In this document: in pieces, positions 1-42,931 of the stretch
Layout of the letters: each line of letters begins with the position of its first letter
Position numbering within the stretch: position 1 is the first letter of the stretch
Assembly (NCBI GenBank): GCA_027311865.1
Contig: DAICYC010000003.1
Coordinates: 17,973-60,903, forward strand
Length of the DNA stretch: 42,931 nucleotides
Reading direction: 5' to 3'
Origin: Candidatus Saccharimonadota bacterium
GTDB taxonomy: Bacteria; Patescibacteriota; Saccharimonadia; Saccharimonadales; Saccharimonadaceae
Program-made: the position numbers and the translations under genes
The notes under the pieces: generated by a model
Databases searched by the model: none
What the model was told of the DNA's origin: nothing
What the model saw: the letters and a program-made list of their open reading frames with translations, nothing else

Positions 1-447
1 AAGGGTCTGGCCTATAGTGTTGGTTCCTATGCCGGTTGTGGCACTCATGAGAGTGCCTGGGATATGTCAGGACAGGTTAATCACGATACGGCGCCACAGC
101 TGTTTGACATCATCGCTCGTGAACTCAAGGCCGTTCTCGATGGTAAAATCACTGACGAGGAGATCGAAGCCGCTAAATCATTCATGCTTGGTCGGCATCA
201 AATGGGCGGTCAGACTGTTTCGCAGACGGCTAGTTTCTATACTGGTCGTTACTTCGCCGATGAATTTATTTACGATTATGAAAAAGTACCCGACAGCATC
301 AAAAAGGTTAGCCGTGATCGAATCATTTCGACCGCTCGAGAATTTTTCGAGGCCAATACTTGGGTGCTGGCCGCCGTCAGCAACGGCGATCGCGAAGAGA
401 TTATCGACCTGGGCTCTCGTTTGACCAAGTTGTTCTCTGACGAGTAG
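1..447 (+). CDS. M16-family zinc peptidase, C-terminal part (5' end outside window)
   Basis: The reading frame is open from base 1 and begins KGLAYSVGSYAGCG, the (R/K)GLAYSV motif typical of the C-terminal, non-catalytic half of M16 (pitrilysin/insulinase, processing-peptidase-like) proteins. The rest is helical and ends TKLFSDE. The HxxEH zinc site lies in the N-terminal half of this family and is therefore upstream of the window. M16 proteins cleave peptides inside a two-lobed chamber; the substrate here is unknown. The next gene, murD, starts 9 bp after the stop but has its own promoter inside this gene's end. Confidence 0.8.
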   Translation, partial: KGLAYSVGSYAGCGTHESAWDMSGQVNHDTAPQLFDIIARELKAVLDGKITDEEIEAAKSFMLGRHQMGGQTVSQTASFYTGRYFADEFIYDYEKVPDSIKKVSRDRIISTAREFFEANTWVLAAVSNGDREEIIDLGSRLTKLFSDE

Positions 448-450
448 AAT
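421..450 (+). promoter_or_regulatory. murD promoter, leaderless type
   Basis: TTGACC (421-426), an 18-bp spacer and TAGAAT (445-450). The murD ATG follows after only 6 nt, so transcription should start at or next to the start codon. The promoter lies inside the 3' end of the peptidase gene. Confidence 0.6.
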
Positions 451-456
451 AGAATT

Positions 457-1758
457 ATGAAAATTGCCATCGCAGGATTCGGAGTAGAGGGGCAAGCCAA
501 CTATCGTTACTGGCGGGAGCGCTTCCCAGAAGCCGAAATCACCGTTGCGGATGAGCAGCCAATTGCAACTGATCTGCTCGATGATCACGTCGCCACTATT
601 ATTGGTGAGAGTGCTTTTTGGCATTTGAATGGTTTCGACCTGGTGGTGCGAACCGCCGGCTTGGCGCCAAGGAAGATTCGAACTGATGGTAAGGTTTGGT
701 CGGCGACTAACGAATTTTTTGATCGTTGTCCAGCGCCGATCATCGGCGTAACTGGCTCAAAGGGCAAGGGGACGACTGCTAGCTTGATTGCCTCAATTGC
801 CAAAGCCGACAAACGCAAGGTTTGGCTCGTCGGTAATATCGGGCTACCGTCTATCGAAGTACTTGATAGTATTGCCGCGGATGATTTGGTGGTCTATGAG
901 TTGTCCAGTTTTCAGTTATGGGACGCCGTGAAGTCACCAGCCACTGCCGTCGTCTTGTATATCGAACAGGAGCATCTTGATGTTCATGATGATATGAACG
1001 ACTACGTTTCAGCCAAGGCCAACATCGCCCGACATCAACAGGTCGATGATCGGCTGATCTATCTCCAGACTAATGAGTACAGTCGTCGAATTGCCGATCA
1101 AAGTCCCGCTAAACTCATTGGCTTTCCGGATGAAGCTGGCTTTCACGTGGCTGATGGGAAATTCCGATTTGGTGAAGAGGAGCTAGCCGGTGTCGATTCG
1201 TTGCGATTACCGGGCGAACATAATCAACTGAATGCCCTGGCCGCCATCGCCGCAATTTACCCGCTACTACATGACAAATCGGTCATTCCAAGTGGTCTCA
1301 GTCGATTCAGGGGTTTGGCGCACCGACTTCAATATGTCGCCACTATAGATGAGATTGAATACTACGACGATAGTATCGCGACGACGCCATCGTCGGCGAT
1401 TGCCGCCCTACGGGCATTCGATGACAATCGGTCAAAAATTATTGTTCTGGGTGGTTCGTCGAAGGGCTCTGATTTTAGTGGACTTGCCGAAGAGCTGCTC
1501 CGACAGCCTGACGCGCGAGCGCTATTAGTCGGCGCCGAGGCCAACCGAATAGCTGAAGCTTGTGATGCGGTCGGCTTCGTTGATTATGAAATCTTAGTCG
1601 ATCAGACGATGACTAGTGTAGTGGCTCGGGCGGCTGAATTGTCGCGAGCCGGGGGAGTTGTCTTGCTCAGTCCGGCCGCGGCTAGTTTTGGGTCATACAA
1701 GAATTACATCGATCGCGGACTCCAATATATTGAAGCGGTCCGAGCCTTGGGACGCTAA
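457..1758 (+). CDS. murD: UDP-N-acetylmuramoylalanine--D-glutamate ligase MurD
   Basis: MurD adds D-glutamate to UDP-MurNAc-L-Ala in the cytoplasm, the second amino acid of the peptidoglycan stem peptide. The 433-aa product has the usual three-part Mur ligase layout: an N-terminal Rossmann region (MKIAIAGFGVEG), the ATP-binding loop GSKGKGTT at about residues 100-107, and a C-terminal domain with VLGGSSKGSDF near 330. Length is close to the family norm. It lies outside the dcw cluster at 23.8 kb, next to prfB. The ATG at 457 is supported by a promoter box ending 6 nt upstream and by the conserved N-terminal motif. Confidence 0.93.
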   Translation: MKIAIAGFGVEGQANYRYWRERFPEAEITVADEQPIATDLLDDHVATIIGESAFWHLNGFDLVVRTAGLAPRKIRTDGKVWSATNEFFDRCPAPIIGVTGSKGKGTTASLIASIAKADKRKVWLVGNIGLPSIEVLDSIAADDLVVYELSSFQLWDAVKSPATAVVLYIEQEHLDVHDDMNDYVSAKANIARHQQVDDRLIYLQTNEYSRRIADQSPAKLIGFPDEAGFHVADGKFRFGEEELAGVDSLRLPGEHNQLNALAAIAAIYPLLHDKSVIPSGLSRFRGLAHRLQYVATIDEIEYYDDSIATTPSSAIAALRAFDDNRSKIIVLGGSSKGSDFSGLAEELLRQPDARALLVGAEANRIAEACDAVGFVDYEILVDQTMTSVVARAAELSRAGGVVLLSPAAASFGSYKNYIDRGLQYIEAVRALGR

Positions 1759-1764
1759 CTGCGT

Positions 1765-1770
1765 TATAGT
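1765..1770 (+). promoter_or_regulatory. prfB -10 box, leaderless type
   Basis: TATAGT ends 6 nt before the prfB ATG at 1777, the same spacing as murD. No convincing -35 is seen at 17 bp. Confidence 0.4.
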
Positions 1771-1776
1771 AGAAGT

Positions 1777-2856
1777 ATGCAACCGCTATTAAAACGGATT
1801 AATGACTTACGCCCTCAAATCGAGGCAGCTCTGCTGCGTCTAAAGATTGACGAGCGTGAGGCGGCGATTGCCGAACTCGATGTTGAACTAGCGCGTCCTG
1901 AAATCTGGCACAATCCTAACTATGCCCAGGAGCAGAGCAAAAAGCTTGCTTCTCTGCGAGCCATGATTGAACCATGGTTAATCTTGAAAACCCAAGTCTG
2001 CGACTTGGTTGAACTCATGGAAATTGGTGATGAATCAATGGTCGCTGAATTTGATGGTCAAATTTCGGCCTTAGAGAAAGACTACAACCGCCTCCGTAAA
2101 GATTTACTATTTGACGGCGAGTTCGATGACCACAACGCCATATTACGACTGAGCGCTGGGGCTGGTGGGACGGACGCCCAGGACTGGACGGAGATGCTTG
2201 AGCGAATGTACCTACGATGGGCTGAAAAATCAGGACTGAGTGTGACAACCGTCGATCGTTCAACCGGGGAGGAGGCTGGCTTGAAGTCGTCGGTTCTCGA
2301 AATAACCGGACCGTACGTTTATGGTAAATTACGTGGTGAGCACGGTGTCCATCGTCTAGTGCGCTTGAGTCCATTTAACAGTGATAATTTACGACAAACC
2401 AGTTTTGCCCTCGTCGAAGTTTTGCCGCAGATCGACGCTCCTGAAGAAGTCGACATCGATGATAAAGACTTGAAAATCGACGTCTATCGGGCTGGTGGAC
2501 ATGGTGGGCAGTCTGTTAATACAACTGATAGTGCCGTGAGGGTGACTCATATACCGACTGGCATTATCGTCGCGATTCAAAATGAACGGTCGCAGCTTCA
2601 GAATAAAGAAACAGCTATGAAGATTCTGCGTTCCAAGCTGGCTCAGATGCGACTCGAGCAACACGCCCGGTCAGTAGCTGAACTACGCGCTGGTGAATCG
2701 GCCAACTGGGGTAGTCAAATCCGAAACTACGTCCTACACCCGTACACCCTTGTTAAAGACACTCGAACCAAGCATGAAACCAACAACGCGCAGGCAGTTC
2801 TGGACGGCGATTTGGATAGCTTCATTGACGCCTATTTAGAGTCACCGGAGCGGTGA
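1777..2856 (+). CDS. prfB: Peptide chain release factor 2
   Basis: RF2 reads UAA/UGA stops in the ribosomal A site and triggers release of the finished peptide. The 359-aa product has the GGQ catalytic motif at residues 243-245 (AGGHGGQSVN) and the SPF discriminator tripeptide at 198-200 (VRLSPFNSD) that marks RF2 rather than RF1. The frame is continuous: the in-frame UGA and programmed +1 shift that control RF2 in many bacteria are absent. The gene itself ends in TGA, which fits UGA being a stop in this organism. It sits between murD and ftsE, each with its own likely promoter. Confidence 0.95.
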   Translation: MQPLLKRINDLRPQIEAALLRLKIDEREAAIAELDVELARPEIWHNPNYAQEQSKKLASLRAMIEPWLILKTQVCDLVELMEIGDESMVAEFDGQISALEKDYNRLRKDLLFDGEFDDHNAILRLSAGAGGTDAQDWTEMLERMYLRWAEKSGLSVTTVDRSTGEEAGLKSSVLEITGPYVYGKLRGEHGVHRLVRLSPFNSDNLRQTSFALVEVLPQIDAPEEVDIDDKDLKIDVYRAGGHGGQSVNTTDSAVRVTHIPTGIIVAIQNERSQLQNKETAMKILRSKLAQMRLEQHARSVAELRAGESANWGSQIRNYVLHPYTLVKDTRTKHETNNAQAVLDGDLDSFIDAYLESPER

Positions 2857-2873
2857 CAGCCCCACGGTGCTTA

Positions 2874-2882
2874 TGGTATACT
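2874..2882 (+). promoter_or_regulatory. ftsE extended -10 promoter
   Basis: TGGTATACT, a TGn-extended -10 box, ends 10 nt before the ftsE ATG at 2893. The predicted leader is only a few nt and no Shine-Dalgarno fits in it. Confidence 0.5.
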
Positions 2883-2892
2883 GACCTAAGTA

Positions 2893-3576
2893 ATGATTTT
2901 GTTAGATAGGGTGACGAAAACCTACGCCAAGACGGGTTCGCCGGCTATTAATCGGCTGAGCCTGTTTGTTGAGCCGCGCGAGTTTGTCATCATTGTCGGA
3001 ACCTCCGGTGCCGGGAAATCAACTCTTTTAAAACTTCTTACTAGGGAAGAAAAGCCGACCAGTGGCAAGATTGTCGTCGGCGGTATCGACTACGACACTT
3101 TGAAGGATAGTCAAATACCGATGTTGCGGCGCAAGATAGGAGTCGTTTTCCAGGATTTTAAATTATTGCCTCAGCGGACGGTTTTTGAAAATATTGCGTT
3201 TGCGCTGGAAATTGCCGGTATGACTAATCGTGAAATTAAAAATACTGTACCAAAGGTGATTGATTTGGTTGGTCTAAATGGCAAAGAGAAGCAATTCCCA
3301 CATCAGCTATCCGGTGGTGAGCGTCAACGAGTGGCCATTGCCCGAGCAGTAGTCCGTCAACCGAAGATTCTGATTGCTGATGAGCCGACCGGAAATCTCG
3401 ACCCAAAGCATAGTTGGGACATCGTACGGTTGCTTGAGAAGATTAACAAATATGGCACCACCGTACTTCTTACGACTCACAACGTCGAGATTGTCAACAA
3501 GTTGAAGCGTCGGGTGATTACTATCGAAGATGGAAAAATTACCAGCGACCAAGCTGAAGGAAGTTACCGACAATAA
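2893..3576 (+). CDS. ftsE: Cell-division ABC transporter ATPase FtsE
   Basis: FtsE is the cytoplasmic ATPase of FtsEX, which drives septal peptidoglycan hydrolases through ATP hydrolysis rather than moving a solute. The 227-aa product carries Walker A GTSGAGKS (about 36-43), the Q-loop near FQDFKLLPQ, signature LSGGERQR, Walker B ILIADEPTGNLD and a switch His in TTHN. Length matches FtsE. Its stop overlaps the ftsX start (TAATG, 1 bp), so the two are translationally coupled. A coiled-coil CHAP hydrolase, the expected target, follows. Confidence 0.95.
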   Translation: MILLDRVTKTYAKTGSPAINRLSLFVEPREFVIIVGTSGAGKSTLLKLLTREEKPTSGKIVVGGIDYDTLKDSQIPMLRRKIGVVFQDFKLLPQRTVFENIAFALEIAGMTNREIKNTVPKVIDLVGLNGKEKQFPHQLSGGERQRVAIARAVVRQPKILIADEPTGNLDPKHSWDIVRLLEKINKYGTTVLLTTHNVEIVNKLKRRVITIEDGKITSDQAEGSYRQ

Positions 3577-4562
3577 TGGCCAAGACGAAACGAAAATTGG
3601 ACTCAAAGGCTTTTGCCCAACAAAAACGTCAACGTCGCCGCTGGGTGAGCTTCGTTCGAATGTGTCGTTACGGAATCAACAACTTCAGTCGAAACGCCTG
3701 GTTGACGGTCGCGGCTACTGCTGTTATGACTATAACTTTACTGATTATTTTCGCTAGCGTTGTAGCTCGTCAAACACTAGTCGATACGGTTGATCAGCTG
3801 CGTGACCGAGTCAGTATGTCAATTTATCTGAAGAATGACACGACCGCCGATCAAGTTCGCACGATTTCCGAAGACATCCGAGCCCTAGAATCGGTAACTG
3901 ATGTTTCCTACACAACACCAGATGTGGCTCGTCAGAAATTCATCGAAGACAACAAGAACAACCCCGATACTCTCGAAGCTGTCAAAGAGGCAACTAACCG
4001 TTTCCCTGGTACTTTGAGCATAAAGGTCAAGAACATCAACGAAACTGATGAGCTCCGCAACTATGTTGAAACAAACGCCGATATCAAATCAGCTATTGAT
4101 CCGGGTCGCGATCCATCATTCGCTGGTGACCGGAGAAGCAGTATTGAATCAATCGGTCGATGGGCGAATTTTGCTCAGCAGGTTGGCATCGGCGCTAGCT
4201 TGGTGTTTGTGACTATATCGATGCTAATCATCTTTAATACTATTCGCATGGCCATTTTTAACCGACGAGAAGAAATTCAGATGATGAAACTGATTGGAGC
4301 TGAACGTTCGTTTATCCGTGGTCCATTCCTGGTAGAAGCGATCGTTTACGGCTTTATTGCTGCCTTGATTGCCAGCGGGCTGGGTTACTTGTTGTTGTAT
4401 TTGGCGGCTCCAGCGCTACGAAGTTATCAAATTCATGTCGAGCCAACTATTTCGTTCACAACTGACTACGCAGTACTAGTCGTCTTGGCGATGATTGTCG
4501 CCGGAGCGATTATCGGTATTGTTTCCTCGTTATTTGCGACTCGACGGTACTTAAAGATTTAA
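3576..4562 (+). CDS. ftsX: Cell-division protein FtsX
   Basis: FtsX is the membrane half of FtsEX and passes the ATPase signal to a cell-wall hydrolase outside the membrane. The 328-aa product has a basic N-terminus, one membrane helix at about 38-60, an extracellular domain of roughly 140 residues, then three membrane helices (about 210-235, 255-280 and 295-320), the usual FtsX topology. FNTIRMAIFNRREEIQMMKLIGA after the second helix is the conserved cytoplasmic loop of this family, here spanning about residues 221-243. The gene is coupled to ftsE by a 1-bp overlap. Confidence 0.93.
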   Translation: MAKTKRKLDSKAFAQQKRQRRRWVSFVRMCRYGINNFSRNAWLTVAATAVMTITLLIIFASVVARQTLVDTVDQLRDRVSMSIYLKNDTTADQVRTISEDIRALESVTDVSYTTPDVARQKFIEDNKNNPDTLEAVKEATNRFPGTLSIKVKNINETDELRNYVETNADIKSAIDPGRDPSFAGDRRSSIESIGRWANFAQQVGIGASLVFVTISMLIIFNTIRMAIFNRREEIQMMKLIGAERSFIRGPFLVEAIVYGFIAALIASGLGYLLLYLAAPALRSYQIHVEPTISFTTDYAVLVVLAMIVAGAIIGIVSSLFATRRYLKI

Positions 4563-4616
4563 TTGCGGTAGACAAGCATTGACTAACGATATCGCTTATG
4601 TTAAGGTTGAAACAGA

Positions 4617-5792
4617 ATGAAACTGCGTTCCACCACACCGGCTTCAAAGTCTATTGTCTCCGCTAAATGGTTTGCAGTAGCAATTGTCTTGACCATCTCG
4701 ATGGTCGCGGGACTTTACGTCACCAATCCGGCTTCAGCGAACCCTTACGAATCAAAGATCCGGGCCCTCCAGGCTGATATGGCTCGTTACCAGGCTGAAG
4801 CTGACCGACTTAACTCTGAAGCAACTAGTTTGAAGAATACTTTGGCTCAAATTGCCAACAGCAAAAACGCCCTCCAATCACAAATCAATCTGACTCAGAC
4901 TCAGTACGATCAATTGGTGGGTGAGATTAAGGTGACGGAAGAAAAAATTGCCGACAATCAAGATGCTCTTGGTGGTATCCTAGCTGATCTCTATGTCGAC
5001 GACGAAATTTCACCAATTGAAATGTTGGCTAGCAGCCGAAGTATTGACGACTTTATTAATAAGCAAGAATACCGTAACGCCGTTAAAGAAGAGTTGGGTA
5101 CAACAATCAAGACCGTTAAAGATTTGAAGGTCGCTCTCGAAGAGAAGAAGGCTGAAGTAGAACGTGTTCTGGCTGAACAGCAACGAGCTCGGGAGAGTTT
5201 AGTCGCTAAAGAGGCTGAGCAGCAACGCTTACTTCAACGAACCAATAATGATGAAGCCGGCTACCAAAACTTGATTGCTTCGAGTGAAGAGCAAATCGCT
5301 CATGTGCGGGCCGCCCAGGCCGCCCTCCGAGCGCGAACCGCTTCAACCGGTGGTTACACCCTGGTTGGTTCGGGTAGCCTAAGCGGCTACAACTGGAATG
5401 AAGCTACTTGTCCAATGCTCGGCTACCTTTCAACGGGTGGAGTTGACGGCAATGGCGGTGACGGATACGGCTATGGTTGCCGACAGTGCGCTAGTTATGT
5501 TGCCTGGAAGGTGGCCCAGGTCACTGGACGCTACTATAGCTGGGGCAATGGTGGTGACTTCGGTCGCAATGCCGTCGCGGCTGGTTATCAGAATCTTGGC
5601 CGTAGCCCACAACCAGGTTCATTGGCCGTCCTGTGGGGTAACCCGGGTCACGTCGCTTGGGTCGAGACAGTTAGTGCTGACGGCGGATCAGTCCTCGTTA
5701 GCCAGTACAATTACAACTACGGCGCCGGCTGGGGTATGTACAGCGAAATGTGGCTGTCGACCAGTTTCTTCGACCAGTACGTCAAGATTTAA
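4617..5792 (+). CDS. Secreted coiled-coil CHAP-domain peptidoglycan hydrolase (PcsB-like)
   Basis: A probable cell-separation hydrolase working outside the membrane and switched on by FtsEX. Seen: a signal peptide with a helix at 17-34 and an Ala-Ser-Ala site near residue 41, a long coiled coil at about 43-240 rich in Q, A, E and K, a Gly/Ser linker, then a CHAP domain at about 258-391. The CHAP catalytic Cys is C291 (GCRQCASYVAW) and the His is H345 (NPGHVAWVE). The same order (signal, coiled coil, CHAP) is found in PcsB of streptococci, an FtsX partner; the family link is established and the partnership here is inferred from gene order. A TTGACT at 4579 with a weak TAAGGT 17 bp on may be its own promoter. 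Confidence 0.88.
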   Translation: MKLRSTTPASKSIVSAKWFAVAIVLTISMVAGLYVTNPASANPYESKIRALQADMARYQAEADRLNSEATSLKNTLAQIANSKNALQSQINLTQTQYDQLVGEIKVTEEKIADNQDALGGILADLYVDDEISPIEMLASSRSIDDFINKQEYRNAVKEELGTTIKTVKDLKVALEEKKAEVERVLAEQQRARESLVAKEAEQQRLLQRTNNDEAGYQNLIASSEEQIAHVRAAQAALRARTASTGGYTLVGSGSLSGYNWNEATCPMLGYLSTGGVDGNGGDGYGYGCRQCASYVAWKVAQVTGRYYSWGNGGDFGRNAVAAGYQNLGRSPQPGSLAVLWGNPGHVAWVETVSADGGSVLVSQYNYNYGAGWGMYSEMWLSTSFFDQYVKI

Positions 5793-5796
5793 TCAA

Positions 5797-5865
5797 TCGA
5801 AAACACAATTATTATGACTGCACTTCATCGACGAGGTGCGGTATAATAATTATTAGTGTTTTCGA
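5797..5865 (+). promoter_or_regulatory. Long inverted repeat overlapping a TATAAT promoter
   Basis: TCGAAAACAC (5797-5806) is matched by GTGTTTTCGA (5856-5865), AATTATTAT (5807-5815) by ATAATAATT (5843-5851), and an inner stem GCACTTC/GAGGTGC (5820-5826/5833-5839) closes the loop. TATAAT (5842-5847) lies in the 3' arm. It can act as the terminator or RNA 3' end of the CHAP gene and carries the promoter for the protease gene. Confidence 0.6.
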
Positions 5866-5885
5866 AATTAAACAAGGGGAGTCAT

Positions 5886-7079
5886 ATGTCACAGGTCCGA
5901 CCAAAAGCGTCGCGTCAGTTTCCGATGTCGGTAAAATTATTTGCTGTTTTGATGTTATTAGCGCTCGGCTATATGGGCGGTATGAATCACAATCGTCTAT
6001 TGGCTATTGCTGGTCCTTACATCGGCATAGCGGCGGCTGGTGAGACGATTGATTTATCGAGTGTTCAATCGACCTATCGCGCTCTACTAACTCACTACGA
6101 CGGCGATATCGATGAAAACGCTTTGATCGAAGGCGCACATCGCGGTTTGGTTGAGGCGACGGGCGATGACTACACTCGTTATTTGAGCCGCGAAGAATCG
6201 AGCGAATTCAATGAAGCGCTCAAAGGTAGCATTGGCGGTGGCATTGGAGTCGAGTTGGGTGTTCGCAATGATCGCATTACCGCGATTCGGGTACTCGATG
6301 GTAACCCGGGTGCCGAGGCCGGCCTCAGAGCTGGCGATATCATTGCTGGAATAAACGATGAGTATGAGTCGTCATGGAGTATCGATGACGTTGTCTCGCG
6401 AATTCGCGGTGAAGTCGGAACGACAGTCAAGCTGACTGTCCTGAGGGGTGGCGAGAAGCTTGATTTCACTATTACCCGGGATGAGATTTCAAATCCGAGT
6501 GTCTATTCGTCAGTTAAAGATGGCATCGGTTATCTGACAATTAGTCGCTTTGACGATCAAACTAGTTCGCTATCACGCCAAGCAGCCCGCAAATTCGTTG
6601 ACAGTGATGTTGATGGTGTGATTGTCGATCTTCGCGGCAATAGTGGCGGTTACCTGACGGCCGCGCAAGATGTCGCCGGCATTTGGCTCGACAAGAAAGT
6701 CGTGGTCAGTGAACGGATCGGTGGAGTCGAGAAGGAAGTCTTATATTCGTCGTCTAGCCCAATCTTGAATGGCGTGCCGACTGTTGTGATCGTGGACGTG
6801 ACCAGCGCTAGTGCTAGTGAGATTCTGGCCGGGGCGTTGCGTGATCACGAGGCGGCCAAGCTAGTTGGCGAGACTACTTTCGGAAAGGGTAGTGTTCAGC
6901 GGTTGGTTGATTTGCCGGACGGTGCCCAGCTAAAGGTCACGATTGCTCGTTGGTTTACTCCTAAGGGCAAGAATATTTCCGAGACCGGTATCGATCCTGA
7001 CGTTGTCGTGGAGCGAACGGCGGACGATGTCAACAGTGGCCGCGACCCGCAGTTGGATGCAGCGAGGGAGCTACTGTAA
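5886..7079 (+). CDS. S41-family C-terminal processing peptidase (CtpA-like)
   Basis: A serine protease of the extracytoplasmic face that trims C-termini of exported proteins; CtpA-type enzymes degrade or tune cell-wall hydrolases in several bacteria. The 397-aa product has an N-terminal membrane anchor (about 12-35), a PDZ domain (about 105-185, with GNPGAEAGLRAGD) and the S41 core, with nucleophile Ser in TSASASEI and Lys in TFGKGSVQ. I chose ATG 5886 because AAGGGGAG sits 6 nt upstream; an in-frame GTG at 5856 lies within the upstream hairpin. Placement after ftsEX and the CHAP hydrolase suggests it controls that enzyme (inference). Confidence 0.92.
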   Translation: MSQVRPKASRQFPMSVKLFAVLMLLALGYMGGMNHNRLLAIAGPYIGIAAAGETIDLSSVQSTYRALLTHYDGDIDENALIEGAHRGLVEATGDDYTRYLSREESSEFNEALKGSIGGGIGVELGVRNDRITAIRVLDGNPGAEAGLRAGDIIAGINDEYESSWSIDDVVSRIRGEVGTTVKLTVLRGGEKLDFTITRDEISNPSVYSSVKDGIGYLTISRFDDQTSSLSRQAARKFVDSDVDGVIVDLRGNSGGYLTAAQDVAGIWLDKKVVVSERIGGVEKEVLYSSSSPILNGVPTVVIVDVTSASASEILAGALRDHEAAKLVGETTFGKGSVQRLVDLPDGAQLKVTIARWFTPKGKNISETGIDPDVVVERTADDVNSGRDPQLDAARELL

Positions 7080-7114
7080 CCTCAGTCAAGCTTGTGCTTG
7101 TTTTTAAAGAGTAG

Positions 7115-7120
7115 TACAAT
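7115..7120 (+). promoter_or_regulatory. -10 box of receiver gene
   Basis: TACAAT ends 9 nt before the ATG at 7130; TTGTGC at 7092-7097 is a weak -35 at 17 bp. Nearly leaderless. Confidence 0.4.
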
Positions 7121-7129
7121 AACAGCATT

Positions 7130-7510
7130 ATGGATAACAAGAAAAAAATCCTGCTCGTCGAAGATGACGAAGCTCTAGCTCAGGTTTACAAGTCGCGACT
7201 CGATCTCGAAGGCTTTGATACCAAGACGGTCTTTAATGGCGAAGAAGCTTTGTCGGCAGCGATGGATTTTCGGCCAGACTTGATTTTGCTGGATGCGATG
7301 ATGCCCCGAATTAATGGTTTCGATGTTCTTGATATCTTGCGTAACACCAACGAAACAGCCGATATCCGCGTTATAATGCTAACGGCGTTGAGTCAGCCAA
7401 AGGATCGCGAACGAGCGATGCAGCTAGGCGTCGATGATTATTTAGTCAAGTCTCAGGTTGTCATTGGTGACGTGATTGACCGAATTAAGCATCATCTCAA
7501 CTCGAATTAG
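7130..7510 (+). CDS. Stand-alone CheY-like response-regulator receiver
   Basis: A 126-aa receiver domain and nothing else, so it must act by protein contact rather than by DNA binding. Seen: acidic pocket E11-D12-D13, phospho-acceptor D55 in LLDAMMPRINGFD, Thr in MLTAL and Lys107 in DYLVKS, so it should be phosphorylatable. No kinase adjoins it; the only histidine kinase in the window is at 14.2 kb with its own receiver. Its partner is unknown. Confidence 0.88.
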   Translation: MDNKKKILLVEDDEALAQVYKSRLDLEGFDTKTVFNGEEALSAAMDFRPDLILLDAMMPRINGFDVLDILRNTNETADIRVIMLTALSQPKDRERAMQLGVDDYLVKSQVVIGDVIDRIKHHLNSN

Positions 7511-7525
7511 TAGTTTTGGCCCTGA

Positions 7526-7554
7526 TTGACATATCGCTTATGATTTGTTATAGT
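7526..7554 (+). promoter_or_regulatory. Near-consensus promoter, leaderless type
   Basis: TTGACA (7526-7531), a 17-bp spacer and TATAGT (7549-7554), then 7 nt to the ATG at 7562. Spacer and boxes are near ideal and the start site should fall on the start codon. Confidence 0.75.
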
Positions 7555-7561
7555 ATGCGAA

Positions 7562-8290
7562 ATGCCCGAAACACCAAAAGACGTTGCCTTTGAAAAACCT
7601 GAATCTAATAATATCGAGTCGGAAATAATTAATCAGCCGATTATTTCCTCGGAGCTTGTCAGGAACGTCTTTGCTGAAGTCGGTGACCTGTATGAGTCTC
7701 ATCGTGTCGAAGCGCTGCTTGTCGACACTGTCGATCGATACGGGACGACTTTAAAGCCGATGCTAGATGAGAATCGAGTAGCGCTCGACCATCTATCGCG
7801 ACAACTAAAAACCGGAGCTGAAGTTGAGCCCGATATCATCGATGAAATTCAAGAGCAGCTGATTCGAACGCGACGACAGATCGTTGATTGTAAGGACGAG
7901 ATAATTTACGCTAGACCACGCCAAGTAGGTTTGGCGGAGTCGATTGAAGACGTTGTGACTCGGGCTAGTCACCAGGTTGAACCTGGTTCGGTAGAGTATG
8001 AAGAGCTGGGCTTGGCCTTTCGTGACATTCACGACATTAATTCCGAAATTTTGTTAGCTATTCGCCAGAATGTCATCAGCTCAGAAGAGGTTGAATCGAA
8101 GTTGACGACAGCACTTCATCTCCTTGAACAGATGCCTCGTAATCGGACTGATATCGAGACTCATGGCGGTTTAGTTTCGTCAGCCCTTCATCAACTCGAA
8201 GATTCAATTAATGACAATGAACAGCATCAGGCCAAGCTACTGACCAATATTTCTCGACTCAAGCAGTTGATTGTAAAATTCGGAAATTAA
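7562..8290 (+). CDS. Hypothetical acidic helical protein
   Basis: I do not recognise this 242-aa protein. It has no signal peptide or membrane helix, is acidic, and is predicted helical almost throughout, with charged heptad-like stretches at about 60-110 and 160-240 that suggest coiled coils. There is one Cys and no metal or nucleotide motif. It has its own strong promoter and ends at a bidirectional terminator, so it is a single-gene unit. A structural or scaffold role is possible but unproven. Confidence 0.75.
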   Translation: MPETPKDVAFEKPESNNIESEIINQPIISSELVRNVFAEVGDLYESHRVEALLVDTVDRYGTTLKPMLDENRVALDHLSRQLKTGAEVEPDIIDEIQEQLIRTRRQIVDCKDEIIYARPRQVGLAESIEDVVTRASHQVEPGSVEYEELGLAFRDIHDINSEILLAIRQNVISSEEVESKLTTALHLLEQMPRNRTDIETHGGLVSSALHQLEDSINDNEQHQAKLLTNISRLKQLIVKFGN

Positions 8291-8316
8291 AAAACACCTC
8301 GCAGAGAGGTGTTTTT
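8291..8316. terminator. Bidirectional rho-independent terminator
   Basis: AAAACACCTC (8291-8300), loop GCAGA, GAGGTGTTTT (8306-8315), with T on the + side and the matching A-run giving T on the - side. It lies between the convergent coiled-coil gene and rpmA. Confidence 0.85.
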
Positions 8317-8329
8317 CGTTAGAGGGTAA

Positions 8330-8602
8330 CTAGGCGACGCTAACTTGAGTGCGACGTTCGGTTTTGCCGGTAAATTTGCGCTTTTTGACCTGTTGGAAAG
8401 AAACAATTCCTTCTTTAGCAGCGTGAATAGTGTAGTCGCGGCTTATAAATGTGCCAGGACCAGCAATCTTGGTGCTACCAGTTTGTCGAACCAGGACTTC
8501 ACCGGTGTTGACGGTTTGGCCACCAAAACGCTTAACACCGAGTCGGCGACCGGCGTTGTTGTGGATGTTCTTACTTGAACCACCAGCTTTAACGTGTGAC
8601 AT
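8330..8602 (-). CDS. rpmA: 50S ribosomal protein bL27
   Basis: bL27 lies in the large subunit with its N-terminal tail near the peptidyl-transferase centre. The 90-aa product has the family core AGGSSKN, RLGVKRFGGQ and GEVLVRQTG. The N-terminus starts MSHVKAGGSS, with no extension to be cleaved of the kind found in Firmicutes. It stands alone: rplU, its usual partner, is not adjacent. SD AAGGAG is 11 nt upstream of the ATG, one of the clearest in the window, and the gene has a full promoter plus a short leader. Confidence 0.95.
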   Translation of the reverse strand: MSHVKAGGSSKNIHNNAGRRLGVKRFGGQTVNTGEVLVRQTGSTKIAGPGTFISRDYTIHAAKEGIVSFQQVKKRKFTGKTERRTQVSVA

Positions 8603-8685
8603 ACTAAATATTTCTCCTTAAGTCCCTAGATTACAGGGGGCTTATCAATCTGTTGTATTGTACTTGTTTTTGGGGTTTACGTCAA
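8603..8685 (-). promoter_or_regulatory. rpmA promoter and leader
   Basis: On the minus strand: TTGACG (8685-8680), a 17-bp spacer, TACAAT (8662-8657), then a leader of about 50 nt holding a small CCCT/AGGG hairpin (complement of about 8624-8640) and the SD. A hairpin in a ribosomal-protein leader could serve autoregulation; that is inference. Confidence 0.7.
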
Positions 8686-8733
8686 GGGTTAGGTTGCTCG
8701 GAAATAGTTTAGATTTGTTTAATAATGTTTGGC

Positions 8734-8884
8734 TACAATATAGTCATGGCTTGATATCTACCAGTCGAGTCATTTTTAGCACCTAAACCTGCTTTGTCAG
8801 GCATGGTGAAAATCGCGTAAACAGATCGGGCGCTTCATTGAATGAGTTTGTTTACGCACGGCAAACGTTATGAGGAGATCCGAC
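8734..8884 (+). promoter_or_regulatory. Structured leader upstream of the 35-aa peptide
   Basis: TACAAT (8734-8739) is a possible -10, giving a leader of about 140 nt. It contains a perfect 9-bp inverted repeat, GCGTAAACA (8815-8823) with TGTTTACGC (8849-8857), enclosing a second small hairpin TCATT/AATGA, and upstream a CCTG/CAGG stem. I could not match it to a known riboswitch. The repeat could be an RNA hairpin or a protein operator. Confidence 0.45.
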
Positions 8885-8992
8885 ATGACATCGAGTGATG
8901 ATGAGAGTCGCCGAAATATTAAACGTTATATATTGTTAAATGTATTTTTGACAATTTGTCTAGCGGTGAGTCAAATATTTATTCAGCCTTAA
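8885..8992 (+). CDS. 35-aa putative single-pass membrane peptide
   Basis: ATG 8885 follows GAGGAG (8872-8877) at an ideal 7-nt spacing and the frame runs to TAA at 8990-8992. The product begins MTSSDDESRRNIKRY, a charged head, and continues as one hydrophobic helix (about 16-33) ending FIQP, so it should span the membrane with a basic-flanked N-terminus inside. I recognise no family. It overlaps the end of the convergent methyltransferase gene by 14 bp. The strong SD in a genome where many genes lack one, and the charged-head/helix pattern, are the main support. Confidence 0.6.
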   Translation: MTSSDDESRRNIKRYILLNVFLTICLAVSQIFIQP

Positions 8993-10151
8993 GGATCAAT
9001 AGTTCGCGCGCTACAATTTGGTCGGGACGATAGTAGAGGAGTCGACTGCGGTTAGTGGCTCTGACGCCGACATTTTTATAGCCGTACTGGCTGACACTGC
9101 CCGACAACGGCAGGTGAGTGAAGCCGCCCTGAGCGTCGCGCCACGCCGGAACAGCCAGTACTACAGGGGTGCCGGCATCGATTTGTGACCTTAAATTGAC
9201 TAAGAATTGACTGATTATATGCTGACAGTTGTCGCGGACCTCTTGAAGCTTCTTCGGTGAAGGCGGTGCGCTGAACGGTTGGCCTAGGTAGCCCTCGGCG
9301 ACCACCAGGTCAACTGGCGATTGCCAACGATGAGTCATAGCGTCACCCGTTTCAAGCTTGTAATCTTTGTGTTCAACATTAAATTGTGATGTTAACCAAT
9401 CAAGGTTCTGACGTGAATAGTCGATCATTTTGTCGGACAGGTCGGTGCCGTAGACACTATAGCCTCGAATCAAAGCTTCTTGGAGCGTTACGCCTGTTCC
9501 GCAAAACGGGTCTAGCAAGCGAGGATTGTGTCCATGCTCAGGTGGCAAGCCAGCCATATTGATCATCATCAAGGCTAGTTTCGGCGGTAGCATACCGACA
9601 AAGGCGTCACGTTTCGGTCGATTCTGGTCACGAGCTGCCAGGGCAGTAATGTTCTGCGAACCGAGACTCTCAGCGACATAAATACCGTTCGTCCCACGAA
9701 TAACTAGAAGTTCAATTTTGTTCTCGGACAAACCAAGCTTATTGTGGTGGGCGGTGGCCGTTGAAAGTTCGGGCGTTTGATTCGGCACCAGTCTAACACT
9801 TCGGTCAGCCGACTTGAGTTTGGATTTCAGAATGAGTCCGGTTTTTTGGATGTCGCGGACATCGACGTCAAAGCCGTAGGCGCTTATGCCTAAAGTGAGC
9901 TTCCCGCTTTTGCTCGACCATAACTTTTCGATTTGTCGGACTAGACTCATTGAGGTTGACCGCCAATCACGAAGCGGTAGTTCACCGATTAATCGGCCGA
10001 TTTTTTGGCTACCACCGAGCTGTTGAATGTCGACTGTACTTGACGTGTCGAATAGAGCGGCCTGAGGGCTGATAGTGTCGACACCGCCGAATAAGCGCTC
10101 CAATTCGGCGAGCGATAGTTCGGGCTGACGTCCCAAGATAGCAATATACAT
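8979..10151 (-). CDS. Trm11-like (THUMP) SAM-dependent RNA methyltransferase
   Basis: Resembles the Trm11/TrmG10 family, which methylate guanine N2 in tRNA. Seen: a divergent N-terminal region where THUMP is expected (about 1-165), then a Rossmann methyltransferase with SAM loop LLDPFCGTGVTLQEAL and acidic motif YGTDLSDKMID. The catalytic (D/N)PPY motif is replaced by AEGYLGQPF, so activity or target may differ. The start is set at ATG 10151: a TATACT box ends 6 nt before it and the N-terminus MYIAILGRQPELSLAEL looks like a real start; the frame extends 36 codons further but through the promoter. 390 aa. Confidence 0.75.
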   Translation of the reverse strand: MYIAILGRQPELSLAELERLFGGVDTISPQAALFDTSSTVDIQQLGGSQKIGRLIGELPLRDWRSTSMSLVRQIEKLWSSKSGKLTLGISAYGFDVDVRDIQKTGLILKSKLKSADRSVRLVPNQTPELSTATAHHNKLGLSENKIELLVIRGTNGIYVAESLGSQNITALAARDQNRPKRDAFVGMLPPKLALMMINMAGLPPEHGHNPRLLDPFCGTGVTLQEALIRGYSVYGTDLSDKMIDYSRQNLDWLTSQFNVEHKDYKLETGDAMTHRWQSPVDLVVAEGYLGQPFSAPPSPKKLQEVRDNCQHIISQFLVNLRSQIDAGTPVVLAVPAWRDAQGGFTHLPLSGSVSQYGYKNVGVRATNRSRLLYYRPDQIVARELLILKAE

Positions 10152-10201
10152 ATCTCGAGTATAGCGCATCAGCCTGGTCACATGGGTTATAATGAGTATA
10201 T
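10152..10201. promoter_or_regulatory. Divergent leaderless promoter pair
   Basis: In 50 bp between two divergent ATGs: TATACT on the minus strand (10163-10158) ends 6 nt before ATG 10151, and TATAAT on the plus strand (10188-10193) ends 8 nt before ATG 10202. No clear -35 for either. The start regions are too short for leaders with SD sites. Confidence 0.55.
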
Positions 10202-11251
10202 ATGGTGAAACTGACCTGGCGCGGCTGGCTAACAATCGTGACACTGATTTTGTTGACATTGGTCGTTATTGGGGCGTGGCCAGAGATAGTCAGTGCTTGG
10301 AATATGCTCGATCAGGTGAATCTGTGGATTCTGGCTTTGTTAGTTCCACTCCAGTTTATTAGCTACTATATTACTGGTGAAATTATGTTTACTTATCTTC
10401 GTGGCAAGGGGCATCTGTACGATATGTCGCGTCTGAAAATGACTCGAACGGCACTGGAGCTAAATTTTGTTAACCATGTGCTGCCGAGTGGGGGAGCAGC
10501 GGGCTTTTCATATTTCGGCTGGGTATTGAGCCGTTACGGCGTGCGGGCTGGTCGAGCGACGATGTCGCAAATTATTCGCTATGCTCTGACGTTTGTGACC
10601 TTCGTCATTCTATTGGTGGTGGCGGTAATTGTTCTGATTGCCGATCATCAGATGAACCGAACGACGATTCTACTCAGCTTTATTCTGACGTTAATGACGG
10701 TTGGCGGCATGATTGGTTTAGTCTACGTAATTGGTAATCAAGTTCGGATAAAAAAGGTCGCTCGTTTTGTAGCGCGAACGGCTAACCGGCTCGTCAGTTT
10801 CTTTACGGCTGGTCGGCGCCAGAATTTTGTCAAAAGTTCGCCGATCGAAGATTTCTTTGATGAGTTACACGATGACTATCTAGCCATAAAACGCGACAAG
10901 AAATTGCTGCGTTGGCCTTTCATCTGGGCATTTGTTGCCAATATTTTTGACGCCATCTTGCTCTGGGTCGCATTTGGGTCGCTCGGCTACTGGTTGAACC
11001 CGGCGATCCTCTTCATAGCCTGGGGTGTAGCGTCGTCGGTCAGTGCTTTGTCGGTGACTCCAGGTGGGGCTGGCGTATATGAAACAATCATGATTGCGGT
11101 GCTGGCTTCGGCAGGTGTCAAGCCGGACGTGGCGATTGCTGGCACGCTGTTGGCTCGAATCGCACTGTTGATGCTGACAATCGTGTTCGGTTATGTCTTT
11201 TATCAATTTACAATTGCCAAGTATGGAAAACGTCCCCCTATCAGTCAGTGA
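10202..11251 (+). CDS. UPF0104 / lysylphosphatidylglycerol-synthase-TM family membrane protein
   Basis: A polytopic membrane protein of 349 aa with about eight hydrophobic segments, a cytoplasmic basic stretch near 190-215 and the conserved C-terminal loop SALSVTPGGAGVYE typical of the family (compare MprF N-terminal flippase domains and AglD). There is no aminoacyl-transferase domain, so it is more likely a lipid or lipid-linked-sugar flippase-like protein than a lysyl transferase. Its 3' end overlaps the xseA start by 29 bp, which suggests a transcript running into xseA-xseB. Confidence 0.85.
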   Translation: MVKLTWRGWLTIVTLILLTLVVIGAWPEIVSAWNMLDQVNLWILALLVPLQFISYYITGEIMFTYLRGKGHLYDMSRLKMTRTALELNFVNHVLPSGGAAGFSYFGWVLSRYGVRAGRATMSQIIRYALTFVTFVILLVVAVIVLIADHQMNRTTILLSFILTLMTVGGMIGLVYVIGNQVRIKKVARFVARTANRLVSFFTAGRRQNFVKSSPIEDFFDELHDDYLAIKRDKKLLRWPFIWAFVANIFDAILLWVAFGSLGYWLNPAILFIAWGVASSVSALSVTPGGAGVYETIMIAVLASAGVKPDVAIAGTLLARIALLMLTIVFGYVFYQFTIAKYGKRPPISQ

Positions 11252-12317
11252 TTTCGTCGCCTTGACGAATCAGGTGCTCGACACCGCTTATCCGTCAGTA
11301 ACGGTGGTTGGTGAGGTGTCTGAATACCGAGTGAGCCAGGGTAAGTGGGTGACTTTTAAATTAAAAGACGATGCCGCAATCATCGGTTGTTTCGCCACAG
11401 TTTACAATCTTCGAACTCCGCTTGAAAATGGCATGAAAATCGCCGTTGTGGCTCAATCACGCTTGAACCCGAAGTGGGGGAGTTTTACGTTGACGGTTCG
11501 AGCGGTCAAGCTGGTCGGTGAAGGCTCTATTAAAAAAGGTTTTGAGCTACTCAAGGCCAAACTCGAAGCCGAAGGTTTGTTCGCGCCGGAGCGAAAGCGA
11601 AGCCTGCCGGAGCTACCACAGCACGTCGGTTTGATCACCAGTACCGAGTCGGCGGCTTACGCTGATTTTGTGCGAATCATCAACGACCGCTGGTCAGGCT
11701 TATCGATTGACGTTGCTCATACGCAGGTTCAAGGTGAGCCCGCTGCCGATCAGATTATTCGAGCGATCAACTACTTTAATAGTCAAGCCCAGCCGCCAGA
11801 GGTGTTGGTTATCATCAGAGGTGGCGGTAGTGCCGAGGATTTGGCCACTTTCAACGATGAATTACTGACCAGAGCCATCGCGTCGAGCCGGATTCCAACC
11901 TTAGTTGGAGTGGGGCACGAGATTGATCATACGCTCGCTGATATGGTGGCTGATGTCCGAGCGGCCACGCCAACTCACGCCGCTGAGACTCTAGTGCCAC
12001 ATCGTCGGGAAGTCGTGGCCCGCCTCAAGCATCAAATCTCGCGCAGTGCCCAGTCGATCAGTCAGTTAATTGACAACGAAACCAAACAACTTCAATCACA
12101 GATATCAATCGCGCTGTCTAGCATTAATTTCCGGCTTGACGAATCGGATCGTCAACTAAGAGCCATCCGGGCCGTCATTGAGCAGCTTAATCCCAAGCTG
12201 ATTTTGAGACGCGGGTATGCGATCGTCAGGGGGGAGGCAGATATTGGAAAAATGCTCGAAATCGAAATGATGACAAAAATTATTACAGTGGAGGTGACAA
12301 ATGTCGACAAAAAATAA
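11223..12317 (+). CDS. xseA: Exodeoxyribonuclease VII large subunit
   Basis: Catalytic subunit of ExoVII, which degrades single-stranded DNA to oligonucleotides in repair. Seen: an N-terminal OB fold with SVSDFVALTNQVL and VGEVSEYRVSQGKWVTF, then the nuclease core with GLITS, VLVIIRGGGSAEDLATFNDE and VGVGHEIDHTLAD, and a C-terminal coiled coil ending in LRRGYAIV. At 364 aa it is shorter than E. coli XseA (456 aa), mostly in the coiled coil. I prefer ATG 11223; an in-frame ATG at 11193 would add ten residues of no family likeness. Confidence 0.92.
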   Translation: MENVPLSVSDFVALTNQVLDTAYPSVTVVGEVSEYRVSQGKWVTFKLKDDAAIIGCFATVYNLRTPLENGMKIAVVAQSRLNPKWGSFTLTVRAVKLVGEGSIKKGFELLKAKLEAEGLFAPERKRSLPELPQHVGLITSTESAAYADFVRIINDRWSGLSIDVAHTQVQGEPAADQIIRAINYFNSQAQPPEVLVIIRGGGSAEDLATFNDELLTRAIASSRIPTLVGVGHEIDHTLADMVADVRAATPTHAAETLVPHRREVVARLKHQISRSAQSISQLIDNETKQLQSQISIALSSINFRLDESDRQLRAIRAVIEQLNPKLILRRGYAIVRGEADIGKMLEIEMMTKIITVEVTNVDKK

Positions 12318-12507
12318 ATCAGTTCACGACAAAATGGCGGAATTATCAGAAATGGTCGACTGGTTTCAAGGTGATGACTTTCAACTCGAAGAAGCGGTCG
12401 TCAAGTTCGAGCAAGCTGAAAGTCTGGCTCAAGAAATCGAAGCGGATCTGAGTAGTCTAAAAAATGATATCAAGCGTGTCGCTGAACGATTTGATGAACC
12501 GAACTAG
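12301..12507 (+). CDS. xseB: Exodeoxyribonuclease VII small subunit
   Basis: Small helical subunit that wraps the XseA coiled coil. The 68-aa product has the family pattern FQGDDFQLEEAVVKFEQ and a helical hairpin. It overlaps xseA by 17 bp and has a strong SD (GGAGGTGA, 12290-12297), as expected for coupled translation within the operon. Confidence 0.9.
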   Translation: MSTKNKSVHDKMAELSEMVDWFQGDDFQLEEAVVKFEQAESLAQEIEADLSSLKNDIKRVAERFDEPN

Positions 12508-13032
12508 ATGATTTGGTTGATAGCTGCGGGTTTGATTTTGGTCAGCCTCGGACTTGTGGCTCTAGTTGGAGCACCCTACGTTCCTAGTCAGCGACGATAC
12601 GTCAGGCAGGCGTTTACAGAATTGTATAAGTTGACGGCCGCCGATTTGGTGGTTGATATCGGGGCGGGCGATGGTCGGGTTCTACGGATAGCTCGGGAAT
12701 TCGATGCCCGAGCCATCGGCTTTGAGATTCAACCGCTGCTTTGGTTGATTGGAAAATATCTTAACCGCGGTGATGCTGCGATTCAGCTAATATGGGCAAA
12801 CTTTTGGACTCATCCACTGCCCGATGGCGTCACGCTAGTTTATGCTTTCTCAGTTAAGCGTGATAATCAGCGATTAACTGACAAATTACGCGTGGAAGCT
12901 AATCGTCTTAACCGAGAGATCCATCTGATGTGCCTCGGCAGTCCGCTGACCGATATTGAGCCGCAGGCTAGTCTCGGCGCTTACTGGCTGTATCGATTTG
13001 TTCCTAGTCAGTCCAACTCGGTTAAGCTATAA
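12508..13032 (+). CDS. Membrane-anchored class I methyltransferase, FAM173-like
   Basis: A 174-aa protein with one N-terminal membrane helix (about 1-22), then APYVPSQRRYV and a SAM-binding motif VVDIGAGDGRVLRIA. The order (helix, PYVP motif, short Rossmann core) resembles the FAM173/ATPSC-KMT group of small membrane-bound protein-lysine methyltransferases; I infer kinship from pattern only. It starts directly after the xseB stop (TAGATG). The substrate is unknown. Confidence 0.65.
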   Translation: MIWLIAAGLILVSLGLVALVGAPYVPSQRRYVRQAFTELYKLTAADLVVDIGAGDGRVLRIAREFDARAIGFEIQPLLWLIGKYLNRGDAAIQLIWANFWTHPLPDGVTLVYAFSVKRDNQRLTDKLRVEANRLNREIHLMCLGSPLTDIEPQASLGAYWLYRFVPSQSNSVKL

Positions 13033-13033
13033 T
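13028..13033 (+). promoter_or_regulatory. -10 box, leaderless type
   Basis: TATAAT overlaps the upstream stop codon and ends 6 nt before ATG 13040. The -35 (TAGTCA, 13005-13010) is weak. It decides the start of the next gene against an in-frame codon at 12956. Confidence 0.55.
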
Positions 13034-13039
13034 AGCGAT

Positions 13040-13690
13040 ATGAAACGACATCTAGAGCAGGGTATAGCTAACCCTTGGGTCATTCCGACGGTTTTACTGT
13101 CGATCACAACGATCGCCGCATCGGGGGTGATGGTGTGGGCTTTGATCAATTACTTTGACTATCGCAACAATTTTGAGACCAAGCTGGAGCAGGAAAAGGC
13201 AATTATCGAAAAAGATCAAGCCGACCGCTACGACAAGCAATTGACTGAAGATCGGAAGCAGCCGTATCAGAAGTTTGTCGGTCCCGATGATTATGGCCGA
13301 TTGGTATTTGATTATCCGCGGACTTGGAGCGCTCACATTGCTCGTGATGTGACTGATAGTTCACAGTTTCAGGCCTATCTAAATCCGGGTGTTGTACCAC
13401 CGATCAACCCGTCGAATCGCTACGCCTTGCGCTTGACGATTGAAACGCGTGATTACGATGATGTAATTGATAACTACGCTTCTCTAGTTCGAAAGGGCGA
13501 CCTAGAATCGAGCTCAATCAAGGCGGACGATCAAACTGGAACTCGTCTCGACGGTCAGTTTTCTAAAGATATTCGCGGATCAGCGGTAATTTTCAAGATT
13601 CGCGACAAAACGGTGACTCTTCGTACCGATGCCGAAACTTTTCGTAATGATTTCGACAAGATAGTTCAGTCGATAACCTTCAACAAATAA
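13040..13690 (+). CDS. Membrane-anchored hypothetical protein
   Basis: 216 aa. A membrane helix at about 16-38 is followed by a short charged coiled stretch (about 45-72) and an outside domain that begins DYGRLVFDYPRTWSAHI. The FDYPxxW phrase and following strands recall PsbP/MOG1-like lipoprotein-type domains, but I cannot assign a family. Single-gene unit with its own promoter; a hairpin follows at 13706. Confidence 0.65.
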   Translation: MKRHLEQGIANPWVIPTVLLSITTIAASGVMVWALINYFDYRNNFETKLEQEKAIIEKDQADRYDKQLTEDRKQPYQKFVGPDDYGRLVFDYPRTWSAHIARDVTDSSQFQAYLNPGVVPPINPSNRYALRLTIETRDYDDVIDNYASLVRKGDLESSSIKADDQTGTRLDGQFSKDIRGSAVIFKIRDKTVTLRTDAETFRNDFDKIVQSITFNK

Positions 13691-13705
13691 TTGACCCAAT
13701 GAAAA

Positions 13706-13733
13706 GCCCCGATCAGTTACGATCGGGGCATGT
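13706..13733 (-). terminator. Terminator hairpin, best on minus strand
   Basis: GCCCCGATC (13706-13714) and GATCGGGGC (13721-13729) with a 6-nt loop. On the minus strand it is followed by TTTTCATT; on the plus strand only by ATGTTT. It would end the minus-strand transcript that starts near 14122 and may also stop the plus-strand gene. Confidence 0.75.
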
Positions 13734-13752
13734 TTCACCTCGCTTTCATGGT

Positions 13753-14070
13753 CTAGACTAGTCGACGCAGGGCGTCGGCGTAGGTCAACTTGAACACCTC
13801 GGAGGATGTCAAAGTTGATTCGAGTGGCGCCGTTCGCCAGCCAGCTGAGCTGTTCGATCCAGGTGCCGAGCTCGTGACCGAGCTGGTTCTGGAAGTCGAG
13901 CTTGCGGACTTCGTCGAAATAGCTGAGCAGCTTGAGCGTGACTGGCGCAGCCCAGGTGAACCACTTGGGGATTGCCAACGTCGTCTCCGCTCCGAAGGGC
14001 GGATCGACGAAAATCATCTTCCCGGCATGGTGTGGACATCTGGACTAAAGTCCAGCTCGGAGAGATTCAT
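13753..14070 (-). pseudogene. Mini-gene split over three frames (possible recoding, coupling or decay)
   Basis: A complete transcription unit (promoter 14157-14129, terminator 13729-13706) holding three abutting coding pieces. Piece 1: ATG 14070, 18 codons (MNLSELDFSPDVHTMPGR), with AGGGG just upstream. Piece 2: ATG 14017, overlapping the first stop by ATGA, about 72 codons with strongly G/C-ending codons (PKWFTWAAPVTLKLL, FDEVRKLDF, ELGTWIEQLSWL). Piece 3: after a +1 shift at CTC-C-GAG (13804-13798) the frame gives EVFKLTYADALRRLV and a stop at 13755-13753. Without that shift, piece 2 would run through the terminator to 13580. One -1 and one +1 shift would yield a single protein of about 105 aa. 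No family recognised. Codon choice differs from neighbours. Confidence 0.5.
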
Positions 14071-14128
14071 TTGGCCCCTAGTGAAGGTACGCCGCACGAG
14101 CGGTCGTAGAGAGGTGTTACGTCCTAGT

Positions 14129-14157
14129 ATTATACCATTTTTATCACACAAAATCAA
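14129..14157 (-). promoter_or_regulatory. Near-consensus minus-strand promoter
   Basis: Minus strand: TTGATT (14157-14152), a 17-bp spacer ending in TGG, and TATAAT (14134-14129), a TGn-extended -10. The predicted start is about 14122. The leader contains a CCGC/GCGG hairpin and, inside the first small frame, the inverted repeat CTGGACT-TT-AGTCCAG (about 14054-14039). Confidence 0.75.
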
Positions 14158-14191
14158 TGGTAAAGCATGGGCGTGACGATTCTGCTTACCT

Positions 14192-14220
14192 TTGTGACGA
14201 CGACGACAGGGTGCTAAACT
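14192..14220 (+). promoter_or_regulatory. Histidine-kinase promoter, leaderless type
   Basis: TTGTGA (14192-14197), a 17-bp spacer and TAAACT (14215-14220), 6 nt before ATG 14227. Confidence 0.5.
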
Positions 14221-14226
14221 AATAGC

Positions 14227-14952
14227 ATGGAACAGGCAGGGGAAATAGTCGATTCAAGCGTCGCGTTTACGACAGCGCCGGCTGTAGCGGCGGCGCATGA
14301 GCTAAAGTCGCCTCTGGCTCTACTTCGACAGCTGTCGCTACAGCTTCAACAAGAAGACCTGTCGCCGACTCAGCGACGCTTAACGGAGAGGATGGTCCTG
14401 ACTGCTGAACGAGCGTTGCGCACGACAACTGACTTGACCAAATCTGCCCGTCTAGACGACGCCATGTTTGATTTGGAGCCGATTAACCCCGAGCAAGTCT
14501 GTCGTGATATCGTCCATGAGTTGGGCCCGTTGTTTGAGGCGCACAATCGACAATTAAAAGTTCAATCGCGTCGACACCCGCTTTTACTGGTCGGAAATCG
14601 AGATCTATTACGCCGGATTTTAGCCAATTTCTCGGACAATGCCCTTCATTACACCGAGCCGGGTACGGCGGTTCATTTTCAGATCAGCGCCTTAAAGCAG
14701 AGTGGCCGAGTTCGGATTGGGGTGCGCGATTTTGGGCCAGCGGTTTCGAGCGACGTGTGGCGGCAGCTTCAGTCCAGGCTCCAGTCCGCACCGCAGCCGA
14801 TCCATGCTCGACCGCAAAGTAGTGGCTTGGGATTATATCTCGCCAGTCAGTTTGCCGCCGCCATGAACGGAACCATCGGCGTAACGCGGCATCGAGACGG
14901 TGCGACTTTTTATGTTGACCTTCACGCTTCGTCACAAATTCAATTGTTATGA
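14227..14952 (+). CDS. Cytoplasmic sensor histidine kinase without sensor domain
   Basis: 241 aa consisting of a dimerisation/phospho-acceptor region with His24 in AAHELKSPLALL and an ATPase domain with N-box NFSDNALHYT, G1 VRDFGPAV and G2 SSGLGLYLAS. No membrane helix, PAS or GAF domain, so the signal must come from a partner or the cytoplasm. Its stop overlaps the receiver gene by ATGA, so the two form a coupled pair; recO follows with 1-bp overlap. Confidence 0.88.
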   Translation: MEQAGEIVDSSVAFTTAPAVAAAHELKSPLALLRQLSLQLQQEDLSPTQRRLTERMVLTAERALRTTTDLTKSARLDDAMFDLEPINPEQVCRDIVHELGPLFEAHNRQLKVQSRRHPLLLVGNRDLLRRILANFSDNALHYTEPGTAVHFQISALKQSGRVRIGVRDFGPAVSSDVWRQLQSRLQSAPQPIHARPQSSGLGLYLASQFAAAMNGTIGVTRHRDGATFYVDLHASSQIQLL

Positions 14953-15314
14953 ACTTACGTATTTTATTGATCGAAGATGATGCCTGGTTGGCGGAGTCGT
15001 ATGCCCAAATCCTCGAAAAACAAGGTTGGATAATCGATTATGCCGCTCATGCCATATCGGCAATGGAACGAATCGACCACGCCAAGCCGGATGTTATTTT
15101 TTCGGATGTCCTGTTGGCCGGTCCGACCGCGATGGCCTTGTTTAATGAACTCCAATCGCATGCTGACACTAAAGATATTCCGGTTATATTGTGTACTAAC
15201 ATAGCTGACCAGCTGAATCAGACTGACCTGGCGCCATATGGAGTGCGGCGAATCCTCGACAAGGCTACGACTGAACCTGACGACCTGGTCGCGGCTATTC
15301 GGAGCGTTATCTGA
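14949..15314 (+). CDS. Stand-alone response-regulator receiver
   Basis: 121-aa receiver with acidic pocket E9-D10-D11, phospho-acceptor D53 (FSDVLLAG) and K105 (LDKATTEP). No output domain. Coupled to the kinase gene by a 4-bp overlap, so it is the likely phosphate acceptor. The loop after D53 is less conserved than in the 7130 receiver. Confidence 0.85.
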   Translation: MNLRILLIEDDAWLAESYAQILEKQGWIIDYAAHAISAMERIDHAKPDVIFSDVLLAGPTAMALFNELQSHADTKDIPVILCTNIADQLNQTDLAPYGVRRILDKATTEPDDLVAAIRSVI

Positions 15315-15997
15315 TGGCGGGAAGTTCGTTAACAACCCGCGCGATTGTATTGCGACGAACTAACTATGGCGAAGCCGACCGTGTTTTGTCACTACTGACT
15401 CCGGAGGGACGACTATCGGTTATAGCCCGCGGTGTCCGTCGCGAGAAAAGCAAACTTGCAGGGGGTATTGAGTTGTTCGCGGTCAGCGACATTGTGGTAC
15501 ATCGAGGTAGGGGACAGCTATCAATTTTAACGTCAGCTCGGTTGGTCCACTTTTATCGACAAATTATGGCTGATTATGAGAGGATGACTTTTGCGTATCG
15601 GGCGGTTAGTCTGGTCGCTTCGGCTAGCGAAACGATCGATGAACCAGAGTGGTTCGATTTGCTGGTGGAAGTATTTGCTGGACTCGACACGGCTAGTTTG
15701 TCGCGTCGCTTGGTCGAGACATGGTTCTATATTCGCTACGCCGCCATTCTCGGTCATGAACTGAACTTATCAATTGATGCGGAGGGGGAAGCTTTGGTAG
15801 CCGACCAGGCTTATCGTTATGATAGTAATGAACAAAGTCTAGTTAAACGAGCTGGAGGTAACATTACGACGGAGCACATCAAGTTATTGCGTCTCATTTC
15901 AACCAAGTCGCTGACGATTTTGGCGCAGGTTGGCGGGCTCGATGAAATTATCGGCGATTGCTTGGCGATTGCTCATCAGCACGCGGCAGTCGACTAG
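15314..15997 (+). CDS. recO: DNA repair protein RecO
   Basis: RecO anneals ssDNA and, with RecR, loads RecA onto SSB-coated gaps. The 227-aa product opens with the N-terminal OB fold (TRAIVLRRTNYGEADRVLSLLT, residues about 7-28, and GRLSVIARGVRREKSKLAG) and continues with the helical domain. The Cys4 zinc site seen in some RecO proteins is absent. It overlaps the receiver stop by 1 bp (TGATG). Confidence 0.9.
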   Translation: MAGSSLTTRAIVLRRTNYGEADRVLSLLTPEGRLSVIARGVRREKSKLAGGIELFAVSDIVVHRGRGQLSILTSARLVHFYRQIMADYERMTFAYRAVSLVASASETIDEPEWFDLLVEVFAGLDTASLSRRLVETWFYIRYAAILGHELNLSIDAEGEALVADQAYRYDSNEQSLVKRAGGNITTEHIKLLRLISTKSLTILAQVGGLDEIIGDCLAIAHQHAAVD

Positions 15998-16005
15998 GGT
16001 GCTTG

Positions 16006-16014
16006 TGCTATAAT
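16006..16014 (+). promoter_or_regulatory. glyS extended -10 promoter
   Basis: TGCTATAAT, a perfect TGn-extended -10, ends 11 nt before ATG 16026, leaving a leader of about 5 nt. Confidence 0.6.
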
Positions 16015-16025
16015 ACGGAACAGTT

Positions 16026-17318
16026 ATGAGTACCAAAGACAGTAGTTTAGAACAGATTGTTAGCCTGGCCAAGCGACGCGGCTTTATTTATCCTGGATCC
16101 GATGTTTACGGTGGATTGAGTGGTACTTGGGATTATGGTCCACTCGGTGTGGCCTTGAAGCGTAATATTCAGCAATTGTGGTGGAAAATGTTCGTTGAAG
16201 ATCGTGATGACATGTACGGTGTAGACGCTGCCATATTGATGAACCAGAAGGTTTGGCAGGCGAGCGGACATGTTGATACTTTTACCGATCCGTTAGTTGA
16301 GTGCCAGAACTGTCATGGACGATTTCGAGCTGACAAATTAGACGATCCGAATAAATGTCCGACGTGTGGGTCTGAGGGTGCGTTTGGTGAGGCTCGTCAG
16401 TTTAACATGATGTTTCAGACTAAAGTCGGTCCCGTTGATGACGAATCAAGCGTCAGCTACTTGCGACCGGAAACGGCTCAGGGCATCTTCACGAATTATA
16501 AGAATGTAGTTGATACGTTTTATCCTTCACTGCCGTTCGGTATCGCTCAGCAGGGTAAGGCCTTTCGCAACGAAATCAGTCCCCGAGATTTCATTTTCCG
16601 TAGCCGCGAATTTGAGCAAATGGAGATTGAATATTTTGTTGATCCGGCGAGCTGGGAAGAGGCTTTTGAAGCCTGGCGCCAGCTGGTTTGGCAGTGGACG
16701 CAGGCGCTTGGACTGAGTGATGAAAATGTTCATGAACTCGAAGTGCCGGCTGAGGAAAGGGCACACTACAGCCAGCGAACAATTGATTTTGAGTACGATT
16801 TTCCAATCGGTCGAGAAGAGTTACTGGGCTTGGCCTACCGAACCGATTTTGATTTGATGAATATCCAGCGAGCGAGCGGGAAGAGTATGGAGTACACAGT
16901 CAAGGGTACGAACACAAAATTTGTTCCTCATGTCATCGAACCTTCTTTCGGCCTGGAGCGAACCATCATGGCCGTACTGTCCGCTGCTTATAGTGAGGAC
17001 GAGGTGGGTGGTGACAAACGAATCGTTTTGCGTCTGCCGGAACATCTGGCGCCAATCCGTTACGCCGTGTCACCGTTAGTTCGTAACAAGCTGGAGCTAG
17101 TCGCTAAAGCCCGTGAAGTTTATGATCGTTTGAAAAATAAATACGGTGCCGTCATGTGGGACGATAATGGCAATATTGGTAAGCGCTATCGCCGTCAGGA
17201 CGAAATTGGTACGCCATACTGTGTCGTAGTTGACTTTGATAGCCTCGATGATAATTCGGTCACGATTCGAGATCGCGATACGACCGAGCAGCGCCGCGTT
17301 TCTATCGAGGAGTTGTAA
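16026..17318 (+). CDS. glyS: Glycyl-tRNA synthetase (alpha2 type)
   Basis: Class II aminoacyl-tRNA synthetase charging tRNA-Gly. The 430-aa single-chain form starts LAKRRGFIYPGSDVYGGLSG, has a Cys4-like insertion (CQNCHGRF with CPTCGS), motif 2 FRNEISPRDFIFRSREFEQ and the class II ATP site near EPSFGLERT. This is the homodimeric type, not the alpha/beta form. rnhA begins at the base after its stop, so they share a transcript. Confidence 0.95.
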   Translation: MSTKDSSLEQIVSLAKRRGFIYPGSDVYGGLSGTWDYGPLGVALKRNIQQLWWKMFVEDRDDMYGVDAAILMNQKVWQASGHVDTFTDPLVECQNCHGRFRADKLDDPNKCPTCGSEGAFGEARQFNMMFQTKVGPVDDESSVSYLRPETAQGIFTNYKNVVDTFYPSLPFGIAQQGKAFRNEISPRDFIFRSREFEQMEIEYFVDPASWEEAFEAWRQLVWQWTQALGLSDENVHELEVPAEERAHYSQRTIDFEYDFPIGREELLGLAYRTDFDLMNIQRASGKSMEYTVKGTNTKFVPHVIEPSFGLERTIMAVLSAAYSEDEVGGDKRIVLRLPEHLAPIRYAVSPLVRNKLELVAKAREVYDRLKNKYGAVMWDDNGNIGKRYRRQDEIGTPYCVVVDFDSLDDNSVTIRDRDTTEQRRVSIEEL

Positions 17319-17750
17319 GTGAGCATATATTACACCGACGGTAGTTGTAGTCCGAACCCCGGTCCGGGCGGTTTCGCGGTCATTCGAGACATGGAACCGT
17401 TAATCGTCGGTCACGATTTGAACTCGACAAACATTCGCATGGAAGGCCAGGCGCTGATCGCTGCCATGCAGGACGCCGCCGGTGAGTCATGTGTCATTTA
17501 TACCGACAGTGAGTTCTGGATAAACGTCATCACTAAATGGGCGCCAGGCTGGGCATCAAAGGGCTGGGTCAAAAAAGGTGGTCCGATCAAGAACCTCGAC
17601 TTGGTCAAAGAGGCTTATCAGATTTACGGACAGTCCAAGGCAGTTTTGACATGGGTGAGGGGGCACGAGGGCGATACTGGCAACGAACTGGCCGATGAGT
17701 GGGCTAACCGAGCGCGCAGTGAACGCCTCGATGGCTACCTGACCAAGTAG
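17319..17750 (+). CDS. rnhA: Ribonuclease HI
   Basis: Cleaves the RNA strand of RNA-DNA hybrids. The 143-aa product has the four acidic catalytic residues: D7 (YTDGSCSPNPG), E42 (MEGQAL), D63 (YTDSEFWI) and D126 (ELADEWA), plus His in RGHEGDTGN. GTG start directly after the glyS stop; no other start fits. Confidence 0.93.
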   Translation: MSIYYTDGSCSPNPGPGGFAVIRDMEPLIVGHDLNSTNIRMEGQALIAAMQDAAGESCVIYTDSEFWINVITKWAPGWASKGWVKKGGPIKNLDLVKEAYQIYGQSKAVLTWVRGHEGDTGNELADEWANRARSERLDGYLTK

Positions 17751-17765
17751 TTGTGATTTTTATCG

Positions 17766-17805
17766 TTGACCCTTATGCTTAACAGCCTCTATAGTAGAGG
17801 CTGTT
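17766..17805 (+). promoter_or_regulatory. Promoter embedded in a perfect inverted repeat
   Basis: TTGACC (17766-17771), an 18-bp spacer and TATAGT (17790-17795). The -10 lies at the centre of an 11-bp inverted repeat, AACAGCCTCTA / TAGAGGCTGTT (17781-17805) with a 3-bp centre. As DNA it is a possible operator for the KwaB-like gene; as RNA it is a hairpin after rnhA, but without a clear T-run. Confidence 0.6.
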
Positions 17806-17823
17806 GTTAAAGAAAGAGAAGTG

Positions 17824-18828
17824 ATGCCAAACCAAGACCAAACCGACCAATCAACTCGTGAACCGACCGATATTTTCCAGTGGGCCAACTCGACCGACGC
17901 CAGTAAGAATGAATTGCTGGTCGAATTTTTCCTGTTCAATCGCAACTTCACGCCGTACTCGACGCGGCTGGCTAACGACCTGGATGCCCAATTAAAGCCA
18001 CTATTTCTGATTGATATGCTCGGGCAAGTTGAGCTAGGCGCCGGTACTGGACTGACAGTCCGCGACTTCGAGATGAGCGACCAGGAAGAGAATGTCCTGC
18101 TGCGAGCCGATATCGAAAAAGTTCGCAACGCCGACTCGTTGATCCATATTATCGAACACGAACGTCATGATATTGTGGAGTTTTCCGAGCAGGAACATGA
18201 GTTCAAGCGAATCAAGGGGATAATCGCCAAATTTACCAACCCATCGACGAATCAGACGTTTTACATCATCAAGCAGGTCAGTGCCGGCAACGTCCTCCAG
18301 GGAGCGACATCCTGGGAGTTTCGCGACGGTAAGTTCGAATCTTTTCGCTCTGACTTTGGCTGGAAAGTCCCAACTGATAGCCAAATATTAATCGTCGGCA
18401 AAGACATTTTTGTCTTTAACCAGTCTAAGTTTGAACGCTTATTTAATTACGATGTTAAGAAACAATTATTAGCCGATCAGAAAGTGGCCGAGATTGAAAA
18501 ACATTTCAAGCTGAGTTTCCCGGATGGGCTGGACTTACAAACAGTCGTTCGTGAGCGCAAGAAAGTCGTCAATAAGCTGCAAAAACTAGAAGTTGGTGCC
18601 ATATCGCAGGAAAAAGCTCTTGAGTATGCTGACGACATGCAGCTTGAACTAATGGTCGATGACGCCGGCGCCATAATTATTATGGACGGTAACGACTTGG
18701 ATATGTTTGTGAATCTCATAAATGAAGATTACATCACTAGCGAATTGACTGGTCGACGCTACGAAATAAAGAGCAAGAAATTATTGGCCGATCCGGAAGG
18801 TGAAGCACCACGCGGCATGGCGGCGTAG
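17824..18828 (+). CDS. KwaB-like protein (DUF4868 family)
   Basis: 334 aa, soluble, no membrane helix. The pattern matches DUF4868, the family of KwaB from the Kiwa anti-phage system: a central beta-rich part (FKRIKGIIAKF, TFYIIKQVS), then ILIVGKDIFVFNQSKFERLF and a C-terminal part with LINEDYITSELTGRRYEIKS. I recognise this by eye; no profile was run. KwaB acts with the four-helix membrane protein KwaA, and no such gene is adjacent. The start ATG 17824 (or GTG 17821) follows AGAGAAG. This is one of few genes here with a normal leader. A Pif1-like helicase follows with its own promoter. Defence is possible; a housekeeping DNA role is equally open. Confidence 0.6.
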   Translation: MPNQDQTDQSTREPTDIFQWANSTDASKNELLVEFFLFNRNFTPYSTRLANDLDAQLKPLFLIDMLGQVELGAGTGLTVRDFEMSDQEENVLLRADIEKVRNADSLIHIIEHERHDIVEFSEQEHEFKRIKGIIAKFTNPSTNQTFYIIKQVSAGNVLQGATSWEFRDGKFESFRSDFGWKVPTDSQILIVGKDIFVFNQSKFERLFNYDVKKQLLADQKVAEIEKHFKLSFPDGLDLQTVVRERKKVVNKLQKLEVGAISQEKALEYADDMQLELMVDDAGAIIIMDGNDLDMFVNLINEDYITSELTGRRYEIKSKKLLADPEGEAPRGMAA

Positions 18829-18835
18829 CTTAGGC

Positions 18836-18841
18836 TATAAT
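18836..18841 (+). promoter_or_regulatory. Helicase-gene -10 box, leaderless type
   Basis: TATAAT ends 7 nt before ATG 18849, just past the upstream stop codon. Confidence 0.5.
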
Positions 18842-18848
18842 AAGACTA

Positions 18849-20366
18849 ATGAATCAGCAATTAGCGCTCGAGGTGATGCGCTCCGGTGAAAGTGTTCTGC
18901 TGACAGGGCCGGCCGGAGCTGGTAAGACGTACGTGCTTAACCAGTTTATTCGCTTGGCCAAAGCTGATGGTCGACATGTCTCGGTTACGGCCACGACTGG
19001 CCTGGCCGCTACTCATCTCGGCGGCACGACTATTCACAGCTGGAGCGGAATCGGCGTGCGTGACGATTTGGCGCCCGACTTTGCTGACCACTTATCGAAA
19101 GCCCGTCGCGAAATCATTGCCAAAACGGACGTTCTGATTATTGATGAGATTAGTATGCTTCATGACTTTCGGCTCGATATGGTTGACGAGGTTTGTCGCG
19201 CCGTGCGCCGTCAACCTGATGAGCCATTTGGTGGTATCCAAGTGATTATGAGTGGCGACTTTTTTCAGCTACCACCAATTAACCGCGGTGATTCGCGGGC
19301 GGGTGGATTCGTTGTTAATTCTCGGGTGTGGCAAGAGCTCCAGCCGGTGATTTGCTATTTATCAGAGCAGTTTCGTCAAGATGACGAAACCTTGCTGGCA
19401 ATTTTGAATTCGCTGCGAGCTGGCGATTTACGCCGCCATCATGTTGAAACATTGTTGGCTCGAACTGAGGTGTATGCTGATGATCTCGAAGAGATGACTG
19501 AACTTCATACTGTCAATGTCGACGTTGATAGCTTGAACAATATCAAACTCCGACAACTCGATGCTGAAGAGGTCGTCTACGAACAGACGACGACGGGCGG
19601 CGAGAGTTACGTCCAGTCGCTTCAGCGATCAGTTTTGGCACCGAGCCAGCTGCGATTGAAGCGTGGCGCTTTGGTAATGGCGGTCAAGAACAGCCCGGAT
19701 CGAAAATACGTCAATGGTAGTATCGGTACGGTGGTCGATTTTGAACCGCAAACTGATTATCCGATCGTTGAATTCCGAAATGGCAAGGAAGTTACGATGG
19801 TGCCGGATACTTGGGAGCTGCGCGATGGCGACAAGAAGCGAGCCAGCATCACTCAAATACCGCTGCGTTTAGCCTGGGCTATCACGGTTCACAAGTCGCA
19901 GGGAATGACCCTAGATGCGGCCAGGATTGATCTGCGTAAAGCCTTCGTCGAAGGTATGGGTTACGTCGCCCTCAGTCGGGTGAAAAATCTCGATAGTCTG
20001 TACCTCACTGGAATTAATCAAATGGCTTTACGGGTCAGTGAGGACGCTCAGACAATCGACGAGCTGCTGCGTAGTAAAGCTGCCTCCGATGCTAATCGAT
20101 TCGAGCATCTACTCGACAAAGCCACGGCCGAAAAGTTACGACCAGTTAAAACTGCGCCGGCATCGAGTTGGGCCGCCAAGATTGAAAAAATGCGACAGAC
20201 TTATCCGAATGCTTATCGACCTTGGCTGGCTGAACATGATGCTCTCTTAAAACAAGAATTTTTAAATGGCGTCTCGGTCAGCGATTTGAGCGATCAGCTT
20301 GGTCGCCACGAAGGCTCGATCAAGCTTCGGCTTCAAAAACACTTTGGCGAAGACGTAGTACAATAG
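18849..20366 (+). CDS. Pif1/RecD-like superfamily 1B helicase
   Basis: 505 aa. Walker A GPAGAGKT (20-27), TTGLAATHLGGTTIHSW (motif Ia), Walker B VLIIDEISM with D99-E100, SGDFFQLPP (motif III), and C-terminal motifs VHKSQGMTLD and YVALSRVKNLDSLYL. These are Pif1 motifs, a 5'-3' helicase group acting on forks, G-quadruplexes and R-loops. After about residue 420 there is a small extra region with a helix-turn-helix look (LNGVSVSDLSDQLGRHEGSIKLRL), perhaps a DNA-binding tail. Neighbours suggest DNA transactions but no fixed complex. Confidence 0.9.
   Translation: MNQQLALEVMRSGESVLLTGPAGAGKTYVLNQFIRLAKADGRHVSVTATTGLAATHLGGTTIHSWSGIGVRDDLAPDFADHLSKARREIIAKTDVLIIDEISMLHDFRLDMVDEVCRAVRRQPDEPFGGIQVIMSGDFFQLPPINRGDSRAGGFVVNSRVWQELQPVICYLSEQFRQDDETLLAILNSLRAGDLRRHHVETLLARTEVYADDLEEMTELHTVNVDVDSLNNIKLRQLDAEEVVYEQTTTGGESYVQSLQRSVLAPSQLRLKRGALVMAVKNSPDRKYVNGSIGTVVDFEPQTDYPIVEFRNGKEVTMVPDTWELRDGDKKRASITQIPLRLAWAITVHKSQGMTLDAARIDLRKAFVEGMGYVALSRVKNLDSLYLTGINQMALRVSEDAQTIDELLRSKAASDANRFEHLLDKATAEKLRPVKTAPASSWAAKIEKMRQTYPNAYRPWLAEHDALLKQEFLNGVSVSDLSDQLGRHEGSIKLRLQKHFGEDVVQ
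20359..20364 (+). promoter_or_regulatory. Glycosidase -10 box, leaderless type
   Basis: TACAAT overlaps the helicase stop codon and ends 7 nt before ATG 20372. Confidence 0.4.
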
Positions 20367-20371
20367 TATAG

Positions 20372-21631
20372 ATGACGACCGATACTGGCTTTGCGAAACG
20401 ATTTCTATGGGGTGCGGCAACTTCTGCTCATCAGGTTGAGGGCAAGGCAACCAATCAGTGGACTCGTTGGGAGTTGGAGAATGCTTCGAGCCTGGCGGAA
20501 CAATCTAAATATCACTATGCCGATTTTGAACACTGGTCGAATTTTAAGGCCGCAGCTAGCAATCCCAACAATTACGTCTCGGGACGAACCGCTAATCATT
20601 ACGAAAATTATTCGACTGATTTCGACTTGCTTGAACAAATGAATATGAACGCTTATCGTTTCAGTATCGAGTGGTCTCGGGTTCAGCCCAAGGAAGGGGC
20701 GTGGGATGTCGAAGCGGTAACGCACTACCGTGATTACATTGCTGATTTGAAGAGTCGTGGCATTGAACCGATAGTCACGTTATTTCACTTCACACTTCCG
20801 GACTGGTTCGCCGACAAGGGCGGTTTCGAAAAGTATAGTAATATCAGATATTTCATCGACTTTGCTGAGCGCATTATGACGGAAGTCGGTAAAGGCGTTA
20901 AGTACGTCGTTACGATTAACGAACCCGATGTTTACGCCGAGGCCGGTTATCGCAATGGCGACTGGCCGCCAGCTGTGTCGTCGCGCTGGCGATTCTATCG
21001 AGTTGCGATGAATCTTATGTTGACCCACCAGCGAACTTATCGAGCGTTAAAGAGGGTGAATGGACGACTCAAAATTGGCCTCGCTAAAAATAGTGTCAAT
21101 TATTACCCCGGTGATAATGCTTGGCTCAGTCGGGTTAGTGCTGGCTGGATGCAATGGCTCCAGGATGACCGGTATTTGATTCCAGTTGTCCGCCGAATGG
21201 ATTTCATGGGCTTGAATTATTATCAATCAGCTCGAGTTTACGGCTATCGGGTTCATAATCCGGAGACGGCCGATAAAAGTGATGTCGATTGGACTCTGAC
21301 GCCGGGGGACATCGAGTATGTGCTTCAGCGTTGGTATAGTAAGTATAAAAAGCCGATCTTGATTACTGAAAATGGCTTAGCTGATGCTGATGACAGTCGG
21401 CGACAAGAGTGGCTACAGGCGACGATTCGCGGTATGCGTAATGCCATCAAGGACGGGGTTGAACTAATCGGCTATTTGCACTGGAGTCTGATTGATAACT
21501 TCGAGTGGGCTTATGGTAAATGGCCTCGGTTCGGCTTGACGAGTATCAATTATGCAACCGGCGAGCGAACTTTGCGACCGAGCGCGCGTTGGTTCGGTCG
21601 AGTAATCAAAAAATTGAGAGGACTAGATTAG
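20372..21631 (+). CDS. GH1 family glycoside hydrolase (beta-glucosidase-like)
   Basis: 419-aa TIM-barrel enzyme with FLWGAATSAHQVEG at the N-terminus, acid/base E184 in TINEP, nucleophile E333 in LITENGLAD and the aglycone-side HWSLIDNFEWAYG. All catalytic residues are present, so it should hydrolyse a beta-linked sugar; the substrate cannot be read from the sequence. No signal peptide, so it acts in the cytoplasm. Shorter than the roughly 450-480 aa typical of GH1. No transporter or regulator for sugars is beside it; yvcK follows with no gap. Confidence 0.92.
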   Translation: MTTDTGFAKRFLWGAATSAHQVEGKATNQWTRWELENASSLAEQSKYHYADFEHWSNFKAAASNPNNYVSGRTANHYENYSTDFDLLEQMNMNAYRFSIEWSRVQPKEGAWDVEAVTHYRDYIADLKSRGIEPIVTLFHFTLPDWFADKGGFEKYSNIRYFIDFAERIMTEVGKGVKYVVTINEPDVYAEAGYRNGDWPPAVSSRWRFYRVAMNLMLTHQRTYRALKRVNGRLKIGLAKNSVNYYPGDNAWLSRVSAGWMQWLQDDRYLIPVVRRMDFMGLNYYQSARVYGYRVHNPETADKSDVDWTLTPGDIEYVLQRWYSKYKKPILITENGLADADDSRRQEWLQATIRGMRNAIKDGVELIGYLHWSLIDNFEWAYGKWPRFGLTSINYATGERTLRPSARWFGRVIKKLRGLD

Positions 21632-22657
21632 GTGAAGGATCCGTTTGTTCAAGCTGAAACTAAAATTGCGGTGATTGGCGGTGGCACCGGAAGTTTCACT
21701 ATTTTATCGGCCCTGAAAGAGCATACCAGTCAATTGGCGGCGATTGTTAGTATGGCCGACGACGGCGGTAGTACAGGGGTGCTACGCGATGAACTCGGTG
21801 CTTTGCCGCCTGGTGATATCCGCCAATGTCTTGTCGCTTTGAGTGATTCACCAAGGATTCGTGACTTGTTCAGTTATCGATTCGACGGTGGAACGTTCGA
21901 AGGTCATTCGTTTGGCAACTTGTTCTTAACGGCGTTAGAGAAGATGACGGGAGATTTCACAGAGGCTGTGGAGACTGCTTCAGAAATATTGCGAGTCAAG
22001 GGTACGGTTATACCGGCGACACTGGACAATATTCGTTTAAAAATGGAGTGGCAAGACGTTAGCGTCGAACTTCACGGTGAGCGGGTTATCGATGCTGAAT
22101 TCTTTAAGAACGACCCGCGTAAAGCTCAGTTGTCGCTAGTGCCTCGAGCCAAGCCCAACCCGACAGCTCTGTTGGCCATTGAACAGGCTGATATTATTGT
22201 TATCGCTCCTGGAGATCTCTACACTTCGCTTGGGCCATTACTAGTGATTGATGGTATTGGTGAGGCGCTTGAGCAATCCAAGGCCACGAAAATTTACGTC
22301 GCTAATCTGGTTAGTAAGCAAGGGCAGACTGACGGCTTTACGGTCAGCGACCACGCTAGTGAAATTGAACGATTGGCGGGAGTCAATTTTCTCGATGCCG
22401 TAATTTATAACGACCAAGCCCCGACGCCAGCGGTGGCCAAACGCTATGCCGCCGAGGGTGGCAAGGTGACACCAGTAGATTTGGACAATTTACACGCCGC
22501 ACATTATATGTCGGTTGGTGGAAATTTGCTCGGACCGATGGCCTCGGCACATGATTCGGATGTACTGCCAGTTACGCGCTCGCTGATACGTCATGACACC
22601 CGGGCGGTGGCCAAATTAATTATGGAGGTACATCAACATGTCGACAGCAGACGTTAA
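21632..22657 (+). CDS. yvcK: YvcK/CofD-like gluconeogenesis factor
   Basis: 341 aa. N-terminal IAVIGGGTGSFTILSAL nucleotide-binding loop, MADDGGSTGVLRDELGALPPGD and the conserved APGDLYTSLGPLL mark the YvcK family, which binds UDP-GlcNAc and links carbon flux to cell-wall synthesis in Firmicutes and Actinobacteria. CofD (LPPG transferase) is the related enzyme; the rest of the F420 pathway is not in view. GTG start directly after the glycosidase stop, with GAGAGGA upstream. Confidence 0.88.
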   Translation: MKDPFVQAETKIAVIGGGTGSFTILSALKEHTSQLAAIVSMADDGGSTGVLRDELGALPPGDIRQCLVALSDSPRIRDLFSYRFDGGTFEGHSFGNLFLTALEKMTGDFTEAVETASEILRVKGTVIPATLDNIRLKMEWQDVSVELHGERVIDAEFFKNDPRKAQLSLVPRAKPNPTALLAIEQADIIVIAPGDLYTSLGPLLVIDGIGEALEQSKATKIYVANLVSKQGQTDGFTVSDHASEIERLAGVNFLDAVIYNDQAPTPAVAKRYAAEGGKVTPVDLDNLHAAHYMSVGGNLLGPMASAHDSDVLPVTRSLIRHDTRAVAKLIMEVHQHVDSRR

Positions 22658-23318
22658 TCGATTTTATTGTGTCGACCTCGATCGGACTATATTAAACACC
22701 CGTCGAGCTTCAGGGGTTATTATCGAACTATGTCGAGCCTACGACGAGCAGCTCGCCGAGACTATCGAGCGTGAAGTTGTGGAGTATTCTTATTTCGGAG
22801 CGTCCTATTCGGTTCATGATGCCATCGTTCGTTATGCCAGCTCAGAGGTAGCCGACAACATCGAGCGACAGTTTATCGAGGCTGCTCGAACCCAGTCACT
22901 GAAATTGCCCGGCGCTGACGAATTGATAAGCTGGCTCGACGAGCTTGATGATGCACAGTGGGGTATTTTGACCTATGGATCACTCAACAACCAACTGATG
23001 AAAGTTAAAGCCTTGGGCCTCGAGACTCGGCCGGTCTTGGTGACCCAAGAGCCACACAAGGGTACTTTGATTAAGGGGTGGTACGATAAATCATCCAGCG
23101 GCTTTGGGCTTCCGAAAGAATATTCGTCGGTTCGTGCCAAAGAGGTGATTTTGATCGATGATCGAGCGCAGTCATTTGAGGGCCTACCCGAATCGGCGGC
23201 TCGCGGTTATTGGGTAACTCAGGAGGCGGTTGATGTCATGGATGCCATCCCAGTCCCACCGGGAGTTGTGGCTGTTCACGACCTGACAGATGTCATTCGA
23301 TCAGAGATCGACCGCTAG
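22638..23318 (+). CDS. HAD-family hydrolase
   Basis: 226 aa. Motif I DLDRTILNT, motif II Thr in ILTYGS, Lys in VLVTQEPHKG and motif IV VILIDDRAQSFEGLP give a complete haloacid-dehalogenase fold, probably a phosphatase. Specific substrate unknown. It overlaps yvcK by 20 bp and has SD GGAGG at 22624-22628 with 9-nt spacing, fixing the start. Confidence 0.8.
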   Translation: MSTADVNRFYCVDLDRTILNTRRASGVIIELCRAYDEQLAETIEREVVEYSYFGASYSVHDAIVRYASSEVADNIERQFIEAARTQSLKLPGADELISWLDELDDAQWGILTYGSLNNQLMKVKALGLETRPVLVTQEPHKGTLIKGWYDKSSSGFGLPKEYSSVRAKEVILIDDRAQSFEGLPESAARGYWVTQEAVDVMDAIPVPPGVVAVHDLTDVIRSEIDR

Positions 23319-23332
23319 GAGCGATGCGCATA

Positions 23333-23361
23333 TTGACTTTTTATGTTGTTTATGCTAATAT
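23333..23361 (+). promoter_or_regulatory. Near-consensus extended promoter, leaderless type
   Basis: TTGACT (23333-23338), a 17-bp spacer ending TGC, TAATAT (23356-23361), then 6 nt to ATG 23368. The same TTGAC(A/T)-17-TGC-TAATAT layout recurs at 40670. Confidence 0.7.
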
Positions 23362-23367
23362 ATTGAT

Positions 23368-23586
23368 ATGGTAAAAAAGAAAACAAACATCAAGACTTCG
23401 CTAAACAGCACCCTCAAGTCATTTGCCCAGACTGATGAGCAGTCAGTAGTCCTGGCGCGAGACGTCACGACTTCAATATTGGTCGTTTCGCTGTTGATTA
23501 ATCTAGCCGTTCTGGTCGGCTGGTTAGCCCTACAGGTGACAACTCAATACGACATTCAAGTAGCGCAGTTCTTATTCAGCCGCTAA
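23368..23586 (+). CDS. 72-aa single-pass membrane protein
   Basis: Basic head (MVKKKTNIKTS), a polar stretch and one membrane helix at about 36-57 (ILVVSLLINLAVLVGWLALQ), then a short outside tail. No family recognised. Strong own promoter and strong terminator mean a separately expressed small gene directly upstream of the division cluster; a division or envelope role is only a guess from position. Confidence 0.7.
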   Translation: MVKKKTNIKTSLNSTLKSFAQTDEQSVVLARDVTTSILVVSLLINLAVLVGWLALQVTTQYDIQVAQFLFSR

Positions 23587-23610
23587 AGCTAATCGATCGA
23601 AACGCACCAG

Positions 23611-23639
23611 GCGCCCTCCAATAGAGTAGGGCGCTTTTT
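23611..23639 (+). terminator. Rho-independent terminator
   Basis: GCGCCCT (23611-23617), a 10-nt loop, AGGGCGC (23628-23634), then TTTTT. It ends the small membrane-protein unit and isolates it from the mraZ promoter. Confidence 0.88.
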
Positions 23640-23650
23640 GTGTGGCATAG

Positions 23651-23672
23651 TTATTCACAGTTCTGTGGATAA
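23651..23672. promoter_or_regulatory. Pair of inverted DnaA boxes
   Basis: TTATTCACA (23651-23659) and, inverted, TGTGGATAA (23664-23672; TTATCCACA on the minus strand), 4 bp apart. Both match TTATNCACA fully. They end 36 bp before the mraZ -35 box. Outer TGTGG/CCACA extends the symmetry. Confidence 0.65.
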
Positions 23673-23708
23673 ACCACAACGTCTCGTCATAATTGTCAAA
23701 ATTGGGGG

Positions 23709-23737
23709 TTGAAGTGGGTAGTTGTGGGTAGTATAGT
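23709..23737 (+). promoter_or_regulatory. mraZ promoter with MraZ operator in the spacer
   Basis: TTGAAG (23709-23714), a 17-bp spacer and TATAGT (23732-23737). The spacer holds two TGGGT boxes (23715-23719, 23725-23729) repeated every 10 bp. MraZ of E. coli binds TGGGN repeats with 5-nt gaps, exactly this spacing, so autorepression is expected. The leader of about 86 nt is A/C-rich; AGGAGG at 23802-23807 lies 22 nt before the ATG and can pair with CTCC (23812-23815). Confidence 0.8.
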
Positions 23738-23829
23738 GAGGTCAGTGGAACGGAATAAAACCCACTAAGACAAACACAACACATTAAAACAACCAAACTA
23801 CAGGAGGCTTTCTCCGAAAAGATAAGAGC

Positions 23830-24198
23830 ATGGCCCAAATAGACTATTTTGAACGCAAACTGGATGACAAGCGTCGTTTGACGATACCAGTTGAAGTCAG
23901 GTCTGAGTTGGTGTCCGGCATTGTCATAACTCGGGGATTTGGTCGCTACTTGCACCTATATCCGAAATCGGTATGGGACCAAGAAGTGGAGGCCGCCCTG
24001 AGCAGCAGTCATAACATTCTGGATGAAAAGACAGCTGACTTGAATGTTCAGTTTCGTCGCGGCAAAACTGAAGCCCTCCTGGACGACAAACAAGGTCGCG
24101 TCACCATCGAGCAGCACCTGCTCGACTATGCTGGCATCGATCGTGAAATTGTCGCCGTCCGAGCCGGTCAATACTGGCGCTTAATGACCCCCGATTAG
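23830..24198 (+). CDS. mraZ: Transcriptional regulator MraZ
   Basis: First gene of the dcw cluster. 122 aa with two AbrB-like half-repeats, seen as DYFERKLDDKRRLTIPVEVR near the N-terminus and ALLDDKQGRVTIEQHLLDYA in the second half, including the DxKxRxxIP-type DNA-binding loop. MraZ forms a ring and represses its own operon. Length is a little below the usual 140-150 aa. Two operator-type repeats lie in its promoter. Confidence 0.93.
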   Translation: MAQIDYFERKLDDKRRLTIPVEVRSELVSGIVITRGFGRYLHLYPKSVWDQEVEAALSSSHNILDEKTADLNVQFRRGKTEALLDDKQGRVTIEQHLLDYAGIDREIVAVRAGQYWRLMTPD

Positions 24199-24485
24199 TG
24201 TGTAATAGTCGGTTCTTTAATAATTCGAAATTGTAGTAAAAACGGAAATACTCTCGAGGTCAACTACCTGGTAGTGAGGCGTGGATATCGGCAACACTTT
24301 AAACGAGCCGACGTTCTTTCCTCAAAAAAACACCTCCCAAAACTCCACCTCACATAAGTCTCTCAACTTTGATGTGATAAATGGTATGAGTTGCTTTTGG
24401 CGACCCCATCAATCACATCACGACTTTTACAAAAACAAACACACTGCGAAAACAAACAGCTTCACTATCAGTTAGGTGATCTCGA
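24199..24485 (+). other. mraZ-rsmH intergenic region with a long hairpin
   Basis: No convincing gene. The chief structure is TGATGTGAT-aa-ATGG (24370-24384) with CCAT-ca-ATCACATCA (24406-24420), 13 bp with a symmetric 2x2 internal loop and a 21-nt loop. Flanks are A/C-rich and short of G, like the mraZ leader. There is no T-run, so it is not a standard terminator. Confidence 0.5.
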
Positions 24486-24496
24486 ATGAACTCAGT

Positions 24497-24502
24497 TATA
24501 CT
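24497..24502 (+). promoter_or_regulatory. rsmH -10 box, leaderless type
   Basis: TATACT ends 7 nt before ATG 24510. It argues for that start rather than the in-frame ATG at 24486, which lies upstream of the box. The -35 is poor. Confidence 0.45.
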
Positions 24503-24509
24503 GGGAACA

Positions 24510-25397
24510 ATGAGTAAAGTACATCCACCACATCATATTCCAGTCCTACTCGAATCGACGCTCAATGCGCTACAGCCTCAGAAAGGCGAGAATTATCTCG
24601 ACCTGACATTTGGCTACGGCGGTCATGCGGCGGCTGTATTGAGTCGAACTGGAAACTACGCTGACAGTGTTCTCGTCGATCGCGATGATTATGCCATTTC
24701 TAATGGTCAATCATTTGCCGAAAGGGGAGCACAGTTACTTCATTCTGATTTCGTCACGGCCGCCGAGGCTTTGATAGGTCAAAATAAGCAATTCAGCCTG
24801 GTCCTGATTGATTTGGGGGTGTCGTCACCACAGCTCGATCAGGGCGAACGAGGGTTTTCCTTTACAAACAATGGACCGCTCGATATGCGAATGGATCGTC
24901 GACAGCCGGTAACGGCCGCCGATATCGTCAATCAGCAGTCGATCGATGAGTTGGCGCGCCTAATTCATCTGTATGGTGATGAACCATACACGATGGCCAA
25001 GCGAATTGCCAATGCGATCACCGAGAATCGTCCATTTTCGGAAACAAATCAATTAGCGTCTGTTATCGCAGCGACTTATCGTCGAAGGAAGGGTCATATC
25101 CATCCAGCGACGCGCACTTTTCAAGCTCTTCGAATTGCCGTCAACGACGAATTAGGCCAAGTCGAAAAGATACTACCGTTGCTGCCAAAGCTATTAAAGC
25201 CCGGTGGACGAGTCGGTATCATCAGTTTTCACAGCCTGGAAGATCGTCTCGTTAAGCAATACTTCAAAGAGCAAATGGCTGCCGGATATGAGGCTGAATT
25301 AATTGTTCAGACTAAAAGGCCAATATCAGGTGCCGATTACGATGTTCACAACCCGCGATCACGTAGCGCCAAGTTACGAGTCGCTGCGAAAAAATAA
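24510..25397 (+). CDS. rsmH: 16S rRNA (cytosine-1402-N4) methyltransferase RsmH
   Basis: Methylates C1402 in the 16S decoding centre; a standard second gene of dcw clusters (mraW). From ATG 24510 the 295-aa protein starts with the family phrase HIPVLLESTLNALQP, then SAM motif YLDLTFGYGGHAAAVL, LIDLGVSSPQLDQGERGFSF, LDMRMD, and C-terminal GGRVGIISFHSLEDRLVKQ and RSRSAKLR. Confidence 0.95.
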   Translation: MSKVHPPHHIPVLLESTLNALQPQKGENYLDLTFGYGGHAAAVLSRTGNYADSVLVDRDDYAISNGQSFAERGAQLLHSDFVTAAEALIGQNKQFSLVLIDLGVSSPQLDQGERGFSFTNNGPLDMRMDRRQPVTAADIVNQQSIDELARLIHLYGDEPYTMAKRIANAITENRPFSETNQLASVIAATYRRRKGHIHPATRTFQALRIAVNDELGQVEKILPLLPKLLKPGGRVGIISFHSLEDRLVKQYFKEQMAAGYEAELIVQTKRPISGADYDVHNPRSRSAKLRVAAKK

Positions 25398-25423
25398 AAC
25401 AAAAAAGGAAGGGACTACCAAAA

Positions 25424-25489
25424 ATGCCAGTCCACATCAACGTACAATACAACGACCAACCACAAGTAGTGGCCGTCCGCGTTAAATAA
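25424..25489 (+). CDS. 21-aa leader-peptide-like ORF
   Basis: ATG 25424 follows GGAAGGGA (25407-25414) at 9-nt spacing and runs to TAA 25487-25489. The peptide is MPVHINVQYNDQPQVVAVRV plus Lys: alternating strand-like residues, no signal or membrane helix. The end of the frame (CGTCCGC, 25474-25480) is complementary to the 3' arm of the hairpin that follows, so translation could steer folding. Too short for certainty; the SD is the best support. Confidence 0.4.
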   Translation: MPVHINVQYNDQPQVVAVRVK

Positions 25490-25496
25490 TTAAAAT

Positions 25497-25545
25497 GTCC
25501 GCCTCTCTCTAAACGAGGGGGTGCGCCTTCGTGAGAGGGGCGGAC
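25497..25545 (+). promoter_or_regulatory. Strong hairpin between rsmH and ftsL
   Basis: GTCCGCCTCTCTC (25497-25509) pairs with GAGAGGGGCGGAC (25533-25545), 13 bp with one G-U. The 3' arm (GCGGACG, 25540-25546) can instead pair with CGTCCGC inside the 21-aa ORF. No T-run follows, so plain termination is unlikely; an RNA-processing or translation-control role is possible. Confidence 0.6.
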
Positions 25546-25579
25546 GCCAAAAATAAACAACTAAAAACCCACCACAAAA

Positions 25580-25927
25580 ATGTCATACCAACCCACCACT
25601 TATTACACAAGTCGCCGCCAGCAAAACTGGTCTCGTAATCAAAACACGACGCGATTTGTTTCGGCTGTCAAGCTTGGACCAGTTGCTCATACGATTCTCG
25701 TCGCCCTTATGATCACTGTTCTGGGACTGATATACTTGACTCAGGCCACTCGAACGACTGGTTACGACTATGCGGCTCAAAAAATCGACAGTCAAATCGC
25801 CGAGCTTAACGAAGAGCGAGCGGATCTACAGATCGAAAATGCCCGCCTAACCGCTCTTGAGACTGTCAAGAACAGCGCCGTGGCCAAAGAGATGACGACT
25901 CCGGCCAGTACTGAATTCGTCGAATAA
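25580..25927 (+). CDS. ftsL: FtsL/DivIC-like septum protein
   Basis: 115 aa, a cytoplasmic polar head of about 40 residues, one membrane helix (about 41-58, TILVALMITVLGLIYL) and an outside leucine-zipper-like coiled coil (IAELNEERADLQIENARLTALE, about residues 72-93). This plan and the place between rsmH and ftsI are those of FtsL, which joins FtsQ and a DivIC/FtsB partner to activate FtsW-FtsI. Sequence in this family is poorly conserved, so position carries much of the call. No SD; A/C-rich leader. Confidence 0.78.
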   Translation: MSYQPTTYYTSRRQQNWSRNQNTTRFVSAVKLGPVAHTILVALMITVLGLIYLTQATRTTGYDYAAQKIDSQIAELNEERADLQIENARLTALETVKNSAVAKEMTTPASTEFVE

Positions 25928-25932
25928 TTATC

Positions 25933-27669
25933 ATGAATCTAGACTTACCAAAAAACGGCTATTCCCGAAAATTGGCTTATGTCATTTTGGCGATAGCCGC
26001 TCTTTTTGTGTTGCGGCTGTTTTATCTGCAAATAATCAAGCACTCTTATTACGTTGATCAGGCTCGCGCTATACAAGAGCGCCGCTTTGTATTGCCAGCC
26101 CAAAGAGGCGAAATTTATGCTTTGGATGGTGAATCGCCAGTTAAGCTAGTCATGAATCAAACCGTCTATACAGTTTTCGCTGACCCCAAGACGATCACTC
26201 AGAAGGATGAGATTATCGAGACGCTGCGTGAAGTGGCCGGTGGCAATTTACGTCAAGGCTTTGCGGACTTGCTCGATCAGACCGACACCCGATACCAAGT
26301 TTTGGGCACGAAGTTAACCACGACGCAGCGCGATAAAATAAAGGCCAAAAATTATTATGGCATTGGCTTTCAGGCTGTTTCACAGCGTGTCTATCCCGAA
26401 GGCAAGTTGGCTAGTCAAGTACTGGGCTTTGTCAACGCCGAAGGAACTGGGGCTTACGGTATCGAAGGTTATATGAACGAACGGCTGAAAGGGGAGGACG
26501 GCTTACTCCAGTCGGTGGCCGACGTGCGGGATGTGCCGCTCACGATTGGCAAAAATAATATACGGATTGAGCCGCAAAACGGCGACGATCTAGTGCTATC
26601 AATTGACCGCAATATTCAATCCAAGGTTGAACAGGCCATTCTGGCTGGAGTCGACCGAACCGGGGCGCCACAGATTAGCGCGCTGGTTATGAACCCAAAT
26701 ACCGGGCGAGTGATGGCGATGGCAAATTATCCATCCTACAATCCAGCTGAATTTTATAAAGTCCGTGATGCGGCGATATTCAACAATAACACTATTTCTG
26801 TACCTTACGAACCAGGTTCGACTATCAAGGCCTTCACGATGGCCACAGCGATTGATAAAAACGTTGCTCATGCGACCGACACCTACAATAACACCGATTA
26901 TATTACTGTCGGTGACCGTACAATCTCAAATGCCTCAAAGGGCCGCACTGGGTTGATAACTTTTCAGACGGCGATGGAATGGTCGCTGAATACCGGTTTT
27001 GTGACGATTGCTCAGCGGCTAGGCGATGGTCGCAATATCAATCGCACAGCGCGTGATACAATGTACGACTATTTCTACAATCGCTTCCGCCTCGGTCAGG
27101 CGACCGGAGTCGAACTATCAAACGAGGCGTACGGATCAATTATTTCGCCACAGAGCTCCATGGGCAATGAAGTTCGTTATTCTAATATGTCGTTCGGGCA
27201 GGGTATGGAGTCAACGATGCTTCAGGTGGCAGCCGGATTTAGCTCGGCCGTTAACGGCGGCACCTATTATCAACCATCAGTTGTGGCAGGTGTTCTAAAG
27301 GGTGGCGAGATTGAATCCACCAAGCCTGAAGTCAAGCAGGCTGGTCTGATTGCCGGTAGTACCTCACGTGAGCTAGTTGGGATGCTGCAACAAGCTCGCC
27401 GGTCAAGTTTTCCAGGAGCCGACAAGCCAGGCTATATCGTCGGTGGCAAGACGGGTACTTCACAGGTCATCCGCAACGGCGCCTATAGCGAAGCTGAGAC
27501 AATTGCCAGCTATGTCGGTTTTGGTGGCAGTGACCGACCGGAATATGTCATAATGATTCAGGTAGCTGGTAAGGATCGTGTCTGGCAGGGCTCGCGCGAC
27601 GCTATGCCGATTTTCACCGATATCTCAAACTGGATGATTGATTATTTAAAGCTCCGACCGAAAGGATAA
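25933..27669 (+). CDS. ftsI: Septal peptidoglycan transpeptidase FtsI (class B PBP)
   Basis: 578 aa. N-terminal membrane helix (about 12-33), a dimerisation region with LPAQRGEIYALDG, and a transpeptidase domain with S296-T-I-K299, S351-L-N353 and K506-T-G motifs, all intact. It cross-links septal peptidoglycan together with FtsW. There are no C-terminal PASTA domains. Five bases separate it from ftsL and three from mraY, so it sits in a tight operon. Confidence 0.95.
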   Translation: MNLDLPKNGYSRKLAYVILAIAALFVLRLFYLQIIKHSYYVDQARAIQERRFVLPAQRGEIYALDGESPVKLVMNQTVYTVFADPKTITQKDEIIETLREVAGGNLRQGFADLLDQTDTRYQVLGTKLTTTQRDKIKAKNYYGIGFQAVSQRVYPEGKLASQVLGFVNAEGTGAYGIEGYMNERLKGEDGLLQSVADVRDVPLTIGKNNIRIEPQNGDDLVLSIDRNIQSKVEQAILAGVDRTGAPQISALVMNPNTGRVMAMANYPSYNPAEFYKVRDAAIFNNNTISVPYEPGSTIKAFTMATAIDKNVAHATDTYNNTDYITVGDRTISNASKGRTGLITFQTAMEWSLNTGFVTIAQRLGDGRNINRTARDTMYDYFYNRFRLGQATGVELSNEAYGSIISPQSSMGNEVRYSNMSFGQGMESTMLQVAAGFSSAVNGGTYYQPSVVAGVLKGGEIESTKPEVKQAGLIAGSTSRELVGMLQQARRSSFPGADKPGYIVGGKTGTSQVIRNGAYSEAETIASYVGFGGSDRPEYVIMIQVAGKDRVWQGSRDAMPIFTDISNWMIDYLKLRPKG

Positions 27670-27672
27670 CCG

Positions 27673-28701
27673 ATGACACTAGATATGCTAACCGATGAAT
27701 TGATCCGCACCTTTATTTTGAGTGTGGCGGCATTCTTGCTGGCGATGTTCTTGACTCCTTTTTACACCTTCGTGGCGTACCGATATCGTTTCTGGAAAAA
27801 GCAGCGCACATCGAGTACAACCGGCGAAGCTCTGACTGTCTTTACTAAGCTCCACGCTAATAAATTCAAACGCAATATTCCGACGATGGCCGGTATTATT
27901 TTCGTGCTAGCAATTGTCGTTATAACGTTCTTCTTTAACCTAGATCGTCGCGAAACCTGGCTACCTTTGGCAGCTCTGGTTGGAGGCGGGTTGGTTGGTC
28001 TACTCGATGACATTATTAATATTCGGGGATTGGGTAAAGGCGTCGCCGGCTTGCGATCGAGTTTCAAGTTTATGATGGTCGCAGCGATGGGTCTGGTACT
28101 AGGGTGGTGGTTTTTCGCTATATTGGGTGTCGACGCCCTTCATGTACCGTTTTACGGCGAATTATCAATCGGCTGGCTGATGGTTCCATTGTCTGCCTTC
28201 GCTGTACTAGCAACTGGTAATGCTGTCAATATCAGTGATGGCCTGGATGGATTGGCTGGCGGACTGGCCGCCATGGCCTTTGGTGGCTTTGGTGTGATTG
28301 CTTTATTACAAGGCAACCCGATGATTGCGGGATTTTGTTTCACGGTTGTTGGCGCATTGCTGAGTTATCTATGGTTTAACATTTATCCAGCGCGGTTCTT
28401 TATGGGCGACGTTGGGTCGTTTGCGCTTGGTACATCACTCGGAGTCGTGGCAATGCTAACCAACTCACTGTTGCTACTACCGATTATCGGAGTCCTGTTT
28501 GTAGTCGAAGCCGGTTCGAGCCTTGTCCAAATCACTAGCAAGCGTCTATTTAAGCGCAAAGTATTCATTTCGGCGCCTATACATCATCATTTGGAAGCTA
28601 CCGGTTGGCCGGAAACTAAAGTCACTATGCGTTTTTGGGTCATAGCAGCAGTTGCTTCGTTCATCGGGGTCGTCTTGGCTCTAGCCGGGGGCAACGTTTA
28701 G
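27673..28701 (+). CDS. mraY: Phospho-MurNAc-pentapeptide transferase MraY
   Basis: Makes lipid I from UDP-MurNAc-pentapeptide and undecaprenyl phosphate at the inner face of the membrane. 342 aa, about ten membrane helices, with GLLDDIINI, the conserved NAVNISDGLDGLAGG, FMGDVGSFALG and the HHH segment IHHHLEATGWPE. SD AAAGGA lies just upstream. Confidence 0.95.
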   Translation: MTLDMLTDELIRTFILSVAAFLLAMFLTPFYTFVAYRYRFWKKQRTSSTTGEALTVFTKLHANKFKRNIPTMAGIIFVLAIVVITFFFNLDRRETWLPLAALVGGGLVGLLDDIINIRGLGKGVAGLRSSFKFMMVAAMGLVLGWWFFAILGVDALHVPFYGELSIGWLMVPLSAFAVLATGNAVNISDGLDGLAGGLAAMAFGGFGVIALLQGNPMIAGFCFTVVGALLSYLWFNIYPARFFMGDVGSFALGTSLGVVAMLTNSLLLLPIIGVLFVVEAGSSLVQITSKRLFKRKVFISAPIHHHLEATGWPETKVTMRFWVIAAVASFIGVVLALAGGNV

Positions 28702-28705
28702 AGTT

Positions 28706-29992
28706 ATGCCAACCGGCGGGTGGAGTCGGCGACAGCCGAAAAGTGGGGAAGTGGTTCGTCGCCATCGTCCCGACTATAAGATCGCTCTTTACACCGCCAT
28801 ATTGATGCTACTGGGCCTAGTTGTCATGTATGCTCTCGGTCCACAAAGGGCGCATGTCATGAACGCAGCGATGGGCTCAAATTATTCGGACAGTTATTTC
28901 TTTATCAAGCAGGTGGCTCATATCGTTTTGGCGGCTGGAGCTTTTGTGTTTGTGGCGTTTGTGCCGGTCAAAATATATTACAAGTTGGCTACACCACTTC
29001 TAATTGCGGCTCTGGCGGCGTGTACGGTTCTGCTATTTGCCGGTTGGCTCGATTTGCCGTTTGCACCTGAAATCAATGGTGCTCGCAGCTGGTTCAGCCT
29101 GGGGGCGCTGGGTAGTTTTCAGCCATCAGAACTGTTGAAGCTGGCCCTGGTCGTTTACTTGGGTGTCTTTCTCGGTATTCGGGTTAAGCAAGGCTTGATT
29201 AACGATTTTGACAAAACCATCTTGCCACTGGCCGTCATTCTGGGGCTGGTGGTCTTTTTTGTCGTTCTAGCTCAGCGCGATCTCGGTACTGGCATGGCGA
29301 CACTGATGATGGTGGCGGCAATGCTGTTTATGGCTGGTCTCAGTAAACGTTGGTTCGCAATTTTTGGGGCAGTTGTACTGGTTGGTGGGTTGGTGATGAC
29401 TTTGGCGTATCCGCATCGAATGAGCCGGCTGACGACGTTCCTGAAGGGCGACGAGACCAGCGTCAGTGATGATAGTACATACCATATCGAGAACGCCAAA
29501 ATCGCTATCGGCACGGGCGGATTATTCGGCGTCGGCATCGGCAATAGTGTTCAGGCCACAGGCTACTTACCAGAGGTCATTAATGACTCAATTTTTGCTG
29601 TCATGGGTGAGGTGTTCGGCTTTGTCGGTTTGGTGGCGCTAATCGCTATATTCGTGGCAATGTTATTAAGAATTTTACGAACAGCTGAATTCCTGGTTGA
29701 TTATCGTTTGAAGCTAATGGCGGCTGGTGTCTTCGGTTGGTTCGGTAGTCATGTTATTCTGAATATAGCCGCAATCATCGGGCTGATGCCATTAACCGGT
29801 ATTACGTTACCACTGGTCAGTTATGGCGGCACCAGTATGCTGTTTATGGCGGCCGCATTAGGACTGGTCTTTCAATTGTCACGTTATACCATCCATCCAT
29901 CACATACAAAGGAGATAGCTAAATATGAAAATTCTAGCAGTCGGCGGCGGGTCGGGCGGGCACGTCACTCCAGTAGTCGCCGTTCTTCGTGA
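28706..29992 (+). CDS. ftsW: Septal glycosyltransferase FtsW (SEDS family)
   Basis: Polymerises lipid II at the septum as partner of FtsI. 428 aa with about ten membrane helices and SEDS motifs: INGARSWFSLGALGSFQPSE, RDLGTGM, GLFGVGIGNS and ITLPLVSYGGTSM. Its last 22 codons overlap the start of murG by 68 bp in another frame, longer than usual overlaps; the tail is Ser/Arg-rich and probably not functional. Confidence 0.93.
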   Translation: MPTGGWSRRQPKSGEVVRRHRPDYKIALYTAILMLLGLVVMYALGPQRAHVMNAAMGSNYSDSYFFIKQVAHIVLAAGAFVFVAFVPVKIYYKLATPLLIAALAACTVLLFAGWLDLPFAPEINGARSWFSLGALGSFQPSELLKLALVVYLGVFLGIRVKQGLINDFDKTILPLAVILGLVVFFVVLAQRDLGTGMATLMMVAAMLFMAGLSKRWFAIFGAVVLVGGLVMTLAYPHRMSRLTTFLKGDETSVSDDSTYHIENAKIAIGTGGLFGVGIGNSVQATGYLPEVINDSIFAVMGEVFGFVGLVALIAIFVAMLLRILRTAEFLVDYRLKLMAAGVFGWFGSHVILNIAAIIGLMPLTGITLPLVSYGGTSMLFMAAALGLVFQLSRYTIHPSHTKEIAKYENSSSRRRVGRARHSSSRRSS

Positions 29993-31076
29993 AATCCGTG
30001 ATCGGCAACCCGAAGCTGAAATTCGTTTTTGGTGTGACCGCAAATTTGCGCCGCAAGCTCGCTCGACAATGGCGTCGTTTGATGAGTCGATTCGAATTGA
30101 TACTATCTTTGCCGGCAAGCTACGCCGCTATCACCATCTAACTATCTGGCAGCAACTGACTTGGTTTTCACTAGTCGCTCAGAACGTTAAGGATCTATTT
30201 TTGGTGGCCGCTGGCTTGCTTCAGTCCTTCATTAAACTATTATTATGGCGGCCCGACGTTGTCTTTACAAAAGGTGGTTATGTTTGCCTGCCCGTCGGCA
30301 TGGCGGCGCATGTCCTAGGCATTCCGCTGGTGATACATGATTCCGATGCGCATCCTGGTTTAACGAACCGAGTTCTCTCGCGCTGGGCGACTACCATTGC
30401 CACTGGTGCGCCGCTCGAATTTTACAATTACGACCGTAGTAAATCTCACTACGTTGGCATTCCGATTGATCGGCGGTTTCGACCTTTTTCGGCCTCTGAG
30501 CAGCACCGAGCAAAGCTCGACTGGGGACTCGATGCCGGACGACCCCTCGTGGTTGTGACTGGTGGGGGACTGGGTGCCCAGCGCATCAATCAGGCCGTAA
30601 TCAGCGAACTAGATAACCTGCGTAAGTCCGTATCGGTGGCACTGATCAGTGGGGCGGCTCATTATGATGAGCTAAAATCCCAGCTACCGCCGAACTCAAC
30701 TGATTGGCAGCTTCATGCTTTTGTGACCGATATGCCGTCCCTGGTAGGAGCGGCCGACCTGGTGGTAGCACGAGCGGGCGCAACAACGATTCTTGAGTTG
30801 GCGGCCTCCAGTAAGCCTACCATCTTGTTGCCGAACGCCAAGCTGACCGGTGGTCATCAGCTAAAGAACGCGGCCGTTTATGCTGCCGAGGATGCCGTCG
30901 TCGTACTCGATGAGTCGACTTTTGATGATAATCCAGGGTTGTTGACAAGCGAAATTAATCGCTTAATCGCTCAGTCAGGTGAGACTAAGGCCATGGCCGA
31001 GCGGTTCAGTCGATTCGTTAAGCCCGATGCCGCCAATAAGATGGCCGATTTGGTCCTCGCAGCGGCCCGTCGATAA
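29925..31076 (+). CDS. murG: Lipid II synthase MurG (GlcNAc transferase)
   Basis: Adds GlcNAc to lipid I to give lipid II. 383 aa (usual about 360), with glycine loop AVGGGSGGHVTPV, DVVFTKGGYVCLPVGMAA, VVTGGGLGAQRIN and the UDP-binding RAGATTILELAA. SD AAAGGAGAT (29908-29916) at 9 nt fixes ATG 29925 inside the ftsW end, an example of an SD used within an operon. Confidence 0.94.
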   Translation: MKILAVGGGSGGHVTPVVAVLREIRDRQPEAEIRFWCDRKFAPQARSTMASFDESIRIDTIFAGKLRRYHHLTIWQQLTWFSLVAQNVKDLFLVAAGLLQSFIKLLLWRPDVVFTKGGYVCLPVGMAAHVLGIPLVIHDSDAHPGLTNRVLSRWATTIATGAPLEFYNYDRSKSHYVGIPIDRRFRPFSASEQHRAKLDWGLDAGRPLVVVTGGGLGAQRINQAVISELDNLRKSVSVALISGAAHYDELKSQLPPNSTDWQLHAFVTDMPSLVGAADLVVARAGATTILELAASSKPTILLPNAKLTGGHQLKNAAVYAAEDAVVVLDESTFDDNPGLLTSEINRLIAQSGETKAMAERFSRFVKPDAANKMADLVLAAARR

Positions 31077-31078
31077 GC

Positions 31079-31084
31079 TATAAT
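31079..31084 (+). promoter_or_regulatory. Possible internal ftsQ promoter
   Basis: TATAAT ends 10 nt before ATG 31095, directly after the murG stop. No clear -35. Confidence 0.4.
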
Positions 31085-31094
31085 AAGCATAACT

Positions 31095-32012
31095 ATGATA
31101 CCGTCGCGACGCCGTCAACCCGAATCTTTACCGCCTCGTCGACGTCAGGTGGATCAAGACACGTCGTCCAACCTGGAGACCGAATCGGCGGCTTATCGTC
31201 GCAATCTAACGATTCGATCGCCGAGGCATGGCACAGCCGCGCATCCTTCCCAGCGGCAGGCTCTTCATCATCTGGTGAATCAACGTCGTCGAGTCGGCAG
31301 CTTGTTTGTCATTGTTTTGGGTGTGTCGCTGACGCTCTTTTTATTGCTCACTCAGTTCGTCGCCGAGGCCACGGTCACCGTCCCCGTGGCCGATTACTCG
31401 CGATCTGTTGCGGTTGAGCCTTATGCCGATACGGTTCGAGAGTACTATAGAGAGCGACCAATTGAGCGGTTTCGTTTTCTGCTCAACGAGGATTCGATGA
31501 CTGCCTACATTGTCTCGGAGCACCCTGAAGTTAAAGCAGTTGAAATCGCTAAAGTATCAGATTTTGTCCACGCTTATTTCAGTGTCACCCTGCGTCAACC
31601 TGTCGCTGGTTGGCAAATCAACACTCAGGATTACTACGTTGACGATCTAGGTGTCGTTTTTGATGATAATTTCTTTGGCGAACCTCAGGTTCAGATTGTC
31701 GACGACAGCGGTATTACTCCGGAAAAAGGTGCTTCCGTCGCTTCATCTCGCTTGCTGAGTTTTGTTGGTCGGTTGTCGGCGGCCGCCAAGAGTAGGGGAT
31801 ATGTACTCGAGTCGGTCATGTTGCCAGTCGGTTCCACTCGTCAGCTAGAGGTGAAGTTGGCTCAAGTCGGTTCGGCGATCAGAGTGTCCGTTGATAGGGG
31901 AGCAGGGGAGCAAATGGAAGATGCTGATCGAGCCTGGCGCTATCTCCAGTCGAAGGGGCGTACCCCTCGATACATTGATGTACGAGTTCCTGAACGAGCT
32001 GTGTATCGATAG
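31095..32012 (+). CDS. ftsQ: FtsQ/DivIB-like division protein
   Basis: 305 aa. A long basic Arg-rich cytoplasmic head (about 1-70), one membrane helix (about 75-95), then an outside region with a POTRA-like start (VEIAKVSDFVHAYFSVTLRQP) and a beta domain ending PRYIDVRVPERAVYR, the typical FtsQ ending. It closes the dcw run here; ftsA, ftsZ, murC, murB and ddl are not next to it. A weak ACCCT/AGGGT hairpin follows at about 32022-32036. Confidence 0.8.
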   Translation: MIPSRRRQPESLPPRRRQVDQDTSSNLETESAAYRRNLTIRSPRHGTAAHPSQRQALHHLVNQRRRVGSLFVIVLGVSLTLFLLLTQFVAEATVTVPVADYSRSVAVEPYADTVREYYRERPIERFRFLLNEDSMTAYIVSEHPEVKAVEIAKVSDFVHAYFSVTLRQPVAGWQINTQDYYVDDLGVVFDDNFFGEPQVQIVDDSGITPEKGASVASSRLLSFVGRLSAAAKSRGYVLESVMLPVGSTRQLEVKLAQVGSAIRVSVDRGAGEQMEDADRAWRYLQSKGRTPRYIDVRVPERAVYR

Positions 32013-32690
32013 CCTATCCCCAACCCTGTCTAGGGTAGTGTTCTAAATATGTTCTATAAAATGCCAAAAACGAAAAAACATATATAAAAATATATTGTCA
32101 AACAATTGTCAAATAGTAGAGCAGGGGGTAAGGGAGTAGTGAAATTTCACGATTATAAATCACTTAATCAAACGACGCATTTGTGGATAAGTCTGGCCAA
32201 GCAACAACTAAAACGACAACACTGACCGAGTCGACTGCCTCGGCGCGATCAGTCCGAACTGGTCTAGCTGAAGAATGTCTGACTGATAACTGGATGTGAT
32301 ATTAACAAGCCGATGATCGGCTATTAGCACTATCACACCCCTAATGCCAAGGCATGTGTACTCATCTATAGTGATTTAATTCAATGTCGTAAAAGATATA
32401 TTGTGCGACGTAAAATCTATATCTATGTTTTGAATGATAAGTCTACTCTTTTTACAGACTGGATTTGTTTTTGTCTAGTTAGTCCGCTACGTTACTACGT
32501 CTGCTGCCGATTCTCGTATGCGACCTTTCATGCTGGCTGTTTTTAGCTATGAACTAATCTGCGAGATTTTTGGTCCGGACGATATATTAATTACCAGCCG
32601 CCGTACAGCCGATTTCGTGTTCTATATTTGTTCGATAAACTATTTTAGAATGATTAAATTCGTGATCAGAGCAATAACCCCCCTCTGGCT
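32013..32690. other. 678-bp non-coding gap between convergent genes
   Basis: No credible ORF on either strand. It holds an A/T-rich run with tandem ATTGTCAAA (11-bp period, about 32095-32114), a 12-bp palindrome GTGAAATTTCAC (32139-32150), a DnaA box (32182-32190), and hairpins: ACTGACCGAG/CTCGG..TCAGT (32221-32253), AGCCGAT/ATCGGCT (32308-32322) and ATGCC/GGCAT (32344-32355). I see no known RNA family. Unusually long for this compact genome. Confidence 0.6.
32182..32190 (-). promoter_or_regulatory. Single perfect DnaA box
   Basis: TGTGGATAA on the plus strand, i.e. TTATCCACA on the minus strand, inside the non-coding gap. Confidence 0.45.
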
Positions 32691-33425
32691 TTAGCGCGGA
32701 ATCGTCAACTCGACATTACGGAGTACTGGTACGTTGCCGGTGCTGTAGGTGCCGTAGGCTGCAAAGATAGCTTGGGTATCGGCTGTGTTTCCAGAAGTGG
32801 CCGTAAACTCAACTGTCGTCGAACGCCAAGTCGTGGCCGCTGCTTGGGACTTCGATAAGCCCCCGTAGCGGGTCGTTGAGCCGTTCTGGAAGTACAAGTT
32901 GATGTTGGACGCCGAACTGGTATTCTTTGACATGTAGTCAACTGATAAGAGGTATTTACGCAGACCATAACGGTCGATGTATGGCGCGAAGTCAGTGTAT
33001 TGGAGGAACTCACTAGTTCCGCTAGTGCCGCCTTCAACAATTGCTGGTGAAAAGTAAATGAAGCTTCGATTACCCATGATAGCCAACTCGTAGGACGGAA
33101 TTGGAATTCGCGAGGCGTAGCCTGATCGCGAAGTCGGCATTAGATTGTACAGAACATCAAATTTTGGATCGATGTTCAAGCAGGTGTTGTTAGCGGCCGG
33201 CGTTGGACAATCCGCCACTGAATCAGGGTATTGCCCAGTCTCGATTTTGTACAACTCAAGCTTTTCTTTGGCTGATTGAATGCTATTGCTGATAGCGCTA
33301 TTTTCGGCTCGTCGAGCGGTTGACGTGTACGAGATATAAATAACAGTCGCAATGAACGAAATAATGGCGATGACAACAACAACTTCAACGATTGTAAAGC
33401 CGGTTCGCCGTTTCGAAATAGGCAT
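32691..33425 (-). CDS. Type IV pilin-like protein with a C-terminal sugar-binding-like domain
   Basis: 244 aa. Class III signal: basic leader, RRTG|FTIVE with Glu at +5, then a hydrophobic helix VVVVIAIISFIATVIYISY, the hallmark of prepilins. The helix continues amphipathic to the GQYPDS phrase shared by pseudopilins. From about residue 135 on the sequence is beta-rich, ending WRSTTVEFTATSG and VPVLRNVELTIPR, which resembles the jelly-roll edge strands of carbohydrate-binding modules (CBM4/9-like; inference). It follows the ATPase gene by 2 bp. No pilus assembly ATPase or prepilin peptidase is in the window. Confidence 0.82.
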   Translation of the reverse strand: MPISKRRTGFTIVEVVVVIAIISFIATVIYISYTSTARRAENSAISNSIQSAKEKLELYKIETGQYPDSVADCPTPAANNTCLNIDPKFDVLYNLMPTSRSGYASRIPIPSYELAIMGNRSFIYFSPAIVEGGTSGTSEFLQYTDFAPYIDRYGLRKYLLSVDYMSKNTSSASNINLYFQNGSTTRYGGLSKSQAAATTWRSTTVEFTATSGNTADTQAIFAAYGTYSTGNVPVLRNVELTIPR

Positions 33426-33427
33426 GC

Positions 33428-36100
33428 CTATGATTTGACCTCGTTAGCTGGGGTATCAGTCTTCTTGCGACGGGAGCGACGACGCTTGCGCTTCGGCCTC
33501 TCCCCTTCCGATTGAGCTAGTTTGGCTGACTCGGAGCCGATCGCTCCCCTTACGGCTGTTTCGCCGGCGTGAGCGATATCTAGAGCGACGCTGACCGGTT
33601 GAGACTTGAGAGTAGTGGTTGGTTCTGACTTTGGGGCTGCCTCTCCCCTACTCTGGTCGGCGGTTGACGATTTCTGGGCGGCTTGTTGATTTTGGGCGGA
33701 ATGAATCAAGGCCTTGATGTCTTCCTCGACCTCAGCCCGTTGGCGACTGTAACGACGACGAGTGTTTTCGATAATTCGACCAGTGTTATCAACCTGTGTC
33801 GATGGCAGCGTCAAAGTCGTGGCCGAGAAGGCCGGTGCTTTTTCACCGTTGATGACCATATTGATAATAAAGTGTCGATTGTGCATCTGGAGGAGATCTT
33901 GTGATTCAAATTGCGGTTCGAACTGTTTGGATAGGATTGGTGCGTCATCAGCTGAAACTCGGAACGAAATCATCGTGCCGACGTTACCAAAGACGGCGTC
34001 GCGAACGGTATCGGTCATCTGACTGATGTACTGATTGGCTACTGTCAGATTGAGTCCGTACTTTCGAGCTTCAGACAGAATGGTGGCGAAAGAGTCGGTC
34101 GCAAAGTTTTGGAACTCGTCGACGTACAGATAGAACGGTCGACGATCGGCCAAGTTGGCAATGTCGCTTCGGCTCATAGCTGCAAGCTGTATTTTGGTAA
34201 CTAGGAATGAGCCTAGAATCGCAGCGTTGTCTTCGCCAATCAGACCTTTAGATAGATTGACGATCAGGATTTTGCCTTCGTCCATTATCTTGCGGATATT
34301 GAAGGTTGAACGCGGCTGACCAATAATGTTACGAATGATCGGGTTGGCAGTAAAGGCACCGACTTTGTTGAGGACCGGGGCAATCGCTTCGGCTTGGAAC
34401 TTGTCGTTCCAGCTGGCGAACTCGACGTTCCAGAACTGGAGCACAACAGTGTCAGTACAGTAACTGAGAGTTTCTTTACGGAATTTCTTGTCGGTCAACA
34501 TCCTGGTAATGTCCAGCATCGTGGTCTCGGGCCGATCGAGTAGCGCCAAGATTGTGTAGCGCAGAATGTACTCCAGGCGTGGACCCCATGATTCACCGAA
34601 CATGCGCTTTAATACACCGATGACCTCTGAACTAATGTTCGACTTCTGGTTCGGGTTGGTGACTTCGAGGGGGTTAAAACCTAACGGATAAGCCGTATCG
34701 GCCGGATTAAAGTAAACAACATCTTCGATGCGGCTACCGGGAATAAAACGCATATTGTTAATCGCAAAATCGCCGTGAGGGTCGATGATAGCGTAGCCGT
34801 GGCTATGAAAAATATCGCTCAGCGCAAATAACTCAAGCGTCCCCGATTTACCAGCGCCGGTTTGTCCAATAATGTAGACATGACGCGATCGGTCGCTACG
34901 CAGCATGCCGAATTGATGGTTGATGCCGCGGAAATTCGTTAAGCCAAAAGCACTAATATTTTCATCAATAGCTGGATTACCAGTGATGATTGGCAGTTTA
35001 GCTGGCGGTTCGGCGGTCTTTGATGACGCCCAGACGATGTTAGGGGTCTCAACGTTAGTGTGCGGCAAATGGAAGACGGACGCCAGCTCTTCAATGTTCA
35101 AAATAAAACCTTCGACGCCAAAGCGGCGCTGACGGTAGCTGGCTAGGTCTTCTTTGCGATAACTTGGGTTGGATATTTTGAAGCCGTTAAGGTTGGTGCT
35201 GTTGAATTGCTTAAAAGTACCGACAATCGCTTGCATGCGCTGACGAGCGCTAACGTTGTCCTCGCCGAGGTAAGCTAGACGGATCCGTACTTTGTAGCCT
35301 AGCTTGGTGGCTTTCTTCTCGGCTTCAGCGATTCGAGTTTTATCGCGATCAGACAATTCTTTAACGATGACTTTCCCGTCAGCTTGTTCGGGTGGTCGCC
35401 AGAGAGCTTCAATCAGTCCGCCAAGCCAACTCAGTCCCCCGCCGATGAACATTGGTGACTTACCGTTGCGAACACTGTCAATCCATTTTTCGGAAACTTT
35501 ATGCCAGTCGTCGGCAATCGGTTTGGCGAGGATTTGAATCCATATTTCTTCGCCGGTTGATTCGAGTTTAGCTAAAGTTCCGGTAATACCGGCGAGCGGG
35601 TCAACTTCGAAATTTTGGAAGGTCTTGATTGGCAGCACTTCATCTTCCGTCAAAGTAATTTCGGCGGTGTGGACGACGCTATGCTGGCGTTCGTGGGCGA
35701 CATAATCTTCGTCGGCATCACGAATCTGAACAGTTGGATACTGCGAATAGATTTGACTTTCAACAAAGCTCCGAAGGGTCTTTGGCACCCAAACATAAAA
35801 GCGGATCTGACCGTTAACGGAGGCAATTTCAAAGCTCAAGTGTTCTTGGACACCGTTGTTCAGCTTTAATTCAGATTTATCGCGTAAAATTCCGTGGAGA
35901 CTGGCAAATAACTGCTCGGCGGCCAACTCCTGTTTGTCATTGGTCTTTGGTATCTCTAGCATCAGCAAATCACTCTCGATGTCAGAGATAGTTTCGAGTT
36001 TGCGATAATTATTCCAGGTTAAGTAAGCCAGTACGCCAACAATTGGCAACCAAACATACCATGTCAAGAGAAAGTCGAATAGTTCACCTAGGAAGCTCAT
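33428..36100 (-). CDS. Membrane-anchored VirD4/TrwB-like DNA-pump ATPase
   Basis: About 890 aa. One N-terminal membrane helix (about 8-28), a variable region of about 370 residues, then a RecA-like motor with Walker A GQTGAGKS (near residue 412), IDPHGDF, and Walker B-type FYLYVDEFQNFAT, with the TraG/VirD4 C-terminal pattern SEARKYGLNLTVANQY. The tail is Lys/Arg-rich (RPKRKRRRSRRKK). Such proteins move DNA through or along membranes; no relaxase or T4SS core gene is near. Start uncertain: ATG 36100 opens MSFLGELFDFLL; an upstream in-frame TTG at 36133 is less likely. GGGAGG lies about 21 nt before the ATG. Confidence 0.8.
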   Translation of the reverse strand: MSFLGELFDFLLTWYVWLPIVGVLAYLTWNNYRKLETISDIESDLLMLEIPKTNDKQELAAEQLFASLHGILRDKSELKLNNGVQEHLSFEIASVNGQIRFYVWVPKTLRSFVESQIYSQYPTVQIRDADEDYVAHERQHSVVHTAEITLTEDEVLPIKTFQNFEVDPLAGITGTLAKLESTGEEIWIQILAKPIADDWHKVSEKWIDSVRNGKSPMFIGGGLSWLGGLIEALWRPPEQADGKVIVKELSDRDKTRIAEAEKKATKLGYKVRIRLAYLGEDNVSARQRMQAIVGTFKQFNSTNLNGFKISNPSYRKEDLASYRQRRFGVEGFILNIEELASVFHLPHTNVETPNIVWASSKTAEPPAKLPIITGNPAIDENISAFGLTNFRGINHQFGMLRSDRSRHVYIIGQTGAGKSGTLELFALSDIFHSHGYAIIDPHGDFAINNMRFIPGSRIEDVVYFNPADTAYPLGFNPLEVTNPNQKSNISSEVIGVLKRMFGESWGPRLEYILRYTILALLDRPETTMLDITRMLTDKKFRKETLSYCTDTVVLQFWNVEFASWNDKFQAEAIAPVLNKVGAFTANPIIRNIIGQPRSTFNIRKIMDEGKILIVNLSKGLIGEDNAAILGSFLVTKIQLAAMSRSDIANLADRRPFYLYVDEFQNFATDSFATILSEARKYGLNLTVANQYISQMTDTVRDAVFGNVGTMISFRVSADDAPILSKQFEPQFESQDLLQMHNRHFIINMVINGEKAPAFSATTLTLPSTQVDNTGRIIENTRRRYSRQRAEVEEDIKALIHSAQNQQAAQKSSTADQSRGEAAPKSEPTTTLKSQPVSVALDIAHAGETAVRGAIGSESAKLAQSEGERPKRKRRRSRRKKTDTPANEVKS

Positions 36101-36146
36101 ATTACTAATGTTATTGTCGCACCTCCCGGCCAATCTGGCAATGGCA

Positions 36147-37205
36147 CTAGGCCGATTCTTGGAGGGTGTAAGTCGCTTTGGCGACGCGTTTAAATTGAGA
36201 TTTGCTTTGCAGGTTCAATAAAATGGTTGTTTCTTTGACTTGACGGCTCTTTAGAACTCGTTTGACGATTTCGTCGCGATGAAGTGGTTCTTTGGCGTCT
36301 CGCAAGACTTGGCTAATGATGTCGGCGACCGTGCCCCGACTATAGCCCCAGTTGTCGAGAGCATAGATACCGCGACCAATCAGAACGAAGCGTTTGTCCT
36401 TGATTAATTCATTATGGATGGCCTGGGTAGTCACATCTTTGCGTTTAAAGCTACTTTCTTTGATGGCTTTGGCGATATCTGAGAAATGAAGCGGCTTTTT
36501 ATTCTCGGACAGGATGACAAAGATCTTGTCGCGGATATTTTTTGGGTTAACAGTGGGCCACTTAGCCAAGCCCCAAGAATCCTTTAGATGAGCCAGGTGC
36601 TTACTGATACTGGCTAGAGCTCGAACGTGATCCGGATGCTCATAGCTGAGAGCGTCATGAAGTTGTTCGAGTGACATTGGTACGCCGGCCTCTTTGATGG
36701 TTTTAACAATGCCGTCGACGTGTTTACGGACGGCTTTCTCGTCACCGTAATCGGCAATTGCGACCGCTTGGTGGTAGTTATCGTTTTCGTCAACTACGGT
36801 CAGGTGTGGTGCTAGTGTGGCGATGAAAGCGACGTGAGCCCGTTCCTGTTGATTGGTCGGCTTTGCGTAGACGGCGTCGGCTAAATCTTTGATACGAGCG
36901 GCTCGGCCCATCTCGCTAAGGGTTCGGATGAGTGATTTTTCGAGTTGGTTGACGGCGTCAGTCTTGCCTTCTTCAGCCGCGATTTTGAGACGAACCAGGA
37001 TTGCCTTTTCAAGTTGTCGAACACGTTCACGAGTGATACCCAGTAATTCGCCAATTTGCTCCAGAGTTTCGCGTCGGTCAAAGAGGCCAAAGCGACGGGT
37101 AATGATTTCTCGCTCTCGCTCTTGGTCAACGAGGCTGAGAATCTCCTCTACTCCAGTATTGAGATCGAGATTTGGTTTAGTGTCGGCGTTGGGCTGGTCG
37201 CTCAT
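36147..37205 (-). CDS. Sigma-region-4-like HTH protein with HARE-HTH domains
   Basis: 352 aa. The N-terminal part (about 25-75, RFGLFDRRETLEQIGELLGI and TRERVRQLEKAIL) is a good sigma-70 region 4 helix-turn-helix. There is no region 2, so it is not a full sigma factor. Residues about 222-286 (IRDKIFVILSENKKPLHFSDI onward to RGIYALDNWG) match the HARE-HTH/RpoE-delta winged helix, and a second copy follows at about 290-350. It may modulate RNA polymerase or act as a DNA-binding protein. First gene of an operon with the ATPase (13-46 bp on) and the pilin; long leader with GGAAGGAAG. Confidence 0.78.
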   Translation of the reverse strand: MSDQPNADTKPNLDLNTGVEEILSLVDQEREREIITRRFGLFDRRETLEQIGELLGITRERVRQLEKAILVRLKIAAEEGKTDAVNQLEKSLIRTLSEMGRAARIKDLADAVYAKPTNQQERAHVAFIATLAPHLTVVDENDNYHQAVAIADYGDEKAVRKHVDGIVKTIKEAGVPMSLEQLHDALSYEHPDHVRALASISKHLAHLKDSWGLAKWPTVNPKNIRDKIFVILSENKKPLHFSDIAKAIKESSFKRKDVTTQAIHNELIKDKRFVLIGRGIYALDNWGYSRGTVADIISQVLRDAKEPLHRDEIVKRVLKSRQVKETTILLNLQSKSQFKRVAKATYTLQESA

Positions 37206-37267
37206 GAGTCTCTGTCTTTCTTCCTTCCACCGCAGGATTAAGTCTGTTTTTTAATCTATATTTATTC

Positions 37268-37322
37268 ATTATATAAGATTATTTATATAATGTCAAACTC
37301 TGTGTCTAGTTAATTCATTATA
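37268..37322 (-). promoter_or_regulatory. Tandem minus-strand promoters
   Basis: Proximal: TTGACA (37296-37291), 17-bp spacer, TATAAT (37273-37268), full consensus. Distal: TGC-TATAAT with TATAAT at 37322-37317 and a possible TTACAC 18 bp upstream. The proximal start gives a leader of about 55 nt with SD-like GGAAGGAAG. Confidence 0.85.
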
Positions 37323-37366
37323 GCACTAAATAGACAGCATGTGTAAATAGTGGTATTAGACTTTAG

Positions 37367-37375
37367 TTATCCACA
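37367..37375 (+). promoter_or_regulatory. Single perfect DnaA box
   Basis: TTATCCACA, 45 bp upstream of the distal promoter of the sigma-4/HARE operon and 15 bp past the topA stop. Confidence 0.5.
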
Positions 37376-37390
37376 GTATATGGTATAGGT

Positions 37391-39706
37391 CTATTTCGAA
37401 GATTTTTTGGTTCGTCGACGAACTGGACGCTTCTTGGCGGCTGGAGCATCGGCGATCATTTGCTTAGCCGTGGCGTGGTCGATGGTTTTAGGGTCGGTAT
37501 CTTTAGGGATTTTGACGTTCTTTTTGCCGTCAGTAATGTATGGTCCAAACCGGCCGTTGAGAACCTTGATGCCGTCACCAAAGTCAGCAATATTTTTTTC
37601 GGCGTCGGCCTTTAGTTTAGCGGTGTAAAGTTCACGGGCTTCGGCCTCAGATATGACGTGTGGATCGAGCGGCTTGATACTAACGTAGAGTTTGTCGACC
37701 TGGATGTACGGCCCGAAGCGACCAATGTTGGCTTTGATTGTTTGACCATCCTCGGTAGTGCCGACGATGCGCGGTAATTCAAATGCCTTGAGCGCCTGAT
37801 CCAAAGTAACGGTTTCGAGTCGCGCGCCCGCCGGCATCGGGGCGAAGTCCGGTTTTTCGTCATCGCTGGTTTCGCCGCGCTGGAGCATCGGTCCGAATCG
37901 ACCGAAACGAGCGTAGATCATCTTGCCGGTTTTGGGGTCGGTTCCAACCGGCGTGGCCTGGGCGACTTTAGCGCGATCGATGCCACCCGATTGCTCAATA
38001 AGTTTATGGAATGGGGCATAGAAACGTTCTAGCATCACATTCCGGGCCAATGCGCCGGTGGCGATTTTATCGAAATCCTCTTCAACATTGGCGGTGAAGC
38101 CGTAGTCGACAATCGGCTCGAAGTGTTCGTTCAAGAAATCGCTGATCATGCGGCCAATTGATGTCGGAACGAGCTTGCCCCTATCGGAACCGGTTTTTTC
38201 TTGAACGATTTCTCTCGAGACTTCGCTATCTTCTAGCGTCAAGGCGATAACATCGCGCGGTGTCCCCTCGCCTTCGCCCTTAACGGCATATTCGCGGTCC
38301 TGAATCGTGTTGATGATTGTGGCATAAGTTGATGGTCGGCCAATGCCTAACTCTTCGAGTTTTTTAACTAAACTACCCTCAGTGTAACGGGCTGGTGGTC
38401 GGGCAAAGGTTTGTCGAGCCCCGATAATCTGCCTGGTTAATTCATCGTCAGTCGACAGCTTCGGCAAGATATCTGGATCTTTAGTGCCGCCACCGTAGAC
38501 CTTTAGGAAGCCGTCAAAGATAATGACTTCACCCTTGGCCTCAAAGACTTGCTCAGCGGTGCTGATGGCGATAGTGACGGTTGTCTTTTCGAGTTTGGCG
38601 GCCGACATTTGGCTGGCCAGAGTTCGGCGTCGAATCAGGTCGTATAGTTTCTGGTCGTAGTCGTTGCTGCTGCCCTTCTCCACCGATATGTCGGTTGGAC
38701 GGATCGCCTCGTGGGCTTCCTGGGCACTGGCTGATTTGGTTTTGAAATTCCGGACCTGTGAGTATTCCTGGCCGTAATGACTGTTGATATAATCGGCTGT
38801 GGCCGCCAGGGCTTGTTTACTCAAGTTAACGGAGTCAGTTCGCATGTAGGTGATTTTACCGGCTTGATAGAGTTTCTGAGCGCTCGACATCGTCGCTCGG
38901 GCGCCAAAGCCTAATTTGCTGTTGGCTTCTTGCTGGAGGGTGCTGGTTGTAAAGGGAGCGCCTGGATTGCGGGTGCCGGGACTAGTTGAAACATCGCTCA
39001 CCCGGAAGGTGGCATCGGCAATCGATTCGAGGAATGTTGTAGCGGCGGCTTCGGAGTCAAAGCGTTGATTTAGTTCTGCCTTGACTGTGTCGGACTGGTG
39101 GAGGAATTCGGCCGTCACTCGATAAGTCGATTTACCTTCGAAGGCTTCGATCTCACGCTCGCGTTCGACGAGCAGTCGTACGGCTGGTGATTGAACTCGG
39201 CCGGCTGATTTGCCGCCAGGGACTTTTTGCCAGACAACAGGTGACAGCTCAAAACCGACTAGTCGATCGAGAATTTGACGAGCCTGTTGGGCTTGTACCA
39301 GTTGCATATCAACCGTGCGAGGGTTTTTGATGGCGGCTTCGATAGCCGGTTTGGTGATCTCGTGAAAAACAATTCGCTTGGTCTGTGTCGGATCGAGACC
39401 AAGGACTTCGCATAGGTGCCAGGCGATAGCCTCCCCTTCGCGGTCTTCATCGGTTGCGAGCCAGACTTGATCGGCGGTCTTGACGGCTTTCTTAAGTTCG
39501 CTGATAGTCTTGCGCTTGTCGGAGTCGATCTCATAAGTCGTCGCAAAGTTGTTAGCAATGTCGATCGGCGGTTGACCGGTTTTGGTCTTTTTGGCAATCG
39601 ACCGGATGTGGCCGACGCTCGAGAGCACGGTAAAGTCCTTACCGAGATACTTCTCGATAGTCTTTGCCTTGGCTGGGGACTCGACGATAACTAAATTCTT
39701 TGACAT
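37391..39706 (-). CDS. topA: DNA topoisomerase I
   Basis: Relaxes negative supercoils. 771 aa with N-terminal TOPRIM (LVIVESPAKAKTIEKYLG, DEDREGEAIAWH), active-site Tyr in GKITYMRTDS, and C-terminal repeats of the type RFGRFGPMLQRG, IGRFGPYIQV and NGRFGPYITDGKKN. These are Topo_C-type repeats; the Cys4 zinc fingers of E. coli TopA are absent. Ends with a basic tail. dprA lies 90 bp upstream, a common topA neighbour. Confidence 0.95.
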   Translation of the reverse strand: MSKNLVIVESPAKAKTIEKYLGKDFTVLSSVGHIRSIAKKTKTGQPPIDIANNFATTYEIDSDKRKTISELKKAVKTADQVWLATDEDREGEAIAWHLCEVLGLDPTQTKRIVFHEITKPAIEAAIKNPRTVDMQLVQAQQARQILDRLVGFELSPVVWQKVPGGKSAGRVQSPAVRLLVEREREIEAFEGKSTYRVTAEFLHQSDTVKAELNQRFDSEAAATTFLESIADATFRVSDVSTSPGTRNPGAPFTTSTLQQEANSKLGFGARATMSSAQKLYQAGKITYMRTDSVNLSKQALAATADYINSHYGQEYSQVRNFKTKSASAQEAHEAIRPTDISVEKGSSNDYDQKLYDLIRRRTLASQMSAAKLEKTTVTIAISTAEQVFEAKGEVIIFDGFLKVYGGGTKDPDILPKLSTDDELTRQIIGARQTFARPPARYTEGSLVKKLEELGIGRPSTYATIINTIQDREYAVKGEGEGTPRDVIALTLEDSEVSREIVQEKTGSDRGKLVPTSIGRMISDFLNEHFEPIVDYGFTANVEEDFDKIATGALARNVMLERFYAPFHKLIEQSGGIDRAKVAQATPVGTDPKTGKMIYARFGRFGPMLQRGETSDDEKPDFAPMPAGARLETVTLDQALKAFELPRIVGTTEDGQTIKANIGRFGPYIQVDKLYVSIKPLDPHVISEAEARELYTAKLKADAEKNIADFGDGIKVLNGRFGPYITDGKKNVKIPKDTDPKTIDHATAKQMIADAPAAKKRPVRRRTKKSSK

Positions 39707-39796
39707 CTACTAGTGAAACTCCATTCTGGTTGCGCTTATACGTTTATCAGCTAAGCACAAGTCGCTACTTTACACAAATTGTTTAACTTTGGCAAA

Positions 39797-40648
39797 CTAA
39801 ATCTCGTCTATAGCATGCCATAGTCCGCTGGAGTCGCGCTGAATGAGCTTATCTAGCTCCAGCTTAGTTAGTTGGGACAGCAATTGGGATATCGAGAGAT
39901 GGCAGCTCGATGATAAGTCGTCGGCTGATTGAGGTCCATGCTGTTTGAGACTATTTATTACTGGATTGTCGACGATGGCGATCGATTGACGTCGTGGGTT
40001 GATACCTAATATATATAAGATGTCATTGGGGTGCGAGACTGGATGCGCACCTTGGCTAATCAGCTGGTTGGGACCGACACTAGTCGGGCTGTCGATGGGG
40101 CCTGGTATCGCAGCTACCTCTTTACCATAGTCAAGGGCATAGCGAACGGTGGCGTGAGTGCCGCTGCGCTGTTCAGCCTCGACCACTAGTACTAGATCAG
40201 CCAAGCCGGCCAGCCATTGATTACGTTCAAGGAAGCGGTATTTATGAACAGTGGTTCCGGGTGGGTATGGGCTGAGCAAGAAGCCACCACTGGCTAGAAT
40301 TTTGTCGGCCAGATTAGTATGAGCTGATGGGTAGATGATGTCGAGACCGTGGGCCAAGACGGCGCCGCTCACTCCCCCGCCCTGGACAGCACCGCGGTGA
40401 GCCGCCGCATCGATGCCGTAGGCCAGGCCGCTGATAACAATTATGTTGTGTCGGCTCAGAGCTTCAGCAAAATTACAGGCAACCCGTGTACCATAGATCG
40501 TGGGCTTTCGAGTCCCAATGATTGCCACCACCGGCCTGCGCTCGGTCGGCAGAGCACCTATCGTATAAACTATTTTAGTTAGTTCTGCAACAGAGCATAA
40601 ACTCTTTAAAAACGGGCTGGTATCTGGTGTAATAGTATTGATTTTCAT
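39797..40648 (-). CDS. dprA: DNA-processing protein DprA
   Basis: DprA shields incoming single-stranded DNA and loads RecA during transformation. From ATG 40648 the protein has 283 aa: Rossmann core VVAIIGTRKPTIYG, VISGLAYGIDAAAHRGA, EAEQRSGTHATVRYALDYG and GPIDSPTSVGPNQLI, then a C-terminal winged helix (about 228-283). The N-terminal SAM domain of larger DprA proteins is missing. The longer reading starting at 40684 begins at a TTG that is part of a -35 box, so I reject it. Confidence 0.93.
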   Translation of the reverse strand: MKINTITPDTSPFLKSLCSVAELTKIVYTIGALPTERRPVVAIIGTRKPTIYGTRVACNFAEALSRHNIIVISGLAYGIDAAAHRGAVQGGGVSGAVLAHGLDIIYPSAHTNLADKILASGGFLLSPYPPGTTVHKYRFLERNQWLAGLADLVLVVEAEQRSGTHATVRYALDYGKEVAAIPGPIDSPTSVGPNQLISQGAHPVSHPNDILYILGINPRRQSIAIVDNPVINSLKQHGPQSADDLSSSCHLSISQLLSQLTKLELDKLIQRDSSGLWHAIDEI

Positions 40649-40669
40649 CGTAAATTGTTTCAATAAGTA

Positions 40670-40698
40670 TTGACATAATGTCAAATACGTGCTAATAT
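40670..40698 (+). promoter_or_regulatory. Strong promoter of the ncRNA candidate
   Basis: TTGACA (40670-40675), a 17-bp spacer ending TGC, TAATAT (40693-40698). The -35 lies in the palindrome TTGACATAATGTCAA (40670-40684), whose other arm gives a minus-strand TTGACA facing dprA, so the promoter is probably bidirectional. Nothing protein-coding lies downstream on the plus strand before the terminator. Confidence 0.75.
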
Positions 40699-40704
40699 GC
40701 TATG

Positions 40705-41055
40705 TGATTGGTTAATCTGCGAGGTTAACCAAGCACCTTATACCCCCTATATCTAACTTATGTTAGGGTACATACACGGCGCTTTTGAAGTAACTACCCT
40801 CCACTTTTCTAGCTTCTCCTTAGGGAGTGACAGCCTTGTATGTATACTAATCCCTTTAACGCCCACATTTCGGTGTGGGAGCCCGTTTTAAGTAATTTCA
40901 GTTGACGACTATCCAGTAGTGACCGTCCTCGGACGATCAGGCGCGCACCAATATTTTTCTTCGGTTCGCGATCGCTTTGTCGAAATTACCTGGGTGGGTT
41001 AAAGGGTAAAATGCGCTCATAGTGATGCCCACCCTTACTATGAGCGCTTTTTATT
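40705..41055 (+). ncRNA. Candidate 350-nt structured RNA, family unknown
   Basis: Runs from a near-consensus promoter to a strong terminator with no ORF. Helices read by eye: TTGGTTAA/TTAACCAA (40708-40715/40725-40732); CTAAC/GTTAG (40753-40766); ACATACA-c-GGC/GCC-t-TGTATGT (40770-40780/40833-40843) enclosing CTCC/GGAG (40816-40827); AACG and CCCACA with TGTGGG and CGTT (40858-40867/40874-40887) capped by TTTCGG; GTAATTTC/GAAATTAC (40892-40899/40982-40989) enclosing ACTA/TAGT (40908-40920) and CGTC/GACG (40924-40935). GGGTGGG (40992-40998) can pair with CCCACCC (41028-41034) in the terminator loop. I looked for RNase P, tmRNA, SRP and 6S signatures and found none. Confidence 0.6.
41013..41052 (+). 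terminator. Rho-independent terminator
   Basis: GCGCTCATAGT (41013-41023) pairs with ACTATGAGCGC (41037-41047), 11 perfect bp, followed by TTTTTATTT. The minus-strand side has only ATTTTA, so it serves the plus-strand RNA best but may also stop the pth transcript. Confidence 0.88.
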
Positions 41056-41064
41056 TGATTCTTA

Positions 41065-41646
41065 TTAACTCTGTTTAGATGTCTTGGTGACGCTGTCGGC
41101 CTGAAAGTGTCCGTCGATGAATTTATCAATCAATTCATTAATATGCGGCAGTATTGTAGTGTCTAATAATTGCTGATCGGATTTTGAAAATCGACCCAAG
41201 ACAAAATCGGCATCTGACTGTTGTATCGGCCGATTATCATTGGCGATACCAACGCGAATTCGAGCATATTTGTCGCCAAGATGACTGTTGAGGCTTTTAA
41301 TGCCGTTGTTGCCGGCGTCGCTTCCCTTGATGCGCGTTCGGATGACACCAAAGTCGAGCGCTAGATCGTCATGGACAACCAAGAAGTCGGTTTGCAGATT
41401 GACTTTATAAAAATCGCATAAGCTTCGGGCGCTGCGACCAGTGTCGTTGTAATAGGTTTGAGGTATGACAAAGAGTACTCGTTGGTCTCCCCTTTTGCCT
41501 TCGGCGATTAGGGCGTTGAAGCGGGCTTGTTTTTTCCAGATTAACCCTTTCTCACGACCGAAGCTGGTTACGGCTTGGGCTCCAACATTATGGCGAGTTT
41601 GATCATAGTCTGGCGATGGATTAGCTTGGGCGAAGATAATCTTCAT
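41065..41646 (-). CDS. pth: Peptidyl-tRNA hydrolase
   Basis: Frees tRNA from peptidyl-tRNA that drops off the ribosome. 193 aa with NPSPDYDQTRHNVGAQAV (catalytic His, substrate Asn), PQTYYNDTGRSA, VVHDDLALDFGVIR (catalytic Asp) and GSDAGNNGIKS. The usual GLGNPG start is QANPSP and PxTYMNxSG is QTYYNDTG, mild deviations. It begins 5 bp after der, so they are one operon. Confidence 0.93.
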   Translation of the reverse strand: MKIIFAQANPSPDYDQTRHNVGAQAVTSFGREKGLIWKKQARFNALIAEGKRGDQRVLFVIPQTYYNDTGRSARSLCDFYKVNLQTDFLVVHDDLALDFGVIRTRIKGSDAGNNGIKSLNSHLGDKYARIRVGIANDNRPIQQSDADFVLGRFSKSDQQLLDTTILPHINELIDKFIDGHFQADSVTKTSKQS

Positions 41647-41651
41647 GAGGT

Positions 41652-42931
41652 CTATGCCTCGGCGTCTTGCTTGGCGGCCCGTTCAGCTTTGAGCTGCTTC
41701 TCGTCACGGAAACTGAACTTTATCGGCGTACCGACATAGTCGACGACTTCACGCAAATATCGCTCGAGATAGCGTTTGTAACTCCAGTGAAGATAGCGAA
41801 GATTGCTGCCATAAATCACAAACCACGGCGGTGAGGTATCGGTATGTACGATATAGCGTAGCTTCGGGTGGGTATTTTTTAGGCCAGCTGGTGGATGACT
41901 CTGAACGGCTTTTTGAAGGGTGTCATTGAGCAAGCGAGTTTTGACTGATTGATCGCGGCGGTCCTTGATTTCCAGAGCCAGGTCGAATAACTTGGTGACG
42001 TTCTGACCAGTGACACTGCTGGTGAAGATAAGTGGTGCCCATGGCACAAAGTCGAAGGTCCGAGCAATCCGAGGCGCAATTGAATCGCGCGTGTAGGCAT
42101 CTTTGTCGAGTGAGTCCCATTTACTAACGACGATAACCAAGCCCTTGCCGGCTTCGTCGATTATACCGGCCAGCCGTTGATCGAGTTGAGTGTTCAGCTC
42201 GTTGGCGTCCATGAGTAAGAAGCAGATATCACTTTCTTCAATCGCCTGGAGGCTGCGCAGTACGCTGAATTTTTCGATGCCAACCTCTTGTTTGCCGGGT
42301 TTGCGCATGCCGGCTGTATCGAGTAACTCAATGGTTTTGCCTTTGTAGCGAATTTGAATCCGGTTAACGTCACGCGTCGTGCCGGCGATGTTAGCTACTA
42401 ATGCCTGTTGTTTGCCGGCGAGAGTGTTGAATAAATTGCTCTTGCCAACATTTGGCCGACCAATCAAAGACACTCGAATGATATCATCAGCTTTACTGTC
42501 GCGAGCCGGCGGAATCAAATCGGTCACGGCCTCGATCACTTCTTCGATGCCTTCGTTATGTTCGGCGCTAGTGGCAATTATTTGTTTGATACCGAGACGG
42601 CGGAATTCGTCAATTGGTAGAGCACCCTTGAGGTCGGACTTATTAAGCAGTAGCAGGACGGGCTTTTGACTTTTGAGGGCTTTTTTGGCAACTAGGCGAT
42701 CTTCGTCGCTGACATACTGAGTGGCGTCAACGACGACTAGGATAACGTCGGCCGCGGTGGCAGCTTCCTGAATTTGTTCTTGAATCGAGGCTTCGAACTC
42801 GTCATTAGGGTCCTTGAGTCCGGCGGTATCGACTAACCAGAAGGTATGATCTTCGTGAGTAACTTTACCGATAACATTGTCACGAGTGGTGCCGGCTTCT
42901 TTGGCGACAATTGCCTGACGTGATTTTACAA
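41652..42931 (-). CDS. der: Ribosome-assembly GTPase Der/EngA (5' end outside window)
   Basis: Tandem-GTPase protein for 50S assembly. The frame is open to the window edge. From the edge inward: the end of GTPase domain 1 (AGTTRDN, DTAGL, LLNKSDLKG), then domain 2 from about 42480 (SLIGRPNVGKSNLFNTLAG, AGTTRDV, DTAGMRKPGK, VVSKWDSLDK) and the C-terminal KH-like domain (GTPIKFSFRDEKQ). The ATG at 42539 is internal, not the start. Confidence 0.95.
   Translation of the reverse strand, partial: VKSRQAIVAKEAGTTRDNVIGKVTHEDHTFWLVDTAGLKDPNDEFEASIQEQIQEAATAADVILVVVDATQYVSDEDRLVAKKALKSQKPVLLLLNKSDLKGALPIDEFRRLGIKQIIATSAEHNEGIEEVIEAVTDLIPPARDSKADDIIRVSLIGRPNVGKSNLFNTLAGKQQALVANIAGTTRDVNRIQIRYKGKTIELLDTAGMRKPGKQEVGIEKFSVLRSLQAIEESDICFLLMDANELNTQLDQRLAGIIDEAGKGLVIVVSKWDSLDKDAYTRDSIAPRIARTFDFVPWAPLIFTSSVTGQNVTKLFDLALEIKDRRDQSVKTRLLNDTLQKAVQSHPPAGLKNTHPKLRYIVHTDTSPPWFVIYGSNLRYLHWSYKRYLERYLREVVDYVGTPIKFSFRDEKQLKAERAAKQDAEA

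Follow-up and report, generated by a model that had tools for sequence, protein, structure and literature searches.

A structured RNA encoded between dprA and pth across the Saccharibacteria, and a hairpin loop that it shares with phages

Saccharibacteria are tiny parasitic bacteria, and the genomes of Patescibacteria are themselves tiny, with no room for idle genes. In a stretch of 42,931 nucleotides from one such organism (contig DAICYC010000003.1 of assembly GCA_027311865.1; hereafter the window), an initial annotation proposed that the interval between dprA and pth encodes a structured RNA of about 350 nt with its own promoter and terminator. What kind of RNA is this, how widely is it kept, and what might it do? 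We conclude that it is almost certainly a real and previously undescribed structured RNA; what is new is the RNA family together with a loop that it has in common with phages. The locus and its parts are as follows.

39797..40684, minus strand: dprA, divergent neighbour (Pfam PF02481)
40670..40698, plus strand: promoter of sigma70 type with extended -10 (TTGACA-17-TGCTAATAT), pattern found in relatives
40705..41052, plus strand: RNA gene, about 347 nt, with order-wide homologs and no Rfam family
40706..40732, plus strand: 5' hairpin P1, 5 modelled pairs, all changed on both sides
40733..40757, plus strand: motif A, GCACCUUAUACCCCCUAU...UCUAAC, nearly invariant and mostly unpaired, from invariant columns
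40762..40851, plus strand: stem P2 (GUUAG...CUAAU), enclosing a covarying inner helix and hairpin B
40788..40806, plus strand: hairpin B, conserved loop ...CUACCCUCC, stem covarying in 111 hosts
40852..40860, plus strand: 5' strand of the long-range helix, CCCUUUAAC
40891..40990, plus strand: variable middle domain, closed by AGUAAUUUC/GAAAUUACC
40998..41006, plus strand: 3' strand of the long-range helix, GUUAAAGGG
41013..41052, plus strand: hairpin C, the terminator, with a variable stem, the invariant loop UGCCCACCC (41026-41034) and T5
41065..41646, minus strand: pth, convergent neighbour (Pfam PF01195)

The promoter was found where it had been predicted, as TTGACA-17-TGC-TAATAT: TTGACA occupies 40670-40675 and is followed by a 17-nt spacer and TGC-TAATAT, with TAATAT starting at 40693 and its last base at 40698. 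The pattern TTGAY-N14..16-TGnTAnnnT was present in 114 of 115 non-redundant relatives and in 0 of 115 shuffles. Promoter and terminator are both conserved across relatives, which upholds the proposal of a structured RNA with a putative transcription unit of its own; the 5' end of the gene was placed from the position of the -10 box. A single sizeable plus-strand ORF lies within the gene (43 aa, 40760-40891). It is not conserved, and few relatives have any frame open across the core, in keeping with the earlier statement that the unit has no ORF. The longest dprA ORF, which uses a TTG start, overlaps the RNA promoter; the true dprA start is probably internal, at an ATG near 40648.

The predicted fold is more stable than expected from composition, with a folding energy of -118.5 kcal/mol as compared to -91.5 +/- 4.9 kcal/mol for shuffles (z -5.5). 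Two covariance models were used, R1 for the 5' domain and R2 for the 3' domain. In the R1 alignment, which comprises 80 distinct relatives, pairing is kept in 95.9% of structure cells versus 77.5 +/- 0.6% after shuffling, a figure that is biased towards the model to which the alignment was fitted, with independent counts in agreement. The covariation check that had been called for gave a very strong result: 307 cells are changed on both sides in these relatives, versus 70 +/- 13 when shuffled. Sliding the partners by 1-3 columns left pairing at 26-40%. Pairing of the long-range helix CCCUUUAAC/GUUAAAGGG is kept in 114 of 114 relatives. Its positions 1, 7 and 8 show 2, 12 and 8 double changes, respectively, and the last two of these positions were left free by the search expressions. 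This strongest of the long-range helices (40852-40860 with 40998-41006) had been overlooked by the initial annotation. The middle domain is reduced in some relatives to one short hairpin. At the 3' end, the T5 run described earlier is present, whereas the 11-bp terminator stem is in fact one of 13 bp (41013-41025 with 41035-41047) closing a 9-nt loop in the window. Among 108 hosts, 11 positions of this stem pair at 94-100%, most of them with many double changes.

The gene is a near-constant feature of its order. A DNA search returned strong homologs in 16 of 16 genomes of the same genus, as well as in numerous further genera of the order. With strict filters, R1 matched 160 of the 295 genomes of the class, all inside the order Saccharibacteria and at one copy per genome with few exceptions, and it had no match outside the order in a phylum-wide sample. 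R2 matched 353 of 393 genomes of the order, representing 143 of 156 genera; the E-values of both models are rough. In most of the approximately 160 contexts with enough flank, a set that includes redundant loci, the gene is preceded by dprA and followed by pth. Several genomes of one genus, g90 (G171, G266, G722, G723, G747), have two matches to the hairpin C model, the second of which is perhaps another copy of the RNA or a prophage.

No known family accounts for this RNA. Neither the window nor 19 diverse homologous loci matched any of the 4227 families of Rfam 15 at the gathering threshold, and lenient scans (E<=10) of the window and relatives gave chance-level matches only; a hit to a known family had been named in advance as the outcome that would overturn the proposal. 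The covariance models for RNase P RNA (RF00010) and tmRNA (RF00023) had no match at the RNA locus, and the genuine genes map to another contig of the same genome, at G000:C3:1191-1554 (254 bits) and G000:C3:4301-4680, respectively, which bears out the earlier reading that the RNA is neither of these. The 6S RNA model (RF00013) had no match anywhere in the genome, bacterial SRP RNA (RF00169) had none at the locus or in the genome, and 6C RNA (RF01066) was absent from the Rfam matches at gathering or at E<=10. No paper on the dprA-pth RNA was found in the literature searched. SRP RNA was dropped as a candidate identity since Ffh is missing too, and an SRP RNA would thus have no binding partner. 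The Ffh M domain was detected in 0 of 31 Saccharibacteria relatives and in 14 of 14 controls, no full-length ffh was present in 26 genomes, and SRP RNA was found in 0 of 41. Judged by sequence, these relatives appear to have no signal recognition particle.

The RNA has three C-rich segments, A (ACCUUAUACCCCCUAU), B (CUACCCUCC) and C (UGCCCACCC), which are similar but not identical to each other and nearly invariant among relatives. Two of them are hairpin loops on covarying stems. Loop C, the string that defined the hairpin C search, is kept across clades. Invariant loops on covarying stems are typical of binding sites, and all three segments are putative sites of this kind. Loop B also resembles the 16S 3' tail UUACCUCC, taken from genome G012; at G012:C1 near 170400 (L358), this tail reads GGAUUACCUCCUUUCU, with U in place of the usual bacterial C (GGAUCACCUCC). 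No complementarity of at least 8 nt was found between the loops and the rRNA operon of one complete relative, and a search of the host for further occurrences of any of the three loops yielded none that was convincing. GUUAG at 40762-40766 has two nearly invariant partners, UCUAAC upstream and CUAAY downstream (40847-40851), and UCUAAC (40752-40757) can pair locally with GUUAGG at 40762-40767. A conformational switch based on this alternative pairing is possible.

The distribution of loop C was unexpected. Hairpin C of the hosts has two flavours, GA..UU and GG..CC, with covarying closing pairs. Of 41 host genomes, 24 contain the loop string GATGCCCACCCTT exactly once, and the remaining 17 are without this exact flavour. 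Both host flavours were also found in phages: searches of IMG/VR, which required exact loops, returned 53 and 48 contigs for the two flavours versus 5 for a reversed motif of the same composition. About 80 IMG/VR viral contigs carry loop C on different stems, and these copies are on the coding strand. Stems of at least 3 bp flank 43 of 53 and 38 of 49 viral loop-C hits, as compared to 11% with swapped flanks and none of the reversed-motif controls. With the threshold raised to at least 4 bp, 76 phage hairpins comprising 69 distinct sequences were obtained. In 110 of 137 cases, an ORF flanking one of these 76 hairpins shares its strand (110 to 27; p about 2e-13 on an assumption of independence that related phages violate). 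Given this bias, we take the element to be orientation-dependent and to act as RNA.

In most phages examined, PHROG annotation shows the hairpin adjoining genes for portal, protease, major head, tail, collar or terminase proteins, and in one other phage an exonuclease gene; several copies lie inside capsid operons. In a recurrent layout, hairpin C starts right at the stop codon of a gene about 80 codons long, or a few bases after it, and is followed by a second hairpin, CCAGC..GCUGG, a Shine-Dalgarno sequence and the next gene. This layout is found with flavour 1 (L247) and with flavour 2 (L309, L318, L327 and others). The CCAGC..GCUGG hairpin directly follows hairpin C, ahead of a late-gene Shine-Dalgarno sequence, at L309, L318, L327, L330 and similar viral loci. 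Other contigs (L223, L227, L251, L269) carry units of promoter, hairpin and U-run with predicted RNAs of about 40 nt, and in L221, L349 and the phage-like region L112, motif A is combined with a hairpin B closed by a terminator stem. L112 is a phage-like stretch within a record titled Antrihabitans sp. YC2-6 (Actinobacteria; a 1.7 Mb contig), and at L112:4208-4855 the A+B element and a hairpin C lie about 470 nt apart on the same strand. The viral contig L339 has a host-like 3' domain, which could be host sequence. In most phages, loop C occurs alone in the stretch that was read. Known phage records gave no match. The motif A pattern in Clostridium, Thermus and other unrelated genomes was set aside, as it occurs there at the number expected by chance and fails the model; L347 and L348, which have motif B without motif A, likewise look like chance. 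The shared loop leads us to infer that the viral contigs infect Saccharibacteria.

How, then, might the RNA act? In most contexts dprA diverges from the RNA gene and pth converges on it, so that no gene is left for the RNA to control in cis, and the lack of a downstream target, the consensus promoter and the single conserved copy make action in trans the natural and most likely reading. We regard it as about evenly balanced whether the RNA is a constitutive trans-acting molecule with loops for a common host partner, which phages would exploit as well. Under this reading, the RNA would be transcribed constitutively across the order, and the long-range helix, with two domains that look coaxial, would hold up the C-rich sites A, B and C. 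These sites would bind one host partner, most likely a protein that prefers C-rich single strands, and the RNA would titrate or regulate that partner, as CsrB does CsrA or 6S RNA does RNA polymerase. Viruses would present loop C in late (capsid) transcripts, set on their own stems, would sometimes have the A+B part in the form of a small element that ends in a terminator, and would by these copies use or divert the same host partner. A single partner is an assumption, because the three sites differ from each other, and the fit to titration of a multi-site partner is poor because most phages carry only loop C.

Several known systems share parts of this picture. CsrB/CsrC and 6S RNA are protein-titrating regulatory RNAs. 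The proposed role resembles theirs, as that of a constitutive, highly structured, trans-acting RNA with recurrent exposed motifs; however, CsrB/CsrC present GGA motifs rather than C-rich loops and have no sequence relation to this RNA, which likewise has neither the fold of 6S RNA nor a sequence relation to it. 6C RNA of Actinobacteria (RF01066) also has hairpins with C-rich loops, but is much smaller, differs in sequence and lacks a long-range helix, and no Rfam match to it was obtained here. The large conserved bacterial RNAs raiA, OLE, ROOL and GOLLD, which are of uncertain function, are comparable as large, intricate, lineage-wide noncoding RNAs, yet none is matched in Rfam. Some phage RNAs, such as RNA anti-CRISPRs, mimic host RNAs. 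In the phages here, too, a structural unit known from a host RNA stands alone as a copy, but that unit is a hairpin loop, it sits both in capsid operons and in units of promoter, hairpin and U-run, and no defence system is implicated.

Other explanations must be weighed against these observations. The RNAs of the 6C and UCCC-motif type in other bacteria probably pair with ribosome-binding sites rich in G, and the C-rich loops A and B might similarly be anti-Shine-Dalgarno seeds of a base-pairing small RNA. The likeness of loop B to the 16S tail fits such a role, as do 8-mers complementary to B in 16 of 689 initiation regions versus 1 in the control. The excess, however, comes mostly from GGAGG alone (reversed B gives 9 versus 3, and the 16S tail 24 versus 1), loop C shows no excess in initiation regions (8 versus 10 in the control), and the copying of loop C by phages is left unexplained; we judge this idea unlikely. 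A role for loop C within the RNA itself is less probable still. The window does contain GGGTGGG (40992-40998), a 7-mer perfectly complementary to CCCACCC (41028-41034), and a GGGUGGG:CCCACCC pseudoknot or anti-terminator could govern the RNA's own 3' end. The match noted in the initial annotation is thus present, but it is not a conserved pairing: GGGUGGG drifts among relatives (GGGUGUG, GGGUGCG, GGUGUGGG, GGGAUGCG) and the complementarity is lost in many of them, while CCCACCC is invariant, and phage hairpins retain loop C with no GGGUGGG nearby.

The absence of 6S and SRP RNA from the genome, and a gene as universal in the order as a housekeeping RNA is expected to be, would suit a disguised 6S RNA, SRP RNA, RNase P RNA or tmRNA. 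We consider this improbable, given that RNase P RNA and tmRNA are located elsewhere, the Ffh M domain is missing in 31 of 31 relatives, lenient Rfam scans give nothing relevant, and the fold is multi-domain with a long-range helix rather than a 6S-type single long hairpin with a central bubble. A 6S-like function may nevertheless be served through another fold. It is very unlikely that the phage loops are attP sites for integration at the gene's 3' end, in the way that phages use tRNA and tmRNA genes. Seven phage hairpin sequences do equal a host hairpin core, yet most phage stems are unlike host stems, the annotated hairpins lie among portal, scaffold, capsid, tail, terminase or exonuclease genes, the strand bias of flanking ORFs is strong, and the loop string, where present (24 of 41 host genomes), has one copy per genome. 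Least credible of all is a cis-acting leader or riboswitch, for although the promoter and terminator are strong, the downstream pth gene is convergent across the order.

The reading of a trans-acting RNA with a common host partner suggests an RNA-based control system common to bacteria and phages. A more specific form, which we hold as tentative and doubtful, is an order-specific, essential RNA-protein regulation through C-rich loops, with phages independently carrying the loop as a recruitment tag on capsid mRNA and as tiny decoy RNAs, its flavour matched to the host clade. If true, this would be a host-phage RNA code without a described counterpart.

The locus adds to these bacteria a new RNA family, one in which covariation is unusually good. 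With Southlakia/Nanosynbacter (PMC10633639) there is a relative that is genetically tractable, which makes the function of the RNA directly testable. Despite their tiny genomes, nearly all members of the order keep the RNA at the same place. Reuse of the loop by diverse viral contigs suggests that a real binding partner exists and gives a handle with which to find it, and the loop may serve as a sequence mark that assigns viral contigs to Saccharibacteria hosts.
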